Source of the DNA: Bdellovibrio sp. ArHS
GTDB lineage: Bacteria; Bdellovibrionota; Bdellovibrionia; Bdellovibrionales; Bdellovibrionaceae
Reading direction: 5' to 3'
NCBI RefSeq assembly: GCF_000786105.1
Contig: NZ_JTEV01000003.1
Span: 62,001-126,000 of the forward strand
Length of the DNA stretch: 64,000 nt
Below the pieces are notes generated by a model. The model had not been told where the DNA came from and did no database searches. It saw only the letters and a program-made list of their open reading frames with translations. Positions 1 through 64,000 of the stretch are shown piece by piece. Positions within the stretch are counted from its first letter, which is position 1. Each line of letters opens with the position of its first letter. Position numbers and translations under genes: made by a program.

Positions 1-1
1 A

Positions 2-88
2 ACGGAAGTGACCGAGCTTGACGGTCTGCCCGAGACTTATCAAGCAAACATTGCATTTGGATTTGATATAGACAGTTTTAACAAATAA
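2..88 (+). CDS. C-terminal end of an unidentified protein (partial)
   Basis: An open frame enters from the left edge and stops at a TAA at 86-88, giving 28 residues ending in FDIDSFNK. The stop lies 12 bases before the imelysin start, and a GGAGA ribosome site lies between them, so this is the preceding gene of the same operon. The piece is too short to identify. Imelysin and DUF1111 genes often sit beside small periplasmic metal-binding proteins, but that is only context. Confidence 0.55.
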   Translation, partial: TEVTELDGLPETYQANIAFGFDIDSFNK

Positions 89-100
89 GGAGACAAGCTC

Positions 101-1186
101 ATGAAAGCTTTGAAACTCATGGCAGCAGCTTTGACCTTCGTTGGTGCGATGGCGCAAGCGGCGACGAATCAGGAAATCATCAATCACGTTTCTTATAATG
201 TGATTCTTGCGACCTATAATGATCTGGCTTCACAGGCCGCAAAGTTGAATGTGGCTGTGAATGCTTTGGCAGCAAACCCTACCGAGGCAAATCTAGCAAC
301 GGCCCAAGAGGCTTGGCGTGCGACACGTGTGCCCTGGGAAAGTTCAGAAGCTTTCTTGTTCGGGCCCGTGGACTCTTTAGGTATTGATCCTTTGTTAGAT
401 ACTTGGCCTTTGAATATCCTGGATCTTGATTCTGTTTTGAAATCCAACCGCACGATCACTACTGATTTTGTCCGTGCACTGGGAACCAACCTTCAAGGCT
501 TCCATACTATTGAATATCTTTTATTCGGTGATGGTAAATCTGCCAATACGAAGCCGGTAGGCGCATTGACGGCGAAACAGTTCGAATACTTAAAAGCGAC
601 ATCGGCTTTGTTGACTGAGCACGCGGCTTATCTGGCTAGCGCATGGACAAAGAACTATGATCCCGAAAATCCATCAGCTCCTGGCTATGTAACAGTGATC
701 AGTCAGCCGGGATTTGACAATCCCTTCTATTCTTCCGACCGTGCGGTGATGGAAGAGTTTGTTCAAGGTATGATGGGTATTCTGGACGAAGTCGCGAACG
801 GCAAAATGTCGGATCCGATGGGTGCAGATATCAACTCGGCGAACATGGCATTGGTAGAGTCTCCGTTTTCCTGGAATTCATTGAATGATTTCACGAATAA
901 CATCCGTTCCGTTTACAGCATTTACACAGGTCACTACAGAAGCTCTAAAGGCCCTGGTATTAAGGCGCTGGTAGAAAGAGTGGATGCAGGTCTGGCAAAT
1001 CGTGTTGAAAATGAAATCTTGAATTGCATGCAGTTGATTCAGGCGATTCGCCCAACTGGCGGCGGTGATTTCGGTCAAGCGATCTTTACTCATGAAGGTC
1101 GCGCGCGCGCGCAAAAAGCAATCGATGCGTTGAATGCTCTGCACGCGACAATGGAAAACGAAGTTCTGCCAACACTTGATATGTAA
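101..1186 (+). CDS. Imelysin family protein (M75-like, periplasmic iron-regulated)
   Basis: 361 residues starting with a clear Sec signal peptide (MKALKLMAAALTF..., cleavage near AQA). The imelysin signature GxHxxE is present as GFHTIE, with His135 and Glu138, which in the family is the putative metal site. The N-terminal helical repeat and a second helical half after about residue 190 fit the two-fold imelysin bundle. The family (Pfam Peptidase_M75) occurs in iron-uptake operons and is probably a periplasmic metal-binding or sensing protein; protease activity is doubtful. The next gene, a DUF1111 di-haem protein, overlaps or abuts it, the usual pairing for this family. The start is supported by AGGAGACA just upstream. 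Confidence 0.88.
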   Translation: MKALKLMAAALTFVGAMAQAATNQEIINHVSYNVILATYNDLASQAAKLNVAVNALAANPTEANLATAQEAWRATRVPWESSEAFLFGPVDSLGIDPLLDTWPLNILDLDSVLKSNRTITTDFVRALGTNLQGFHTIEYLLFGDGKSANTKPVGALTAKQFEYLKATSALLTEHAAYLASAWTKNYDPENPSAPGYVTVISQPGFDNPFYSSDRAVMEEFVQGMMGILDEVANGKMSDPMGADINSANMALVESPFSWNSLNDFTNNIRSVYSIYTGHYRSSKGPGIKALVERVDAGLANRVENEILNCMQLIQAIRPTGGGDFGQAIFTHEGRARAQKAIDALNALHATMENEVLPTLDM

Positions 1187-1197
1187 TGGAGATTCTC

Positions 1198-2709
1198 ATG
1201 AAAGCCTGGATTGTTCTTTCTGCTTTTAATATCATCGTCGGAGGCATGGCTCATGCGGCTTCCGGAATCGATATGGATTATGTTCATGCAATAAAATCCG
1301 GTGGTGATACGACAATCATGATAAGAGGAGAATCCATCCGGGCTTTTCGCAATCCTGCAGCGAATCTCACTGAAGAAGAAATCGCACGTCATCTGACCGG
1401 CGATGCTCTTTTTGAACGAAATTTTTCCGACGACGCCGGTCGTTTTGATCACGGTCTTGGGCCGGTCTTCAATAATACAAGCTGTAATGCCTGCCACTCT
1501 AAGGATGGTCGCGGCGCTTTGCCGGTCCTTATGCCCGGACAAGAATGGGTTCAGCTTCGTCAAAATGAATCAGTTTTTTTGCGGATTAGTATCGAAGATG
1601 GCAGCCAACGTCCTAAGACAGCCGAGACTCATTGGGGAGCCCCCGTGCCGGTGCCCGGTTTTTCTGATCAACTTTTTCATCTAGGCTCTATGGGGGTTCG
1701 TAAAGATCTGCCTGGCGTGGGACAAGCCCAGGTTTGGATGAAGTATGATAAAAGTGTATTTACTTATCCCGATGGAACTTCGGTACAACTGCGTAAGCCG
1801 GTTTTTAAAATCACCGATGCCTACGATGAATATTTCGACTCTGTGACCGGCGAAGTGAAAAGTCGTCTGTACGAAAAAGATGTCAAAACCAGTCCGCGCA
1901 TGGGTACTCCTATGATCGGCTTGGGACTTTTGGAAGCAATCCGTGAATCCGATATCCTGGCTTTGGCGGCCCGGGATCTTTCTGCAGAAGGCGTGAAAGG
2001 AACCGTGAACTGGGTGTTCGATATTGAAAAATCCATGCAGCAAGAAGCTCGTCCTGTTTCGATGGGACGTTTTGGATTGAAAAACAATACACCTTCTGTC
2101 TTTCACCAATCGTTAGGTGCTTTACGGGGCGATATCGGTGTGACCAATTATGCTTTTCCCATGGAAAGCATCTTCGGTACGGCGCTATTTGAATCCTTTG
2201 TGCAAAATCCGAAGGTGCCATCGCCTTTGGAGGCCAGCGATCAGGTGGCGAATGATTTGGTTTTTTACTCTCAAACTTTGGCGGTGCCGTCTCGCAGAAA
2301 TGTGACCGAAGCCGAGGTGGTTCGGGGCGCGCAGATTTTTCATCAAGTCAGTTGTACCAGCTGTCATCAGCCGAGCTTTGTGACGGGACCTCATAAAATT
2401 GCAGCTTTCAGCAACCAAAAAATCTATCCCTTCACGGATATGCTTTTGCACGATATGGGTGAAGGGTTGGCCGACGGACGTCAGGACTTCGATGCTAATG
2501 GACGGCAGTGGAAGACACGTCCTTTATGGGGGCTTGGCCATACACAAACCATCAACCCCCGTGCGGGATTTTTGCATGATGGACGGGCACGAACCATTGA
2601 GGAAGCAATTCTGTGGCATGGTGGGGAAGGCGAGTATTCCAAAAACAAATTCATCCATCTTCCCAAAGCGGATCGCTCCGCTTTGATTCAGTTCATTCGT
2701 TCACTTTAA
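1198..2709 (+). CDS. Di-haem oxidoreductase family protein (DUF1111, thiol oxidoreductase-like)
   Basis: About 503 residues. I place the start at the ATG at 1198, not the in-frame ATG at 1186 that overlaps the imelysin stop, because GGAG at 1188-1191 is spaced correctly for 1198 and the protein then begins with a clean signal peptide (MKAWIVLSAF...AHA). Two c-type haem motifs are visible: CNACH at residues 96-100 and CTSCH at 386-390. The C-terminal region carries the GLGHT and GFLHDGRA segments typical of DUF1111. The family is a periplasmic relative of MauG/cytochrome c peroxidases and commonly accompanies imelysins in iron- or copper-linked operons. The actual substrate is not known. Confidence 0.88.
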   Translation: MKAWIVLSAFNIIVGGMAHAASGIDMDYVHAIKSGGDTTIMIRGESIRAFRNPAANLTEEEIARHLTGDALFERNFSDDAGRFDHGLGPVFNNTSCNACHSKDGRGALPVLMPGQEWVQLRQNESVFLRISIEDGSQRPKTAETHWGAPVPVPGFSDQLFHLGSMGVRKDLPGVGQAQVWMKYDKSVFTYPDGTSVQLRKPVFKITDAYDEYFDSVTGEVKSRLYEKDVKTSPRMGTPMIGLGLLEAIRESDILALAARDLSAEGVKGTVNWVFDIEKSMQQEARPVSMGRFGLKNNTPSVFHQSLGALRGDIGVTNYAFPMESIFGTALFESFVQNPKVPSPLEASDQVANDLVFYSQTLAVPSRRNVTEAEVVRGAQIFHQVSCTSCHQPSFVTGPHKIAAFSNQKIYPFTDMLLHDMGEGLADGRQDFDANGRQWKTRPLWGLGHTQTINPRAGFLHDGRARTIEEAILWHGGEGEYSKNKFIHLPKADRSALIQFIRSL

Positions 2710-2725
2710 AAAATGTTTCATAATG

Positions 2726-2750
2726 ACTGGTTCCGTAAAACTGGACCAGT
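2726..2750 (+). terminator. Hairpin just after the DUF1111 gene
   Basis: ACTGGTTCC and GGACCAGT form an 8-pair stem with one bulged T and an 8-base loop, beginning 17 bases after the stop codon. There is no strong T tract after it, so it may be a processing or rho-type end and not a simple intrinsic terminator. Confidence 0.4.
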
Positions 2751-2754
2751 ACAT

Positions 2755-2950
2755 AGTGGAAGTTTTCGATCTGTGTAGTGTACCATCGATATCAAGCTTC
2801 TATTGGGGCTGGTAAGGAGGTGGTGCTTATGGTTAATATATGTGACATAACCAAGGCGGAGGTGGCGGTTTCTTAGAAACCCCAGGATCTTCGCCTAGGA
2901 TTCGCAAGAATTCTTAAACCTGAGCGACTCGTAAGAGTCGCTCTTTCTTT
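2755..2950 (+). ncRNA. Candidate structured RNA or leader ending in a strong terminator
   Basis: This part of the 371-base gap before cheA has no long frame but is rich in local pairing: TGGTTA/TAACCA at 2830-2853, a 6-pair stem GGTTTC-TTA-GAAACC at 2867-2881, a GCAA-tetraloop hairpin at about 2899-2913, and the 9-pair terminator at 2922-2943. That is more structure than a simple spacer needs. I do not recognise an Rfam family, and no promoter is certain, so an untranslated RNA is only a hypothesis. A 15-codon frame with a very good ribosome site lies inside it. Confidence 0.3.
2829..2876 (+). CDS. Possible 15-residue leader or micro-peptide
   Basis: ATG at 2829 follows a textbook AAGGAGG (2814-2820) at 8 bases spacing and reads 15 codons (MVNICDITKAEVAVS) to TAG. 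The stop codon lies in the loop of the GGTTTC/GAAACC hairpin. A ribosome site this good in an otherwise non-coding region is unusual. A leader peptide acting on the hairpins downstream is possible, as is chance. Confidence 0.25.
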   Translation: MVNICDITKAEVAVS

Positions 2951-2952
2951 TT
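2922..2952 (+). terminator. Strong intrinsic terminator
   Basis: GAGCGACTC (2922-2930), loop GTAA, GAGTCGCTC (2935-2943), then TTTCTTTTT. Nine perfect pairs with a T-rich tail. It closes whatever is transcribed from the 2710-2920 stretch and insulates the cheA promoter. Confidence 0.85.
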
Positions 2953-3011
2953 CCGAGCTTTCCTTCATTATGTTTTCTGGGTAACAGTTTCAAAAATCTT
3001 CCTGGGAATCC

Positions 3012-3038
3012 TAACTTAAATACTGAATATTCCGATAA
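3012..3038 (+). promoter_or_regulatory. Candidate FliA (sigma-28) promoter of the chemotaxis operon
   Basis: TAACTTAA (3012-3019), 11 bases, TCCGATAA (3031-3038), compared with the enterobacterial consensus TAAAGTTT-N11-GCCGATAA. The -10 half differs at one base and the spacing is exact. The -35 half is only partial. It lies 42 bases before the cheA start, which fits a flagellar-class promoter for chemotaxis genes. Confidence 0.55.
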
Positions 3039-3080
3039 ATTCGTAAGACTTCACAGCTGCGAAAGTGGGAACTTCAACCA

Positions 3081-4823
3081 ATGTCTGACGAAAATAATGC
3101 TAACGGATTTCCAGGACAGGACGACACTGTTGTTCTGATCGACTTCGCGCAAGTTGAAGAAGTCTCTCGCGTTTTCTTTGAAGAATCCAAAGAGATTTTA
3201 GAAGAACTCGACAATCAAATTCTGAAGCTTGAAGACAACCCTTCGGACTTAGACCAGATCAATGTTCTTTTCAGAAAAGTCCATACAATCAAAGGCAGTG
3301 TCGGCGCCGTTCCTGGTGGACAGTTGCTGGGTTCACTGGCGCATGAATTCGAAGCTCTTTTAACCCGCATCAAGCGCGACCATCACACGGTGACCAAAGA
3401 GTGTATCGATCTATTCCTTAAGAGTTCTCGCATCATGAAAGTTCTGGCGCAAAGTCTGCGAAATAAAAGCGAACTCTATCCCGAGGAACTGAGCGAGGCT
3501 ATCGAACTTATTGCCAGTTATGGCAGTTTTGATCTGGCCAGTGAAGTGGGTTCTGCTAACTCCAAAAATAACAAATCTCGCCCGGTCGCGACGTTGAGTT
3601 CGGAAGAGCAAGGTGTTTGGCTTTCACTCAATCAGTTGAATGAGTTTTTGCGTCTGTCGGGTGAGCTTCTGGTTCTTAAAAATTTCTTCCACATGATGAA
3701 TCAGACGGTGAACTTCCGTTTGCAACCAGACCTGTTCGAAAGACGCCAATCTGATTTCTCTCAGAATCTTAACAAGATCAGCGATCAGTTTCAAAATCAG
3801 GTCCAAAGTGTGCGTAAAGAAAAAGCAGCGGACAGCTTTAAAGCTCTGCAGTTGCTGGTTCGTCAGGCCTCTACCGAACTGAATAAAAACGTTCAACTGG
3901 AGATGCTGGGCAGTGATTTGATGATCGATAAAGGATTGGGCCAGGATCTTTATGAAGCCTTGGTGCATATTGCGCGAAACTCGATCGATCATGGTATCGA
4001 AGATCAATTCGAGCGTGCCCTCCAGGGGAAATCCCCTATAGGCAATTTGATTCTGGATATTTCTGAAAAGAGCAATACGATTCACCTGTCATTTAAAGAT
4101 GACGGAAAAGGTCTGGATAAAGAGCGCATTCTTCAACGCGCTTTAAAAAACGGTCTTGTTTCTGAATCTGAAGTTTCACAGTTGAGTGATGAGCAGATTT
4201 ATAAATTTATTTTCAATGCTGGATTTTCTACGAAGGACAAAGTCACCACCATCTCCGGACGGGGGGTCGGCATGGACATTGTTCTGGCCATTGTCGAAAA
4301 GTACCAGGGAAAAATTCACATCGACAATCAACCGGGACAGGGGGCCGCCTTTCGCCTGGAAATTCCGGTGCCTCAGCACATCATGGTGGAAAGCGCTTTA
4401 TTATGTGCCTGGGGCGACTATCGTTTGGCCGTGCCTTTGACCTCAGTGGCACATATCAGTTCGTGTCGGGAACTACAAATGACCACGGTGGATCGCCTTA
4501 GATTCTGTCAATTTAGTGGACTGACTGTGCCTCTTTTAAACTATTCAGAAGTTTTACATCATCAGGTCAGTGCCAGCGAAGAAACAGTTCGATCTTCTTC
4601 AGCTGTATTTATTCGGCTGAAAGACGCGGTCTTTGCTCTTTTGGTAGATCGTATCGAAGCGCAAACGGATCTTGTGGTAAAAGGCTTTGGCAGAATTGTC
4701 GGCGAACAAAAAGGTTTCAAAGGCGTATCGATTCTGGCTGACGAAAAAGTGACCTACATTGTCGATCCGGAAAGAATGATTCAGCTTTTATTCCAGCTTG
4801 AAAGCATGAAGGAGGCCGCATGA
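3081..4823 (+). CDS. cheA: Chemotaxis histidine kinase CheA (short form without P2)
   Basis: 580 residues. An Hpt (P1) domain spans about residues 25-130, with the phosphate-accepting His68 in VHTIKGSVG. After a short linker come the dimerisation helices (about 180-270), the ATPase domain with the N box NSIDHGIE and the G boxes DDGKGL and GRGVGMD, and a C-terminal CheW-like domain (about 430-575). The P2 domain that docks CheY/CheB in enteric CheA is missing, which also explains the modest length. Its role is to take receptor signals through CheW and phosphorylate response regulators. It overlaps the next gene by 4 bases (ATGA), so the operon is translationally coupled. A FliA-type promoter lies just upstream. 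Confidence 0.95.
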   Translation: MSDENNANGFPGQDDTVVLIDFAQVEEVSRVFFEESKEILEELDNQILKLEDNPSDLDQINVLFRKVHTIKGSVGAVPGGQLLGSLAHEFEALLTRIKRDHHTVTKECIDLFLKSSRIMKVLAQSLRNKSELYPEELSEAIELIASYGSFDLASEVGSANSKNNKSRPVATLSSEEQGVWLSLNQLNEFLRLSGELLVLKNFFHMMNQTVNFRLQPDLFERRQSDFSQNLNKISDQFQNQVQSVRKEKAADSFKALQLLVRQASTELNKNVQLEMLGSDLMIDKGLGQDLYEALVHIARNSIDHGIEDQFERALQGKSPIGNLILDISEKSNTIHLSFKDDGKGLDKERILQRALKNGLVSESEVSQLSDEQIYKFIFNAGFSTKDKVTTISGRGVGMDIVLAIVEKYQGKIHIDNQPGQGAAFRLEIPVPQHIMVESALLCAWGDYRLAVPLTSVAHISSCRELQMTTVDRLRFCQFSGLTVPLLNYSEVLHHQVSASEETVRSSSAVFIRLKDAVFALLVDRIEAQTDLVVKGFGRIVGEQKGFKGVSILADEKVTYIVDPERMIQLLFQLESMKEAA

Positions 4824-5584
4824 GTGATTTTTTTAGTGATGATTTTACGGCCGAACTGAAAGCTTACTTCTTGGACAGTGTCTGCAAAGAGACTGACAAG
4901 TTCATTGACTTAACCGACGATTCGACCTTACGACGCATTCGTGGTGAAGTTGCGGAACAAGCCCGGGCCTGGGCGGTGGATGCAAAAACCAACGAGTTCC
5001 AATACTTTTCCCAGTGGTTAGAACAATTTGAAGAGCGTACGCAAAACTTCAAGGAACCCCGTGAACTGATTCGTGCCCTAAAAACTTTGAAAGCTTATGC
5101 CGAAGCTTTGTCGCAGGAAAAGTCTGATTCTTCGGACTATCTGGTGCGTTTTGCTCTTGAAGTGGAACTACGACAGGAAGTGCAACTGCTTCACTGCAAA
5201 TGGGGCAGGCATGAATTCGCGATTCCTCTTTTGAATGTGGTTGAGATCAGCAGTCAAATTCCTCTTTTTCCCCTACCGGATAGAAAAGAAGGTTTGATGG
5301 GGGTGATCCCTTTCCGTGGCGAAGCGGTGCCAGTCATCAGCTTCCAGGATCACGGATTTAAACAAACGGATATTAAAAACACTTTTTATGTTATCTGCGA
5401 ACATCAGGGCGTTCGCTTTTCCTTGCAGGTGACTGAAACCGATGACTTGATGAGCTTGAAAGAATCTGAACTGCAGAATGTGGAAAGCCATTCCTCTGTA
5501 ATTCAGACGGCCTTTGTTTCACAATTTTTTATTAAAGGCACGAAGAGCATCATGATTCTGGATCTTGAAAAACTGGTGGCATGA
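4820..5584 (+). CDS. CheW-like coupling protein with an N-terminal extension
   Basis: 254 residues. The last 150 residues form a CheW-type domain (hydrophobic beta strands around HEFAIPLLNVVEI and MGVIPFRGEAVPVI, the usual CheW core). The first 110 residues are helical and match nothing I recognise, so this is longer than classical CheW (about 160). Its position between cheA and the cheD-cheB fusion, with 4-base overlaps on both sides, makes a coupling role between CheA and receptors very likely. The extension could bind another partner of this pathway. Confidence 0.88.
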   Translation: MSDFFSDDFTAELKAYFLDSVCKETDKFIDLTDDSTLRRIRGEVAEQARAWAVDAKTNEFQYFSQWLEQFEERTQNFKEPRELIRALKTLKAYAEALSQEKSDSSDYLVRFALEVELRQEVQLLHCKWGRHEFAIPLLNVVEISSQIPLFPLPDRKEGLMGVIPFRGEAVPVISFQDHGFKQTDIKNTFYVICEHQGVRFSLQVTETDDLMSLKESELQNVESHSSVIQTAFVSQFFIKGTKSIMILDLEKLVA

Positions 5585-7146
5585 TGAATACCCATTATTT
5601 GTTCCCTGGAAAATTGGCGGCCTTTAAAGAAGAAACCGTGATCTCAACATTGTTGGGCTCTTGTGTAGCTGTGGCTATTTACGATCCGTCGACGAAAATT
5701 GGCGGCCTCAATCACTATCTGTTGCCGGAAGGATTGCCTGAAGAAAGTCGTAACAGCCGTTATGCCAGTTTCGCCATTCCTCAGCTTATCGAGGAATGCG
5801 TTCGCTTGGGGGCTAACCGCGGTAAAATGCAGGCTAAGATCTATGGGGGTGGCAATGTTATTAGCGTCTCTCAGCTTGGTGATGGCATTGGGAAACGCAA
5901 TATTGAAATAGCGGAACAATTGCTGCGCGAATTCAATATTCCGATTGTTGAAAGAAATGTTGCGGGCGAATCAGCTCGCACAATCAAGATGAATACTTCC
6001 ACGTTCGAAGTGATTCACAATTCACCCCGCGATACGGGATCTGTGGATAAACCTGTGGATGTGTCGGGCTTCAAACCCTTGTCTGTAGCGAGAAATGTGA
6101 AAGTTCTTGTTGTTGATGACTCGGCCACGGTGCGGACTCTGTTTACGAATATTTTCACGAAAAGTGGTTTGGAAGTCGTCGGTTCTGCCGCAGATCCCTA
6201 CCAGGCTCGCGAAATGATTTTAAGCAAAAAGCCGGACGTTGTGACCTTGGATATTGAAATGCCCAAGATGTCGGGTGTGATGTTTTTAGAAAAGCTCATG
6301 AAGCATCATCCAATTCCGGTAGTGATGGTGTCCTCTTTAGCCAGTACAGGAGAAGCCGCACTCAAATCTTTAGAATTAGGCGCGGTGGAGTTTGTGCACA
6401 AACCTTCACAATTTGATCCCGCGGTTTTGAAGGACTTGGCGGCGATGTTGGTTGATAAAGTGCGGGCTGCAGCTTCAGTGAATGTGCTAAAACGCTTGAA
6501 GGACCTGCCGCCGGTGATCGATACCAAGGCGACGACACCCATGAAAATGTCCGTGCGCAGATCGGCGGAGTTGAAAGTGGTGGTTTTGGGTGGAAATGCC
6601 GGCAGTGCCGACGCCGTTGAGAAATTCGTTAAGAATCTGGCAGCGGATACACCGCCTGTTGTGGTGGCGTGCAGTACTGTCGCTAACTTTGCCACTGCTT
6701 TTATCAGCAAGTTGAAACAAGGTTCCAAAGTCACTCCCGTTCTGGCTAAGGACGGAGAATTTTTACGAATGGGACATGTGTATTTCATTCCTGCTGAACA
6801 TCATGGAAAACTTCAAACCGGAGTCAGTGGCCCGGTGCTTAATATTCAAAAAGGTGCGCCCGTTGCTTCCCAACTACCTTCGGCCAATGTTCTTTTCCAA
6901 TCTGCGGCGGCAGCTTATAACAAAGGCGTCTATGCGGTTTTATTGGGAGGTTTCGGTGGAGATGGCGTCGAAGGTCTTACCGAAGTGCAAAAAAAAGGTG
7001 GTGCCACTGTGGTGCAGCACCCTGAGGAAGCTCAATTCCCTTATGCTCCTCAAAAAGCCATTGAACTAGGTGTGGCGGATGAGATACTTAAATCAGATAT
7101 GTTAGCGCATCATCTGATGCAGTATCGAAACCAAAACTTATACTAG
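5581..7146 (+). CDS. CheD-receiver-CheB fusion with a degraded methylesterase active site
   Basis: 521 residues in three parts. Residues 1-155 are a CheD glutamine deamidase with the catalytic Cys28 (LGSCV) and His45 (GGLNHYLLP). Residues about 172-295 are a receiver with Asp224 (TLDIEMP) and the usual Lys in HKPS. Residues about 328-515 follow the CheB C-terminal fold. In the CheB part the nucleophile motif GASTGG reads GGNAGS, putting Asn339 at the Ser position; the catalytic His position is Ser365; only the Asp (Asp461, GFGGDG) remains. So receptor deamidation should work but demethylation probably does not. Fusion of CheD to CheB is itself uncommon. It overlaps the CheW-like gene by 4 bases. 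Confidence 0.92.
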   Translation: MMNTHYLFPGKLAAFKEETVISTLLGSCVAVAIYDPSTKIGGLNHYLLPEGLPEESRNSRYASFAIPQLIEECVRLGANRGKMQAKIYGGGNVISVSQLGDGIGKRNIEIAEQLLREFNIPIVERNVAGESARTIKMNTSTFEVIHNSPRDTGSVDKPVDVSGFKPLSVARNVKVLVVDDSATVRTLFTNIFTKSGLEVVGSAADPYQAREMILSKKPDVVTLDIEMPKMSGVMFLEKLMKHHPIPVVMVSSLASTGEAALKSLELGAVEFVHKPSQFDPAVLKDLAAMLVDKVRAAASVNVLKRLKDLPPVIDTKATTPMKMSVRRSAELKVVVLGGNAGSADAVEKFVKNLAADTPPVVVACSTVANFATAFISKLKQGSKVTPVLAKDGEFLRMGHVYFIPAEHHGKLQTGVSGPVLNIQKGAPVASQLPSANVLFQSAAAAYNKGVYAVLLGGFGGDGVEGLTEVQKKGGATVVQHPEEAQFPYAPQKAIELGVADEILKSDMLAHHLMQYRNQNLY

Positions 7147-7155
7147 GATTCATCT

Positions 7156-8535
7156 TTGGAACTTTCGAACTTTATCGGCGGGGAGTTCGTCCCTGCTGAA
7201 AGTAAATCCACATTTTCTAAATTCAATCCCTTTACTGGTCAGCTTTTAGCTTCGGTGTCATCATCGGACGCCATGGACGTCGTCAAGGCGTTGCAGGTCG
7301 CAAAGAAGGCGGCTCTGGGTTTTAAAGACACGACGACGGAACAACGAGCGGATTTATTAAATTCCCTCGCGCAAGCTTTGCAGAACGACGCGGATCAAAT
7401 TGCTTATGAAGAAGCGCTTCATCAGGGGCTTCCGCACTCTTTCGTTTTAAAAAACAGTGTCGAAGTCGCCGTGCGAGTCTTGCGTGATATTGCCGAAGAT
7501 GTGCGCCCTGCTCAAGACTCCCAGATACGCTATCAACCTTCTGGGATCGTCGGCATCATCACATCCTGGTGTTGTTCATTGCGTTTGATCGTGGAAAGAA
7601 TGGCTCCGGCATTGGCTGCAGGAAATGTGGTTGTCGTTAAAGTATCGGAACAGTCTCCGATCACAGCGAAGATTCTGGGCGAGTGTTTACAGAAATCTCG
7701 GATCCCAGCCGGTGTTGTAAACATCTTGCAGGGAAGTGCTGAAGTGGCGCAAGTGATTGCAGGTCATCCCAGCATTCGCGCTGTGACGGCGGCGGGAAAA
7801 ACTTCAACAATCGAAGCGATTGCAAAAGTCGCATTGCCTCAGTTTAAAAAGCTTCAATTGAGTGGCGGTGCCAAGAATCCTTCTGCCGTGTTGGCGGAAA
7901 CAGATTTCAAAAGTCTTCTTCCAGAAATTCTGCGTCCGTTCCTTATGGGACAGGGGCAGATGTGCTGGAATGTGTCCCAGTTGTTTGTGCTCGAGTCTTT
8001 AGCTCCTGAATTTCTAACTGCCTTGAAAGACTATCTAACGACTCTCAGACCCCTAAAAGATCCGCGGGGAAGTGAGACCTGGACACCTTTGATTTCGGAA
8101 GCCTCAGTGCGCAACATTGATCAAAAGATTCAAAGTGGTGTTGGCGAACACGGAAAAATTTTTGTGGGAGGACCGGCGGAAGAAGCGGGCTATTTTTATA
8201 GGCCGACAGTGATGCTCGATCTGCCTCATTGCAGTCTTCTTCAGCAAGATGAATTGCATGGGCCTCTTCTCTTGGTGACCCCTGTGAAGTATCAGCACGA
8301 GATACAAAAATGGGCGAATACCTCTTATCTCGCCCACTCGGCGGTGATCTGGGGGCCGACAGAAAAAGCGTTGAAGGTGGCGTCATCCTTGGACGCCGCC
8401 CATGTGTGGCTTAACTCCTGGACACCTGGCGAGGCGCCGGTGGTCTTTGGACATAAGCAGTCGAGCTTTGGTAATCTCGACATGTCATGGAACGGGTCGT
8501 TTTATTCGGATGTAAAAAAATTGGCGGGCCTCTGA
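7156..8535 (+). CDS. Aldehyde dehydrogenase-like protein, key residues altered
   Basis: 459 residues from a TTG start that has AGGA 7 bases upstream. The fold is clearly of the NAD-dependent aldehyde dehydrogenase superfamily: AAGNVVVVKVSEQSP, the glycine turn after LQLSGG, and Cys270 in GQMCWN. Two conserved catalytic positions are lost: the oxyanion Asn of PWNFP is Cys139 (SWCCS), and the general-base Glu of LELGG is Gln234. It may therefore be inactive as a dehydrogenase or use a different chemistry. It follows the cheD-cheB gene by 9 bases on the same strand and probably belongs to that transcript, although a metabolic enzyme there has no obvious role. Confidence 0.85.
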   Translation: MELSNFIGGEFVPAESKSTFSKFNPFTGQLLASVSSSDAMDVVKALQVAKKAALGFKDTTTEQRADLLNSLAQALQNDADQIAYEEALHQGLPHSFVLKNSVEVAVRVLRDIAEDVRPAQDSQIRYQPSGIVGIITSWCCSLRLIVERMAPALAAGNVVVVKVSEQSPITAKILGECLQKSRIPAGVVNILQGSAEVAQVIAGHPSIRAVTAAGKTSTIEAIAKVALPQFKKLQLSGGAKNPSAVLAETDFKSLLPEILRPFLMGQGQMCWNVSQLFVLESLAPEFLTALKDYLTTLRPLKDPRGSETWTPLISEASVRNIDQKIQSGVGEHGKIFVGGPAEEAGYFYRPTVMLDLPHCSLLQQDELHGPLLLVTPVKYQHEIQKWANTSYLAHSAVIWGPTEKALKVASSLDAAHVWLNSWTPGEAPVVFGHKQSSFGNLDMSWNGSFYSDVKKLAGL

Positions 8536-8561
8536 TTTCGTCAGACTCTTGACGAAATCAG
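8532..8561. terminator. Perfect 12-pair hairpin between convergent genes
   Basis: CTGATTTCGTCA and TGACGAAATCAG pair perfectly around a 6-base loop. The 5' arm includes the stop codon of the aldehyde dehydrogenase-like gene, and the zinc-ribbon gene ends 24 bases further on from the other side. It could serve as an end for both transcripts; there is no clear T tract. Confidence 0.65.
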
Positions 8562-8584
8562 GTGTTAGAAAATTGACAAACCCC

Positions 8585-8791
8585 TCAGTTTAAAACATGG
8601 GTTTTGTTGCGAGTTTTCACTTCGCAATGCGGGCAGAAGGCTTCTTCCTTGATTTCATCCGTGGCACGATCGGCGATGTGTTTTAGTTCCAGAACGGTAC
8701 CGCAAAGTATGCAATTGTTTTGGGAAATTATAAACTCACGATGTTTCGGAGTGTCTGTTTTTTCAAAATAATTGATCTTGCTGTATTCCAT
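8585..8791 (-). CDS. Small zinc-ribbon protein
   Basis: 68 residues. I use the ATG at 8791, which has AAGGACGAG upstream at good spacing, not the upstream ATG that adds 22 unlikely residues. Two CxxC knuckles, CILC and CPHC, are 23 residues apart and should bind one zinc. Nothing else is diagnostic. Small proteins of this kind bind nucleic acid or act as adaptors, but the function here is unknown. Confidence 0.7.
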   Translation of the reverse strand: MEYSKINYFEKTDTPKHREFIISQNNCILCGTVLELKHIADRATDEIKEEAFCPHCEVKTRNKTHVLN

Positions 8792-8972
8792 GTTGTCTCG
8801 TCCTTCGAGTTCTTCGCTTACGTACGGGCAAAGGCTCCATCCTGGAGCAAATCTCAATCACTGCAAAAGCTGTTCACAGGCCAACGTCCGGACTTCGGCT
8901 GAAATGCTGCGCTAAGACCCGTTTCTTTCTGCATTCATTCTTGAAGAGCGAATGGCGGAAGGAGATACAAAG

Positions 8973-9881
8973 ATGAAACATAAAATTTTTAAAGTGCTGT
9001 TGGTCGTGCTGCTTGTTCCTCTATGGGGTTGCGTTGAGGTCAAGGATAAAGAGCCAGGGGCTGCTCCTGAAATCCAGGAAGCCGTGGCTGTCCCCGAATA
9101 CGAAGATCTGACGATTGCCGAAGACCTTTATCTTTATCAAGGCCAATTCCTGAGTGCCGACGAATTGCAGAATCAGGGAAGAGCGGAGGAGCTTTCGCGC
9201 CAGAGTGAAGCGTACTCGTTTCGCTTTAGAAAGCTGACTTTCACTTCAAGTGGACGATTATTTACGATGGGCCACAAGTTGACTTTGCAGTTGGATGAGT
9301 TGGTTTCTGACAATGGACAAGTGGCGACTTTTCCTGAACAAGCAGTGGCTCCGCAAGGGCACAATGGACGTCATGGAGGACATATCTATATCGCTGCAAA
9401 AAATGCCAGCGGTTTTATGACTATCACTCTTCGTGGAGAAAAAGGAGGCCTTGGACTTGCCGGTCCTGATCCCGATACCGCTTTGAAAGGAACCAGGGGT
9501 GTGGATGCGGATAAAATCAAATGCTTATCGCTTCGCAAAGAAGAGTTTTGTTACTCGGGACCCGGGAATCCCGGCTTGAAGGGCTATCCAGGAGGGCAAG
9601 GCGGGAGTGGGGGAAATACGGGAACACTGTCCCTTGAAGTGAAGGCTAACGATGTATTCCAACCGCAAATTTATAGAATCGTCGGCCCGGGAGGTGATGG
9701 CGGTCCAGGCGGACTTGGTGGAGAAGGCGGCGATGGCGGGCATTCGTATCGCAAAAATCCACGAGAAGGGGCGGGGCATCAAGGTCCTCGGGGGCCGCAG
9801 GGCGATCGGGGCCCACAAGGATTGGACGGAGTTCAGGAAGCGTTTTGCTCCATTGACGCCAAAGGCAGCCACTGTTTTTAA
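8973..9881 (+). CDS. Lipoprotein with a glycine-rich, collagen-like C-terminal half
   Basis: 302 residues. The start at 8973 is chosen because AAGGAGA precedes it by 7 bases and it gives a lipoprotein signal peptide ending in the lipobox LWGC. The middle (about 60-140) is a beta-rich stretch. From about residue 120 the chain turns into Gly-rich blocks such as GPGNPGLKGYPGGQGG, GPGGDGGPGGLGGEGG and GPRGPQGDRGPQG. Only parts follow a strict Gly-X-Y pattern, so a true collagen triple helix is uncertain. It is likely anchored in the outer membrane and exposed. It converges on the kinase gene with a single base between stop codons. Confidence 0.8.
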   Translation: MKHKIFKVLLVVLLVPLWGCVEVKDKEPGAAPEIQEAVAVPEYEDLTIAEDLYLYQGQFLSADELQNQGRAEELSRQSEAYSFRFRKLTFTSSGRLFTMGHKLTLQLDELVSDNGQVATFPEQAVAPQGHNGRHGGHIYIAAKNASGFMTITLRGEKGGLGLAGPDPDTALKGTRGVDADKIKCLSLRKEEFCYSGPGNPGLKGYPGGQGGSGGNTGTLSLEVKANDVFQPQIYRIVGPGGDGGPGGLGGEGGDGGHSYRKNPREGAGHQGPRGPQGDRGPQGLDGVQEAFCSIDAKGSHCF

Positions 9882-9882
9882 A

Positions 9883-11880
9883 CTAAATTTCTTCGATGAA
9901 TGAATGACTTAAAATCGTCTGAACTAATGCTTCCACATGCACGGGCTTGGTCAAATAGTCCGTGCAGCCTGCCTCCAGACATCTTTCCCGATCATCTTTC
10001 ATAGCGTGAGCCGTGAGTGCGATGATCGGTTTTTTATATCCTGCCTGGCGCAATTTTTTAGTGGCCGTATAGCCATCCATAATCGGCATCTGGATGTCCA
10101 TCAGAATAATATCGTAGTTTTCGTTCAAAGCCTTATGAAGTCCTTCTTCGCCATTGGTGGCCAAGGTGAGTTTCGCGCCACGCTTACTGAGCATTCTTTG
10201 AATCAATAGACGGTTGTCTTCAACATCGTCCACTAACAAAATGGAAGTTTCCGACAGTTGTTTATTGTTGATAAAGTCTTTTTTTGGAAGCTGGAAGCCT
10301 TTCTGGGACGGAGCCGAGGGCTCTAAGGCAATGCGGATAATAAAGGTACTGCCTTTGCCGACCTGGCTTTCTTCCAAGTTGACGGTGCCTCCCATCATCT
10401 CGGCCAGGCGACGGGACAAAACAAGTCCCAAACCCGTGCCTTCGTATTTTCTTGAAATAGAGTTATCAACTTGGCTGAAGGGTTGGAATAATAAAGAGCG
10501 TTTTTCACCCGAGATTCCCACACCGGTATCTTTAATTGTAAAAACCAAACTATTTCCTGAGACTTCATAGGTCATGCGAACGTAGCCCTGATCCGTGAAC
10601 TTGATCGCATTCCCCAAAATGTTCGTCAGGACCTGACGAAGACGAAGGGGATCCGTCGTAACTGTGTCGGGCACGATTCCGCGACGGTTGAATTCAATAT
10701 GTAAAGGCTTGCCATGGGCCCTAGCCACCATCAGAACGTGAATGTCATCCAGAAGGTGTGAAAGAGAGAAAGAACTTCTTTCAATTTCAAGATGCCCGGC
10801 TTCCACCTTCGAAAGATCTAAAATATCGTTGATGATACGAGTCAGATTTTCTCCGGTTCGTTGAATGACATCGAGATATTGGTGTCTTTCGGTTTCGGAA
10901 AGATTCGTGTCTTTAAGTAACTCAGAAAACCCGATGATAGCGGCTAAGGGAGTTCTGATTTCATGACTCATATTCGCCAGAAAAAGACTTTTCAACTGAC
11001 TGGCCTGCTCGGCCTGGCGTCTTTCGCCGATACTGCTGCGTAAATCGAATGCCATCTTATTAAGAGATTCGGCAAGCTGTCCCAGTTCGTCCCTGGAACG
11101 GACAGGAACCTCCACATTAAACTGACCTTCCCCGATCTTTTTGGCGGCCGAGTTGATTTCTTTCAGGCCTTTTGAAAGGTTGCGGCTGAAGGTAATAGTC
11201 AGTGCCAAGCCCGTTCCTTCAACAATCAGGACGGCAAGGATCAGGGTGATCAATAAAACCTCTTCCAGCCAGCGTGAACCTTCACCTAATGTATAGGAAA
11301 AGTTGCCTTCAAGGACAGTCAATCGATCGTTCAGTTCATCTATCGTATTCAGTGTCTGAATGACCTGCTGTGGGGGAGCGTTCTTTTGAATAAGCTCGTG
11401 AAGGTTTTCGCCATAGGCGATCAACTCGTTTGTCAGATCATCGCCTTCCCGCCAGATGCGAACTGCTTCCTTGACGTAATGAAAGCTGCGGAAGTTCATC
11501 AAGTTGATGACTCCTGGAATATCATCGGTATGAATTTTACCTTGAGAAAAGCCGTCGAAGGCCCCTTGCAAATCGGGAGGCTCTTGTTCCAAAGCGCGAC
11601 GGGCTTTGCTGTCACCCAGAGGAATCTGCAAATTCTCTCGGAACGCTAGATAGAATTTGGCGTCGCGGGTCCGGGCATATTTATGCAGGCTGATGACCGC
11701 GTCCTTCTGCGCTTTTGACCAAAGGCTTTCGCCTGTCACAAAGCTGCGCACAGAAGAAAGGGTGTTCATCGCAAAATATAAAGAGAAAAGTTCTAAAGCG
11801 ATCAACAAAGCCATGACGCCGATGACAGCGTAAAGTTTGTTCGATACCGACATGTATTGCCAAAAGCGTCTCAGTCCCAT
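9883..11880 (-). CDS. Membrane hybrid sensor histidine kinase
   Basis: 665 residues. A transmembrane helix at about 15-37 and another at about 207-230 flank a helical periplasmic sensor of roughly 165 residues. A HAMP linker follows (about 231-285), then the HisKA domain with His306 in NMSHEIRTP, a HATPase_c domain with the DTGVGI and GTGLGL boxes, and a C-terminal receiver with Asp595 in LMDIQMP. The domain order is the standard one for a hybrid kinase, whose signal must leave through a phosphotransfer protein. No partner is encoded next to it. The signal sensed cannot be told from the sequence. Confidence 0.93.
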
Positions 11881-11946
11881 GGCGTACTTATCGGAATTTT
11901 CTTGGCGGAGTAAACAAAAAAAGACTTTTTTAGCGGCAAGACGTTA

Positions 11947-11981
11947 GGTCAAAAGACCCTCAAAGTGAAGGTCTTTTGGTC
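11947..11981. terminator. Hairpin after ddl
   Basis: GGTCAAAAGACC and GGTCTTTTGGTC form a 12-pair stem with two G-T pairs and an 11-base loop. It lies just beyond the ddl stop (minus strand). No T run follows on either strand, so efficiency is uncertain. Confidence 0.5.
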
Positions 11982-11998
11982 AGAAAAATTGCAGCGAC

Positions 11999-13090
11999 TT
12001 AATCTAGATAAGATGTTTTCAGTTTTTGTTCGGATTCGTGTTTTTCAAGACCGAAATGAATCAGTTTTGTAATCAAATCTTTGTAAGAAACGCCTGTGGC
12101 TTCCCACATTTTCGGATACATCGAAATTTTCGTAAAACCCGGAATCGTGTTGATTTCATTCACAAACAATTCCCCATTGGATTTCAAGAAGAAATCAACG
12201 CGAGTCAGACCATCGCAACCCATCGCTTGATAGGTCTTCTTCGCAAGTGTCTGTAATTGACTTAAGGTGTTACTGGAAATCTCAGCAGGAATTTTTAAAA
12301 GAGCGCCATTGTCATCAATGTACTTGGCTTCATAAGAATAAAATTCGTGCTGCGGAATAATTTCGCCAGGTAAAGAAGCCTCCGGCGCATGATTGTGGCC
12401 CATCACGGAGCATTCAATCTCGCGGCCTTGAATGAACTCTTCAGCCAGCACTTTGGTATCGAACTGAAAGGCATCTTTTAATTTTGTATCAAAGTCGGCG
12501 GCGGATTTGATTTTATGAACGCCGACGGAAGAACCCGCATTCGCAGGTTTGATAAAGAAAGGACTTCCAAGTCGGGTGACAATTTCGTTGTAATCGTTCT
12601 TTTGGTAGGGAGTCAGCAACATATATCGCGCATTCGGAATTTGCGCGGCCACGAACAAGCGCTTCATCACTTCTTTGTCCATGCCCGCCGCAGATGACCA
12701 GACGCCGCAGCCGACAAAGGGAACTTGTACCATTTTAAAAAGACCTTGAATTGTACCGTCTTCGCCCATGGTTCCATGCATAATTGGGAAGGCCACATCA
12801 ATGGCAGTTTTCGAATGGTCTTTTAAAGAATAAAGGACGGGTTTTCCCTGGAAAGAAATCAAGGCAACAGGTTCCGCGTCAACGGGAAGAGCTGAATCGA
12901 CAATTTTTGTTGTCTGGGCAAATAACGACATGTTGGGAAAACGATACCAACTGCCTTCTTTGCTTAAGCCTACCAGAATCGGAGTGAACTTATCTTTATC
13001 AAGAGCATCCGCCACGTTCTTCGCTGAACGAAGAGAGACTTCGTGCTCCGCTGATTTTCCGCCAAAAATAAGTGCGACTGTTTTCTTCAT
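11999..13090 (-). CDS. ddl: D-alanine--D-alanine ligase
   Basis: 363 residues from the ATG at 13090, which has GGAT upstream. The open frame continues far beyond, but that part overlaps elbB and is not coding. The start sequence [19 protein letters not shown] carries the family's N-terminal signature GGxSxEHEVS. The ATP-grasp core is complete: [13 protein letters not shown], the [13 protein letters not shown] segment, and the metal site near [12 protein letters not shown]. The length fits the DdlA type. It makes the D-Ala-D-Ala dipeptide for peptidoglycan precursors in the cytoplasm. elbB lies 19 bases upstream on the same strand and the two probably share a transcript. Confidence 0.95.
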
Positions 13091-13109
13091 ATTAGCATCC
13101 AATTCTGTT

Positions 13110-13763
13110 TTAAGCCCACTCGACGAGTTCATGCGCAAGCCCAAAGATGCCTTTAAAGACTTCATTCGGTTTTGCTTGATCGTACATGTAGGCCGGGGTT
13201 GTGACGATTTTTCCTTCGCGATCTGTGATGTAATCATCAACAGGACATTCTTCGTGAAGAGCTCCGGTCTTTTGAATTTCCGCAGCTGTTTCTTGATCAT
13301 CGCCGATCGTGATGGTGATCTTTTTATCGCCCAAGACGCGCGCCAATAACACCGGGGCAATGCAGATAGCACCAATAGGTTTGCTGGCAGCGTGAAATTC
13401 TGTGATCACACGTTTGACGTCAGGATTGACCTCGCACTTGGCGCCTTTTTCGGCCCAGTTGCACAGATTCTTGGCGGCACCATATCCTCCGGGAAAGGCT
13501 AGCGCGTCGAAGTCTTTGGATTGAAGTTTATCCAGGCTTTGCACATTTCCTCTGGCAATACGGGCGGCTTCGTTAAGAAGTCGACGTGTTTCGCCGGAAG
13601 GTTTTCCTGCCAGATGATCCGTCGCCGGGATTTCGATATCGGGAGCAAAACAAAAGACTTCAGCGCCAGCTTGGTTTAAAGCGATAAGTAAACTGACAGC
13701 TTCAGTGATTTCGCTGCCATCGAGATATCCGCATCCGGAAAGAACTACGGCGATCTTTTTCAT
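13110..13763 (-). CDS. elbB: Isoprenoid biosynthesis glyoxalase-like protein ElbB
   Basis: 217 residues, the same length as the E. coli protein. I use the ATG at 13763 because it follows AGGAGG; the longer frame adds residues that match nothing. DJ-1/PfpI-superfamily features are present: an N-terminal [16 protein letters not shown], the nucleophile-elbow region [12 protein letters not shown] with a Cys, and [16 protein letters not shown]. coli ElbB has weak glyoxalase activity and its physiological role is unclear. It is upstream of ddl in a probable two-gene unit. Its ribosome site is buried in a hairpin described separately. Confidence 0.93.
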
Positions 13764-13770
13764 ATAAAAA

Positions 13771-13788
13771 ACCTCCTGTAAAGGAGGC
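13771..13788 (-). promoter_or_regulatory. Leader hairpin that pairs the elbB ribosome site
   Basis: Read on the minus strand: GCCTCC, loop TTTACA, GGAGGT, then TTTTTT and the elbB ATG. The 3' arm is the ribosome site and the whole structure also resembles a small intrinsic terminator. It could control translation or transcription of elbB-ddl. Confidence 0.55.
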
Positions 13789-13791
13789 TTT

Positions 13792-13820
13792 AGAGTACTG
13801 TCATTTGGAACTCTTGGCAA
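13792..13820 (-). promoter_or_regulatory. Candidate sigma-70 promoter of elbB-ddl
   Basis: On the minus strand TTGCCA (13820-13815), 17 bases, TACTCT (13797-13792). The -35 differs from consensus at one base; the -10 is weak. A transcript from here would begin at the start of the leader hairpin. Confidence 0.45.
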
Positions 13821-13849
13821 TGAATCGAGGTTGATTAGGACTGTGTGCC

Positions 13850-14719
13850 TTAAGGCGTTCCTCTTTTAAAGTTTTTTAATTTTGTACAAGTTGTCACCAA
13901 AACTTTTTGGCTTTGAAGTGGGAAAAGCTGGCGATAGCAGTACTCTTGCATTCGTGAAAAGAAGGGCATGTCGGGACTTAACGTGACCCAGTAATTGACC
14001 TTTTGTTTTTCGACGCTTTCGCCGCGCTTCAATGCGATTGTCCAATTGAAACTGACTTTTTTAGATTTGATAGCGCAGTTTGCAAAACCGCCACAGTTGG
14101 GTTGTGCCTTGATCAAATCAGGGACGGGACGCATCTCTTCTTCCAGTTTCAAATTCGAGCAGGTGATTTCGCAGCTATCGACCTTTAATTCTTCTTTGCA
14201 GTATTTGTCCAAAGCGGCGGATTTTTCACAGGCATACGCCAAGCCATACAGGCGTTCAAACCCCAAAACCATTTGGTTGTCGTCAGCCATCGTTTTTAAT
14301 GACGGTTGGTAGCTCATTACTCTTTGCGCATTCGCCAGCGAGGCATCGGATTTCGCCACGCTACGATGATCTTCGCGCGTGGATTCCGCACCTTCTTGAT
14401 CACCTTTATAAGCTTTGCTTTGGTAAGCGTAGGTATACAGCCACTCATCCGCTTTTTCTTCTTTATTGGTGATGGTGATAGCTTCTTGCAGAACATAAAA
14501 TGGTTGCGGATTGGTCTCTAAAGTCTGCTCGGTCTCTTGAAAAAGAAAGTCATTCTTTTCCATCGTCAAGGGATCGGCCTGGCCCCAGGCGGTCGCCAAA
14601 GAGTCCTGAACCTCTGCTAGACTGGCCGGAGCTTCAGTTTCTTCGATCGGTTCTTTAATACAGGAGACGACACTGCTCAGAAGCAGCAGTGTCAGGAGTG
14701 CGTTTTTCCAAGAAATCAT
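13850..14719 (-). CDS. Lipoprotein of unknown function
   Basis: 289 residues. The start at 14719 overlaps the stop of the preceding acetyltransferase gene as ATGA, giving translational coupling. The N-terminus MISWKNALLTLLLLSSVVSC is a lipoprotein signal with the lipobox VVSC. The mature part is acidic and helical to about residue 130 and then carries several Cys (CEKSAALDKYC, CEITC, CGGFANC), perhaps disulfides in the periplasm. I recognise no family. Confidence 0.75.
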   Translation of the reverse strand: MISWKNALLTLLLLSSVVSCIKEPIEETEAPASLAEVQDSLATAWGQADPLTMEKNDFLFQETEQTLETNPQPFYVLQEAITITNKEEKADEWLYTYAYQSKAYKGDQEGAESTREDHRSVAKSDASLANAQRVMSYQPSLKTMADDNQMVLGFERLYGLAYACEKSAALDKYCKEELKVDSCEITCSNLKLEEEMRPVPDLIKAQPNCGGFANCAIKSKKVSFNWTIALKRGESVEKQKVNYWVTLSPDMPFFSRMQEYCYRQLFPLQSQKVLVTTCTKLKNFKRGTP

Positions 14720-15807
14720 ATTGAATCCCAACCCCAAATCCATAGGTTTAGTGGTAGTACCTTTTGAAACTTTTCGACGGTTTCATTTTTGAAAATACCT
14801 AGAGCACCATAGTCCACCGGGCCGAAAAGAAGACGAACCATGTCTGTTTCATTTTTAATAGTATAAAGATCCTGACCAATGCCGAAGACAAAATGTTCGG
14901 GATGTTTTTCCAAAACGATGTCCGCGACACCTTCGGCGCGAAAGGCGCGTTTTATTTTGGCGGACAATTGATCGAAATTCACAAGTTTGATCATGCCCAA
15001 AAATCCTTGATTCATCGTCACAGGTTTTTGTTGCAGTTGCTGAATCAAGTTTGTCGCATGACGAGGGCAGATGATTGTATAAGGCTGGTTTTTTTGCGCC
15101 CGGATAAAGCTGAACAAAGCCATGAGTTTCGAGACAGAGCCGCCCCATTCGTGGATATAACCACCAAGATCGACACCTTTGCCTTCAATCGCATAGGCGG
15201 CCAGTTGGCCGTTACTTTCCCACGCTGTGTAAACTTTTGTTTGCGGGATAGACAGGAACTTTCGAGTTTCTTCGATCGTGCGCACGGAGTTCACAGAGTG
15301 TGAAGAGTAGAGTCGATAAATCGCATCCGGAGAGACTTTCGAATCGGTGGAAAAACGCAGGTTGTTCGGAGCCACATCGAAGCTGTCTTCAATAACGAAG
15401 CTGATTTCGCTTCCGGCAAGTTCGAACCCCATGCGGCGGTAAAAATCAAAGAGATCTGTCCAAAGGATCGCAATATCACAGGATTGTTCGGTGGCAGATT
15501 TTAAGCAGTCTGAAATAACCTGGGTGCTATAGCCCTGCCCCCGGTGATTGTCGTCGGTGACCACAGAACCAATGGCACCCACTTTAAAGATCACATGCGG
15601 CGACTTAATAATAAGAGGTTTCAATACCGCATGCGAAAGAACCTGATCCTCGTCAGCAATTATGCGCATATTGTGCAAGTTGTTAGGGGCAAAAGCCGTG
15701 GGATATTCCGCAGCAATCGACCAGGAGGCTTCATTACGCAGCTTTTTGTTTAAAAAATCCAAAACACGAGGCAATTCGTTTTCTGACGGCGAACGAGGTC
15801 CTTCCAT
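14716..15807 (-). CDS. GNAT family N-acetyltransferase
   Basis: 363 residues from the ATG at 15807, preceded by AAAGGAGA. The acetyl-CoA motif of the GNAT fold is clear in the first half: GSVVTDDNHRGQGYSTQVI, with RGQGYS as the R/Q-x-x-G-x pyrophosphate loop, followed by LWTDLFDFYRRMGFE. The second half (about 190-363) resembles a second, poorer GNAT-like or sterol-carrier-type domain, as in Eis-like proteins, but I cannot confirm it. The substrate is unknown. It is coupled to the following lipoprotein gene. Confidence 0.8.
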   Translation of the reverse strand: MEGPRSPSENELPRVLDFLNKKLRNEASWSIAAEYPTAFAPNNLHNMRIIADEDQVLSHAVLKPLIIKSPHVIFKVGAIGSVVTDDNHRGQGYSTQVISDCLKSATEQSCDIAILWTDLFDFYRRMGFELAGSEISFVIEDSFDVAPNNLRFSTDSKVSPDAIYRLYSSHSVNSVRTIEETRKFLSIPQTKVYTAWESNGQLAAYAIEGKGVDLGGYIHEWGGSVSKLMALFSFIRAQKNQPYTIICPRHATNLIQQLQQKPVTMNQGFLGMIKLVNFDQLSAKIKRAFRAEGVADIVLEKHPEHFVFGIGQDLYTIKNETDMVRLLFGPVDYGALGIFKNETVEKFQKVLPLNLWIWGWDSI

Positions 15808-15911
15808 GAACTCTCCTTTAATTTCTCCTCTAGAATATCTGTAAATAGGCCCAGACCCCAGCATTCAACAAAGGACGTCGTGAAAAATGCGACCCAAGTC
15901 GGGAAGGGGGT

Positions 15912-15939
15912 TTGACATCAAGGTCAAAAGTTTTATATT
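15912..15939 (+). promoter_or_regulatory. Sigma-70 promoter for the ferredoxin-nth-thi unit
   Basis: TTGACA (15912-15917), 16 bases, TATATT (15934-15939), about 25 bases before the ferredoxin start. The -35 is perfect. An imperfect inverted repeat TTGAC-N6-GTCAA overlaps the -35 and could be an operator. Confidence 0.7.
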
Positions 15940-15963
15940 AAGGTCGCATATTTAGGAGACCTC

Positions 15964-16200
15964 ATGGCCGATAAGAGTCAGCAATGGAAAGATAATAAAC
16001 CCGGCAAAATGTTCGTAGATCAGTCCTGCATTGCCTGCGATGCGTGCGTCCTGACGGCTCCTAAGAATTTCTCTATGCACGAAGAAGATGGTCATGCTTT
16101 TGTGAGCAAACAACCTGAAACTCCCGAAGAGGAAGCTCTTTGCAAAGAGGCGATGGAAGGTTGTCCCGTAGAAGCTATCGGTAACGACGGTGACCAGTAA
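15964..16200 (+). CDS. Single-cluster [4Fe-4S] ferredoxin
   Basis: 78 residues. The cluster ligands are CIACDAC near residue 22-28 and the distal Cys-Pro in GCPVEAI; one CxxCxxC...CP set means a single 4Fe-4S (or 3Fe-4S) cluster. It is a small soluble electron carrier. The endonuclease III gene begins inside its last codons, so expression is coupled; endonuclease III also contains a [4Fe-4S] cluster, but any functional link is only a guess. Confidence 0.88.
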   Translation: MADKSQQWKDNKPGKMFVDQSCIACDACVLTAPKNFSMHEEDGHAFVSKQPETPEEEALCKEAMEGCPVEAIGNDGDQ

Positions 16201-16894
16201 AAAGACTGCCAAAAAGCCGGCGAAAACCTCCAAGATGCCGGCTGCCAAGAAGAAAGCTTCTGCAAAGAAAGCGGCTCCTCTTTTAGACACTTTAAAGCTT
16301 TTTAAAAGGTATTATCCAGACGCCCACTGTGCTCTTAATTTCACCAACCCTTTTGAGCTTTTAGTGGCGACGGTTCTTTCGGCCCAGTGTACCGATGAAC
16401 GCGTAAACATGGTCACACCGGCCCTCTTTAAAAAGTATCCGACACCGCAAAAAATGGCCAAGGCCCCTTTGGAAGACCTTGAGCAACTTATTCGATCTAC
16501 TGGCTTTTTTAAAAACAAAGCTAGTAATTTGAAGCAAGCGGCAATCCGGTTGGTTGAGAAACATAACTCTGAAATTCCGCAAAATCTTGAGGCTTTGGTC
16601 GAGCTTCCCGGCGTGGGTCGTAAAACTGCCAATGTTGTGCTCGGGAATGCTTTTGGGATAGCCAGTGGTATCGTCGTGGATACGCATGTGACGCGGTTGT
16701 CTTATCGTTTGGGTTGGACTCAGACTGACAACGCCGTGTTGATTGAAAAAGAATTGGTGAAACATGTTCCCGAGGAAGATTGGGTGATGTTCTCTCACTA
16801 CATGATCTCGCATGGTCGAGCTATCTGTAAGGCGAGAAAACCCGATTGCAGTCATTGCTTTCTTGAGGAGACTTGCCCTAAGAAGGGTGTCTAG
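16190..16894 (+). CDS. nth: Endonuclease III (DNA glycosylase/AP lyase)
   Basis: 234 residues from a GTG that overlaps the ferredoxin end. The first 35 residues are a Lys/Ala-rich tail; an ATG at 16235 inside it is an alternative start. The core is classical: the helix-hairpin-helix ELPGVGRKTANVVLG with the catalytic Lys, the catalytic Asp in IVVDTHVTRL, and the C-terminal iron-sulfur loop C-x6-C-x2-C-x5-C (CKARKPDCSHCFLEETC). It removes oxidised pyrimidines in base-excision repair. The basic tail could help DNA binding. Confidence 0.95.
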   Translation: MTSKKTAKKPAKTSKMPAAKKKASAKKAAPLLDTLKLFKRYYPDAHCALNFTNPFELLVATVLSAQCTDERVNMVTPALFKKYPTPQKMAKAPLEDLEQLIRSTGFFKNKASNLKQAAIRLVEKHNSEIPQNLEALVELPGVGRKTANVVLGNAFGIASGIVVDTHVTRLSYRLGWTQTDNAVLIEKELVKHVPEEDWVMFSHYMISHGRAICKARKPDCSHCFLEETCPKKGV

Positions 16895-16908
16895 TTCACA
16901 ATGTCTTC

Positions 16909-17391
16909 ATGTTGGTTGCATTTTTTGAGAGCGTTAAATACGTAGGCCATCTTTTACCGATTTCTTTCTTAAGAATTTTCTTGGGTTATTACTATTTGGA
17001 GCAAGCCATGACCAAGTATCGCGGCGATTTTTTAACTCGCCCGCGCATCGCTGATCAAATGGCAGAATGGCTTCCGGCAAGTCATGCTCCGAATTGGTTT
17101 AAAATTTTCGCCAGCAGCCAAATGATTCCCAACTGGCAGACGGTCGCCTTCATCATCTTAGGGCTGGAGTTCGCGGTGGCGATCTCCTACATCATTGGCT
17201 ACGTGGTGCGCCCGGTGGCTTTTTTGGGTGTGCTACTTTGTGTGACGATGCTGTTCATTTCAGGGCCTGCCTCTGAAGATCTTTATAAAACCTTTCTGGC
17301 TATCCACTTGATTTTAGCTTGGGTCGGCGCGGGTCGTTGTCTGGGCTTTGACTATTACTTCTTCAAACGTCGCCGCGGATTATGGTGGTAG
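16909..17391 (+). CDS. DoxX/DoxD-like membrane protein
   Basis: 160 residues with four hydrophobic segments, at about 12-32, 75-95, 98-118 and 124-142. The motif RIFLGYYYLEQAMTKYRGDF resembles the DoxX-family start (R-x-x-x-G-x-x-x-x-x-x-x-x-K). Relatives are subunits of quinone oxidoreductases or membrane proteins of unknown role. It lies 15 bases after nth and 1 base before the thiamine-binding gene, so it is probably co-transcribed with them. Confidence 0.65.
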   Translation: MLVAFFESVKYVGHLLPISFLRIFLGYYYLEQAMTKYRGDFLTRPRIADQMAEWLPASHAPNWFKIFASSQMIPNWQTVAFIILGLEFAVAISYIIGYVVRPVAFLGVLLCVTMLFISGPASEDLYKTFLAIHLILAWVGAGRCLGFDYYFFKRRRGLWW

Positions 17392-17392
17392 T

Positions 17393-18433
17393 GTGAAACA
17401 TTTTATTTTTTTCCTGGCTGTGATTTTTTTGGGTCTGTTCTTGGCCGTACTGAATAAAACCGATCAGAGCGGAAGCGCAAGTTCTCTGCCAACTTTGCGA
17501 GTTTTTGGTTATGCCTCTTTCACGGGGCGTTGGGGCCCTGGACCTCTGTTAAAAGAGGCCTTCGAAAAAACATGCAAATGCAAAGTGGAATTTATCGAAG
17601 GCAGTGATTCCGGCATCCTTTTACAACGTCTGAAAATCGAGGGCGAAAGTTTAGGTGCGGATCTGGTGGTGGGTTTAGATCAGTTTGATCTTTCCAAAGC
17701 CGTGGCCGAGCAGCCTTGGCGCAAACTCAGCCTAGGACAGTTGGATGTGTATGACTCTGTTCGTCCCGCTTTGGCTAACAGCTTCTTTGTACCATATGAT
17801 TGGGGAGCGTTGACTTTCATTGCCCGCAAAGATGAGTTGGCCCGTTTGCCCGCCAGTCTGGATGATCTGTTAGCGCCGGAACTTGCAAAGCGCATTGCTT
17901 TACAGGACCCTCGGACAAGTTCTCCGGGGCTGCAGTTTCTGTATTGGGTGATTCGCTCCAAAGGGGAAGAAGAAGGGTTTAAATTTCTTCAGAAGTTGAT
18001 GGGGCAGGTGCATAGTTTTTCACCGACCTGGTCGACAGCTTATGGCCTTTTTACGAATAAGCAGACCAAGCTGGTTTATTCTTACGTGACGTCGCCTTTG
18101 TATCACGAAGTGGAAGAAAAAAAGAGTGACTATATTGCGCTTCCATTCAACGAACCGTTGCCGGTGCAGTTTGAGTTCGTGGGTATTCCGGATTTCTGTC
18201 GGCATTGTGATTTGGCGGAAAAATTCGTCAACCTGATGCTTTCTCAAGATGGCCAGCGCATCATCATGGAAAAGAACTATATGTTCCCGGTTATGAAGGG
18301 AGTCATGGAAGACACGGCGTTTGCGCCGTTGGTCAATGTTAAGACCTTGGATCAAGTGGAGATCTTGTCTTCATCAGAAGTCGATCGTTTGCTGAAACGC
18401 TGGACTGAAATTCGCAGGAGCGAACTCAATTGA
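17393..18433 (+). CDS. thiB: Thiamine ABC transporter substrate-binding protein
   Basis: 346 residues from the GTG at 17393, one base after the DoxX-like stop, with GGTGG upstream. An N-terminal hydrophobic segment (about 3-21) is a signal peptide or anchor; there is no lipobox. TbpA/ThiB features are strong: RVFGYASFTGRWGPGP near the start, FEKTCKCKVEFIEGSDSG, ADLVVGLDQFDL, and the SPTWSTAYGLF ligand loop. It should bind thiamine or its phosphates in the periplasm and deliver them to ThiP. The stop overlaps the thiP TTG start. Confidence 0.9.
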   Translation: MKHFIFFLAVIFLGLFLAVLNKTDQSGSASSLPTLRVFGYASFTGRWGPGPLLKEAFEKTCKCKVEFIEGSDSGILLQRLKIEGESLGADLVVGLDQFDLSKAVAEQPWRKLSLGQLDVYDSVRPALANSFFVPYDWGALTFIARKDELARLPASLDDLLAPELAKRIALQDPRTSSPGLQFLYWVIRSKGEEEGFKFLQKLMGQVHSFSPTWSTAYGLFTNKQTKLVYSYVTSPLYHEVEEKKSDYIALPFNEPLPVQFEFVGIPDFCRHCDLAEKFVNLMLSQDGQRIIMEKNYMFPVMKGVMEDTAFAPLVNVKTLDQVEILSSSEVDRLLKRWTEIRRSELN

Positions 18434-19893
18434 GCTTGAGTCGTGCGCTTCGCCTTGGCGTAGTTCTTTTTCTGCTTTTTCCGTTTCTTTTTTTGCTTAC
18501 GCAATTTCGTATTACGGGAATTCCTGATTTAGGTGAATTGTTATGGGCTTTCAAGAACAGCTTTGTTCAGGCCTTCTTTTCTGCCGTATTTTCTTTGATG
18601 CTCGGTTTTTGGGTGAGCTTGGGCCTGTTGTCGTTAAGCACCGGGCCTTACAAAAAAGCTCGCTTTGTCTTTGAAATCTTGTGTCTGCTTCCCAATTTTT
18701 TACCACCGATATTCATTCTACTTGCCACCCTGAATCTGGTCGATCCTTTTCCTATGGGCGTGGCAGGCATTGTTCTTATTCACACCTTGATGAACTTTGG
18801 ATTGGTTGCTGTTTTACTTGCAGGAATTATTGAAAACAAAATGGGTGGAATGATTGAACTTGCTTATGTGGAAGGCGCTGGGCGCTGGCAATTTCTAACC
18901 AGAGGCCTTTTTCCCTTTCTTAAAAAAGATCTATGGTTGTTGGGGCTTTTTATTTTCGTTGTATGCTTTGGAAGTTTCGCGGTTCCACTGGTCGTCGGTG
19001 GTGGGAAGGGCACGACGGTGGAAGTTCTGATCTACGAAAAGATTCGTCTGTCCAGCAATTGGGGAGACGCGGTTCTTTTAGCTTTTCTGCAATCGACATT
19101 TATTTTTGCCTTCTCTTTTATCGCCAGCCGCGGAAAAGGGGCTGTCATTGCCCGCGAAGCCAATCTGGACCTCATCAAAACTTACAGTGGTGTGTTCGTG
19201 ATCGCGGGCCTTTCATTCCTTTATCTTTTTGGATATCTGCAGGGCTTCGTGGAGGGACTTGCGTTAATCACCAATTTTTACGAGCTGCAGTCCGCATTAT
19301 TTTGGAATTTCTTAGGCAGCGTGATTCTGGGACTTACAGTCGGGATTCTTTGTTATGCTGGGTTGATGTTGATTGCTTATTGTTGGCCCAAGGCTTGGTT
19401 TGAGAAGTTTTTGAACGGCTATGTAGCACCCTCCACTTCGCTGGCTTGTTTTAGTTTGCTCTTGCTGGGGCCCAACGAAGGTCTTTATCCATTTATTAAA
19501 ATTCCAGTTGCGTTAACTCTATTAAGCTTAAACAGCCTGTTCCGCATGGGCTGGGATGGCGAGCTTCATTCTCTTCAGTCGCAAATAACTGTGGCTTATG
19601 CCATGGGGGCTTCGCGAACTCAGATTTTCAAAGAGATTCTCTTTCCGCAGTTGTCAGCGCGCGCAGGTTTGCTTGCGGGAATTGCCTCGGTCTGGGCTTG
19701 CGGAGATTTTGCCGTTTCAAGGATTCTGGCGCATCGGGATTTAAGTATCGCAATGATGACCGAGACTCTGATGTCGGGCTATCGCTTGAACCAGGCCATT
19801 GTGCTTAGCAGTCTGATTGTTGTTGCTGGTTTTTTTTGTTTCTTAGTTTGTGTGGGAGGAAGTCGTGTCCTACGTCGAAAATTTGCACCGTGA
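18430..19893 (+). CDS. thiP: Thiamine ABC transporter permease
   Basis: 487 residues from a TTG overlapping the thiB stop (TTGA). About twelve hydrophobic segments form two fused permease halves. Each half has an EAA-type coupling loop for the ATPase: EGAGRWQFLTRGLFP in the first and YAMGASRTQIFKEILFPQL in the second. That matches ThiP, which is a single polypeptide with two binding-protein-dependent transport domains. It overlaps thiQ by about 29 bases. Confidence 0.9.
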   Translation: MSLSRALRLGVVLFLLFPFLFLLTQFRITGIPDLGELLWAFKNSFVQAFFSAVFSLMLGFWVSLGLLSLSTGPYKKARFVFEILCLLPNFLPPIFILLATLNLVDPFPMGVAGIVLIHTLMNFGLVAVLLAGIIENKMGGMIELAYVEGAGRWQFLTRGLFPFLKKDLWLLGLFIFVVCFGSFAVPLVVGGGKGTTVEVLIYEKIRLSSNWGDAVLLAFLQSTFIFAFSFIASRGKGAVIAREANLDLIKTYSGVFVIAGLSFLYLFGYLQGFVEGLALITNFYELQSALFWNFLGSVILGLTVGILCYAGLMLIAYCWPKAWFEKFLNGYVAPSTSLACFSLLLLGPNEGLYPFIKIPVALTLLSLNSLFRMGWDGELHSLQSQITVAYAMGASRTQIFKEILFPQLSARAGLLAGIASVWACGDFAVSRILAHRDLSIAMMTETLMSGYRLNQAIVLSSLIVVAGFFCFLVCVGGSRVLRRKFAP

Positions 19894-20500
19894 TTATGGC
19901 GACTTTAAGTTAGATATTGATCGTTGGGAAATCCTGGATGAAGGAGTCACGGTTTTATGGGGGCCTTCAGGTTCAGGAAAAACTTCGGTCTTTCGCATTC
20001 TTCTAGGATTGGAGGAATGCCCCGGATTGAAATGGAATTTCCAGGGTGTTGATCTTGCGAAACTAAGAACGCCGGAAAAGCGTTTGGGCGTGGTTTTTCA
20101 AACCCTGGATCTTTTTCCGCATCTAACCGCGCAAGAAAATATTCTATTCGCTGCCCGAGCGCGAAAAGTTGATCCCAAAGTCGTGACGGCTCGGATGAAA
20201 GAATTGAGCGAGATCATGCAGATGGAAAACTTTCTACAAAGAAAAGCCTCGGTGCTTTCCGGTGGGGAAAAGCAACGTGTCGCCATTGCTCGGGCGATTA
20301 TCGGTGAACCGCGCCTTTTGCTTTTGGACGAACCTTTTTCAGCTTTGGATCAGGAATTGCGCGAAGAAAGTCGTAAATTACTAAAGCGAGTCATTGAGAC
20401 AGAAAAAATTCCAACTTTATTGGTTACACATGATCCTCGGGATATGGAAGTTCTTGCGAATAAAGTAACGAAAATTCGCGGCGGACAAATTCAAAATTAA
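19865..20500 (+). CDS. thiQ: Thiamine ABC transporter ATP-binding protein
   Basis: 211 residues. I choose the GTG at 19865 because GGGAGGAA sits 4-5 bases before it. All ABC motifs are present: Walker A GPSGSGKTS, Q-loop VFQTLDLFPHLT, signature LSGGEKQRVA, Walker B LLLLDEPFSALD, and switch His in VTHDP. The length is close to ThiQ of other bacteria (about 230). It powers ThiP. The gene converges on the next kinase gene and the two stop codons overlap by four bases. Confidence 0.92.
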   Translation: MSYVENLHRDYGDFKLDIDRWEILDEGVTVLWGPSGSGKTSVFRILLGLEECPGLKWNFQGVDLAKLRTPEKRLGVVFQTLDLFPHLTAQENILFAARARKVDPKVVTARMKELSEIMQMENFLQRKASVLSGGEKQRVAIARAIIGEPRLLLLDEPFSALDQELREESRKLLKRVIETEKIPTLLVTHDPRDMEVLANKVTKIRGGQIQN

Positions 20501-23232
20501 ACTGTATAGCGTTGAATCATTTCGATTAGATGAGACTTTTTGATTGGTTTTGTCACATGCTCGGTGCAGCCCGCATCCAATGACTTTTGGATGTCTTCCG
20601 CCATGGCATTGGCACTGACGGCGATAATAGGAATGGGCTTGCGATGAGTGTCGATTTCCCACTGGCGAATTTTTCGGGTGGCGGCATATCCGTCCATCAC
20701 CGGCATTTGAATATCCATCAGGATAAGATCAAAGGGTTCTGAGAACACTCTTTCAACTGCCTGCTGACCGTTTTCGGCCTGAACCACCTCAAAAGGAAGC
20801 TTTTTTAAGTAAGTCAGAAGTAAAAAGCGATTGTCTTCGGTATCATCGACGACAAGAATGCGGGAGTTTCGCGAGATCTTTTTTGCTTCAATAACCGGTG
20901 AAGGCGCATCCTCAGAATGGGCGACTTCAGTTCCCGGTTCGGCGGGAACATAGGGAAGGGTAAAATAGAACGCGCTGCCAACCCCTTCTTCACTTTCAAA
21001 CCAGATCCGTCCGCCCATCAGCTCGACAAGATTTTTTGAAATCGTCAGTCCCAGACCGCTGCCGCCAAATTTGCGCGTGATGGAACTGTCGGCCTGCACA
21101 AAATTTTGAAAAAGCAGATGTTGCTTATCCATAGGAATGCCGGTTCCTGTATCGCGGATACCAAAGCGCACAAACTTTTTTGAGGCATCATCAAAATCCA
21201 GTGTGACGGTGATTTCACCCTGTTGGGTGAATTTAATAGCATTTCCTATTAAGTTGAAAAGGATCTGTCTTAGACGGGTGGGATCGCCGATCATAAGATG
21301 TGGTCCCGAATTATCCAAATTCATCAGCAAGTTGAAGCGTAGATTTTTTTCCGCCGCCTTTTGTTTCAAAATGTCGCAGATATTATTTGTTGTCGAATCC
21401 AGATCGAAGGCGATCTTTTCCAAGCGCACTTCACGCGCTTCGATTTTAGAGATATCCAGGATATCGTTAATGAGTGCCAGCAGGTTTTCGCCCGCATTGG
21501 CGCAGACCCGAACCAACTGCTCTTGTTCTGGCTTAAGATCAGATTCGGCCAGAATATCAGTGATGCCGATGATCGCATTTAGCGGTGTGCGAATTTCATG
21601 GCTCATACGAGCTAGGAATTCTGACTTGGCTTGCGATGCTTTGACTGCGGCTTCGCGGGCTTCGATCAAGGCGTTTTCCGCGGTGATTCGATCGGTGATG
21701 TCCGTGCACACAAACACGAAAGTCAGATCTCGTCCGGTACGACCGGGAAGGGCAGCCCAGTTCATCAGAATGGGAATCCGCTCTTCGTCGCGATTCACGA
21801 TTTCAGCTTCGATACTGTGACGAGTGTGCAAAAGCCAGTTGTAATTGCTGAATTCGGGTTGAGCGTGCACCACAGTTTTAAGATCGAGGTGAGACAACTG
21901 ACTTTGCGTGATTCCCAGAAGATTCATCGCTGCTTCATTGGCTTGAGATACCACATAAGTGCTTTGCCGCCAGTCATCGTGGTGACTTACTCGAACAATG
22001 AAAAGAAAAGCCTTGATCGATTGAATTACGCTGTCCAGAAACTCTTTAGAGACGGTCGTCGTTTCCAAGCGATCCGCCAATTGATTGTATTTGCTGACCA
22101 GAAGACCGATTTCGTCTTTCGAGTTGTAATTGATTTTTTGGGTCAGATTGCTGGTTCCCAGCTTTTCTAGACGATCGGTCAAAAGCTGTATAGGTTCCAC
22201 CACTTTTCCGGTCGCCGCGAAGGTCGCAAAGAAGAACAATATAAAAATCAAGACGGCAGCCGCACTGGAGGCAATCGCAATGCGGTCAAGAACGGCAAAG
22301 GCTTCGCTTTCATCGATCTTGGTTTGAATGTACCAAAGCTCGCCATTTGGTAAATAGATCTTACCGATGGAACGAATGACCTTTTGACCGCGATAGTCTG
22401 TACCGAGTTCGCGGACCTCGCTGAGGTTTTCAATTTTTTTGATATCTTCATCACCACGGTTGGAAGATAGAATTTCGGCTTCCGAGTTCTGTGTGTTCTG
22501 GCCACCTTCGACGCGGAAACGACCGGTGTTGCGAAGACTCCAGTCTTCACCGTAAATCAGAGTTTCTCCCGTCTGTCCCATTCCATGCGTCGCCCAGGCA
22601 AAGTTATCGCTGGTGATTCGATCAATTTCTGAAATGGAAATCTTCAGCATTAAGACGCCGACGACGGCATTTTTACGAAAAATAGGGGCGGCGACAAAGC
22701 CGGTTGCAGAATTGGGGCTGACCGCGTCTTTATCAAAATCCAGGAACAGGGTCGAGCCCTCCTGCGCTTTCATACCCCACTGAAACAAGTCCTTCAATTT
22801 GTTCGCAGTGGAGTCCCCGGTCAGTACGGAAGTTCCATCCTCAATATCTTTGCGGGTGGTATAGACGATCACGCCTTTGGGATTTACCAAGGCCATGTCA
22901 TAGATGTTAAAATCCAGAACGTAGTTATCCAGCAGACGACGGAAGTCCGGATAGGCCTCCATATTCGTCGTCAACATCAGATCATCTGTCTGCTCGTGGG
23001 ACGAAATCAGATTGATGGCCGTTTGCAGATCGCGGAAATAGTTTTCAATAGCCGTTGTTTTACTAATACGGATTTGCGTAAGTCGCTCATAGGTGCTGTC
23101 GATCACCGTGGACTCTACGATTTTCAGACCAATCAGAGCTACAACGAACGTCGCCAGAAAGACCGAGATGAGGTTGAATAAAAAAATCCTTAAACGTAAA
23201 GTCATGAACCCTTTTTTACCCTTGTTTTTCAT
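20497..23232 (-). CDS. Hybrid sensor histidine kinase with Cache-type sensor
   Basis: About 911 residues. I take the ATG at 23232; a GTG five codons upstream is also possible and neither has a strong ribosome site. A signal-anchor helix (about 15-40) is followed by a large periplasmic double-Cache-like sensor (about 41-325, with the YDMALVNPKGVIVYTT strand pattern), a second membrane helix, HAMP, a PAS domain (about 400-520), HisKA with His545 (MSHEIRTP), HATPase_c (DTGTGI, GSGLGL) and a receiver with Asp840 (LMDIQMP). Cache sensors bind small molecules such as amino acids or organic acids. Output must go through a separate Hpt protein. Confidence 0.92.
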   Translation of the reverse strand: MKNKGKKGFMTLRLRIFLFNLISVFLATFVVALIGLKIVESTVIDSTYERLTQIRISKTTAIENYFRDLQTAINLISSHEQTDDLMLTTNMEAYPDFRRLLDNYVLDFNIYDMALVNPKGVIVYTTRKDIEDGTSVLTGDSTANKLKDLFQWGMKAQEGSTLFLDFDKDAVSPNSATGFVAAPIFRKNAVVGVLMLKISISEIDRITSDNFAWATHGMGQTGETLIYGEDWSLRNTGRFRVEGGQNTQNSEAEILSSNRGDEDIKKIENLSEVRELGTDYRGQKVIRSIGKIYLPNGELWYIQTKIDESEAFAVLDRIAIASSAAAVLIFILFFFATFAATGKVVEPIQLLTDRLEKLGTSNLTQKINYNSKDEIGLLVSKYNQLADRLETTTVSKEFLDSVIQSIKAFLFIVRVSHHDDWRQSTYVVSQANEAAMNLLGITQSQLSHLDLKTVVHAQPEFSNYNWLLHTRHSIEAEIVNRDEERIPILMNWAALPGRTGRDLTFVFVCTDITDRITAENALIEAREAAVKASQAKSEFLARMSHEIRTPLNAIIGITDILAESDLKPEQEQLVRVCANAGENLLALINDILDISKIEAREVRLEKIAFDLDSTTNNICDILKQKAAEKNLRFNLLMNLDNSGPHLMIGDPTRLRQILFNLIGNAIKFTQQGEITVTLDFDDASKKFVRFGIRDTGTGIPMDKQHLLFQNFVQADSSITRKFGGSGLGLTISKNLVELMGGRIWFESEEGVGSAFYFTLPYVPAEPGTEVAHSEDAPSPVIEAKKISRNSRILVVDDTEDNRFLLLTYLKKLPFEVVQAENGQQAVERVFSEPFDLILMDIQMPVMDGYAATRKIRQWEIDTHRKPIPIIAVSANAMAEDIQKSLDAGCTEHVTKPIKKSHLIEMIQRYTV

Positions 23233-23472
23233 TGATAGCTTATCCACTTTCGGTGGGCAATGAGTTGTTGTCTATCAATGCGAAAACAGGCCCTTTTTCT
23301 GCGCCCATCTAAGAGCTATTTTTGTTACCTGAACAGCGCCACTCCCGCCCTTCTCTGATTACTTTTTTGACAGACATGAAGGCTTTGCAGAGGAGCTATG
23401 TATTTTCGACAGCAGCTCGGCCAATTAAGCTATTTTTTGATATAAATAGGGCCACACGGAGGCCCTTGGCGT

Positions 23473-24186
23473 ATGAGATATTCCCAGTCTATAGTCGCAC
23501 TATTGTTGCTTCCACTTTTCCTTGTCTCTTGTGCTGTTTCAAAATCTTCCGATGGATTTGGCCTCACACCGTCCATTTACTACAAACCAACTATCGTTCA
23601 AGCGAACAACAAGTGCAGTCCGTCGCAGATGCGGGACGTGGTGACTCCTCAGGACGCGAAGCTGACGGCTTTGTGCGAGGCGGACTACAAACAGTGTCTG
23701 ATGCAAGGCTCGTGTTTTGTTCAGACCGACGGAGTTACAACTTCCTATAACTATCATTCAACCATTGAGGGAGTTCCTCGTTTCGTGGAAGTGGATTTGT
23801 CGACGTGTCCTTTCGGCTACGGCTCTTACGGCGATTGCTTGGATCCCTATTTTTCGGTGGCAGCAGATCTGAGTTATCACAAAGTCGGGGATGTCATTTT
23901 TGTCCCTCGCCTTGTCAGCGCGGTTTTGCCAAATGGTGAGATTCATGACGGCTTTGTGATTGTGCGTGATTCGGGTGGCGCGATTACGGGGCGGGGACGG
24001 TTTGACTTCTTTACCGGATTTTACAACCACCTTGCAAAAGAAAACACTTTGGCTGTTTTAGGCTTTGGCGATACGAAAAACCGATTCGACTATCGAGAGG
24101 CTACGGCGGAAGAAGCCCAAGCCACCCGTGAACGACGTCACTTTCCCGGCCTAAGGCCCTCTGTTTTGGCCGAAGGACTTCGCTAA
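23473..24186 (+). CDS. Lipoprotein with a 3D (MltA-type) double-psi barrel domain
   Basis: 237 residues. The signal peptide MRYSQSIVALLLLPLFLVSC ends in the lipobox LVSC. The C-terminal half has the 3D-domain pattern: VAADLSYHKVGDVIFVPRL, then IVRDSGGAITGRGRFDFFTG with three spaced Asp residues as in MltA and resuscitation-promoting-like enzymes. It is likely a peptidoglycan-acting or -binding protein in the outer membrane. The start is supported by GGAGG about 10 bases before ATG. Confidence 0.8.
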   Translation: MRYSQSIVALLLLPLFLVSCAVSKSSDGFGLTPSIYYKPTIVQANNKCSPSQMRDVVTPQDAKLTALCEADYKQCLMQGSCFVQTDGVTTSYNYHSTIEGVPRFVEVDLSTCPFGYGSYGDCLDPYFSVAADLSYHKVGDVIFVPRLVSAVLPNGEIHDGFVIVRDSGGAITGRGRFDFFTGFYNHLAKENTLAVLGFGDTKNRFDYREATAEEAQATRERRHFPGLRPSVLAEGLR

Positions 24187-24283
24187 AGTTGTTTAGAGTT
24201 TTAGCTCTGGACAATCCTTTTGCATTCAAAAAAAGGCAGTGCTAAGCATGGCCCAAAAGAACCCACTTTTAAAAGGAACAAAT

Positions 24284-25321
24284 ATGAAAACCTGGATTCT
24301 GGCTTTTGCTGTTTTGTTGCTGTCTTCGTCTTCTTTCGCCGAGATTCGCCATCTGCCACTAGGCCCAGGCAAAATGATCGCCTTTGAACACATCGAGAAT
24401 ACACCTACTGCACCGACTCTGATTCTTTTACCGGGGGTCAATCGCGGTCTTTCTTCAAACGACACGTCCGTCAGAATTTTGATTAAGCAGGGATGGAATT
24501 TACTTCTTCCCTCTTTGCCGGCCCATCCGCGCTCTATTGAGGGTTTGAAAAAAACAGAAATCCCTTATTTCTCTATGACGAACTCGATTCGCTCTGCAGA
24601 TTTTGCCAAGGATATCACCGAACTGGTTCATGCGTTGGGTATAAAAAAAGCGGTGCCGGTGACTTTATCTTACACTTCATCTATCGGCGCTTATCTTAAT
24701 GACCAAGAGTTCCCCCACATTATCGAGACAGTGCCCTTGGTCGTACCGACGGAAAGCGATCCGAACGCTGCAAAAACGGCGGAGCTGTGGGAGTCCTGGT
24801 TTAAGTTAAACCCGTTTATGGCTCCCTTTTGGATTCGCCAATTCCGCGATCAGGCGTACACCACGCACTGGAGCAACACAGTTGATAAAAACTTATCTGC
24901 GGATAAAGACTTCTATGGGGAAAGCCCGCGTGTCAGCGATATTAAGAAGGGCTATGTTACAATTGCCCGGGCTGCCGAAGACTTTAATTTTGCAGAGTGG
25001 AATTTTAACACCGAAGAAAGAACTCGCGACTTCGTTATTGCGGAGCAAGAAAATCCTGAGCGCCTGAAAAACCAAGTGCAAGTTTTGAAAAACTATCTGG
25101 CCTCAGGAAAACCGCTGCGTGTGATTTTGGTGCAAAACGTGGGACATGTTTTACCGACGGAAAACCCCACGGCCTATGCCGCGACTCTAGGCCTTCTGCT
25201 GCGACAACCGCGCAAAGCTCAGACACAGTTTGCGGTGGTGAGCACTGCGAAGTCCGTCGACTCCATTGAATGGAAAGACCGCAGCGCTCTGGAAGCCTGG
25301 ATTAAAGAGAACCAACGTTGA
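24284..25321 (+). CDS. Secreted alpha/beta-hydrolase-like protein
   Basis: 345 residues from the ATG at 24284, preceded by AAAAGGAA; the longer frame from 24239 has no ribosome site. The signal peptide ends near SSSSFA. The fold elements are LILLPGVNRGLSSND (oxyanion turn) and a nucleophile-elbow-like TSSIG with Ser133, where the usual first Gly of GxSxG is Thr. A possible catalytic His lies in NVGHVLP near the end. The substrate is unknown; a periplasmic esterase or lipase-like role is possible. The 3' end overlaps the end of the opposing gene by 20 bases. Confidence 0.72.
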   Translation: MKTWILAFAVLLLSSSSFAEIRHLPLGPGKMIAFEHIENTPTAPTLILLPGVNRGLSSNDTSVRILIKQGWNLLLPSLPAHPRSIEGLKKTEIPYFSMTNSIRSADFAKDITELVHALGIKKAVPVTLSYTSSIGAYLNDQEFPHIIETVPLVVPTESDPNAAKTAELWESWFKLNPFMAPFWIRQFRDQAYTTHWSNTVDKNLSADKDFYGESPRVSDIKKGYVTIARAAEDFNFAEWNFNTEERTRDFVIAEQENPERLKNQVQVLKNYLASGKPLRVILVQNVGHVLPTENPTAYAATLGLLLRQPRKAQTQFAVVSTAKSVDSIEWKDRSALEAWIKENQR

Positions 25322-26555
25322 GCATGAAGGTCATGCCGCCCAAAGGTCTTTCCATATCTCTCAGGATCTCGCCCCATGTGGGCGAGCTGTTGACCTGCAG
25401 AAGGTGTTTAAAAAGAACTTTATGAACAGGTGTTTCATACCCAAAATAGCTGGAAAGACCATTGGTTAAAATATCGATTTTCCCTTTGGATTTTCTCTCC
25501 TCGAACATGGTCAAGTAGTACGAATAGCTGGAGCACCCATCAAAGAAGAAGATTTGATGTTTGCGGGTTTGGAACTCGAAGCCACCGGCTTTTTCCTCTA
25601 AAGATGCGATGTCTAAATTGCCCCCCAAACCCGAGTGACCGGCGTAGATGACAACGTCGGCATTTTCCACAGAGTGCTTGAAGAATTTTGCAAAGGTCAC
25701 ATTTTTACTGGCGACCGCTGTCTCTGCCAGAAGTCGGGTGATGCGCACTTGAACTTCTGAACCATCAGATCTTTTTAAGGTCTTCGTAAACTGATGAATA
25801 GGACGATTTTGGTAGCGGGCCACAATCTTTTCATTGAAGCCACTTTGGCGTAACCAGGTGTTCAACTCTTCAAAAGCCATGCGCCCTGCATCTTCGGGAT
25901 CTTTGGCGCTGTCGGCGTAACCGTTAATAGTGGTGATTTCGAACAGATCGCCATTGCCATTGTCGTCACGCAGCTTATCCAAAGAGGCGCTCGTGTCTGC
26001 CGGTGCATTCTTGAAAGCGGCGATCTTAATGTTTACGGATCTTGCCATGGGCGCTTGACGAAGGAATTCGCAGCCTTCACGGAAGGGGTCGTAAAAGTAC
26101 CAGAAGTCGCCGAAGCTGTTGTAGTGTTCGTCGGTGCATTTTTCTTCGTAGAAGTTATCAAGGTCACTGGGCATCGTGATTTTCCAGACACCTTCATCCA
26201 AAAGTTTCTTTGCGGTGTTTTTATTCAGCAGCAGCACACCCGTAACTTTATAGGCGATGGTGCGAACTCCCGCGGACTTACGATTTTTCAAAATCTCGTA
26301 AGCCAACGGAAATCGGGGGGCGCCAATACCGGGCGTGTCGGAGTTGATTTTATAGAAAGTCACCATCGTCGGTGATTGCATGTAACCGAACAAGTGCTGG
26401 GCGTGAAGATCGGCCAAGGTCACGGCATCAGAGCCGTCTGTTGTCATGAATTCTGTACTGTAGGTAAATTTGACTTCAACGGAACTGGGAGAAAAAACAG
26501 CGGCTGCAGCGGAATGCGCTGAGAGCAGAACCAAGAGAAACGCCAGGGACTTCAT
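25302..26555 (-). CDS. Secreted protein resembling clan CD (caspase/gingipain-fold) cysteine peptidases
   Basis: 417 residues from the ATG at 26555, which has AGGAGGTCC upstream. A signal peptide (MKSLAFLLVLLSAHSAAAA) leads to a long N-terminal region and then a segment typical of the caspase-hemoglobinase fold: a hydrophobic strand with His307 (VVIYAGHSG), and 34 residues later another strand with Cys341 (IFFFDGCSS). The His-Cys spacing is like that of gingipain R (His211 and Cys244). After the His it reads Ser, not the common Gly. The protein could be a secreted protease or a relative that lost activity. A second protein of the same pattern is encoded at 27865-29166. Confidence 0.6.
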   Translation of the reverse strand: MKSLAFLLVLLSAHSAAAAVFSPSSVEVKFTYSTEFMTTDGSDAVTLADLHAQHLFGYMQSPTMVTFYKINSDTPGIGAPRFPLAYEILKNRKSAGVRTIAYKVTGVLLLNKNTAKKLLDEGVWKITMPSDLDNFYEEKCTDEHYNSFGDFWYFYDPFREGCEFLRQAPMARSVNIKIAAFKNAPADTSASLDKLRDDNGNGDLFEITTINGYADSAKDPEDAGRMAFEELNTWLRQSGFNEKIVARYQNRPIHQFTKTLKRSDGSEVQVRITRLLAETAVASKNVTFAKFFKHSVENADVVIYAGHSGLGGNLDIASLEEKAGGFEFQTRKHQIFFFDGCSSYSYYLTMFEERKSKGKIDILTNGLSSYFGYETPVHKVLFKHLLQVNSSPTWGEILRDMERPLGGMTFMLNVGSL

Positions 26556-26687
26556 ACAAGGACCTCCTGTTGTCATCGGAGGCCCTTTTTTAAGTGAGGC
26601 CTAAGGCCCCGTCAACTCAGTGAACTCGGGCCTTGTTATTCTTTCAGAGGGGGCCAAGGCGAGGCATCCTAAAGCGTTTATATCCGA

Positions 26688-27671
26688 TTAGAAGCTGCCG
26701 GTAACGGAAGCCGAAACCCAGTAAGGCATGTCTAAACGAATGTCATCCTTGTTGATGGCGTCTCTGTAGAATGAAAGACCGCCTTCTAGCGCGCCGATGA
26801 CACCATAAAACGGTGTTGGTGTGGAAAGCTTGGCAACCAACTCGGTATCCCAGTTAATTTGTGGAGCATGATAGTACTGGTGGCCATCGCCATGGGCGAC
26901 GTTGTTCCAGTTGTTATTCAGCTCATAACCGTTATCACGGCCTTGAACCGCATCACGGGCTTTATAATTCCCGACGACTCCAGCTTCAAAATAAGAGGCC
27001 ACGCGATACTTGCTGGAAACTTGTGTGAGAAATTCATTGCCCAGTGCCCAGCCTTTGGCATTTCTGCCTCCACGAACTGTGATTTGCCCGCGTACCGAGT
27101 GAACCCATTGAGTCAGAGTATTAGAGTAAGTGGCCCCCAGAATGAGATCGGGTGTGCCCGAACCCAGTTGCATGTTGTAAGCGGCCGTTTGCGAAGGATT
27201 CGACGTGAATGTTTCGTCAATGCTTCCTGTCGGAAGAGTGACGCTGACATCGCCAAGAACAAGATGAGACTGTTCCGCATGCAAGGCGGTCATACCCATC
27301 AAGCGAATATCTCCAAGACCTTCTGTGTAGTCGCGTGTTTTGAAATTCAGGCCGCCGGGAATGGGTTCGTATTTGGTCTCGACCATATTTTTGATATGAG
27401 GAACAAGCGCCAGCAAGGTCCATTGGGGGCTGTAAAGCCAGGTTGCTGTCACCATGTTCAAGTCCACCGTCGAAGCATCGAAGCCATAGATGCGCGTGTT
27501 CGCGTTGTTCGTGCCTTGTAGGTCATATTTGTAATAGCTGTATGTCAGAAACACAGACGGGGGTTTGGGTGCTGTCGCCGTCGAGGTGCTCGCAGCTTCA
27601 GTTTGTGCAAAACTGCCGATTGAAAAGAGCGAAGCAAAAAGAATAAGTCCCAGACAAAACGTTTTGTTCAT
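26688..27671 (-). CDS. Outer-membrane beta-barrel protein (phenol-MetA-like transporter type)
   Basis: 327 residues from the ATG at 27671 with CAGGAG upstream. A signal peptide (cleavage near SFAQ) is followed by many alternating beta strands, and the chain ends in a C-terminal Phe (SVTGSF), as outer-membrane barrel proteins do. DVSVTLPTGSID resembles the LPTG strand of the Phenol_MetA_deg family of barrels. It probably forms a pore or transports hydrophobic compounds, but the cargo is unknown. It lies between two peptidase-like genes on the same strand, though with separate 5' gaps. Confidence 0.75.
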   Translation of the reverse strand: MNKTFCLGLILFASLFSIGSFAQTEAASTSTATAPKPPSVFLTYSYYKYDLQGTNNANTRIYGFDASTVDLNMVTATWLYSPQWTLLALVPHIKNMVETKYEPIPGGLNFKTRDYTEGLGDIRLMGMTALHAEQSHLVLGDVSVTLPTGSIDETFTSNPSQTAAYNMQLGSGTPDLILGATYSNTLTQWVHSVRGQITVRGGRNAKGWALGNEFLTQVSSKYRVASYFEAGVVGNYKARDAVQGRDNGYELNNNWNNVAHGDGHQYYHAPQINWDTELVAKLSTPTPFYGVIGALEGGLSFYRDAINKDDIRLDMPYWVSASVTGSF

Positions 27672-27830
27672 AACGATTCTCCTGTTGAATGCCCGCATAA
27701 AACTCGCGAATGCGATTTTCAGTCAATCAAATTCACTCAAAAATAAATAGAGCAATTACTTTAATTTATGAGTTGGATTTTAGTGATTTTGAGTGGGGAA
27801 AGAAGGTATAGACAAAGCATTTCTTGGGTC

Positions 27831-27847
27831 AGGGCCCCAAGGGCCCT
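27831..27847 (-). terminator. GC-rich hairpin after the second peptidase-like gene
   Basis: AGGGCCC-N3-GGGCCCT, a 7-pair very GC-rich stem, lies 17 bases past the stop of the minus-strand gene and is enclosed by a weaker AGACAA/TTGTCT pairing. There is no T tract. Confidence 0.45.
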
Positions 27848-27864
27848 TGTCTGCATCTTGTAGA

Positions 27865-29166
27865 TTAAAGAGGTGTCAGGATCACTTTATTAGGCCAGAA
27901 CCCACCTAAGATCAGCGTGTTTGAGATCGTTTCGATTTGATCAAAACAGCGCTCATCTAACAGGCCTCTTACCAAAGCCTCTGTTGCTGCGAATGAGTCA
28001 TGGAAAGTCGGAGCGCCGTCGTTGCGCATGAACAGAAATGAGCCTTGCGGATGATTTTCGCGATAGCTCATCAAATCGTCCAAATGATACTCGTCGCTTT
28101 TACATCCTAGGTGGGCGAAGACCTTTAAAGACGACGCCGGGACTTCTTCCAAAACATTCGGTAAATCCAAGCGTTGCCCCATTGAAAATGGGCCGAAGTC
28201 AGGACCGCGCCCGCTGCGAGAATGACCGTTGTAGACCACGACTTGATCATTCTTAAGGGCGGCTTCGAAGTCAGTTTTGGTATTTTGAATAAGTGTTTTT
28301 TGCTCCTCGCAAAGAGACGACTCCAATCGCTCCCAAATATTCTGTGTTGGATCTTCTCCGGGGCAAACCGTGTTAGGATTGAGGAGGGTGACCACGACAT
28401 TCTTTGGCTTTCCTCGATGAAGCGTTTTGCGCGTAAAAACGGTTTTTCCGACGCTTTGACTGCGAACTTCAAATCCCAGTTGCGCAAAAGAATTAAGATA
28501 CCTTGAATGAAGCGAAACCGAATTCCCGTAATGATAAGGAACCGCAGCCCAACCCAGCGCATGACCAGCACCTGACATTTCGTCAATGTATCCCATGGCA
28601 ACAGTGATGCGCAGTTCGTCTTGCTCGAAAAGCTGATCAAAAAAGTCGGCTTGGCGCTCACAAAGAAGCGGTCCAGAGGGAGGTGGCCACTGTCGTGAAT
28701 TCTTCTTTCCGGGTTTACTAGGCAGGAGAGGTTGCACACCTAGGAGTAACGTAACTCCTAGAGCAGTTCCTCGAACATCTTTGAAGGCTGCGTCTGAAAA
28801 TTGAAAAATGCGCTGCTGAGGCGAATTGACAATACGCTTTTTGAACGACGTTAAAACAATAGCTTCATAGGCATGGGCGAAATGATTGGGGTCTGATTTG
28901 CGAATGTCACTCCAGGTTTCCCAATCGTTTTCAAGAAGGGCCTCATAAAGAGAAACACAGGCCCGATCGTTGAAGTCACACCAAAAAGAAGTCCCACTGC
29001 GCTGTTCGAGCAGCGTCTCCATTTTACGCTTCTGCGTAGAGACTGTCAGATTCTCGCTAGCCTTAGATTGTGATTTTGTTTGTCCGAACGTCACTGGCGT
29101 CGCCAAGCTAAGTACGATGAGTGAAGTGAGAGCCCCTGTTCGTATCCGATTCAACTTTGCATTCAT
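27865..29166 (-). CDS. Second secreted protein with clan CD-like His/Cys pattern
   Basis: 433 residues; GAGGTAAATCATCCT precedes the ATG. An N-terminal signal (MNAKLNRIRTGALTS..., cleavage near TFGQ) is followed by about 270 residues with several Cys, then VVVYNGHSRSG with His315 and, 40 residues on, KVFAHLGCKSD with Cys355. The same pattern of a beta strand ending in GHS and another ending in C is found in the protein encoded at 25302-26555, so the two are probably distant paralogues. The N-terminal halves do not look alike to me. Activity is unproved. Confidence 0.6.
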   Translation of the reverse strand: MNAKLNRIRTGALTSLIVLSLATPVTFGQTKSQSKASENLTVSTQKRKMETLLEQRSGTSFWCDFNDRACVSLYEALLENDWETWSDIRKSDPNHFAHAYEAIVLTSFKKRIVNSPQQRIFQFSDAAFKDVRGTALGVTLLLGVQPLLPSKPGKKNSRQWPPPSGPLLCERQADFFDQLFEQDELRITVAMGYIDEMSGAGHALGWAAVPYHYGNSVSLHSRYLNSFAQLGFEVRSQSVGKTVFTRKTLHRGKPKNVVVTLLNPNTVCPGEDPTQNIWERLESSLCEEQKTLIQNTKTDFEAALKNDQVVVYNGHSRSGRGPDFGPFSMGQRLDLPNVLEEVPASSLKVFAHLGCKSDEYHLDDLMSYRENHPQGSFLFMRNDGAPTFHDSFAATEALVRGLLDERCFDQIETISNTLILGGFWPNKVILTPL

Positions 29167-29477
29167 AGGATGATTTACCTCGTTCTGTGAAAGGCCGTCG
29201 CTTGTATAAGTCGATCGGATTTTTCATATCAAGTGACCTACAGATTTCATGCCTTTTATGGTCGACCCGAGAGGCCCTATATTCGCTAATAAAAAGGTGA
29301 CTCGCTAAATGTGGAGCCTATGATTTTACGGTGGCTGAAAATTGTTAGTCACATGAAAGCTTTCTGTCGTGAAATGTCGTCGTGTCAAAACGATACACAC
29401 ATACAGTGGATTGTATTGCACATGAGGCTGCGTTGAATTTTGCTTTGAGGGAAATTAAACCATTTAGGACGTTTGTT
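29167..29477. other. Divergent intergenic region (311 bases)
   Basis: It separates the minus-strand peptidase-like gene from the plus-strand DUF1460 gene. A weak TATATT (29278-29283) is the only -10-like element I see, with no good -35 at the right distance. I see no stable hairpin and no convincing small frame. An open frame on the plus strand begins at 29382 but its first 32 residues look non-coding. Confidence 0.5.
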
Positions 29478-30431
29478 ATGAAGTCTGCTTTTTCGCCACT
29501 GGTTCTTATACTCGTCGCCACTTTGGTGAGCCCCACGGGGTTCGCCCAGGTTTCCGTTCGTTCGTCGGCTTTGATCGAGCAGGAGGCGGAAAGTGATTTG
29601 CAGCGAATTTTTTCGCGGGCAAGTCAGAATGACGTTTTTGCGAAGTCCCTGAGCGAGCGCGTGGATTTTTACTCATCTCTTTTTCTGGGAAAGCCCTATT
29701 TGGGAGGAGCCCTGGGTGAAGGCAGCACTTCGGCTTTTGATAACGATCCCCTTTACCGATTTGATGCTTTTGATTGCACGACCTATGTGGAAACCGTCGT
29801 CGCCTTGTCTTTGGCCACCTCCGAAGAGGCCTTTAAAAAAATATTATCTCAGGTTCGCTATTTGAATGGCGAGGTCAGTCTTTTTAAGCGAAATCACTTT
29901 ACGAGTGTTGATTGGACTCCTAATGCAGAAAGATTGGGGGTACTTCGAGATATCACTGCGGATGTGGGAGCCGAACAGACTTCCACATTGACGACCCTGA
30001 TTGAGAAAAGCACGTGGTTTTTCCGTCAGGCCCCCGAGATGGTTAAGGCCACCGATCAGTTTCAAAAGAAAATTGAATACATCCGCACGCAAACAAAAAA
30101 TTTCGCAAATGAAAAAGTGCGCCTACCGTTCATTGATAAAAAGACGTTGTTGGCGAACCCACAGTTGCTTCGATATTTTCCGAAAGCAGGAGTCATTAAT
30201 ATCGTACGTGCCAACTGGAAAGTGAAAGAGGCCATTGGTACTGCCCTTGATATCTCTCACCAGGGGGTGTTCTTCGAACGAAACGGCCAAATCATTTTTC
30301 GCCATGCAAGCTTCAAACGGGGTTCGCAATTTGTTGTCGAAATTCCTTTGTTAGACTACGTCAGAAATAATTTTGGCGACGCTACTTTTGCGGGCCTGAA
30401 TATACTTCAGATGAATGATTTACGCCTTTGA
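29478..30431 (+). CDS. N-acetylmuramoyl-L-alanine amidase-like protein (DUF1460)
   Basis: 317 residues from the ATG at 29478; the longer frame from 29382 would place 32 odd residues before an obvious signal peptide (MKSAFSPLVLILVATLVSP, cleavage near GFAQ). The DUF1460 signature is clear: FDAFDCTTYVETVVAL with the putative catalytic Cys, followed by NHFTSVDW, and in the second half ISHQGVFF with a candidate catalytic His. The family is NlpC/P60-like in fold and has been assigned peptidoglycan amidase activity in some members. It would be exported and may act on the cell wall of prey or self. Confidence 0.82.
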   Translation: MKSAFSPLVLILVATLVSPTGFAQVSVRSSALIEQEAESDLQRIFSRASQNDVFAKSLSERVDFYSSLFLGKPYLGGALGEGSTSAFDNDPLYRFDAFDCTTYVETVVALSLATSEEAFKKILSQVRYLNGEVSLFKRNHFTSVDWTPNAERLGVLRDITADVGAEQTSTLTTLIEKSTWFFRQAPEMVKATDQFQKKIEYIRTQTKNFANEKVRLPFIDKKTLLANPQLLRYFPKAGVINIVRANWKVKEAIGTALDISHQGVFFERNGQIIFRHASFKRGSQFVVEIPLLDYVRNNFGDATFAGLNILQMNDLRL

Positions 30432-30580
30432 AATCTCGTAACATAATGCTTAAAAGAAGCTCGCATTCAATTCTTTGGTCGGGCTTCGCCTGGACCTTAG
30501 TCGTAAAATTTTTTGGTCCTTAATATCAAGTAAAATCAATAATTAAGACATCCTCTTTAAAAATTCCTAGACCTTCGCCC

Positions 30581-30607
30581 TAAAGTTTCCTGGACCATGG
30601 TCCGAAG
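30581..30607 (+). promoter_or_regulatory. FliA (sigma-28) promoter of the first flagellin
   Basis: TAAAGTTT (30581-30588), 11 bases, GTCCGAAG (30600-30607). The -35 half is identical to the sigma-28 consensus, the spacing is exact, and the -10 keeps CCGA. Confidence 0.75.
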
Positions 30608-30694
30608 AGTTTCTCGTACACGTTGGTGCTTCAGAAAAGGACCCTCTCAAGACTCGCAAGAGTTCCCAAAAGGCTAAAACCTCTCTGATGGCTC

Positions 30695-30737
30695 GGTTCC
30701 TCGACAATCAGGTCAGTCACCCTGATTCCGGGGAACC
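30695..30737 (+). terminator. Terminator-like hairpin inside the flagellin leader
   Basis: GGTTCC / GGAACC outer pairs and AATCAGG (30706-30712) / CCTGATT (30721-30727) inner pairs form a long stem, followed within about 10 bases by T-rich sequence (CATTTTTAATTTTTATTTT). It lies between the FliA promoter and the flagellin start. Confidence 0.55.
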
Positions 30738-30901
30738 CTCCAACCATTTTTAATTTTTATTTTGTGAGTTGAAAGAAAACAAAATCGATCGACGTACGTT
30801 GGTGGGATTCAAGAATGTTCTGATGGCAAGTGGTGCTGCCTAGGTCCATGAATAATTCCAAAAAATCAGCGTGCGAGGTCTCAATCCCTTAGGAGGTTCT
30901 C

Positions 30902-31726
30902 ATGGGCTTAAGAATCGCAACAAATACTGCATCAATCGCAGCACAACGTGTGCTAACCAAGCAACAAAAACGAGCGGAACACTCAGCGCAGGCTCTGGCG
31001 TCGGGTTCACGCATCGTCAATGCCGCCGACGACGCTGCCGGTTTGGCAATCTCAGAAAACTTTAAAGGACAGTTGAAAGGTATTGCGCAAGCGCGCAACA
31101 ACGCGAACAACGCGATTTCATTCTCACAAGTGGGTGAGGGTGGACTGAGCGAAGTTTCTAATATCTTGATTCGTCTCCGTGAACTCGGAGTACAAGCGGC
31201 CTCAGACACTGTCGGTGATACGGAGCGCGGGTTTCTCAACAATGAGGCCCAGCAGTTGGTTCAAGAAGCTGACCGTATCGCAAAAACCACTACTTTCGGT
31301 AATACCAAACTTCTTGATGGTTCGGGCGGGAAATTAGAATTCCACGTCGGGGCCTATGGAGGAGAAGAAAATATCATAGCCTTCGACTTCGATGCTAACG
31401 CGACAACCAGTTCTTTGGGGATCAGTGGTATTGATGTTTCGGATAAGTCGGGAGCCCGCGATACTCTGCAGTCTGTCGATGAAGCGATTCAAAAAGTCGG
31501 TTCACTGCGCGCGAGTTTCGGTGCGATGCAATCTCGATTGGAGTCATCAGTAAGCAACCTCGACGTTTCTTACGAAAACTTGTCTGCCGCCAACTCTCGT
31601 ATCCGCGACACTGACGTGGCGAAGGAAACAGCCGAGATGGCATCAGCAAGTATCCTGCAAAACACGGCGGTATCGGTTTTGGCGCAAGCCAACCAATTAC
31701 CGAACGTAGCAATGAAACTAGTATAA
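30902..31726 (+). CDS. fliC: Flagellin
   Basis: 274 residues, a short flagellin made only of the conserved D0/D1 ends without a variable D2/D3 region. The N-terminal domain has SGSRIVNAADDAAGLAISE and the C-terminal domain has LSAANSRIRDTDVAKETAEM. There is no Cys, as usual. It polymerises into the filament after export by the type III flagellar system. The stretch LTKQQKRAEHSAQAL is more charged than the matching region of the second flagellin at 32941. The start has TAGGAGG at good spacing. A FliA promoter and a long leader lie upstream and a strong terminator downstream. Confidence 0.96.
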   Translation: MGLRIATNTASIAAQRVLTKQQKRAEHSAQALASGSRIVNAADDAAGLAISENFKGQLKGIAQARNNANNAISFSQVGEGGLSEVSNILIRLRELGVQAASDTVGDTERGFLNNEAQQLVQEADRIAKTTTFGNTKLLDGSGGKLEFHVGAYGGEENIIAFDFDANATTSSLGISGIDVSDKSGARDTLQSVDEAIQKVGSLRASFGAMQSRLESSVSNLDVSYENLSAANSRIRDTDVAKETAEMASASILQNTAVSVLAQANQLPNVAMKLV

Positions 31727-31843
31727 TAAAAAATTAAGAAAACAATTTTCGTAAACTACGAATATCGGATGGGGCCTTACTGGGATAGGGTCTCATTCGA
31801 GAATGAGGGGTCGCCCACATATACCTCTCGTGTCTTAAGCCCA

Positions 31844-31871
31844 CCCTGGGAGCACCCGCTCCCAGGGATTT
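31844..31871 (+). terminator. Terminator of the first flagellin
   Basis: CCCTGGGAG, loop CACCCG, CTCCCAGGG: nine perfect pairs, then ATTTT. It ends at the boundary of the transposase element, whose left repeat begins at 31873. Confidence 0.85.
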
Positions 31872-31872
31872 T

Positions 31873-31899
31873 AAAAGGTGCCAGGGGACTTTTTCCAAC
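31873..31899 (+). repeat. Left inverted repeat of the transposase element
   Basis: 27 bases beginning AAAAGGTGCCAGGGGAC. It also contains the last bases of the transposase reading frame on the minus strand. Confidence 0.8.
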
Positions 31900-32537
31900 T
31901 AGAGGGCGTCATTTTCCAAATTCGAAAGTCGGCAGTTCTCCCGAGCCAGTTTGAATGTGTGCTTTTTCAAGGCTTTCCTGACCGCTTCCCAATTCTTTTT
32001 TTCAGGCGTGGCATTGAGCCACTGCAAAGTTTCCCTCCTAGATTCCAAAGTTTCCCAGTTGCTATCGTCTAGAATAGGAATCTCTATTTTCTGCTCTCCC
32101 AATAAACCTTTCAATGTCGAGAACTCGTAGTCCTCAACCTTCGTGCACAATCCGGCCTCGACTGGATTTCGGTACACATATTTATATGCGTGAAGGAAGT
32201 AAAGAGGACTCGAAATATAGGTGCGGTGAAAACGAGAGCCGTATGTTCGATTGATGCGATCGCTTAAATCTCTTAAATCTTTGCCGGTCTCGCCCATAAA
32301 AAATTGCATGGCTTCGCTCAAATTCTGCTCGGGTGCGCGAGCAATGAGATGGAAATGATTCGTCATCAGTACGAAGGCGTGAATCCGAATCCCGAAGGCT
32401 AAGTGTATAAAGTGCAGCTGTCTGCACATGGCCTTCCAAACTTCTTCTTTTTCGACCCCGAACCATTCGCGATTTATACATCTTGCGGTGATGTGATAGG
32501 GGAATTCGGTCTGACATATAAAGTTGTTTCTGCCCAT
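31899..32537 (-). CDS. REP-associated tyrosine (Y1, IS200-like) transposase
   Basis: 212 residues from the ATG at 32537 (AAAGG just before it); the frame runs further upstream into the right repeat, which is not expected to code. The HUH motif is NHFHLIAR, preceded by IHAFVLMTNHFH, and the catalytic Tyr candidate lies in YKYVYRNPVEAGL, a stretch characteristic of RAYT proteins. Such transposases cut single-stranded DNA at short hairpin repeats and are often domesticated, one copy per genome. The flanking inverted repeats are its likely substrates. Confidence 0.88.
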   Translation of the reverse strand: MGRNNFICQTEFPYHITARCINREWFGVEKEEVWKAMCRQLHFIHLAFGIRIHAFVLMTNHFHLIARAPEQNLSEAMQFFMGETGKDLRDLSDRINRTYGSRFHRTYISSPLYFLHAYKYVYRNPVEAGLCTKVEDYEFSTLKGLLGEQKIEIPILDDSNWETLESRRETLQWLNATPEKKNWEAVRKALKKHTFKLARENCRLSNLENDAL

Positions 32538-32617
32538 GCCTTTGGTCTGAAGCAATGACCGTGCAGATCTTAGAAGGAATGAGATTGAAAATAGCCCTAA
32601 GCGTTGGACGCAGGTCG

Positions 32618-32644
32618 GTTGGGAAAAATCCCCTGGCACCTTTT
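32618..32644 (-). repeat. Right inverted repeat of the transposase element
   Basis: Complement of AAAAGGTGCCAGGGGATT..., matching the left repeat over 27 bases with a few differences. Confidence 0.8.
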
Positions 32645-32690
32645 GCTGGACTTTGGTTGGGGATTTTCTTGGATTTTGGGCTTGGTTTCA

Positions 32691-32726
32691 GGATGTTGGT
32701 CTAGGTTTTTCTGGATGATGGTCTAG
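32691..32726 (+). repeat. Two tandem copies of a GGATG-TGGTCTAG-T motif
   Basis: GGATGTTGGTCTAGGTTTTTCT is followed at once by GGATGATGGTCTAGTTTTGCT. They lie 17 bases before the FliA -35 of the second flagellin, in a T/G-rich stretch. Related CTGGAC/TGGTCC words are found before the first flagellin. They may be binding sites. Confidence 0.5.
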
Positions 32727-32742
32727 TTTTGCTGGACGCGAC

Positions 32743-32769
32743 TAAAGCCTTCACAGACCTCGCCGAAAG
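32743..32769 (+). promoter_or_regulatory. FliA (sigma-28) promoter of the second flagellin
   Basis: TAAAGCCT (32743-32750), 11 bases, GCCGAAAG (32762-32769): six of eight bases in each half and exact spacing against TAAAGTTT-N11-GCCGATAA. A leader of about 165 bases with AGTGACT/AGTCACT pairing follows before the ATG at 32941; no gene lies in 32645-32940. Confidence 0.75.
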
Positions 32770-32940
32770 GTATGTCAGAAGCAACGACGGAACTTAAGTC
32801 GAAGTACTCGAGAGACTCGGATGGAGTGACTGCCTGAAGAGAATCGTTAGCAGAGGAACTCGACAAAAGTAAAGTCACTAACGTGTACAACAGGTAAGCC
32901 TAAGTAGGTATAAGGCTGCCGCAATTAATGGGGGTCCCAA

Positions 32941-33774
32941 ATGGGAATGAGAATTTCTACTAACGTATCAGCGATCAACGCACAGAGAACTATGGTTACT
33001 TCTCAGCGTTCAATCGGTAAATCCATGGAGCAATTGTCTTCTGGATCACGTATCAACAAAGCGGCAGATGACGCTGCGGGATTGGCGATCAGTGAAAACT
33101 TGAAATCGCAAATCAGATCATTGAGCCAAGCAGGCCGTAACGCCAACGATGGTATCTCAATGGTGCAAACTGCAGAGGGTGGCTTGAGTGAAATTTCTAA
33201 CATCTTGACTCGTATGAGAGAGTTGGGTGTTCAGGCTTCATCTGACACGGTTGGTGATGTCGAGCGTGGCTTCCTTGATAAAGAGGTTCAACAATTAAAA
33301 GCTGAAGCTCAACGTATTACGCAAACAACTAAATTCGGAACTACAAAACTTCTTGATGGTTCTGGTGATAAATTTGACTTCCAAGTCGGTATCAACAACA
33401 GTGAAGACGCAGATAGAATCTCGTTCAATGCTGGTGAAACTGACTCTACAATCTCGGCTCTTGGAATTGATGGTTTCGACTTCTCTTCTAAGGCGGGTGC
33501 GCAAGATGCTCTTGAGTTGGTGGATAAAGCTCAATCTCAAGTGAATGGTTACCGAGCAAATCTGGGTGCCCTTCAAAACCGCTTGCAATCCACTGTTGAT
33601 AACTTGGGTGTGCAACATGAGAACATCTCTGCTGCGAACTCTCGTATCCGCGACACTGACGTAGCTGCGGCAACTGCTGAGTCAACTCGTAACTCAGTAC
33701 TCTTGCAGGCGAACACGGCGGTGTTGGCACAAGCGAATGCGATGCCTAACTCAGCATTGAGATTGATCGGTTAA
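32941..33774 (+). CDS. fliC: Flagellin
   Basis: 277 residues, again only D0/D1 flagellin ends: SSGSRINKAADDAAGLAISE near the start and ISAANSRIRDTDVAAATAES near the end. It is a close paralogue of the gene at 30902, about 1.2 kb upstream, but follows the usual flagellin consensus more closely. Filaments of predatory bacteria are built of several flagellins, and the two copies may occupy different parts of one. Its codon use is visibly richer in CGT, GGT, TCT and AAC than that of the upstream copy, as in highly expressed genes, so it may be the major subunit. Confidence 0.96.
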   Translation: MGMRISTNVSAINAQRTMVTSQRSIGKSMEQLSSGSRINKAADDAAGLAISENLKSQIRSLSQAGRNANDGISMVQTAEGGLSEISNILTRMRELGVQASSDTVGDVERGFLDKEVQQLKAEAQRITQTTKFGTTKLLDGSGDKFDFQVGINNSEDADRISFNAGETDSTISALGIDGFDFSSKAGAQDALELVDKAQSQVNGYRANLGALQNRLQSTVDNLGVQHENISAANSRIRDTDVAAATAESTRNSVLLQANTAVLAQANAMPNSALRLIG

Positions 33775-33801
33775 TTAATATAAGAATATAAAGTTTGATC
33801 T

Positions 33802-33825
33802 GGGAGGGCACCTCCGTTCCCTCCC
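33802..33825 (+). terminator. First hairpin after the second flagellin
   Basis: GGGAGGG and CCCTCCC pair around a 10-base loop, 28 bases after the stop codon. Confidence 0.55.
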
Positions 33826-33837
33826 GGTACCAACCTA

Positions 33838-33896
33838 CCCAAGGAAGCGTTACAGCTTCCTTGGGGTACTAACAGGCCTTGCAAAGAAGGCTTTTT
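33838..33896 (+). terminator. Double terminator after the second flagellin
   Basis: CCCAAGGAAGC / GCTTCCTTGGG gives 11 perfect pairs with a 6-base loop (33838-33865). A second stem GCCTT-GCAAAG-AAGGC with TTTTT follows (33876-33896). Three stacked hairpins in all after this gene suggest strong transcription that must be stopped before the opposing gene. Confidence 0.8.
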
Positions 33897-33914
33897 GTAT
33901 TTGTTCAGAGTCAT

Positions 33915-35123
33915 TTATTGTGGTTCCACTTTCCAAATTTGTCCTTCATCTGTCGCAATATAAAGATTATCCTCGGGCCCGGTCACCAAAGAACGCATGC
34001 GTGCGGATGGCAGTATTGCCGTGGTCATGGCTTCACGTTCTCCAGAACTGTTCAAATAAAAAATATCCAGTCTTCGTGCGGCCATCATGCCCACGGCAAG
34101 AGTTCCTTCCCATGCCAGCCACTTTGATCCGGTGAGGAAAGTGGCCGGTCCCATGCCTTGTGAGTCGGCGTAAACTACGATCGGTCGCATTGCATTGGGG
34201 AATTTTATGATGTCAGTCATGGGCGTCGGCAATCCACTGGGTTTATTCGAAGTATAGCCGCAATAGTTGTCAGCGCAGGTGACGCCGGGTTCGGGCTGCG
34301 GGTCCCAGCCACCGTTTCCGCCGGGAATCAGGCGTGTGATTTCATCGCTATGGTTGGGACCGTGTTCGGCAATAAATGCCTGCCCGGTCACAGGATGAAA
34401 TGTCAGTCCCTGAACATTGCGATGACCGAACGTAAAAATGCGTGGGTCACCTCCCGAAGGTGTGTTGTTGTTCGGCGCACCGGCGCCATCTGTGGTCACC
34501 CTTAAAACTTTTCCACCGAGCCTGGTCAGGTCTTGGGGAAGTGGCCCATTGTGATTGTCTCCCGTTGTGATATAGAGCAAACCGTCGCGATCGAAGCGAA
34601 TGCGGCCGCCGCTGTGGGAACCCGCGCCACCCCAGGTATTTGCGACGTTCTTGTAAGAAATGTCGGTAACAATGTCATTGCGATCAGAGACGGTTGACAA
34701 GTCATTCGCGACAGTCAATTTGATGACCCTGTTGGTTCGAGGGTTGGAAAGATTTGAAGCCATATAGACGTAGATCAGCCGATTCAGTGAAAACTGAGGA
34801 TCAAGCGCAACGCCCGCCATTCCGGATTGGCCCTCGCAAAACAAATCATTCGCGATGACGGCAGAGCCCGCAGTGCCGAACAGGCGAATAACCGTTCCGT
34901 CAGTCTTACGAACAGAAAGTCCGCGACATTTTTCAGTGAAGAAAAGAGTTCCATCGGGAAGAAACGCCAGGTCCCAGGGATTTTGCAGTCCGGTCATAAA
35001 AGGGGTTTGCACGAGAGTTGGCTCGCGCCAGGATCCTTGAGATTTTTCATTCGTATTGGAGCTTCCGTTGGCACAAGCGGATTGTAAGATGACATAAGCT
35101 ATTAGGATTCTATTTTTAAACAT
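33915..35123 (-). CDS. PQQ-dependent aldose/glucose-sorbosone dehydrogenase, lipoprotein
   Basis: 402 residues. A short signal with a lipobox-like QSAC at residue 17, and GAGGGTGATCG before the ATG. The six-bladed propeller of soluble PQQ glucose dehydrogenase-like proteins is recognisable: NPWDLAFLPDGTLFFTE at the start, GGRIRFDRDGLLYITTGD in the middle, FGHRNVQGLTF, and EHGPNHSDEI. Homologues (Asd/YliI type) oxidise a broad range of sugars with PQQ and calcium in the periplasm. I see no PQQ biosynthesis gene in the window, so the cofactor must be made elsewhere or scavenged. Confidence 0.88.
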   Translation of the reverse strand: MFKNRILIAYVILQSACANGSSNTNEKSQGSWREPTLVQTPFMTGLQNPWDLAFLPDGTLFFTEKCRGLSVRKTDGTVIRLFGTAGSAVIANDLFCEGQSGMAGVALDPQFSLNRLIYVYMASNLSNPRTNRVIKLTVANDLSTVSDRNDIVTDISYKNVANTWGGAGSHSGGRIRFDRDGLLYITTGDNHNGPLPQDLTRLGGKVLRVTTDGAGAPNNNTPSGGDPRIFTFGHRNVQGLTFHPVTGQAFIAEHGPNHSDEITRLIPGGNGGWDPQPEPGVTCADNYCGYTSNKPSGLPTPMTDIIKFPNAMRPIVVYADSQGMGPATFLTGSKWLAWEGTLAVGMMAARRLDIFYLNSSGEREAMTTAILPSARMRSLVTGPEDNLYIATDEGQIWKVEPQ

Positions 35124-35177
35124 CGATCACCCTCTTAATAGATAGAAAAATGAAATTGAATGTGTAAAAAATCGAAC

Positions 35178-35333
35178 TTACTTATCCCGCTTCCGGTTTG
35201 CAGGTAAGGACTTTGTTGAAATCTTACTGGTTGAGCGGGGACCAGGGCCGCGACTGACAATACCTTCGCCATTTTTGGCGGCTTCTTCTTGTTTAACGTC
35301 ATCCGCTTGGGGTGATCTGCCCTTGCTTCCCAT
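35178..35333 (-). CDS. Small basic hydrophilic protein
   Basis: 51 residues from the ATG at 35333, which has GGAGGTTCT just upstream. The sequence is rich in Lys, Arg, Ser, Pro and Gly with no hydrophobic core (MGSKGRSPQADDVKQEEAA..., ending ANRKRDK), so it is probably disordered. I recognise no family. The strong ribosome site is the main reason to call it real. Confidence 0.55.
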   Translation of the reverse strand: MGSKGRSPQADDVKQEEAAKNGEGIVSRGPGPRSTSKISTKSLPANRKRDK

Positions 35334-35463
35334 AGAACCTCCATTTTTTTTGCTTCGATTGTGGCACAGGGATGATGTCTGAAGAACGTCGAAGAGAGGT
35401 GTTTGCGCAATCACAGCTTTTGGGCTGTCTCAGAATGAGATGCGCTGTTGGTTTACGGAATAT

Positions 35464-35490
35464 TAAGATACCCCCGCCTTACTCCGATAA
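35464..35490 (+). promoter_or_regulatory. Possible FliA-like promoter of the papain-like protease
   Basis: TCCGATAA (35483-35490) matches the sigma-28 -10 at seven of eight bases. At exactly 11 bases upstream the -35 position reads TAAGATAC, a weak match. The protease ATG lies 10 bases after the -10. Confidence 0.4.
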
Positions 35491-35500
35491 GTCAGCAGTC

Positions 35501-36547
35501 ATGAAAATCTTCTGGATCGTCGCTTTTTTTCTTTTTATGTCGCAAGCTCACGCGGATGAGAATTGTTCGTCCATAGACTATCGCAAAGAGTTGGGACCGA
35601 ATCGTGACCAAGGGGACTTAAGTTGGTGTTTTGCCTACACGTCGGCGGATCTTATTTCTCAGCGTGTGAAGACGCGGGTTTCTGCAACAGATATCGCTTC
35701 CACGTTTATTTTGGCGGACCCTTATAAGCTTGAAGATTCGAACCGACCCGAAATTAAGCAGTACCTTCAGGACAATCCGGAAATATACACTCGGTTGCAA
35801 AGTGTTCGTCTTGAGGCCGCGGGAAAATACGATCCGCAGCACATCCTTAAAAAAGAAGGTTTGATGGATACGGGCGGCCAAGAAGATGCCGCCATCATTC
35901 TGGCAAATACTAAAGGCATGTGCAGCGAGAAAAACTTCCCATCCACCGAATCAAATCAAACGCGCTTCTTTGACGAGATCATGAAGCTTCATAAGAAGCG
36001 CAACCAGGCGCACGTGAAGAAGAATAATTGTGATCTGTTTCAGACGCAGGCGGATTTCACTTCGGCGGTGGTCGATCCTTTTGCGGTAGCGATCACGAAT
36101 ATTTATGAAGAAGAGCGCGACCGAAAATGCCAGCGAAAGCCGTGGCCCGTGCCACTTGTTCCGATTATGACCAAATACGGAGACAGCCTGGAAGAATACG
36201 AGACACGTATCAAGAAAGGCGAAATCACGAAAGAGCAGGGCGCAAAAAAACTCTTCGAAACCATTGATCATGCATTAGAGAACGGTCGGGTGGCAGGCAT
36301 TGGCTACAATGCTTACACGCTGATGGCACCTGAAGAAGGTGAAGATGCCAAACATGCCGATCACTCCAGTGTTATTGCGGCTCGAAAGAAAGTCGGCGGG
36401 AAATGCCACTATCTCATTCGCAATACATGGGGCAGTGACTGCAGTATCTATTACGAAAAATTTCACAAGCGGTGTGAAAAGGGTAATATCTGGGTCACGA
36501 AAGAAGAACTGAAAGAGTCTTTGTATAGTGTTGTGTATATGAAATAG
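35501..36547 (+). CDS. Papain-like (C1 family) cysteine protease, secreted
   Basis: 348 residues from the ATG at 35501, which gives a clean signal peptide (MKIFWIVAFFLFMSQAHA); the longer frame upstream overlaps the small basic gene region. The C1 signature is present: the oxyanion Gln37 and Cys43 in RDQGDLSWCFAYTSA, a later HADHSSVIA with the catalytic His, and LIRNTWGSDC with the Asn. The insertion between Cys and His is larger than in papain (about 215 residues). It is exported and may digest prey or its own envelope proteins. No propeptide is obvious. Confidence 0.85.
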   Translation: MKIFWIVAFFLFMSQAHADENCSSIDYRKELGPNRDQGDLSWCFAYTSADLISQRVKTRVSATDIASTFILADPYKLEDSNRPEIKQYLQDNPEIYTRLQSVRLEAAGKYDPQHILKKEGLMDTGGQEDAAIILANTKGMCSEKNFPSTESNQTRFFDEIMKLHKKRNQAHVKKNNCDLFQTQADFTSAVVDPFAVAITNIYEEERDRKCQRKPWPVPLVPIMTKYGDSLEEYETRIKKGEITKEQGAKKLFETIDHALENGRVAGIGYNAYTLMAPEEGEDAKHADHSSVIAARKKVGGKCHYLIRNTWGSDCSIYYEKFHKRCEKGNIWVTKEELKESLYSVVYMK

Positions 36548-36569
36548 CCCTCGACCAAGGTGTCGAAAT

Positions 36570-36597
36570 TCAAGTTCTCATTCAGAAAATCCGATAT
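36570..36597 (+). promoter_or_regulatory. Possible FliA-like promoter of flaG
   Basis: TCAAGTTC (36570-36577), 12 bases, TCCGATAT (36590-36597). Each half matches the sigma-28 consensus at six of eight positions. The ATG lies only 9 bases after the -10, so the message would be almost leaderless. Confidence 0.5.
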
Positions 36598-36606
36598 AAA
36601 GCTCGT

Positions 36607-36981
36607 ATGAATATCAAAGGAATGATTTCGAATATTCTGCCCAATAATGAAGTTCGCAATGTCGAACGGATCGGGCAGGCTATTAAGTCGGATCAAACCA
36701 ATGATCGCGATGCCAACGGCCAAGAAACCTATTCCGGCAATCAAGAACAGCGCGAACCCATGACAGAAGAACAGCTTGAGAAAGCGATGGAGCATTTGCG
36801 CAGTCTGCCGGCGATGAAGGAACACAAGTGGACTGTTGAGTTGGATGCCGATGAAAAAGGACGCTTCGTTGTCGTGAAAGACAACCTGGGCGCCGTGATT
36901 CGCCGAATTCCCGAACTTGAATTGTGGACTTTACCCTCGGACAACTCTCCTCGAGGACAGTTACTAAAGCGATCTGCTTAA
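36607..36981 (+). CDS. flaG: FlaG-like flagellar protein
   Basis: 124 residues. The C-terminal half fits FlaG: a strand-rich WTVELDADEKGRFVVVKD followed by GAVIRRIPELELW, like the family's V-x-D-x-x-x-G-E-V-I-R-Q-I-P. The N-terminal 60 residues are polar and variable, as usual. FlaG is encoded just before fliD and fliS in many bacteria and affects filament length; that order is kept here. There is no Shine-Dalgarno before ATG36607. The next in-frame ATG (36622) has AAAGGA too close to it. Confidence 0.8.
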   Translation: MNIKGMISNILPNNEVRNVERIGQAIKSDQTNDRDANGQETYSGNQEQREPMTEEQLEKAMEHLRSLPAMKEHKWTVELDADEKGRFVVVKDNLGAVIRRIPELELWTLPSDNSPRGQLLKRSA

Positions 36982-36986
36982 TTATT

Positions 36987-37003
36987 TTTGCTTTCGCAGC
37001 AAA
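36987..37003 (+). terminator. Small hairpin between flaG and fliD
   Basis: TTTGCT-TTCGC-AGCAAA, six pairs, directly after flaG. Without a T tract it may only slow transcription between flaG and fliD. I see no convincing fliD promoter in the 172-base gap. Confidence 0.3.
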
Positions 37004-37153
37004 TGCTTCCTAGATAGACGTCCAGAGAAACGCCCCTCTGTCAAAATCCCTGCGGGATAAAATTCAATACAGCCCGGAAATCCTCTGCACTGGCCCTTTC
37101 GAGAGACATTTAATTGACTCACGATTCTTGCCTCACTTTGACACAATGAATTC

Positions 37154-38521
37154 ATGGCAGGAATACGCTTTACAGGGATGGCCTCTGGCTTACCACCAAA
37201 TATCGTTGATCAGCTTATGGAAGCTGAGCGTATTCCCGTGAAACAAATGGAAGTGCAGAAGACCAAGCAGGAAGACAAGTTGAAGCTTGTCACTGATTTG
37301 GAAACCAAAGTCAGCGACATCACAAAAAATCTGGGAGAGCTGACTTCCACAAGCGGTTTCATCGACAAGAAATTTGTCAGCGGTGATCCGAATGTGATTG
37401 AGGGGCAAGTCGACCCGAACTCGGCGATCCCCGGGGACTACTCCATTGAAGTGGTGCAATTGGCGCAAAAGCCGGCGGCTATTTCAAATGGATTTCCCGA
37501 TAAGAACGAAACCCAGATCGGCGTGGGTTATATCAAGTTCGATACTCCGGAAGGAGTGAAGGAAGTTTACATTAATGGCGCTAACTCAACATTGGAAGGC
37601 GTGGTGAAGCAAATCAACGCCGCCAATGTCGGATTGAAGGCGCAAGTGTTGGAAGATCGAAAGGACGCGGAAAATCCTTTTAAACTTTTGATTTCCGGTC
37701 TTTCAACAGGAAAAGACAATCAGGTGGCCTTTCCGAAGATTTATCTTTTGGACGGTGACCAGGACATGTATTTCGACCAATCCCGCCCGGCCCAGAATGC
37801 CAAGGTGAAAGTCGACGGATTTGAAATTGAGCTTCCTGATAATAAGTCCACGGATTTAATTCCGGGTGTGACTTTGGATTTCAAGTCGGCGGCCCCGGGA
37901 CGCGAAATTCGCATGAGTGTAAAAGAAAATCTGGAAGTCATCAGCGGTAAAATCAAAAGTTTCGTTGAGGCTTATAACGGTGCTTTGGACTTCATCCAAA
38001 AGCAGAGCAAGTTGCAGGCGGGTGACGGCAAGAATCCCAAACTGGGTCCTTTGGGCGGTGATGGGATGCTTCGTTCGATCGAGAACTCACTGCGCCGAGT
38101 GATTCTGAATCCGACAATGGGTGTAGAGACACCGATTCGTCGTGTGGGTGAGTTGGGGATTGAGTTTAATAGAAACGGTACCTTGAACTTCAATCAGGAC
38201 AAATTCAACAAAGTGTTGAATGCGAATCCTCAAGGGGTGGCGGCTTTCTTTAGGGGAGACGGCTTTAGCACGGGATTTGTGTCGACGGTGAAGCGAGAGA
38301 TCGGAAACTTAATGAACGGTCAGTTTGGAACTATTGCAAATCGTAAAAAGGGTTTGCAGGACCGGATCAATCAGGTCAACGGACGGATTGAAACCAAGGA
38401 ACGTCAGTTGGAGCGAAAAGAGGAAAGTCTGCGACGTAAATTCGCGGACCTGGAATCGAAGATGTCGGACATGCAGGCGCAACAGGCTCGTTTCGCCGCG
38501 ATGGCTCCGAAAGCGGGTTAA
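37154..38521 (+). CDS. fliD: Flagellar filament cap protein FliD (HAP2)
   Basis: 455 residues. The N-terminal FliD domain starts with GIRFTGMASGLPPNIVDQLMEAERIPV, the classic hook-associated protein 2 entry, and the C-terminal part ends with a long coiled coil (RINQVNGRIETKERQLERKEESLRRKF) that inserts into the filament. The cap aids insertion of flagellin subunits at the growing tip. The protein has no signal peptide because it leaves through the flagellar export apparatus. fliS follows 38 bases later. Confidence 0.95.
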   Translation: MAGIRFTGMASGLPPNIVDQLMEAERIPVKQMEVQKTKQEDKLKLVTDLETKVSDITKNLGELTSTSGFIDKKFVSGDPNVIEGQVDPNSAIPGDYSIEVVQLAQKPAAISNGFPDKNETQIGVGYIKFDTPEGVKEVYINGANSTLEGVVKQINAANVGLKAQVLEDRKDAENPFKLLISGLSTGKDNQVAFPKIYLLDGDQDMYFDQSRPAQNAKVKVDGFEIELPDNKSTDLIPGVTLDFKSAAPGREIRMSVKENLEVISGKIKSFVEAYNGALDFIQKQSKLQAGDGKNPKLGPLGGDGMLRSIENSLRRVILNPTMGVETPIRRVGELGIEFNRNGTLNFNQDKFNKVLNANPQGVAAFFRGDGFSTGFVSTVKREIGNLMNGQFGTIANRKKGLQDRINQVNGRIETKERQLERKEESLRRKFADLESKMSDMQAQQARFAAMAPKAG

Positions 38522-38559
38522 AGGTTCGGAACTTTTTAGAGTTGAGGGTGTGAGGGACT

Positions 38560-38955
38560 ATGAACAAGAACGCGTACCAAAAATATAAAACGACCTCGGT
38601 GCAAAGTGCCAGTCGCGAGAAGATTCTTTTGATGCTTTATGAAGGAGCGATCAAATTCACAAAGCTGGCAATCAAAGCCATTGAGGAAAAAAAGATTGCG
38701 GACCGGGGTATGAATATCGGGCGGGCGTTCGATATTATCATGGAATTGAACAACACCTTGGATCACAAGGTCGGCGGCGACGTCGCGGTTCAGTTAGAAC
38801 AGCTCTATATGTTCATGATGGAACAGTATACCAAAGCCAACATCTCGGGGGATGTGGAACCCTTGAAGGCCAACTTAAAGCTGTTAAACACGCTTTATGA
38901 TGGCTGGGTGCAGGCCGTTGAAAAATTGAAGAAAGAAACAGAAAAAGCAGGCTAA
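38560..38955 (+). CDS. fliS: Flagellin export chaperone FliS
   Basis: 131 residues. The start reads NAYQKYKTTSVQSASREKILLMLYEGAIKF, the standard FliS signature with MLYEGAIKF. It is a cytoplasmic four-helix chaperone that keeps flagellin unfolded before export. It is in the expected position downstream of fliD, and GAGGG precedes the ATG. Confidence 0.96.
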   Translation: MNKNAYQKYKTTSVQSASREKILLMLYEGAIKFTKLAIKAIEEKKIADRGMNIGRAFDIIMELNNTLDHKVGGDVAVQLEQLYMFMMEQYTKANISGDVEPLKANLKLLNTLYDGWVQAVEKLKKETEKAG

Positions 38956-38974
38956 AAATTCCCACGGAGGGGAC

Positions 38975-39400
38975 ATGACTAGGATTATCACGTTGCTGAA
39001 CGAAAAGAATCACTACCTCGAGAAGTTCTATTCACTGAATGAAGTGGAGTTGGCGAACTTTGCCCAAGGGCAGTTTGATAACTTGGAGCACTTTTATCAG
39101 ACTCGCGAAAGAATTCTTGAAGTTCTAAAATACGTCGACGCACAAATCGAAAAAGTGCACGACGAAGAAGCACAGCAAAACGGCATCACGGAAGGTGAGC
39201 GTCGCGAAGTGAAAGAGGCGTTGGCAATCAAGGATGAATATGTTGCCCGCATAATCGAACAGGATATCCAAGTCTTGGCTTGCATTGAGATGGCGAAGAA
39301 CTCGATCATCCGTGAGCTTCAAGAAGTGCGACGGTCTCGCAAAGCGGTGGGTGGTTATAAGAGCAAGACTTTCAATAATCGCTTGAACGAAGAGGTCTAG
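38975..39400 (+). CDS. Probable flagellar chaperone (FlgN/FliT-like helical protein)
   Basis: 141 residues, nearly all helix with heptad-like leucines, and a strong ribosome site (GGAGGGG). It lies 19 bases after fliS, where fliT-type chaperones are usually found. The sequence has EKNHYLEKFYSLNEVELANFAQGQFDNLEHFY, similar in pattern to FlgN/FliT helices 1-2. I call the function by position and shape, not by a diagnostic motif. Confidence 0.65.
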   Translation: MTRIITLLNEKNHYLEKFYSLNEVELANFAQGQFDNLEHFYQTRERILEVLKYVDAQIEKVHDEEAQQNGITEGERREVKEALAIKDEYVARIIEQDIQVLACIEMAKNSIIRELQEVRRSRKAVGGYKSKTFNNRLNEEV

Positions 39401-39499
39401 GAAAATATTTCCTGACAAAATCATGACGGCAAGTTCAGGCAAAGAGTCAAATCTCCCCGCCGAACTTGCCTCAAATCTCATAAAAGTGAAATAAAGCTT

Positions 39500-39515
39500 T
39501 GGCATCTGTGTTGCT
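39500..39515 (+). promoter_or_regulatory. Sigma-54 promoter
   Basis: TGGCATCTGTGTTGCT has the invariant GG (39501-39502), ten bases, GC (39513-39514), and agrees with the consensus TGGCAYG-N4-TTGCW at most other positions. It lies about 31 bases before the start of the TPR gene, leaving a leader of roughly 20 bases with CGAGGAG as ribosome site. It needs an enhancer-binding activator. Confidence 0.72.
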
Positions 39516-39545
39516 CCTACTATTTTCCCGAGGAGACCTATTCAG

Positions 39546-40595
39546 ATGTTGGAAAATCAGATCGTTCAAAAGTCCAGTGATTTATCTGGAATTAATGCAA
39601 ATGCCGAAAGTCCTGTTAAAGAGTCCGGCAAAATCTATTTTGACCCACAACAAGCTATCTCAGAATTTGAAGCCGAGTCACAGACAGAGAAAGAAGCTCC
39701 TGTTCAGGATCCTCGTGTTGCTAAGTTCATCCAAAATGCCCGTCTCTTGATGAAGCACAAAGAATATTCTTTGGCGATGAATCTTCTGCGTCAGGCGAGC
39801 AACGTGGATTCGAAGAATCCAGCGACACTTCAACTTTTGGCATCTTGCCTGGAGACAACGTCTCGCCTGGACGAAGCTTTGGTTGCGCGTAAGACCTTGG
39901 CGCAAGTTGACTACAACTTCGAAAATATGTGTCGCTACGCCACGATGCTTTATAAGGTGGGCCGCGATCAGGAAGCACTAGATAAGTATTTCGAAGCTTT
40001 GGCCATCTTGACAGAAGAAAACGACTATCTGTTCGAGGTCTATAAAAACATGGGTAACATCTTTGTCCGACAAGGCGACTTTGATGCGGCCGAAGAATAC
40101 TATAATAAAGCTTATACGATGAATTCGCAGAGCGACATTCTTCTGGTGAACTTCGGAACATTGGAAGTACAACGAAATGACTTCGACAAGTCTTTGTATT
40201 GTTTCCGCAAAGCCGTCGAGATCAATCCCGAAAATGACAAAGCTTGGGTCGGGTTGGCAATGGTCCACAACCAGTTCGGTGATAGTGATCTGGCTTGGGC
40301 AAACATAGAGTCGGCTTTGGATATCAATCCGCAAAATAGAACGGCGGTTCATTTGGCGGCTAACTGGGGTTTGCGCGATGGTAAGCTGCAAAAAGCTATT
40401 GAAGCTTTGCAATCGTATCTGGCCTCTGTCGAGGAAGATGAAGACATGTCCTTGGTGTTGATCAATCTGTTCTGCTCGGCAGGGCAGGTCGATAAGGCCT
40501 TGATTGAGATGGAGAGAGTTCTGTTGTGGAATCCCGATCACAAAGAGGTCCGCGAACTGAAAAAGAAGATTCTTCACTCTCAAAAGGTGGCTTAG
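39546..40595 (+). CDS. TPR-repeat protein
   Basis: 349 residues. After a 60-residue polar start, at least six tetratricopeptide repeats follow (for example AVEINPENDKAWVGLAMVHNQFGDSDLAWANIESALDINPQ with the typical A-x-x-x-P spacing). TPR proteins act as scaffolds and occur in flagellar glycosylation and assembly loci. It is the first gene after the sigma-54 promoter and is followed by the Rossmann, GT9 and kinase genes with minimal spacing. The substrate or partner is not known. Confidence 0.85.
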   Translation: MLENQIVQKSSDLSGINANAESPVKESGKIYFDPQQAISEFEAESQTEKEAPVQDPRVAKFIQNARLLMKHKEYSLAMNLLRQASNVDSKNPATLQLLASCLETTSRLDEALVARKTLAQVDYNFENMCRYATMLYKVGRDQEALDKYFEALAILTEENDYLFEVYKNMGNIFVRQGDFDAAEEYYNKAYTMNSQSDILLVNFGTLEVQRNDFDKSLYCFRKAVEINPENDKAWVGLAMVHNQFGDSDLAWANIESALDINPQNRTAVHLAANWGLRDGKLQKAIEALQSYLASVEEDEDMSLVLINLFCSAGQVDKALIEMERVLLWNPDHKEVRELKKKILHSQKVA

Positions 40596-40597
40596 TT

Positions 40598-41209
40598 ATG
40601 TCGATGATTACATTTTCTGAAAATCATGAATCGACTTTGGTGGCCTTTGAATCCGGTGAAGCTTTGGCGTCCTTGCGCGATCCGCGTGGTGAAGCCTTGA
40701 AGTGGGTGTACTCTTTAGGCGCAATTCCCACTTCGCATGTCGTGGTTGTCGGCCTGGGCTCAGGATTTCATATTGCCGCGTTGGCGGACCTCGACCCAAC
40801 TCTTAAAATCACCGTGGTCGAGTCGCGAGAATCGTTGATTCCTGTTTTTCGTTCACAATTTCCGGAGCTGCAGGACCGCATTGAAATCGCGGTGGTGCAG
40901 AACGTGCAAGATATTTATAAAGCGGATTTCTTTCAGGAAATCCTGAGCAGTCGTTCTTACGTCCTTTCCTTCAACGAATGTTGGGGGCAAAATACGCAAT
41001 TCTTTTCCGAGGTTTTTGCTGCATTGACGGGACGCTCGGTTGAATCCGTGAAATATCATTTTGAAGAATTTAATATCAATATCAAAGCTTTGTATTTGGA
41101 GCAGAACAAACTTCTTTCCCTAAAGGACCTGGTGCCCGTAGTGGAAGCGTCGGTGATGCCTGAAAATAAAAAGCAGATTTTCCGTCTACTCGGTGAATTG
41201 GTGAAATAA
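40598..41209 (+). CDS. Rossmann-fold protein of the flagellar cluster
   Basis: 203 residues from the ATG at 40598, three bases after the TPR stop and with AAGGTGG upstream; an upstream start inside the TPR gene is unlikely. VVVVGLGSGFHIAAL followed by TVVESRE is the G-x-G-x-G nucleotide-binding loop plus acidic strand end of SAM-dependent or Maf-type flagellin glycosyltransferase N-domains. At 203 residues it is much shorter than Maf proteins. The stop overlaps the next start (TAATGA). Confidence 0.65.
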   Translation: MSMITFSENHESTLVAFESGEALASLRDPRGEALKWVYSLGAIPTSHVVVVGLGSGFHIAALADLDPTLKITVVESRESLIPVFRSQFPELQDRIEIAVVQNVQDIYKADFFQEILSSRSYVLSFNECWGQNTQFFSEVFAALTGRSVESVKYHFEEFNINIKALYLEQNKLLSLKDLVPVVEASVMPENKKQIFRLLGELVK

Positions 41210-42783
41210 TGAAAATATTAGTGCTGTCGCTGTTAAGATTGGGCGATATCATTCAACAAGCACCCTTGCTTAAAGGGTTGCGCGAGAAGAATCCTGACGC
41301 CGAGATTCATCTGCTTTTGAATCGTCAGTTCGCGAACGTTGAAAAAATTCTGGACGGCGTTGTTGATGAGTATATTTACTTTGAGCGCGAGGCTTTGCAA
41401 AAAAGTTTGGGTGACGCCTCTTGCAATATTCTTTGGTCTTATCAGCAAGTGGAAAAATTTGTGGAAAGCCTTAACAGCGAAGGCTTTGATCAGGTCATCA
41501 ATCTGACCCATAATAAGCTCAGTGCGTATTTGATGGGCACTTTGAACGTGCCTGACAAAAGAGGCCTTTACCAGCAAGAGGGTCGCTTTCAAGGCCTGTC
41601 CAATCGTTGGCTGCGCTACTTCAATGATCGTTTTTCCGGGACCCAGAAGTCCCTGTTCCATTACGTGGAGCTGTTAGGGAAAGCCTTCGACATTCCGATC
41701 GAAATGCAGAACTTAACACCTGCCAGAAAAAGCAAGCTTGTGCTGCTTCAATGTCTGACCAGTGATCAAAAGAAGAACTGGGGTTTGGATAGATTTCAGC
41801 AGTTGAAACGAACGATTGAGATTTCACTCGTCGATTATGAAGTCATGGTTTTAGGGGCTGCTTTTGAGCGGGACACGCTTTTGGAAGTGTTTCCTGAAAA
41901 GGATCTGCTTATTTGCGATCTTCCCGAAGCACGCAAACATTTACAGAACGCGGCCCTGCTAATTTCCGGGGACACAAGTATCAAACACATGGCGGCCCAG
42001 CTCGGCACGCCTATTGTGGAAATTGCGATTGGCAGCAGCGATCCCGCTAAAACAGCGGCGTATTCATCTCGTGCCGTGGTCATTCAAACTCAAGTTGCGT
42101 GCGCGCCCTGTGCGCATTCACAGGCCTGCCCTCAGCCTAGTCATCTTTGTGCTGAGGATGTTTCAGTCGAACAGGTGTTTGGCGCGGTGTGGGATCAACT
42201 GAGTGGTGAAAAAATGGCGCAAAGAAATCTACAGCTTTCTTTAGAAAAAGCCGTTTGGACTTTATATTTGGATAAAGCCAACGCTCAGGTGGAACCTTTT
42301 TACGCTTCGGCCGTGGCCCAGTTTTTAAACCATCATCCATTAGAAAGTTTAAAGGCGGCACTACCGGCCTGGAATGAACGGACGGCAGACTATCGTCGCT
42401 GGCTTGAAAAAGCCAATGAGGTTTTGCCGACGCGGGAAGAGCTTGCGATAAAGCGAAGTTTTCAAACTTCAGATATCGCGGATCTGATTCTATGTGCGCA
42501 AGAAATTCTGAAGTCAAAGAAAGATGAGGTCGGCTACTTCCAGGTTTTTGTGGAAGCGTTGCTGTCTCGATTCAATCAGCCTGTGCAAATCTATGACCGT
42601 GTTGCGGCGGCGTTACAAGATGTTGAAGAGCTATTGAGTATTCGCGAATCATTCACTCGTCATTTGCAAACGATCTCTATGGAAGGGGCATACTATGCAA
42701 AAGGAATTGGACAACTATCTATCGGTGGCTTTGAAGAGATTGGAAAAGGCCTACAGCCAAATCCTCAAAACGCAGAGTTATAA
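41209..42783 (+). CDS. Glycosyltransferase family 9 (heptosyltransferase-like), extended
   Basis: 524 residues, against about 340 for typical GT9. The N-terminal 340 residues are a GT-B GT9 enzyme: MKILVLSLLRLGDIIQQAPLLKGLRE, DLLICDLPEARKHLQNAALLISGDTSIKHMAAQLGTPIVEI, and a Cys-rich CAPCAHSQACPQPSHLC loop as in WaaF-type enzymes. The last 180 residues are helical and match nothing I know. Being in a flagellar operon, it may glycosylate a flagellar protein instead of lipopolysaccharide core. It overlaps the next small frame. Confidence 0.85.
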   Translation: MKILVLSLLRLGDIIQQAPLLKGLREKNPDAEIHLLLNRQFANVEKILDGVVDEYIYFEREALQKSLGDASCNILWSYQQVEKFVESLNSEGFDQVINLTHNKLSAYLMGTLNVPDKRGLYQQEGRFQGLSNRWLRYFNDRFSGTQKSLFHYVELLGKAFDIPIEMQNLTPARKSKLVLLQCLTSDQKKNWGLDRFQQLKRTIEISLVDYEVMVLGAAFERDTLLEVFPEKDLLICDLPEARKHLQNAALLISGDTSIKHMAAQLGTPIVEIAIGSSDPAKTAAYSSRAVVIQTQVACAPCAHSQACPQPSHLCAEDVSVEQVFGAVWDQLSGEKMAQRNLQLSLEKAVWTLYLDKANAQVEPFYASAVAQFLNHHPLESLKAALPAWNERTADYRRWLEKANEVLPTREELAIKRSFQTSDIADLILCAQEILKSKKDEVGYFQVFVEALLSRFNQPVQIYDRVAAALQDVEELLSIRESFTRHLQTISMEGAYYAKGIGQLSIGGFEEIGKGLQPNPQNAEL

Positions 42784-42868
42784 CCAGGAAGCCGAAAGAG
42801 TTCAGTTGTTAAAAGAACTTATTAAGGAACAAGTGAAAAATGAAAATACTCGTCATACAACTCGCTAG
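42695..42868 (+). CDS. Small coiled-coil-like protein bridging the two GT9 genes
   Basis: 57 residues (MQKELDNYLSVALKRLEKAY...) in a frame that overlaps the end of the first GT9 gene by 89 bases and the start of the second by 29. GGAAGGGG precedes its ATG. The sequence is a plausible amphipathic helix rich in Lys, Glu and Leu. It may be a genuine coupled small gene, or the frame of the first GT9 gene may have shifted here; the GT9 C-terminus past 42700 (IGKGLQPNPQ) looks less protein-like than this frame does. Confidence 0.5.
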   Translation: MQKELDNYLSVALKRLEKAYSQILKTQSYNQEAERVQLLKELIKEQVKNENTRHTTR

Positions 42869-44306
42869 ACTTGGCGATATCTATATGTCGTGGCCAGCGA
42901 TGCGCGCTCTTCGTCGTGCGCATCCTAAAGCTGAGATTCATTTTCTGACTCGGCCGCGCTTCGAGGGCGCCGTCGAAGGACTGACGGCTATTGATAAGCA
43001 TCTTTCCTTGCCGGTCAGCGCGATTTTGGCTCCGCTGATTCAAGAAGATGCTGATACCGAAGCGGCTTTGGCAACCTTGAATGAATCAGTGGATGCTCTT
43101 CGTGACGAGCACTACGATTGGGTCATTAATCTGACTTTTTCGCCGGTTTCGAGTTATCTGACACACGCAGTGACGGGGCCGACGACCACCGTCACAGGGT
43201 ACACGCGCTATAGTGACGGGACTCTGTGTCTGGCTGATGAGGTGAGTGCTTACTTCTATGCCCAGGTGGGGACCGACAAGCCGAACCGTGTGCATGTAGT
43301 GGACGTAATCGCTTCCATGTTAAATTTAGAATACATCGAGGCGGACTTCGCGGCCCCTCAGATTGAGAACTTCGCGACGCCACTTCCCGAAACTTATTTA
43401 GTGGTGCATGTGGGGGCGAGTGAAAAACACAAGTCGCTTTCTCCGGAAGAATGGGCGCAGCTTCTTAAGCCGGTGGCGGCCACGAAGATTCCGGTGGTTT
43501 TGATCGGAGCTGCGGGCGAAGCCGCTTTGGCAGAAGAGATTCAAGCGCATGCCATTGAAAACGAATTTGTTAATCTGGTAGGACTGACAAAGATTTCTGA
43601 TATCTTTGCGATCCTTCAAGACGCCGAGTTGTTAATTGGTTGCGACAGTGCGCCGATTCATATGGCCTCTTTGACGGACACGCCGACGTTCAACGTGAGC
43701 ATCGGGGATGTCAATTACTGGGAGACGGGGCCGAAGTCGACCTTGGGATTCATCTATCGAGTCGAAAAAGGCCACAAGGTGGATGCGAACAGAGTGGGTG
43801 AGTGTATTACCGGACTTCTGCAAGGACAGGTGGCGCCCGAGTTGATCACGCGCGCGGCAGGGCTTGTAAGCTACGAAAAGAACGAAGCCGCTAGCGAACG
43901 TTTCCAATGGGATTTGGTTCAAGCTCTTTATTTAGGCGCCTCTTATCCTTTGGCGGATCGCATGGAAATTCTTCAGGGCGCGACGCAATTAGCGGATATC
44001 AATAAGTTCGCGATGGAGCAGATAGCCCTGATTCCCGAGAAAGGTTTGCAAAATATCGGACCTTTCTTAGATCGTTCCGAAGAAGTTATTGAAAGTATTA
44101 GCCGAATGGTGCCCGAGCTGAGTCCTCTTATTAGCTGGTATCAAGCGGAAAAGGTTCGCGTTGGTCCCGGCACTTTAGAGGAGATTTGTACCGCAGCCTT
44201 AGATGTGCATGAAAGATTGGCTCGCCATATTCATGTTTACGTTCCTCAAGAAGCTCTTCTTGAGCAAGAAGAGAAAGTGGAGGAGGTCTGCGATGGAACG
44301 CTTTAA
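42840..44306 (+). CDS. Second glycosyltransferase family 9 protein, extended
   Basis: 488 residues. It opens with KILVIQLARLGDIYMSWPAMRALRR, has YLVVHVGASEKHKSLSPEEW in the C-lobe (the sugar-nucleotide phosphate turn), and ELLIGCDSAPIHMASLTDTPTFNVSIG near 290, all GT9 features. The last 150 residues are helical and resemble the extension of the preceding GT9 only in type. The two enzymes probably work in sequence on the same acceptor. It overlaps the following gene by 14 bases. Confidence 0.85.
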   Translation: MKILVIQLARLGDIYMSWPAMRALRRAHPKAEIHFLTRPRFEGAVEGLTAIDKHLSLPVSAILAPLIQEDADTEAALATLNESVDALRDEHYDWVINLTFSPVSSYLTHAVTGPTTTVTGYTRYSDGTLCLADEVSAYFYAQVGTDKPNRVHVVDVIASMLNLEYIEADFAAPQIENFATPLPETYLVVHVGASEKHKSLSPEEWAQLLKPVAATKIPVVLIGAAGEAALAEEIQAHAIENEFVNLVGLTKISDIFAILQDAELLIGCDSAPIHMASLTDTPTFNVSIGDVNYWETGPKSTLGFIYRVEKGHKVDANRVGECITGLLQGQVAPELITRAAGLVSYEKNEAASERFQWDLVQALYLGASYPLADRMEILQGATQLADINKFAMEQIALIPEKGLQNIGPFLDRSEEVIESISRMVPELSPLISWYQAEKVRVGPGTLEEICTAALDVHERLARHIHVYVPQEALLEQEEKVEEVCDGTL

Positions 44307-44976
44307 GGTGTCTGGACAGGATTTACGTGACTTTTATAAAGAGAATATCGTTTTAGGGAAAGTTTTTACCGACATTGAAAACGATCTGCGCTCGACCAAT
44401 CAGGTCGTTTGCCGTTACATTGTGAACGGTCTTGAAATCAATGAAAGTGAAGAAGCGCGCTTTGCCACTGTGCCTTTGGAACAAATTGAAACCTTAGAGT
44501 ACTTAACTGAAAACAGCCGCGATTTGACCGCCATCGTTTTGAAGGGATGGATCGAAGCCTTGCCAGAGCTGATGCAGAAGACCGAAAATCTGGCGAAAAG
44601 AATGCGGGTGCAAGGTTTGAGTGGGCTGTTGAAGCCAATCCATGATTTGGTGCAAAATTGTGAATTTCTGATCGACAGTACCTTGAGCGTTAAGGAGATG
44701 ATGGGCGATCAGTTTCTGGTGTCCAGTCCAGTGGATTGGTTTAAAGCGGAACAGGCCAGCAAGAACACCGTTTTGCAGGCGCTTCGCGCATTAGAAAATA
44801 AGGATTTTGTTCTTTTAGCCGACGTCCTAGAGTATGATTTGAACAATGTTCTGCAAATGTGGTTAGATCATTTGCGAGTGTTGGAGAAGTCACTGAATGG
44901 CGAATACACAGGATCTCATATCCATTCCGAACAAACTGGATCCCATCCTGTGGGTCGGAAACGTCTCGCCAATTAG
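44293..44976 (+). CDS. Helical protein of unknown function in the flagellar cluster
   Basis: 227 residues from the ATG at 44293, which has AGGAGG 6 bases upstream; the earlier frame start is not supported. It is all helical with Leu/Val-rich segments and no signal peptide or membrane segment (MERFKVSGQDLRDFYKE...). The C-terminus overlaps the next gene by 80 bases. I recognise no domain. Its context suggests an adaptor for the glycosyltransferases or for the kinase. Confidence 0.65.
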   Translation: MERFKVSGQDLRDFYKENIVLGKVFTDIENDLRSTNQVVCRYIVNGLEINESEEARFATVPLEQIETLEYLTENSRDLTAIVLKGWIEALPELMQKTENLAKRMRVQGLSGLLKPIHDLVQNCEFLIDSTLSVKEMMGDQFLVSSPVDWFKAEQASKNTVLQALRALENKDFVLLADVLEYDLNNVLQMWLDHLRVLEKSLNGEYTGSHIHSEQTGSHPVGRKRLAN

Positions 44977-46933
44977 ACTGCCTCACTTCTTTCCCTTTCA
45001 AAAAAGGGAAGTGGAGATTGTTTTCAAGGCCTCTTGTTCTGAGGCCTTGTCTCTTTTAAAAACGCAGAAGTTTTCCTCGATCTTAGTCCAGAATAGCGCC
45101 AGCGATGACAGCCTTGAGTTTTTGGTTCAGGCCCGTCTTTATCAACCCATGGCGCCACGCCTGTTGATTGCTGAAGATCTTAGTGAAAGTGAAGTGCGCG
45201 AGGGAATTAATAAGGCCCAAGTCTATCGATTCATGCGCTGGCCTCTTTCGGAACGCGAGATTTGGGGACAATTGGAAAGCGCTTTACAGAAGCATTCCAT
45301 GTATCTGTCTCGCTCGCTCTTATTAAGAGAATCCTCTCATCAAAACAAACAGTTGGAAGCCTTGACCCACTCTTTAGAGGGGATGGTCGAAGAGCGCACG
45401 CAATATATCGAGATGTCGCACCGGGAAGAATCGGAAAAACTGAACAGGGAACGTCAGTTGGTGCGATTTATCAAGGACCTGGCGACGCAAACGTCTTTTG
45501 AAGACATTTTAGGAATTCTGCGTAAGGAGTTGCGCAAGTTTCATAAAATGGGCGATCCCATTTTGGCTTATCGTTTGGGTGGGGCTAAGACCTTCTTTCT
45601 AAGCTTTCAATTGGGTCACTTCACTCAGACGGAGTCTTTATCTCAATACGAATTTCCCAAAGTCCCGCAGGTGCCCAGCGCCGAACTGATTCGCTATTTT
45701 GCCAATCACTTTGGGCGCCCGTTCATTAAAGCTTATGTCGTCCCTTTAGAATTGCGACTGACCAGTCATTTTGTCGGTGGCGAGGGCGAGGCGATTTTGT
45801 GTATTGAGAACTCTTTATCTGATAAAGAGATGGGTCCTTTTATTGATTTTATGAGCGATCGTATGCGCCCTTTAAGTATGGCGTTGGACCGTGTGCTTCT
45901 GGAAAATCAGCTTTCCAGCTTTTCTTATCGTTGGGAAAAAACTTTCGATGGCATGCGCGATCCGATTGCCATTGTCGATGTTGATTACAACGTCGTACGT
46001 GCCAACAGAAAGTTTTCAGACAGATTTTTGCAACATAAGTGTTATGAAAGCTTTGCGCATCGGAAAACACCTTGTGAGGGCTGTCCCTTGCCGCAGGCCA
46101 TGAAAGAAGGTCATTCGCAAGGCGGTCAGATTCAAGTGGACGGTCGTATCTATCAAGTCCACAGTTACCCCGTCCTCTTGGATCAGGGAACTCGTCCGAC
46201 AAATGTCGTCAATCAATACGTGGATATCACTCAGTCGCGTGAGCTTTATCTGCGCATGCTGCAGAACGAGAAGATGGGGGCCATCGGCATGCTCGCGGGA
46301 AATATCGCGCATGAACTCAACAATCCTTTGACGGGCTTAAGGGCGTTGACTCAGGTTTTGTTACAGGAAGCTCCGAAAGAAGGGCATCTGCATGCGGATC
46401 TTGTCGAAATTGAAAAAGCCACGGCAAGGTCCCAACGTATTATCAAAAATCTTTTGGACTTTTCAAAAGGCGAAGATCAGCCGTCTGAGTTTATCAGCGT
46501 GGACGAGGTGATCGAAAGAACGTTGCCGATGTTGAAATCAGCGCTACGCACCCACCGTCTAGAGGTGGATTTGCAGACGCTGGGGCAGACGGTTTATGTG
46601 GAACCCCATCTTTTACAACAGGTGGTGTTTAATCTTATCAATAATGCCTGTCAGGCGATGAAAGACCCAGGGCGCTTAAGGGTTGCAACGCGCTCTGAAA
46701 AAAATCATGTCTTTATCGAGATTGAAGACACCGGGCCCGGGATTCCTCTGGATATTCAACGGCGCATCTTTGAGCCCTTCTTTACGACAAAAAAAGAAGG
46801 ACACGGAACCGGTCTTGGGTTAAGTATGTCTAAGTCCATCATTGAAAAATTTGGCGGCACAATTCAGTTCCGAAACGTCGAACCTCATGGGAGCTGTTTT
46901 ACTATCGAGCTGCCCCGCAAGGATTCGGAGTAA
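44897..46933 (+). CDS. Sensor histidine kinase with a degenerate receiver and a PAS-like domain
   Basis: 678 residues, cytoplasmic. Residues 15-130 look like a receiver fold that lost its Asp-Asp start (ILWVGNV replaces the acidic pair). A coiled coil, a GAF-like middle, and a PAS-type domain with CEGCP near 395 follow. The NtrB-like kinase core has His472 in IAHELNNP, and the ATPase has EDTGPGI and GTGLGLSMSK. No transmembrane helix is present. A receiver-only gene follows 3 bases later and is its probable partner. Confidence 0.9.
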   Translation: MANTQDLISIPNKLDPILWVGNVSPIRLPHFFPFQKREVEIVFKASCSEALSLLKTQKFSSILVQNSASDDSLEFLVQARLYQPMAPRLLIAEDLSESEVREGINKAQVYRFMRWPLSEREIWGQLESALQKHSMYLSRSLLLRESSHQNKQLEALTHSLEGMVEERTQYIEMSHREESEKLNRERQLVRFIKDLATQTSFEDILGILRKELRKFHKMGDPILAYRLGGAKTFFLSFQLGHFTQTESLSQYEFPKVPQVPSAELIRYFANHFGRPFIKAYVVPLELRLTSHFVGGEGEAILCIENSLSDKEMGPFIDFMSDRMRPLSMALDRVLLENQLSSFSYRWEKTFDGMRDPIAIVDVDYNVVRANRKFSDRFLQHKCYESFAHRKTPCEGCPLPQAMKEGHSQGGQIQVDGRIYQVHSYPVLLDQGTRPTNVVNQYVDITQSRELYLRMLQNEKMGAIGMLAGNIAHELNNPLTGLRALTQVLLQEAPKEGHLHADLVEIEKATARSQRIIKNLLDFSKGEDQPSEFISVDEVIERTLPMLKSALRTHRLEVDLQTLGQTVYVEPHLLQQVVFNLINNACQAMKDPGRLRVATRSEKNHVFIEIEDTGPGIPLDIQRRIFEPFFTTKKEGHGTGLGLSMSKSIIEKFGGTIQFRNVEPHGSCFTIELPRKDSE

Positions 46934-46936
46934 GCG

Positions 46937-47290
46937 TTGAAGATTCTGATCGTAGATGATGAAGCTTTAGTCCGTCGCTCGCTGAGCCGCGCTTTAAAAA
47001 GCAAAGGCTTTGAGGTTCTGGAAGCGACCAACGGTCATGAAGGATTGCAATCCTGGAAAAATTGGGAACCTGATTTAGTTTTTTTGGATGTGTTAATGCC
47101 GGGAATGACAGGGCCCGAGGTTCTGAAAGAAATCGGCTCTGCGAATAAAGCAAAAGTTATTCTGATGTCGGCATTTTCGGGCGAGCATAACATGCAAACG
47201 GCCCAGCAAATGGGTGCCAACCTGTTTGTGCCTAAACCTTTTGAAGATATTTTCGCCGTCGTGAAGATGGCGGAGGACCTGTTAGTATGA
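46937..47290 (+). CDS. Single-domain response regulator (CheY-like)
   Basis: 117 residues from a TTG with GGAG 6 bases upstream. KILIVDDEA holds the acidic pair, Asp51 (FLDVLMP) is the phosphorylation site, MSA and the Lys of PKPFED complete the set. It has no output domain, so it must act by protein contact, perhaps on the flagellar motor or on the upstream enzymes. The rsmD ATG overlaps its stop. Confidence 0.92.
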   Translation: MKILIVDDEALVRRSLSRALKSKGFEVLEATNGHEGLQSWKNWEPDLVFLDVLMPGMTGPEVLKEIGSANKAKVILMSAFSGEHNMQTAQQMGANLFVPKPFEDIFAVVKMAEDLLV

Positions 47291-47862
47291 GAATTATTTC
47301 CGGCAAGTATCGCGGTCATCAACTTGTGGCCTTCAAGGCCGACCATATTCGCCCCACCACCGATCGCGTGAAAGAGACACTCTTTAATAAGATTCAGTTT
47401 CAAATTGAAGGTGCGAACGTGACTGATTTGTTTTGTGGCACAGGAAATCTAGGCATTGAGGCCCTGTCTCGCGACGCTAAATTCTGCACTTTCGTGGAAA
47501 AGAATCCAAAATCTTTAGCGATCACGCGCCAAAACCTGGAAAAACTGCGAGTCCCTGCCTCGGAATACAAAATTATCAATATGGATGTGGTGGCCTTTTT
47601 GAAATCGTATCAGGGCGAGCCCTTTGATATTATTTTGGCCGATCCTCCGTTCACAGAAAAAATGGCTCATTCTGTCATGGAAGCGGCTAGTGTCAGCGCG
47701 GGCTTTGCCGAACACACCATTATGGCGATAGAATCGGAAAAAAAAGAACGCATGGAAGAACGTTATGGGGCTTTAGTGCGTTACGATCAAAAGGATTATG
47801 GCGACAAATACCTCAATATGTTTTGTCATGAGGCAGCCCTGAAGGAAGAAGTGAATGAGTAA
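47287..47862 (+). CDS. rsmD: 16S rRNA (guanine(966)-N(2))-methyltransferase RsmD
   Basis: 191 residues. It starts MRIISGKYRGHQLVAFKA, as RsmD does, has the SAM loop VTDLFCGTGNLGIEALSR, and the catalytic ADPPF (N-P-P-Y type) motif. The enzyme methylates G966 of 16S rRNA in the assembled small subunit. Pairing with coaD is widespread in bacteria and holds here: the two reading frames overlap by 8 bases. Confidence 0.95.
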   Translation: MRIISGKYRGHQLVAFKADHIRPTTDRVKETLFNKIQFQIEGANVTDLFCGTGNLGIEALSRDAKFCTFVEKNPKSLAITRQNLEKLRVPASEYKIINMDVVAFLKSYQGEPFDIILADPPFTEKMAHSVMEAASVSAGFAEHTIMAIESEKKERMEERYGALVRYDQKDYGDKYLNMFCHEAALKEEVNE

Positions 47863-48337
47863 GATTGCAGTTTACCCAGGAAGTTTTGATCCGATTACGA
47901 TGGGCCACGTGGATATTATCAATCGTATTGCGGCCGTCTACGATCAGGTGATTGTCTTGGTAGCGCAGTCCTCACAAAAATCTTCTATGTTCACCGCAGA
48001 AGAACGTAAAGACCTGATTGAAAAATCTTTGTCTCATGCGAAGAATGTGAAGGTCGATATTTTCGGCGGTTTGACGGTCGACTACATGAAAAAAGCCAAA
48101 GCTCAGATTATTGTGCGGGGTCTTCGCGCCGTGGTGGATTTTGAGTATGAGATGACCATGGCAAACATGAATAAAAAGCTGGCTCCGGAAATCGAGACCC
48201 TGTTGGTGTTCGCTAGCCCTGAGTACTATTACATCTCTTCTCGGGGAGTGAAAGAGGTTGCCGCCAATGGCGGTGCCTTGAAAGGCCTGGTGCCGGACGT
48301 GGTGATTGAGGCCTTAGAGAAAAAAATTAGAAAATAA
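47855..48337 (+). CDS. coaD: Phosphopantetheine adenylyltransferase
   Basis: 160 residues, normal for CoaD. Signatures are IAVYPGSFDPITMGHVDII (the T/H-x-G-H nucleotidyl motif), RGLRAVVDFEYEMTMANMN (pantetheine-binding) and YYISSRGVKEVAANGG. It makes dephospho-CoA from phosphopantetheine and ATP, the fourth step of CoA synthesis. It is co-transcribed with rsmD and the aminotransferase. Confidence 0.96.
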   Translation: MSKIAVYPGSFDPITMGHVDIINRIAAVYDQVIVLVAQSSQKSSMFTAEERKDLIEKSLSHAKNVKVDIFGGLTVDYMKKAKAQIIVRGLRAVVDFEYEMTMANMNKKLAPEIETLLVFASPEYYYISSRGVKEVAANGGALKGLVPDVVIEALEKKIRK

Positions 48338-48351
48338 AAAAGGAGTGGGCT

Positions 48352-49554
48352 TTGCTTCAACTATCTAAAAGAGCACAAAACTTAAAGACGTCTCCTACTT
48401 TATTCCTGGTTGCCAAGGCCAGAGAACTAGCTTCGCTAGGCCATGATGTGATTTCCCTGACGGTAGGAGAGCCCGATTGGCCCACTTTCAAAGCCCCCTC
48501 TGAGGCGGGTATTGAAGCTATTCAAAAAGGTATAACAAAGTACACTCCTGCCAATGGCACTCTTGAACTGCGTAAAGCCATTTGCGAAAAAATGAAAAGC
48601 GAACTTGGATTTGAGTATTCGCCTAAAGAAATCACAGTGGCTTCCGGCGCGAAGTATATCATCTTCGCGGCTTTGCAGATGCTTTGTTCCCCCGGAGATG
48701 AAGTCATTGTCGCGACTCCTTACTGGGTCAGTTATCCGACGATGATTGAATTGGCTGACGGCGTTCCTCATATCGTGGAATGCGGCGAGATGGAGAATTT
48801 CAAAATCACGCCTGAAAAACTGGAACAAGCCATCAACCTTAAGACGCGGGCTTTTTTATTCTGCTCTCCCAGCAATCCGACAGGATTGTCCTATACGGCT
48901 GACGAATTGAAAGCTTTGGCGGAGGTTTTGCGCAAGCATCCTCAAGTCGCTATTATCTCGGATGATATTTACAACCGTCTGGTTTTCGACGGCAGCAAAG
49001 TGGCGCCACATATTCTTTCAGTCGCTCCCGATCTGCGCGAACGCACTGTTTTAGTCAACGGTGGTTCGAAAGCCTACTCGATGACAGGATGGCGGATTGG
49101 TTGGGCGGCAGGACCTGAAAAGCTGATTACGGCCATGGCCGATTATCAAAGTCAGTCAACGGGGTCACCGTCGAGTATCTCACAACACGCGCTTTTGGCG
49201 GGATTGCGTACTAGTGAATCTGACATTCATGGGGTTGTTGAAAAATTGATCTCTCGGAAAGTCGCTGGCATGAAAGAGCTTCAGGCAGTGGAACAATTCA
49301 AAGTTGCTGAGCCTCAAGGTGCATTCTATTTCTGGGTCGACATCCGTAATTGTCTTGGCAAAACCTATCAGGATCGGGTGGTCAGAACCTCTAAAGATTT
49401 TTGTGATATCTTGTTGGAAAAGTTTTTCGTGGCGACGGTGCCGGGTGCCGAGTGCGGCACAGAAGGTTTTATGCGCTTAAGTTTTGCGGTGTCTGAAGAC
49501 ACGATGAAGCGCGCTGTCGGTAGAATGAAAGATTTTGTCGGTCAGTTGGTCTAA
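48352..49554 (+). CDS. Class I aminotransferase (aspartate-type)
   Basis: 400 residues from a TTG with AGGAG 6 bases before it. It is a PLP fold-type I protein with the AspB/AspC pattern: SLTVGEPDWPTFKAPSE, GVTKYTP-like ITKYTPANG, SPSNPTGLSY, and the PLP Lys240 in GGSKAYSMTGWRIGW. C-terminal GFMRLSFAVSE holds the Arg that binds the substrate carboxylate. It most likely makes or uses aspartate/glutamate. It ends the long flagellar-to-housekeeping gene run, and a hairpin follows. Confidence 0.93.
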   Translation: MLQLSKRAQNLKTSPTLFLVAKARELASLGHDVISLTVGEPDWPTFKAPSEAGIEAIQKGITKYTPANGTLELRKAICEKMKSELGFEYSPKEITVASGAKYIIFAALQMLCSPGDEVIVATPYWVSYPTMIELADGVPHIVECGEMENFKITPEKLEQAINLKTRAFLFCSPSNPTGLSYTADELKALAEVLRKHPQVAIISDDIYNRLVFDGSKVAPHILSVAPDLRERTVLVNGGSKAYSMTGWRIGWAAGPEKLITAMADYQSQSTGSPSSISQHALLAGLRTSESDIHGVVEKLISRKVAGMKELQAVEQFKVAEPQGAFYFWVDIRNCLGKTYQDRVVRTSKDFCDILLEKFFVATVPGAECGTEGFMRLSFAVSEDTMKRAVGRMKDFVGQLV

Positions 49555-49584
49555 GGCGCCTTACATTAAGCGCGCCCGTAGACC
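49548..49584. terminator. Hairpin between the aminotransferase and the opposing lipoprotein gene
   Basis: GGTCTA (49548-49553) and TAGACC (49579-49584) enclose a GGCGC/GCGCC pairing. Stems are short and there is no T tract, but it sits between convergent genes. Confidence 0.4.
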
Positions 49585-49604
49585 TCGATAAATCTAAGTT
49601 AGCC

Positions 49605-50816
49605 TTAGAATAAATTTTTGAAGAAGGTAATAATCTTTGCGAAGAAGCCCTGGTCTGCCAGCGGAGTCGCTTTTGTCGCTGAGCTTGGGCTGCGGCCGTC
49701 GTCAGGGCAGGCATATTTCAAGTCAATCGTGCGGCCTGCAGGCACCGGTGTATCGAACACCAGGTTCATACCTTCAATACGGGATGAAACCGGGCCCACG
49801 GAAGGTGTGATGGTCACTGTGATGTTTCCATTCACAGGGGCACATTCTAAAGGAACAGAGCTTAAAGAATCCTGAATGCGATCCAGGAAAAGATTTAAGT
49901 TTGTCGAGAAGTCAGACTCACAAATGGAACCAATACCACCGCCGGTCATTTCAGACAGCTCGGCATATTTGAAACCGTAGTGAGACTTCGCACCCCCGGC
50001 ATCCTGAGAAGATTTGCAGGTGCTATCGCCGGGCTTCACGATGATTGAGTTTACAGTGAAGCGTCGGTCTGCACCAAAGGTGTCGCGGAACGATTGAACA
50101 AAAATGTCGGGTCTGTCTTCGCTTTCAAGAGCTTTAAGTTCCCCGGTGTAGACTTGTTGAGACGCGTCTCCACCGACACTGCGTTCATCTTCGTCAGAGA
50201 TGATGATATAGGCTACGGCCGAGTCGGCGCGGTAGCAGCCGTTATTTGGAGAAAAACGAAGGTCTCCGTTGTAAACATGGCGCCACATGGCCTTGATCGC
50301 ACGTTCGTCATCAGAGCCGACCCAGCCGGCGTTGATGTAGTTAATAGTATTGGTGAAAATTTGTGAAAGATCGGAAGTTCCTTTTTTCAAGACCATTCCC
50401 AAAGTGGTGGAAGGAGTGGAGGAACTTTGCCAGTAGATAGAAGCACCCCAGGCCGTCTGTGTGGAAGAGACGGGAAGTTCCCGAGTCACCGTTGCGCACA
50501 TCTGCCAATCGATATTGGAATTCTGAAGTTTAGTTACGAAGGGCGCAAGGTTTTCCGCCAGCTTTTGGTTGTCCGGCAGCATGGAGTTGGAATCATCAAC
50601 AACTAAAATAATATCGAGCTTGTTGTCGGTGGCGATCACGGTGTTTGAATAATTGACTTCGCGAATGGCACCACCGGGAACCGGGCCAGGATCGATATTG
50701 CTGTCATCAACTTCGCCGGCTGACTTAGTAGAAAATTGAACAGGTCCACAAGCTGTCAAAGACAGCGCCGCCGCCAAAGAGGCCCACACCAACCCCTTAG
50801 ATAATTTGAGCATCAT
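49605..50816 (-). CDS. Lipoprotein with a von Willebrand A domain
   Basis: 403 residues from the ATG at 50816 (GGGGAG upstream); the frame upstream of it is not supported. The signal ends in the lipobox SLTAC. Residues about 60-330 form a VWA-like fold with the MIDAS sequence VVDDSNSM (D-x-S-x-S), and IISDEDERS follows the third metal strand. The C-terminal region is beta-rich with a positively charged end. VWA domains mediate metal-dependent adhesion; the partner is unknown. Confidence 0.82.
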   Translation of the reverse strand: MMLKLSKGLVWASLAAALSLTACGPVQFSTKSAGEVDDSNIDPGPVPGGAIREVNYSNTVIATDNKLDIILVVDDSNSMLPDNQKLAENLAPFVTKLQNSNIDWQMCATVTRELPVSSTQTAWGASIYWQSSSTPSTTLGMVLKKGTSDLSQIFTNTINYINAGWVGSDDERAIKAMWRHVYNGDLRFSPNNGCYRADSAVAYIIISDEDERSVGGDASQQVYTGELKALESEDRPDIFVQSFRDTFGADRRFTVNSIIVKPGDSTCKSSQDAGGAKSHYGFKYAELSEMTGGGIGSICESDFSTNLNLFLDRIQDSLSSVPLECAPVNGNITVTITPSVGPVSSRIEGMNLVFDTPVPAGRTIDLKYACPDDGRSPSSATKATPLADQGFFAKIITFFKNLF

Positions 50817-50858
50817 ATCCACGCTCCCCTTTGTTGCAGAATAACACACGAGGTTTTG

Positions 50859-50899
50859 TGTACCAAAGCTGGCCGAAGTCCAGGTCCTGCTTTGGTACA
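50859..50899. repeat. Large inverted repeat in a divergent promoter region
   Basis: TGTACCAAAGC and GCTTTGGTACA pair perfectly over 11 bases around a 19-base loop. It sits between the two divergently transcribed genes. Confidence 0.6.
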
Positions 50900-50902
50900 A
50901 TC

Positions 50903-50916
50903 GAGACCTAGGTCTC
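50903..50916. promoter_or_regulatory. Perfect 14-base palindrome, possible operator
   Basis: GAGACCTAGGTCTC, 3 bases after the large inverted repeat. A short even palindrome like this is typical of a dimeric repressor site; which regulator binds it is unknown. Confidence 0.45.
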
Positions 50917-50974
50917 ATTGTGAGACAGACCTTCGGCAGTTTAGAATTTAATTAATGTTCGGCGGGGAGGCCTA

Positions 50975-51913
50975 GTGAGTTTCTGGTTCTTACTACAAGT
51001 ACTTGTGAATTTGATTCTATTAGCAGGTGTTGTTGGTTTGTGGGTGCGTTTAAATCGTCCTCCTAAAGATGATCCCCGACTCAGCAAGGGTTTGCAGTTA
51101 TTACAAAGCAAAATCGCGGTTTTAGAAGATCTTTCGGACCGCACCGAAACGCAAGTGAATCAGTTGACGGCTTTGCTCGAACAAAAAGTCAAAGACATCC
51201 AAACCAAGATTCAGGCGTCTGACAAACAACTGGCAAAGATTGAACAAAGCATGCAGAAGAGTCTGGAAGTCGCGAAGATTTTCCAAGACCGTATACCTCA
51301 TAATGAAATCCTTGAACGCAAAAACACCATTAAATACGTCAAAGCGGCACGCTTGGCGCATCAGGGGCACAGCATCGACGATATTGCCGCACAAGTTCCC
51401 GAGTTGTCTCGCGGGGAAATAGAATTCATTGCTAACGTAAATCGCGATCAACTGATGTTCTGCGAAGACAGTCTTCCTGAATGGGCGCAAGGCGAGGTTG
51501 AAGACGAAACGAGCTCTAGCCTGAGCGACGTTGACAATATGTCCTTCATGAATCCCCTGCAAAGAGATTCAGCTCACGATATGAGCAATGTCTTTGAGGT
51601 TCCCAAGTCCGACAATGAAGCCTTGAAAAAACTGGGCGAAGCTTTTAAGGCCGCTTGTGTTGAAGTGGCAGAAAAAGAAACAGCGGCTCAGCAAACTGCG
51701 AACAATGTTTCGGCTTTATTCAATGTTACTCAGAATATTGCGCAAACTTTCTTAAGCGAGAAGCGAACACCGGTCGCACCGACAGCGGCCTCGAAACCGC
51801 AAGCAGTGGTCACGCCAGCGCCGGCCCCAACCGCAACAACCGGAGGAAAAAAAGACAATGTTATTCGCCCGGTAGAGTTTCGTCGCCTGGATATGACGAA
51901 AGATTTGGGCTAG
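50975..51913 (+). CDS. DUF2802-type membrane-anchored coiled-coil protein
   Basis: 312 residues from a GTG with GGGGAGG upstream. One membrane helix (about 5-23) is followed by a long coiled coil (about 35-120). A region KYVKAARLAHQGHSIDDIAAQVPELSRGEIEFIAN near residue 115-150 matches DUF2802, which looks like a helix-turn-helix. The remainder is low-complexity with Ala/Pro/Thr and ends basic. Such proteins occur in flagellar or chemotaxis operons of proteobacteria, but no such neighbours are adjacent here. Confidence 0.78.
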   Translation: MSFWFLLQVLVNLILLAGVVGLWVRLNRPPKDDPRLSKGLQLLQSKIAVLEDLSDRTETQVNQLTALLEQKVKDIQTKIQASDKQLAKIEQSMQKSLEVAKIFQDRIPHNEILERKNTIKYVKAARLAHQGHSIDDIAAQVPELSRGEIEFIANVNRDQLMFCEDSLPEWAQGEVEDETSSSLSDVDNMSFMNPLQRDSAHDMSNVFEVPKSDNEALKKLGEAFKAACVEVAEKETAAQQTANNVSALFNVTQNIAQTFLSEKRTPVAPTAASKPQAVVTPAPAPTATTGGKKDNVIRPVEFRRLDMTKDLG

Positions 51914-51916
51914 CCT

Positions 51917-52159
51917 TTGGCATCCCGGGGATTTTTGAACTCTTTGCAGAAAGATCAGATTCTTCACGCGATCGTGGAAGAGGTCACCTCTGCGAAAGAG
52001 ACCCTGTGCAATTTTCAAGGCGAACTTTTACTCGTTGGCAATCACACCGGTCTGCCTTTAAAAAAAGGCGATCCCATCAAATTACAAATTATCAGTACTC
52101 ATCCTCTGCAATTTCAAATATTCGACGCCAAGAATATGCGATTTCAACGAGTGGTCTAA
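51917..52159 (+). CDS. Small protein of unknown function
   Basis: 80 residues if it begins at the TTG at 51917; a TTG at 51935 with GGGGA close before it is an alternative. It follows the DUF2802 gene by 3 bases. The strand pattern FQGELLLVGNHTGLPLKKGDPIKLQIIS suggests a small beta barrel (PilZ-like in outline) but has no PilZ RxxxR. Function unknown. Confidence 0.6.
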   Translation: MASRGFLNSLQKDQILHAIVEEVTSAKETLCNFQGELLLVGNHTGLPLKKGDPIKLQIISTHPLQFQIFDAKNMRFQRVV

Positions 52160-52218
52160 TTTACCTAGAGCTTCTGACAGCGCCTCCCTTATCCTAGAAG
52201 TAAGGAAGAGAGGTGTCC

Positions 52219-52656
52219 ATGGTCACGAAGATTGAAAAGACAATCGCCCTTAAAGCTCCCCGCGAAGAAATCTGGCGAGCCCTTACCAAGAAGAATGAAC
52301 TCTCTCAGTGGTGGAACGAAGGCGTGATTCTTCAGCCTGATATCGGCGGGATTTTTCAGGAACCTTGGGTTGATAGCGAAGGACAGAAACATTTGGCCTC
52401 GGGCCGAGTCGTTTATTCCCGGGAAAATCATGACATTGTTTTTACCTGGCACGAACACGAATGGCGTCCCGAATGGGAAACCGAGTGTATGCTGAAGATC
52501 GAAGACAAAGGTGAAGAACGCACGGTCACTCTTCAACACTATGGCTGGGAACATTTTCCCGACATGCAGCGCGAAGCTTTGCAAAAAGAGTTCGATGTGG
52601 TTTGGGACATTCACCTGAAAGAGTTGAAAAAATATATTGAGGCAGGGCCGCATTAA
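52219..52656 (+). CDS. SRPBCC (AHSA1-like) family protein
   Basis: 145 residues from the ATG at 52219 with AGAGAGG upstream. The START/Bet v1-like fold shows in the starting strand KIEKTIALKAPREEIWRALT, a hydrophobic cavity pattern, and the terminal helix FDVVWDIHLKELKKYIEAG. AHSA1-type members bind small hydrophobic ligands or chaperone clients. No ligand can be named. Confidence 0.85.
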   Translation: MVTKIEKTIALKAPREEIWRALTKKNELSQWWNEGVILQPDIGGIFQEPWVDSEGQKHLASGRVVYSRENHDIVFTWHEHEWRPEWETECMLKIEDKGEERTVTLQHYGWEHFPDMQREALQKEFDVVWDIHLKELKKYIEAGPH

Positions 52657-52742
52657 ACTCGCGGCCAAGTCTGTCTTTACTAAAATGTAATCGTCAACTC
52701 GAATTAATTTACTCTCATCTGCGAATCTGTTTCTGAGTCACT

Positions 52743-52769
52743 TAAGCAAGGAAAACTAGCGTCCGATAG
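52743..52769 (+). promoter_or_regulatory. Possible FliA-like promoter of the giant RCC1 lipoprotein gene
   Basis: TAAGCAAG (52743-52750), 11 bases, TCCGATAG (52762-52769). The -10 keeps CCGATA and the spacing is right, but the -35 matches only TAA. The ATG is 7 bases beyond the -10 with no ribosome site, so the message would be leaderless or the promoter call wrong. Confidence 0.4.
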
Positions 52770-52776
52770 TATATAC

Positions 52777-55700
52777 ATGAACCGTATATTCATTTTTTGG
52801 ACGTTCTTAGGTTTGAATGTAATTGGTTGTGGGGGAGTGGAATCCGTCTTGGGCCCTGTTGATAAGATCACAGGGACAAGCACGGCGCCCTCGAAGCCAG
52901 GTTTTATTTCAACGCAGCCAGCAAGCCCCGGAAGTTCGCTCACACCTTTAGTAAAAGGGACGGCGGATGATGCGACACTCATGGTGGCGCTTTATTCAGA
53001 TGCGAACTGCACGGTTTCGATAGGCGGCGGCATTCGTCCTGTTTTTGTTTCCAGCGGCGTTCCTGTCTCGGTAATTCCCAATTCCACCACAAGTATTTAC
53101 GTCCAGGGGTTTAGCAGTACGGGTTTGTCATCCCCGTGTTCTTTTCTGACCAACTACACGCATGTTGGATCTATCGGTAGCGGCGATCTTTTGCTTTTAG
53201 GATTGAACATTCAAAATGCCTCGCCCACAAATACGGTTGCTGCCAGTTTAAGCTGGGGATCGTATGTGGGATCTCCCACGCAATGGTGTCTTTTGGAAAA
53301 CAACACTGATCCCGAGGCCTGTACCTGGCAAAGCTTCCCTTTGTCGGGAACTTTTTTAATGTCGGGCACGCAGGGTGGAAAAACGTTATCGGCTTGGCTG
53401 AAAGATGGTGCCGGCAATATCAGTCCTCGCGTCGGAAGTAACACGGTGATTCTCGATACCGTGGCGCCAGGCGTGCCTTCATCGCCGATTTTAAATCCTG
53501 TCTCTGGTTCTGCCTCTTTGACGCCCTTTTTGCGTGGTACAGCCGATCTTGATACCGCAAACATCGCGCTATTTTCAGACAGTGCCTGCAGTCAGGGAAT
53601 TGGTTATGGCACAAAAACTGTTTTCGAAGCTATAGGTATTCAGATCAATGTGACCGCGAATGCCACCACGCAGATCTTCTCTAAAACTTATGACTTCGCA
53701 GGAAACGTTTCAGGTTGTAATTCCTTTGCAACATATACACACGCTGCAGCCCCAGCGGGTGGCGGCAGTCTGTCGTTGGGACTTATTTCCATCGCACCCA
53801 CATCGCCTGGATCTTCCACGGCGCCCGTGTTGGTCGGATGGGCTTCGACAGATGTGGCCAACGTTCAGTTCTACTCAGACTCAAGTTGTTCGACGTTATT
53901 GAAGACCGATCCGAAGTCGACCTTTGTTGGCGCGGGCAGCAGTCTGACAGTCTCGGCGAATGCCAACACAATGATCTTCGCCAAAGGGATCGATGCCTCG
54001 TCTTCTGCTTCGCCTTGTACGTTTCTTACTCAGTACCGTAACGACAGTGTGAGTCCTGCATGGACGGGCACGATCACACACGCGGGCTCTTATTCTTCTT
54101 TGAGCGTAGCGCCAGTGATCACAGTCCAGATGAATGCCACCGACGCAAGTGGCGTGCAACGCTATGAATATGCAGTAGGGACGACAAACTTTTCCGGGGC
54201 GGCGTTGACCCAACAAAATGTTTTGGGTTGGACGGAATTCAGTTCTTCGACATTGCAGCCGACGGGACTGACGTTGTCCTCGGGAACTCAATACTTCGTT
54301 AATGTGCGGGTGACTGACGTTGCAGGAAATGTTTCGGCAGTGCGGTCTTCGAGTGGTTGGATTGCCGACACCGTGGCGCCAAGTGCGGCGCCGGTTCTTG
54401 CGTCATCAGATCCCCTTTCACCTTCGAAGGATACGTTTTCTCCGGCTGTCATCGGTACGGCGACAGCCGACACCGAAACGGTTCGTCTGTATAACAATTC
54501 CTCTTGTACCGGCTTAATCGGGTCAGGAACCCGCGCGCAGTTTGTTTCCACAGGTATTAGCGTCACTCTGACGCCAAATTCTGCAAGTTCCATTTATGCC
54601 AAGGCTCTGGATGCCGCGGGAAATGAATCCGTCTGTTCGTCCAGCGCTTTCAGTTTTGAGCATGACAATATTGCCCCGACAGTCTCTTCGTTCTCAATCA
54701 GTTCCCTAAACCCCACGAATAGCTCCGTTTACCAACTTTCTTTCGGGGGAACCGGCGGCGTTCCCAACTCTTACTGTCTTTTGGAAAATTCAACGAATTT
54801 AGGTTCGTGTGTCTGGAACACTCTTCCTTTGCCGACAAACTTCACGGTGGGTGCGGTCAATGGCGCTAAGACACTTTCTTTGTGGTTACAAGATGCCGCT
54901 GGCAATATCAGCGCTCGTTTCGATTCCAATTCCATCACTTTAGATACGGTGGCTCCAAACAGTGTTTCTGCAGGCACGACCAGCCCCGCGTCGCCGGGAT
55001 CTTCATTAACACCGTTTGTTTCGGGATCTGCGGATGCGGATGTGCACACTGTGCAACTCTATTCTGACAGCTCTTGTGCAAGCGCTATTGGGTCAGGCTC
55101 TCGGGCGCAGTTTGTAAGTTCAGGCGTGGTCACAGCCGTGGCTATGAGCGCAACGACAAGCATCTATGCAAAGGCCTTTGATGCCGCTGGCAATTCGTCT
55201 TCCTGCAATCTTTTAACCAACTATACGCATTCGGCAGGTTCGGGTGGGGGCAGTTTGTCTTTGGGACTTATTTCCGTCAGTCCTTCTTCGCCCGGAAATT
55301 TATCAGCTGTTTCTTTAGTGGGATGGACGTCGGCAGACGTGGCAACTGTGAATATCTATTCAGACGCCTCTTGTTCGACATTGCTAAAAACGGATGCCAA
55401 AGCTGTCTTTACTGGTGCGGGTTCTTCGGTGACTGTGGCAGCCAATACGAACACGCTTCTTTTTGCCAAAGGTGTCGATGCTTCTTCGGCGACTTCGCCC
55501 TGTACGTTCTTAACCCAGTATCGTCATGATGGGATCGTGCCTGCTTGGAGTGGATCTATCACGCATGCTGCTTTGTCTTCCTCATTAACGGATTCTCCTT
55601 CGATCACGGTGCAGATGAATGCCACGGACGCCTCGGGAATTGCCAAATACGAATATGCCCTGGGGTCAGCAAACTCCTCGGGATCAGCGGCAGCACAGAC

Positions 55701-58700
55701 AGATATTCTGCCTTGGACATTGTTAAGCACTTCCTCTGTGCAGGAGTCGGCGCTGGCTCTGGCCCATGGTGGGACATATTACGTCAATGTGCGGGTGACG
55801 GATAATGCAGGCAATTCGCTGGTGCGCTCTTCTGCGGGGTGGAGCGTAGATAATGTCGCGCCAACGGTGCCGGTGATTACAGCTTCAAACCCAGTATCGC
55901 CTTCGAATGCCACATTTGCTCCGGCACTTTCAGGAACGGCGTCCGCCGATACGCAAACGGTGCAATTTTTCGCGGATGCGGGTTGCAGTGCTTCGCTGGG
56001 TTCAGGAACACGAGCTCAGTTTGTCGGCGTAGGTGTCACGGTGAATCTTCTTTCCAATACAGTGAATCAGATTTATGCCAAAGCTCTGGATGCCGCGGGA
56101 AATGCCTCTAGCTGTACCGCGACCGCTTTTGTCTACGAGCACAACAATGTTGCTCCTTCGATTTCATCCTTTGCAATTTCTTCTGCCACGCCAACAAATT
56201 CTCCTGTCTTCGGTCTTTATTTTGGTGGCACCGTCGGCGTTCCCACTCACTACTGCCTTCAGGAAAATTCAACGACAGTAGGCAGCTGTTCATGGAATTC
56301 ATTCCCTTTACCTTCGACCTACACTGTCACGGGAACGAATAATGCGAAGACTTTATCTTTGTGGTTAAGAAATGCTGCAGGGAACGTCAGTTCGCGCATT
56401 GATTCAAATGTGGTGACTTTGGATACGGTGGCGCCGAATGCCCCGTCGGGAGGAGCCACAACTCCTGCATCACCGGGCACTTCGTTGACTCCTTTTATCA
56501 CGGGGGTCAGCGATGCGGATGTTAAAAATATTTCTCTTTATTCTGATTCTACCTGCGGCAGTTTGATGGGTTCGGGATCGCGATCTCAGTTTAGCAGTTC
56601 AGGAATTCTGGTTTCCGTCGCGGTCAATTCCACGACGAATATCTATGCCCAGACGCAAGATGCCGCAGGAAATACATCGGCTTGTACGGCACTGATTACT
56701 TATCAGCATCTAAATACAACAACCGACCCCGAGATGAGCTTCGGAATTGCCGCATTGACAGTCGATGAAGGTGTGGGTTTGGTGAAGGTCTCGGTCCGCT
56801 TGTCAAAAGCGCGCAATGTGGACACGGTGATTCCTTTTACGGTCTCGGGAACCGCAAGCAATCCTGTGGATCATGATCTGGCGGCGGGAAACATGACTAT
56901 TCCGGCTTATCTTACCGAAGGATTTATTAGCTTTTCGGTTTATGACGATCCGCTGGTGGAAACTGACAAAACCGTGGTTATAAATTTAGGAACTGCACCT
57001 GGCGGAGTTGTGAGTGGCCCCATTGGCACCTATACTCTCACGATCAAGGACAATGACACCGTCATTCCCAACAATCTGGCCAAACAGATTCGGTCGGTTG
57101 CTAGCGCCCAACATACTTGTGTTGTGATTGGCGAAAGTTTGGCTTGTTGGGGAAGAAATGATTATGGCCAAATCGGTGATGGGACTACGACGACACGAAC
57201 GCGTCCTTATTATCCTCCGGGTTTGCAAACCGGTGTTAGTCAGGTTGCTGTCGGCTATCTGAATACCTGCGTGATTCAAAATGGCGGAGTGAAGTGCTGG
57301 GGATACAATGGGTCGGGTCAATTGGGCGACGGCACGACGACAAACTCTTTGGTCCCCGTGCAGGTCATGGGGCTTACCAGTGGGGTGACAGATTTATCCT
57401 TTGACGGTTACGCGGGTCATGGCTGTGCCGTTCATAATGGCGCGGCGAAATGTTGGGGCTATAATGCTTTTTCTCAGTTAGGTGATGGCACGACGACGAC
57501 GCGGAGTAATCCAACAACGGTCGTTGGTTTAGACGCCAATGTCACCAGGGTTCGGGTGTCCTCAATTTACAATTCCACCTATGGACATGTTGGATTTTCG
57601 TGCGCTCTGCAAAAGGGGGCCATGAAGTGTTGGGGTTACGGTGGTTATGGTCAACTGGGTGATGGGGCCTCTGCTTCCCGAAGTATTCCAGTTCAAGTCG
57701 CGGGCTTAACCGAAGGTGTGACGGATCTTTCGATGAATGGCGGTTACTATGGAACCACTTGCGCCGTTCACAAAGGAGCCGCGAAATGTTGGGGATACAA
57801 TGGCTCAGGACAAGTCGGAGACGGCACGACCACCACGCGGGCGACACCGGTGCAGGTTTTTGGCATGACTCAAAATGTGACCCAGATTCAAGCTTACTAC
57901 AGTTCTTCTTGTGCGATTATGAATGGAGAATTGCGTTGCTGGGGTTACAACAATTATGGACAGATAGGTGATACGACCACCGCAAACACCTCTTTTCCAA
58001 TCCAAGTTGACAACATGGCTGATGGAGTCGATCTGCTTGGTGCTGGCGCGGGTGATAGCTACACCGTGTGCGCCACTCGTCGCGGTATTTTACGCTGCTG
58101 GGGTTATAATAACTACGGTCAAATTGGTGATGGCTCATCGACCAATCGGACTTCTCCAGTGAAAAACGTGGCTCTTGATTATGCGGGACGCTCGACAATT
58201 ACAAAAGTAGTACAGGGTTCTGTGCATGCCTGTGCGATTCAGGATGGCGGCCTTAAGTGTTGGGGTTACAACGACTATGGTCAACTCGGTGACGGAAGCG
58301 CGGTCAATCGTTATGCTCCGACACCAGTTGTGGGATTGTCTTCGGGAGTCACCGATGTTGTTTTGGGAAGATACAATACCTGCGCAATTCACAATGGTGC
58401 GATGAAGTGTTGGGGGTACAATGCCTATGGCCAGTTGGGCGATGGCACAACCACCACGCGCTATCTGCCTACGCAAGTTCAGGGCCTGACCGCGAATGTT
58501 GAAAAAATATATATAAAACAAGGCGGACCTGATTATGATTGGGCTTGCGCAATTCAATCTGGCTCGGCGTTCTGCTGGGGCTACAATGGTTACGGACAAA
58601 TTGGTGATGGCACGACCGTGACAAAAAATATTCCGACTCAGGTGGTGGGTTTCACTGCCGGAGTGACACAGCTTTCTTTATCTTCAGATGCTTCTGTCGG

Positions 58701-60516
58701 TTATACCTGCGGTCTTAAAAACGGTGCGGCCTTCTGTTGGGGTTACAATGGTTACGGACAATTAGGCGATGACACGACAACTAGTAGAAGTACTCCGACT
58801 CAAGTTTTGGATCTGACTGCTGGTGTAACTCAGATCGCAACTGCGGGACAGTATGGTCATACCTGTGCCGTGGTGAATGGCGGATTGAAGTGCTGGGGTA
58901 AAAACACCAATGGTCAGTTGGGTGTTGGTAATACGACGGATTACGATACGCCACGCAATGTGACCGGAATGGCTAGTGGCGTGCAAAAAGTCGTCGTCGC
59001 GGGCCGAGGGAACTACGGTTATACCTGTGCCATCCAGAATGGCGGTGCATGGTGCTGGGGATATAATGGTTATGGCCAAATAGGTGATGGAACAGTGACT
59101 TCGCAATTGAACCCAGCGCAAGTCATCGGGCTTACCAACAATGTCACCGATATCGTTGTCAGTGATGGACAATATGGAGCAACCTGTGCGCTGCAAACAG
59201 GTGGAGCTGCGAAGTGTTGGGGTTATAACAACTATGGCCAGTTGGGCGATGGTACGACGACCAGCAGTTCCTCGCCTAAATCTATCTATGCTGCCAATGT
59301 GACGGCAGTGTCTTTGCCGTCAAGTTTTGGTGATGTGAATTTCACGATGTTTATCAAAGATGGAATTATCTTCGGTTCGGGACGAAACGATTACGGTCAG
59401 TTGGGGAACGGTTGGACAGGAAGTCAATCCACGCCGACCGAAGTTCCTCTGTTCCTGGAACCCAATACCATCGCCAGTGGAATCACCAAAATGGCGGCGG
59501 GAAAAAATCACACCTGTCTTCTGCGAGATGGCGCGGTCAAATGCTGGGGTAAAAATACTTTTGGTCAACTGGGTGATGGCACCTCCACAGACCGTCTGGT
59601 TCCCGTGGCTGTCGGAGGCCTGACGGCGGATGTTTCTGCTTTGGAAGCGGGGGACTCTTTCACTTGTGCCGTGAAGTTAGGAGCGGCTTACTGTTGGGGC
59701 AGCAACAGTGCGGGACAGCTTGGCAATAACTCGACAGTGGCGTCGACGGTGGCTGTGACCCCCACAGGGTTGGGAAGCAATATCACGGCGATTTCAGCGG
59801 GGAAAACGCATGCCTGTGCAATTCAGGGAGCCGTGGGAAAATGTTGGGGGCAAAACAACTACGGTCAACTGGGCAATGGCACAGCCACAGCTAGCTTAAC
59901 GCCCGTGACGGTCGGTTCTCTTAATGGCTTGACCGCCATTTCTGTCGGTGAGCTTCATACCTGTGGCCTCAGTGGGGGACAGGGATATTGTTGGGGCAAC
60001 AACGGCAATGGCCGCCTTGGTGACGGCACCAGCACGACTCAATATGTACCGACCGCCGTTTTAGATTTTTCGACAAATGTATCTGATATCTCGGCAGGTA
60101 AGGGCCACACCTGTGGCGTGATGAATGGCGCTGCTTATTGTTGGGGTGGCAACTCGTACGGTCAGATCGGTGACAGTTCCCAGACGGCGCGTTTTGAGCC
60201 GACGCCCGTGGTTTCTTTGGGATCCAGCGTGACGACTGTTTCTGCCGGAGACGAACATACATGTGCCATTAAAAATCAACAGGTGCGCTGTTGGGGACGA
60301 AACGATCGCAGTCAGTTAGGTGTGGGCACGGGACCGGATCAGGATGTTCCTGCAGTTGTCTCTGCGATTTCGGGTATGACAGATGTCTCTGCGGGAGGTT
60401 CTCACACGTGCGCGATGCGACGGCATGTGGCTTATTGTTGGGGCGCTAATGAAAGTTCGCAGGTGGGGGATGGAACGGTTGCGGATATGCCGGTGCCATC
60501 GCTGGCACCGAACTAA
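52777..60516 (+). CDS. Giant lipoprotein with Ig-like repeats, a Calx-beta domain and RCC1 propellers
   Basis: 2579 residues. The signal MNRIFIFWTFLGLNVIGC carries a lipobox with Cys18. Residues about 25-1315 are Ig-like/beta-sandwich modules of about 90-100 residues that repeat phrases such as YSDSSCSTLL, YAKALDAAGN and LDTVAPN; a 495-residue set of them occurs twice in tandem. Residues about 1318-1428 form a Calx-beta domain (DPEMSFGIAALTVDEG, TLTIKDND). From about 1437 to the end there are 22 RCC1-type units of about 50 residues (C-x-I-x-x-G-x-x-K-C-W-G-Y-N-x-x-G-Q-L-G-D-G), all but one with CWG. The RCC1 part is rich in paired Cys. It is probably an outer-membrane surface protein that binds cells or matrix. 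Confidence 0.9.
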   Translation: MNRIFIFWTFLGLNVIGCGGVESVLGPVDKITGTSTAPSKPGFISTQPASPGSSLTPLVKGTADDATLMVALYSDANCTVSIGGGIRPVFVSSGVPVSVIPNSTTSIYVQGFSSTGLSSPCSFLTNYTHVGSIGSGDLLLLGLNIQNASPTNTVAASLSWGSYVGSPTQWCLLENNTDPEACTWQSFPLSGTFLMSGTQGGKTLSAWLKDGAGNISPRVGSNTVILDTVAPGVPSSPILNPVSGSASLTPFLRGTADLDTANIALFSDSACSQGIGYGTKTVFEAIGIQINVTANATTQIFSKTYDFAGNVSGCNSFATYTHAAAPAGGGSLSLGLISIAPTSPGSSTAPVLVGWASTDVANVQFYSDSSCSTLLKTDPKSTFVGAGSSLTVSANANTMIFAKGIDASSSASPCTFLTQYRNDSVSPAWTGTITHAGSYSSLSVAPVITVQMNATDASGVQRYEYAVGTTNFSGAALTQQNVLGWTEFSSSTLQPTGLTLSSGTQYFVNVRVTDVAGNVSAVRSSSGWIADTVAPSAAPVLASSDPLSPSKDTFSPAVIGTATADTETVRLYNNSSCTGLIGSGTRAQFVSTGISVTLTPNSASSIYAKALDAAGNESVCSSSAFSFEHDNIAPTVSSFSISSLNPTNSSVYQLSFGGTGGVPNSYCLLENSTNLGSCVWNTLPLPTNFTVGAVNGAKTLSLWLQDAAGNISARFDSNSITLDTVAPNSVSAGTTSPASPGSSLTPFVSGSADADVHTVQLYSDSSCASAIGSGSRAQFVSSGVVTAVAMSATTSIYAKAFDAAGNSSSCNLLTNYTHSAGSGGGSLSLGLISVSPSSPGNLSAVSLVGWTSADVATVNIYSDASCSTLLKTDAKAVFTGAGSSVTVAANTNTLLFAKGVDASSATSPCTFLTQYRHDGIVPAWSGSITHAALSSSLTDSPSITVQMNATDASGIAKYEYALGSANSSGSAAAQTDILPWTLLSTSSVQESALALAHGGTYYVNVRVTDNAGNSLVRSSAGWSVDNVAPTVPVITASNPVSPSNATFAPALSGTASADTQTVQFFADAGCSASLGSGTRAQFVGVGVTVNLLSNTVNQIYAKALDAAGNASSCTATAFVYEHNNVAPSISSFAISSATPTNSPVFGLYFGGTVGVPTHYCLQENSTTVGSCSWNSFPLPSTYTVTGTNNAKTLSLWLRNAAGNVSSRIDSNVVTLDTVAPNAPSGGATTPASPGTSLTPFITGVSDADVKNISLYSDSTCGSLMGSGSRSQFSSSGILVSVAVNSTTNIYAQTQDAAGNTSACTALITYQHLNTTTDPEMSFGIAALTVDEGVGLVKVSVRLSKARNVDTVIPFTVSGTASNPVDHDLAAGNMTIPAYLTEGFISFSVYDDPLVETDKTVVINLGTAPGGVVSGPIGTYTLTIKDNDTVIPNNLAKQIRSVASAQHTCVVIGESLACWGRNDYGQIGDGTTTTRTRPYYPPGLQTGVSQVAVGYLNTCVIQNGGVKCWGYNGSGQLGDGTTTNSLVPVQVMGLTSGVTDLSFDGYAGHGCAVHNGAAKCWGYNAFSQLGDGTTTTRSNPTTVVGLDANVTRVRVSSIYNSTYGHVGFSCALQKGAMKCWGYGGYGQLGDGASASRSIPVQVAGLTEGVTDLSMNGGYYGTTCAVHKGAAKCWGYNGSGQVGDGTTTTRATPVQVFGMTQNVTQIQAYYSSSCAIMNGELRCWGYNNYGQIGDTTTANTSFPIQVDNMADGVDLLGAGAGDSYTVCATRRGILRCWGYNNYGQIGDGSSTNRTSPVKNVALDYAGRSTITKVVQGSVHACAIQDGGLKCWGYNDYGQLGDGSAVNRYAPTPVVGLSSGVTDVVLGRYNTCAIHNGAMKCWGYNAYGQLGDGTTTTRYLPTQVQGLTANVEKIYIKQGGPDYDWACAIQSGSAFCWGYNGYGQIGDGTTVTKNIPTQVVGFTAGVTQLSLSSDASVGYTCGLKNGAAFCWGYNGYGQLGDDTTTSRSTPTQVLDLTAGVTQIATAGQYGHTCAVVNGGLKCWGKNTNGQLGVGNTTDYDTPRNVTGMASGVQKVVVAGRGNYGYTCAIQNGGAWCWGYNGYGQIGDGTVTSQLNPAQVIGLTNNVTDIVVSDGQYGATCALQTGGAAKCWGYNNYGQLGDGTTTSSSSPKSIYAANVTAVSLPSSFGDVNFTMFIKDGIIFGSGRNDYGQLGNGWTGSQSTPTEVPLFLEPNTIASGITKMAAGKNHTCLLRDGAVKCWGKNTFGQLGDGTSTDRLVPVAVGGLTADVSALEAGDSFTCAVKLGAAYCWGSNSAGQLGNNSTVASTVAVTPTGLGSNITAISAGKTHACAIQGAVGKCWGQNNYGQLGNGTATASLTPVTVGSLNGLTAISVGELHTCGLSGGQGYCWGNNGNGRLGDGTSTTQYVPTAVLDFSTNVSDISAGKGHTCGVMNGAAYCWGGNSYGQIGDSSQTARFEPTPVVSLGSSVTTVSAGDEHTCAIKNQQVRCWGRNDRSQLGVGTGPDQDVPAVVSAISGMTDVSAGGSHTCAMRRHVAYCWGANESSQVGDGTVADMPVPSLAPN
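53761..56730 (+). repeat. Tandem 1485-base protein-coding superrepeat
   Basis: The segment beginning GGCGGCAGTCTGTCGTTGGG at 53761 recurs with moderate divergence at 55246, a period of 1485 bases or 495 residues. A third partial copy (its last third) precedes it at about 53176-53760. This is a sign of internal duplication. Confidence 0.75.
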
Positions 60517-60561
60517 ATTGCTAAAAACTGATCCATGAGTCTGGATAGGGCAGTTAGTAAA

Positions 60562-61074
60562 TTACTTGGAGCTTTCTTTGATGAACAAAGTCAGATAGTG
60601 GCGAACCATGTACTCAAGTTTGACCGGCAAACCTTGATACATCCACACCAGCTCGCCGAAGGCACCCCATTTGGCTTCAACGATATGTTCATCCATCACG
60701 TTTGTGGCCGTCTGTTGCGCTTCGGTAGATCCAGGCGTTGGAATGTAATTCGTACCGATGAAGTTGAAGCGGATGCTGATCTGTCCTGGCGCTTTTAAAG
60801 AGAAAATCATCTTAAAGCCATTGCGGAAAAGCATGAAGTCCGCGTGGGTCTTGGCGATGCCGTAGATTTTGATACGGCCTAGTGCGGAAGGCTTTAATTC
60901 ATTGAAAGAGGTTGAGGCATCAACAAATTCAGTTTTTAGCTCAAGCAGAAATTGAATGCTTTCGTTGATCAGAATTTTTTCTGAATCAAATCCGAAGCTC
61001 ATATCCACGAGGCCAGACTCTTCCATTTGTTGTTCAGCTTTCACAAGTTCTTTAATCCAGCTGATTTTTTCCAT
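60562..61074 (-). CDS. Protein of unknown function
   Basis: 170 residues from the ATG at 61074, preceded by GGGAGGG. It starts with an amphipathic helix (MEKISWIKELVKAEQQMEE), then a beta-rich middle and a C-terminal WMYQGLPVKLEYMVRHYLTLF. There is no signal peptide or membrane segment. I do not recognise a family. It lies tail to tail with the giant gene. Confidence 0.7.
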   Translation of the reverse strand: MEKISWIKELVKAEQQMEESGLVDMSFGFDSEKILINESIQFLLELKTEFVDASTSFNELKPSALGRIKIYGIAKTHADFMLFRNGFKMIFSLKAPGQISIRFNFIGTNYIPTPGSTEAQQTATNVMDEHIVEAKWGAFGELVWMYQGLPVKLEYMVRHYLTLFIKESSK

Positions 61075-61196
61075 GAACCCTCCCGGTGACAGCATGTCGC
61101 AGCATCCTCGCCGCTAGTTGTCGATTACTTTAATAATTTCGAGGGCCTGTGTCTTTGTCAAGACTGGTAAGTTTGGCTCAGCGCGAAAGGGGGACT

Positions 61197-61236
61197 CCCA
61201 TCGCCCAGAGGAGGGGGATCCTGAGAGGGCGATGGG
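61197..61236. repeat. 10-base-pair hairpin in the gap before the surface protein gene
   Basis: CCCATCGCCC and GGGCGATGGG pair perfectly with a 20-base loop that itself contains GGATCC. There is no T tract. It may mark the 3' end of the surface-protein message. Confidence 0.45.
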
Positions 61237-61279
61237 GCTTCAGCACTCATTTGTACGACTCCCCAAAGCTCTGAAGAGG

Positions 61280-64000
61280 TTAAAAACCCGTGATTTGTAA
61301 AGCACTGCCAATGACGCCTTCAGGACCCGAAGGCGTGTTGAAGGCCATATAGTAACCGACCACCAGGCTGACGGGGATGACATAACCCAAAGTAGTTTCA
61401 AGTTTCAGTTCTAAGCCCGAGCTCCAAAACCAGCGTTTCATGTCCACGGATTCATAAATGGATCTGATGTCGTTCACGAACAGACCATCCGCGGCGGCGC
61501 CATCAGCGATAATGGCTGCGGAAAGACGACGCAGGAACAGAGGATCTGTGCCCGAGCCCCGATAAAAATCAAGCACCGGCAAACGATACTCGGCGTTTAC
61601 GACCCACATGTTTTTACCGAAGAGCTGTCCACGTTTATAACCGCGCAAAATATACTGAGGTAAAGGACTGTCAGGGATAAACACCAACGGTTCGGTGGAA
61701 ACACCATAGATGGCGGAGACTTTCTCAGGAGTGTAGGCCGCATTGGTTCTTAACATCAGTGCATGATGTTTGGGCAGATATCGAGACAGATAAACTTCTC
61801 CGCCTGCTAAAAATTGCGAATGGCTAAGGTAGCCTTCTTGTTCTAGGTAATCATAGGCCCCCAGATAAGCACCACCTCCGGTTTCAGGAGAAATCTGTGC
61901 TCCGGCTTTGGAGTAATTGGCGTGACTGAGCATCACGTAGGGGCCTGTGCGTTTGGTCTCTGTCGTGGTGGTCTCGCGCTCTAAGTATTGCCAGCCAATT
62001 TGCAGATTGGTGTATTTCGAAATCCAGAACATGCTTGGCAGAAGAGCCGCCGCCAGACCGTAGTCATTCAGTTCGTTTGTAACGGTGCCCAGATAAGAAC
62101 TGCGCTTGTAGGCTAACGTCGTCCAGGGCAGAGCCGTTGTCTGATTTAAATAAGTTCCGAGAAGACTTCCGCGGTTCAGCCCCGTATCCCACGATCCGAT
62201 TAGGGTGTAACTGTGCTTTTTTAATGGATCAAATCCCGAGGTTTGCGCAGTTAGAATGATGCCAGTTTCGCTGGAAGAACCCGAAACGAATGGCATCCAG
62301 TACTGAGGCCACAGGTAGCCATACGGCGAGTAGTCCTGTAACGAAGACTGGCTTAGGGCGGCCCGCGCTTCTTCCAGACTTTTTTCATTCGGCGCAATCG
62401 GAGGATAACGATCGGCCATCAGACCGTTGACTTCCGGAATTTGCGAGGGCGTGTTCTGCCATTCGCTAGCGGGAATCGCCACGACCTTGGGACCTTGTGA
62501 GGTCATGTGTGTGGCAAAAAGATCTTTGCTAAGCGGATCGTAGTCGGCGGTGAAGAAAGCCGTCAGGGTGTTGGTGATAGGGCGCGCGGTTTTTAAGCTA
62601 GGATCTGCCAAATAAAGATTTAAAACTCCGCTATTTCCCGAGGTGAATAAAAGGCCTTCCGGGGTCTTCTTGGCGAAGCGCACATTTTTGTATTGTGGAA
62701 AAAGAACGTCCGTCTTTTGCGTCGAAAGGGAGTGGCTGTAAAGGTGTTCAGAGCCATCGACTTTGCGCAAAGAAAAAAGCAGGACGTCTTCATTCCAAAA
62801 CAGTGGATAGGAAATTCTTTGCTGAAAATCGGGGGAATAGACCGTCTGCTCTGTCCAGGAGCCATCCTGTTCTCGCAAAACACCCAGATGAGTTTTCCCG
62901 CCCTCCAGTTTTACAAAGACAATGGCCTTTCCGTCGGGCGAAACCGCAGGCTCGCGACCGCGCAGATGCGTGGTCAGGCGTTCTGCCTTTTTGGTGTTCA
63001 GATCATAGGTGTGCAAATCGGAATAGCGTTCAATGCGGTTCACATAGTCAATTTTATCGTAAACAATTTTTGCGGAGTTCGGGAACCAACTGATGCGCTG
63101 GATGCTGCCAGTGGGCGGTCCATCCTGCTGCGCGGACGGAGTGAAATCCTGATTGAACTTTTCGACGGTGTCGGCGCTTTTGGCATCCAGGAAACTTTGT
63201 GCGGCGGTTTCACGGGTGATGATTTTAATGGCGCGCGAATTGGCGTCGTCTTCCGTGACCACGGCCAAGTGTTTTCCATCGGGGGAAATGCTGGGAGCGG
63301 TGACCGAGATGAAAGTATTTTTGGGAATGATGACGTTGGTGACTTTAACTTCGCGGATCGTTTTCAACTGATTTTGCGCGCGCACGGCGACTTCGTTCAG
63401 CATGTCGTTGTACTGGGCGGTGTAATTCATGCCCAAAATTTCCTTCGCGGGGGTCTCAATAAAATACGGGACACGGCCGCCCTGTCTTTCGTTCAAATCT
63501 TTTGCAATGTGCAGGCCCTTTTCGGAAAACATCTGACTCCACATCAGCGAGCCAAAAAGATAAGGACGCATGCCCTCTGGCCAGGTGGGAATGACCTCGT
63601 TCACTTCCGCGATATCGTAAGAATGAAAGGTTTGATCTTCCACCATCGCGCGAATTGTCGCATCTTGATAGAAAGACCGCAGACGCCCGTGGTTGCCGAG
63701 GCGGGTTTCCATTTCGACAGCGACGCCTTCTTTCCACCATGTGGGCAAAAGAATGTTCGGGGCGATGATGTTTCCGAAGACAAAACGCAAAGGCTTCATG
63801 ATTCCGTTGGCGGGTTCAAAATTCAGAATGTGAGTGTATTCGTGGGCAAGAAGTTCAAAAGCCCAGTCGCCCGTGTCAGCAAGGCTCTCTTCCGGACCGG
63901 GTAAGACTGGATAGGCCATAATGTGAGGATAAGGAATGCGAGTGGCATATCCATTTGTGACATCCGTTTTGTCGTTTATAATGACGATGGTTTTTTCGGG
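61280..64000 (-). CDS. Surface protein: zinc metallopeptidase, WD40-like propeller and C-terminal barrel (partial)
   Basis: The 5' end lies beyond the right edge; the open frame runs uninterrupted to base 64000, giving 906 visible residues. Near the edge HEYTH (63830-63844) followed by WWKEGVAVEME fits an HExxH...E(G)xA zinc peptidase. The next about 350 residues repeat PD40/WD40-like blades (ISPDGKHLAVVTEDD, VSPDGKAIVFVKLEGG). The last about 350 residues have alternating strands ending in ALQITGF, as in outer-membrane barrels of the BamA/surface-antigen type. It looks like a secreted or surface peptidase anchored by a barrel. Confidence 0.82.
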   Translation of the reverse strand, partial: PEKTIVIINDKTDVTNGYATRIPYPHIMAYPVLPGPEESLADTGDWAFELLAHEYTHILNFEPANGIMKPLRFVFGNIIAPNILLPTWWKEGVAVEMETRLGNHGRLRSFYQDATIRAMVEDQTFHSYDIAEVNEVIPTWPEGMRPYLFGSLMWSQMFSEKGLHIAKDLNERQGGRVPYFIETPAKEILGMNYTAQYNDMLNEVAVRAQNQLKTIREVKVTNVIIPKNTFISVTAPSISPDGKHLAVVTEDDANSRAIKIITRETAAQSFLDAKSADTVEKFNQDFTPSAQQDGPPTGSIQRISWFPNSAKIVYDKIDYVNRIERYSDLHTYDLNTKKAERLTTHLRGREPAVSPDGKAIVFVKLEGGKTHLGVLREQDGSWTEQTVYSPDFQQRISYPLFWNEDVLLFSLRKVDGSEHLYSHSLSTQKTDVLFPQYKNVRFAKKTPEGLLFTSGNSGVLNLYLADPSLKTARPITNTLTAFFTADYDPLSKDLFATHMTSQGPKVVAIPASEWQNTPSQIPEVNGLMADRYPPIAPNEKSLEEARAALSQSSLQDYSPYGYLWPQYWMPFVSGSSSETGIILTAQTSGFDPLKKHSYTLIGSWDTGLNRGSLLGTYLNQTTALPWTTLAYKRSSYLGTVTNELNDYGLAAALLPSMFWISKYTNLQIGWQYLERETTTTETKRTGPYVMLSHANYSKAGAQISPETGGGAYLGAYDYLEQEGYLSHSQFLAGGEVYLSRYLPKHHALMLRTNAAYTPEKVSAIYGVSTEPLVFIPDSPLPQYILRGYKRGQLFGKNMWVVNAEYRLPVLDFYRGSGTDPLFLRRLSAAIIADGAAADGLFVNDIRSIYESVDMKRWFWSSGLELKLETTLGYVIPVSLVVGYYMAFNTPSGPEGVIGSALQITGF

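Follow-up and report, generated by a model that had tools for sequence, protein, structure and literature searches.

Flagellar glycosylation loci are well known, and the gene module described here, from a Bdellovibrio-type genome, is ordinary in kind. Its unusual parts are glycosyltransferases of the GT9 family, a detached subunit like the N-terminal domain of Maf, conserved helical add-ons, and the repeated occurrence of pseudo-enzymes in related lineages. Maf (motility-associated factor), a flagellin glycosyltransferase, adjoins flagellin and fliD genes as the module does, and its N-terminal domain resembles the module's Rossmann protein. The module departs from Maf in three respects: the Maf catalytic domain PF01973 (MptE-like) has no match in the source genome, transfer would be performed by the GT9 enzymes, and the N-terminal-like domain is a separate protein. 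FlmG of Caulobacter consists of a TPR-containing flagellin-binding domain fused to a glycosyltransferase (PMC7591256). It glycosylates flagellin in the cytoplasm, as we propose for the module, and likewise combines a GT-B-type transferase with TPR repeats that would serve flagellin binding, but FlmG is one polypeptide and uses pseudaminic acid, whereas the TPR protein and the GT9 transferases of the module are encoded by separate genes.

Two further systems bear on the GT9 enzymes themselves. TibC is a heptosyltransferase acting on protein (PMC4358343), and the bacterial autotransporter heptosyltransferases of its type modify protein rather than lipopolysaccharide (LPS), as we propose for the module. 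The TibC type has an N-terminal beta-barrel and autotransporter substrates, in contrast to the C-terminal helical extensions and flagellar locus of the module enzymes, which lack the barrel, their GT9 domain beginning at residues 1-2. With regard to the four-cysteine iron finger of the TibC type, GT9-A has a cysteine cluster, CxxC-x5-C-x6-C, but such clusters also occur in 13 of the 14 LPS-type GT9 proteins compared. WaaC and WaaF, also GT9 enzymes, share their fold family and catalytic residues with the module GT9 proteins, which differ from them in forming a separate lineage, in carrying extra C-terminal helical domains and in lying at a flagellar locus.

The window analyzed is a stretch of 64,000 nucleotides on the contig labelled G000:C3 of the 3.54-Mb source genome; all features given here lie on its + strand. 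Two flagellins, recognized by phmmer matches to a flagellin of a relative, are the likely acceptors (274 aa, 30902..31726; 277 aa, 32941..33774). They are followed by genes for FlaG (36607..36981; PF03646, 25.1 bits, above the cut-off), the filament cap FliD (37154..38521; PF02465 match at G000:C3:99199-99471), the flagellin export chaperone FliS (38560..38955; PF02561, 130 bits, likewise above the cut-off) and a FlgN/FliT-like chaperone (38975..39400), whose matches to PF05130/PF05400 are weak and below the cut-off and whose position is kept in relatives. The module begins 145 bases farther on and comprises genes for a TPR protein (39546..40595; several TPR families above the cut-off, order conserved), a stand-alone Rossmann protein like the Maf N-terminus (40598..41209), GT9-A (524 aa, 41209..42783), GT9-B (488 aa, 42840..44306) and a partner protein (44293..44976) that has no clear Pfam family and is conserved with GT9-B. 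Behind the module are two co-conserved neighbors, a histidine kinase of uncertain start (44897..46933; PF02518, PF00512) and a single-domain response regulator (46937..47290; PF00072), the latter conserved at the loci of relatives.

The original prediction had placed five reading frames behind flaG-fliD-fliS-chaperone, all of which are present, and had described their junctions as overlaps or 3-base gaps. The junctions are indeed tight between the TPR and Rossmann genes (ATG at 40598, a 2-base gap), between the Rossmann gene and GT9-A (a 1-base overlap) and between GT9-B and the partner gene (ATG at 44293, a 14-base overlap), but GT9-A and GT9-B are separated by 56 bases, so the description does not fit every junction. 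An earlier partner start at 44203, taken from the open reading frame listing, was rejected in favor of the ATG at 44293, relatives giving it no support. No signal peptide was visible by eye in the module proteins, no sigma-28-like promoter was found within the window with a simple pattern, and promoter and terminator scans remained at chance level.

Conserved gene order in relatives, a check suggested with the original prediction, was found: about 50 genomes of the order share the arrangement flaG-fliD-fliS-chaperone-TPR-Rossmann-GT9-A-GT9-B-partner-kinase-regulator-rsmD, with an occasional gene missing. Shortened forms occur throughout the phylum, each time directly 3' of fliD-fliS; thus families f26 and f27 have the TPR gene and GT9-B, usually with the partner, and family f12 has Rossmann, GT9-A, GT9-B, partner, kinase and regulator. 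Outside the modules, the flanking genes at these phylum-wide loci switch to unrelated ones, among them what we take to be NAD kinase and RecN, so the module is not merely a piece of a frozen region. The order of the locus is not due to chance, but conserved position by itself is no proof of function. Order-wide, GT9-B was present in 98 of the 122 genomes bearing fliD, with 24 having FliD only, 18 having neither and one, the 64% complete genome G087, having GT9-B and no detected FliD (Fisher p 2e-10, uncorrected for shared ancestry). When 84,980 species genomes were scanned with GT9-B patterns, the best 80 matches bore titles of Bdellovibrio relatives, apart from a few oddly titled metagenome-assembled genomes (Deltaproteobacteria, Proteobacteria, Oligoflexia, Streptomyces), several of which appear to be genomes assigned to this phylum in another collection; because the patterns were built from this phylum and only the best 80 matches were taken, remoter relatives could be missed.

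Both GT9 proteins are clear members of PF01075 (56.3 bits for GT9-A and 56.4 bits for GT9-B, against a cut-off of 22), with catalytic domains spanning approximately residues 1-335 and 1-325, respectively. They fall far short of the LPS heptosyltransferase equivalogs TIGR02193 and TIGR02195, with best scores of 64-66 bits against 185 and 46-55 bits against 135. The source genome encodes four further GT9 proteins outside the module, which we included in a tree of 86 rows together with the LPS-type GT9 proteins of relatives and E. coli WaaC, WaaF and WaaU. Every LPS-type row lies on one side of a branch with support of 100/98 and the flagellar-locus GT9 proteins lie on the other, a result that carries a long-branch warning. 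The flagellar GT9 proteins thus appear to be a lineage apart from all of the LPS heptosyltransferases included, the source genome's own four among them. An arginine at WaaC position 10 is a mark of this lineage. Nearly all members retain the catalytic residues of WaaC: D13 in 27, K192 in 28, D261 in 26 and H266 in 26 of 28 GT9-A rows, and D13, K192 and D261 in all 29 GT9-B rows, with H266 in 26 of them. Equivalents of D13, K192 and D261 are present in both proteins of the window.

These results bear on the alternative that the enzymes add sugar to LPS, for example that of the flagellar membrane sheath, and lie at the flagellar locus for the sake of co-expression. Bdellovibrio flagella are enclosed in an outer-membrane sheath, GT9 enzymes of known function are mostly builders of the LPS core, and the donor-site residues are the same as those of WaaC. 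Nevertheless, the separate lineage, the presence of four GT9 genes at other places in the genome and the scores far below the LPS equivalog cut-offs speak against LPS, and the Maf-N-like, TPR and helical partners together with the linkage to fliD-fliS point to a protein target; we regard LPS as a quite improbable acceptor.

The link to Maf comes from the family of the Rossmann protein rather than from the window protein, which itself matches neither PF20157, the Maf N-terminal domain, nor any other Pfam family significantly. Of 40 family members, 25 match PF20157 with E values of at most 0.1, the best being 3.5e-6, and some members also weakly match methyltransferase families, as Rossmann folds would. 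In hhalign comparisons with the Maf of the phylum, the family profile gave a probability of 95.5% for the N-terminal part and 0.7% for the C-terminal part, and RsmD, a methyltransferase control with a Rossmann fold, gave 0.6%. The family therefore resembles the Maf N-terminus at the level of its profile. Sister family f28 has FliD and no GT9-B match, and a true Maf occupies its equivalent locus: one or two Maf genes are followed there by flagellin, a small gene, fliD and fliS, and a full PF01973 domain is present in those Maf proteins that were scanned. Maf and the GT9 module appear to be alternatives to each other at this locus, though the independent events are few.

Losses indicate which genes belong together. 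All seven loci examined in genus g17, as well as genome L270, have lost the genes for the Rossmann protein, GT9-A, GT9-B and the partner, while fliD, fliS, the chaperone, TPR, kinase and regulator genes are retained; these four genes are a unit that is lost together. Rossmann and GT9-A are both missing in L088, L095 and families f26 and f27; exceptions are L118, with a Rossmann gene and no GT9-A detected, and L249, a short contig with GT9-A and no Rossmann gene detected. In strain kdesi a single deletion has disrupted both GT9 genes. The kinase pair is separable from the GT9 unit, since it is retained after loss of the unit and was not detected after the partner gene at the majority of f26 and f27 loci. 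Both observations weigh against the proposal that the target is not flagellin but another filament or hook protein, such as the FliD cap, or that the module serves regulation with the downstream kinase pair. The module lies as near to FliD, FlaG and the kinase pair as to the flagellins, but known systems at such loci modify flagellin, and we give little credence to a different target.

Helical extensions beyond the heptosyltransferase fold had been claimed for both GT9 proteins. Compared with GT9 LPS enzymes of 319-393 aa, GT9-A has approximately 190 and GT9-B approximately 160 extra C-terminal residues. The GT9-B extension occurs in every intact relative compared within the order. The GT9-A extension is absent from several relatives with whole proteins of 365-386 aa and is dispensable and variable. 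Modelled alone with 59 aligned sequences, the GT9-B extension (approximately residues 331-488, 43830-44306) was predicted to be a confident helical bundle (pLDDT 90), and the partner was predicted to have a small alpha/beta N-terminal domain and a four-helix bundle (pLDDT 88). Neither the GT9-B extension nor the partner gave a fold match above helical-bundle noise, the alpha/beta domain of the partner being barely tested in these comparisons. FliS chains matched the GT9-B extension with Z 7.2, rmsd 3.4-3.7 and 93-99 aligned residues, which is within that noise, and homology among the two extensions, the partner and FliS was not supported, with hhalign probabilities of at most 15% and fold similarity no greater than bundles show in general. 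Acceptor docking is a plausible candidate role for the GT9-B extension, given its predicted and conserved helical bundle; for the GT9-A extension, absent from some relatives, the same role would be a weak proposal.

The reading we favor, and consider fairly probable, is that the module is a cytoplasmic unit that would glycosylate flagellin, and possibly also the cap, before type III export. GT9-A and GT9-B would transfer one or two sugars to serine or threonine residues of flagellin. An ADP-sugar donor of the heptose type is probable because the donor-site residues of WaaC are retained, and the modification may be heptosylation. HldE, of the ADP-heptose pathway, was found in 92 of 99 GT9-B genomes, but it is needed for LPS too and so is a weak, non-discriminating pointer to the donor. 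The TPR protein, the GT9-B extension and the partner may keep flagellin in place between chaperones of the FliS type and the two transferases, and the Rossmann protein may assist GT9-A, since the two genes come and go together; the glycosylated flagellin would then be exported. Flagellin length and residues 165-215 did not evidently differ between lineages of the family with the module and those without it, and serine/threonine content, considered as an acceptor mark, gave no clear signal in that region. If the reading is correct, the module would add to Maf and FlmG a third kind of enzyme that glycosylates flagellin in the cytoplasm, would link LPS-type enzymes to flagellar protein modification, and would place on the filament of predatory Bdellovibrio a modification of which we found no report. 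In the titles, abstracts and passages searched, mostly from outside the subscription journals, we likewise found no report of a system joining a GT9 enzyme or heptosyltransferase to flagellin or of such flagellin glycosylation in Bdellovibrio.

Flagellar glycosylation, as originally predicted, is thus the best reading of the near-restriction to fliD-bearing genomes, the split in the tree, the catalytic residues, the Maf-N-like partner and the Maf of the sister family, but it does not account for every lineage. Several flagellated lineages that had seemed to lack the module encode, at the same place, a GT9-like protein without the catalytic residues. The clearest of these have profile probabilities of homology to GT9 of 97-99.7% (L266/L267, 99.7%; the GT9-A of L240, L243 and L255, 99.5%; L278, 99.1%; L277, 98.2%; L275, 97.5%), and others are lower; assignment of the L268 protein to GT9 was unsupported by profile comparison. 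Such catalytically dead proteins are found in at least three separate parts of the tree, and several of the lineages retain the partner gene beside them. They suggest either that the function is partly independent of catalysis or that decay proceeded stepwise once the modification was no longer selected, and with them catalysis is not the whole story everywhere.

A rival reading is that the GT9-like proteins are mainly noncatalytic scaffolds or chaperones for flagellin export, the glycosyltransferase fold being a platform for helical docking domains and catalysis being ancestral and secondary. The dead proteins, the retained partner genes and the predicted helical bundles of the GT9-B extension and the partner all fit this proposal. 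It is nonetheless unlikely, considering that most lineages show next to no variation in the catalytic residues, a conservation for which a scaffold would have no use, and that the entire unit has been lost in places where the flagellar genes were retained. A tentative and doubtful extension of the glycosylation reading is that flagellin across the phylum is glycosylated by a dissociated machine that retains a Maf-N-like subunit but has GT9 heptosyltransferase-type enzymes instead of the Maf catalytic domain, and that the enzyme of several lineages has decayed to a pseudo-glycosyltransferase, which persists as a flagellin-handling chaperone. The natural losses and the dead-enzyme lineages allow the roles of catalysis and docking to be tested apart. 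In strain HD100, fliS is Bd0612 (PMC9140294), and the module is therefore expected there within the next locus tags.

Downstream of the GT9 module, positions 44897-47290 encode a histidine kinase followed by a single-domain response regulator, and the pair is conserved together with the module. Both genes persist even at loci that do not have the GT9 unit, which is composed of the Rossmann protein, GT9-A, GT9-B and the partner protein. This co-conservation, together with persistence after loss of the GT9 unit, suggests that the kinase and the response regulator are a flagellar regulatory pair.

In the flagellar locus L078 of the related genome G010, approximately 1.6 kb has been deleted relative to genome G003 (L078 positions 8234-9710). 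The deletion has left a 5′ portion of GT9-A fused to a 3′ portion of GT9-B, and because the joined portions are in different reading frames, both genes are broken in this record. Catalytic residues are absent from the GT9-like proteins of the flagellar loci L240, L243, L255, L266, L267, L275, L277 and L278, and these proteins occupy at least three distinct regions of the tree.

Flagellins encoded at the GT9-module loci are mostly 274-277 amino acids long, in contrast to the larger flagellins (503-521 amino acids) of loci L295, L296 and L299 in f28, a sister family that possesses FliD but no GT9-B match; at these three loci, the flagellin genes adjoin one or two genes for Maf, the motility-associated factor flagellin glycosyltransferase.

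The chaperone gene is separated from the TPR gene by 145 bases, which contain a 9-base inverted repeat, GGCAAGTTC / GAACTTGCC (39428-39470), with no T run behind it. Immediately 5′ of flaG is a gene for a 391-amino acid protein (35372-36547), which by eye appears cysteine-protease-like, and among the loci compared, only two others have a relative of it at or near the locus.
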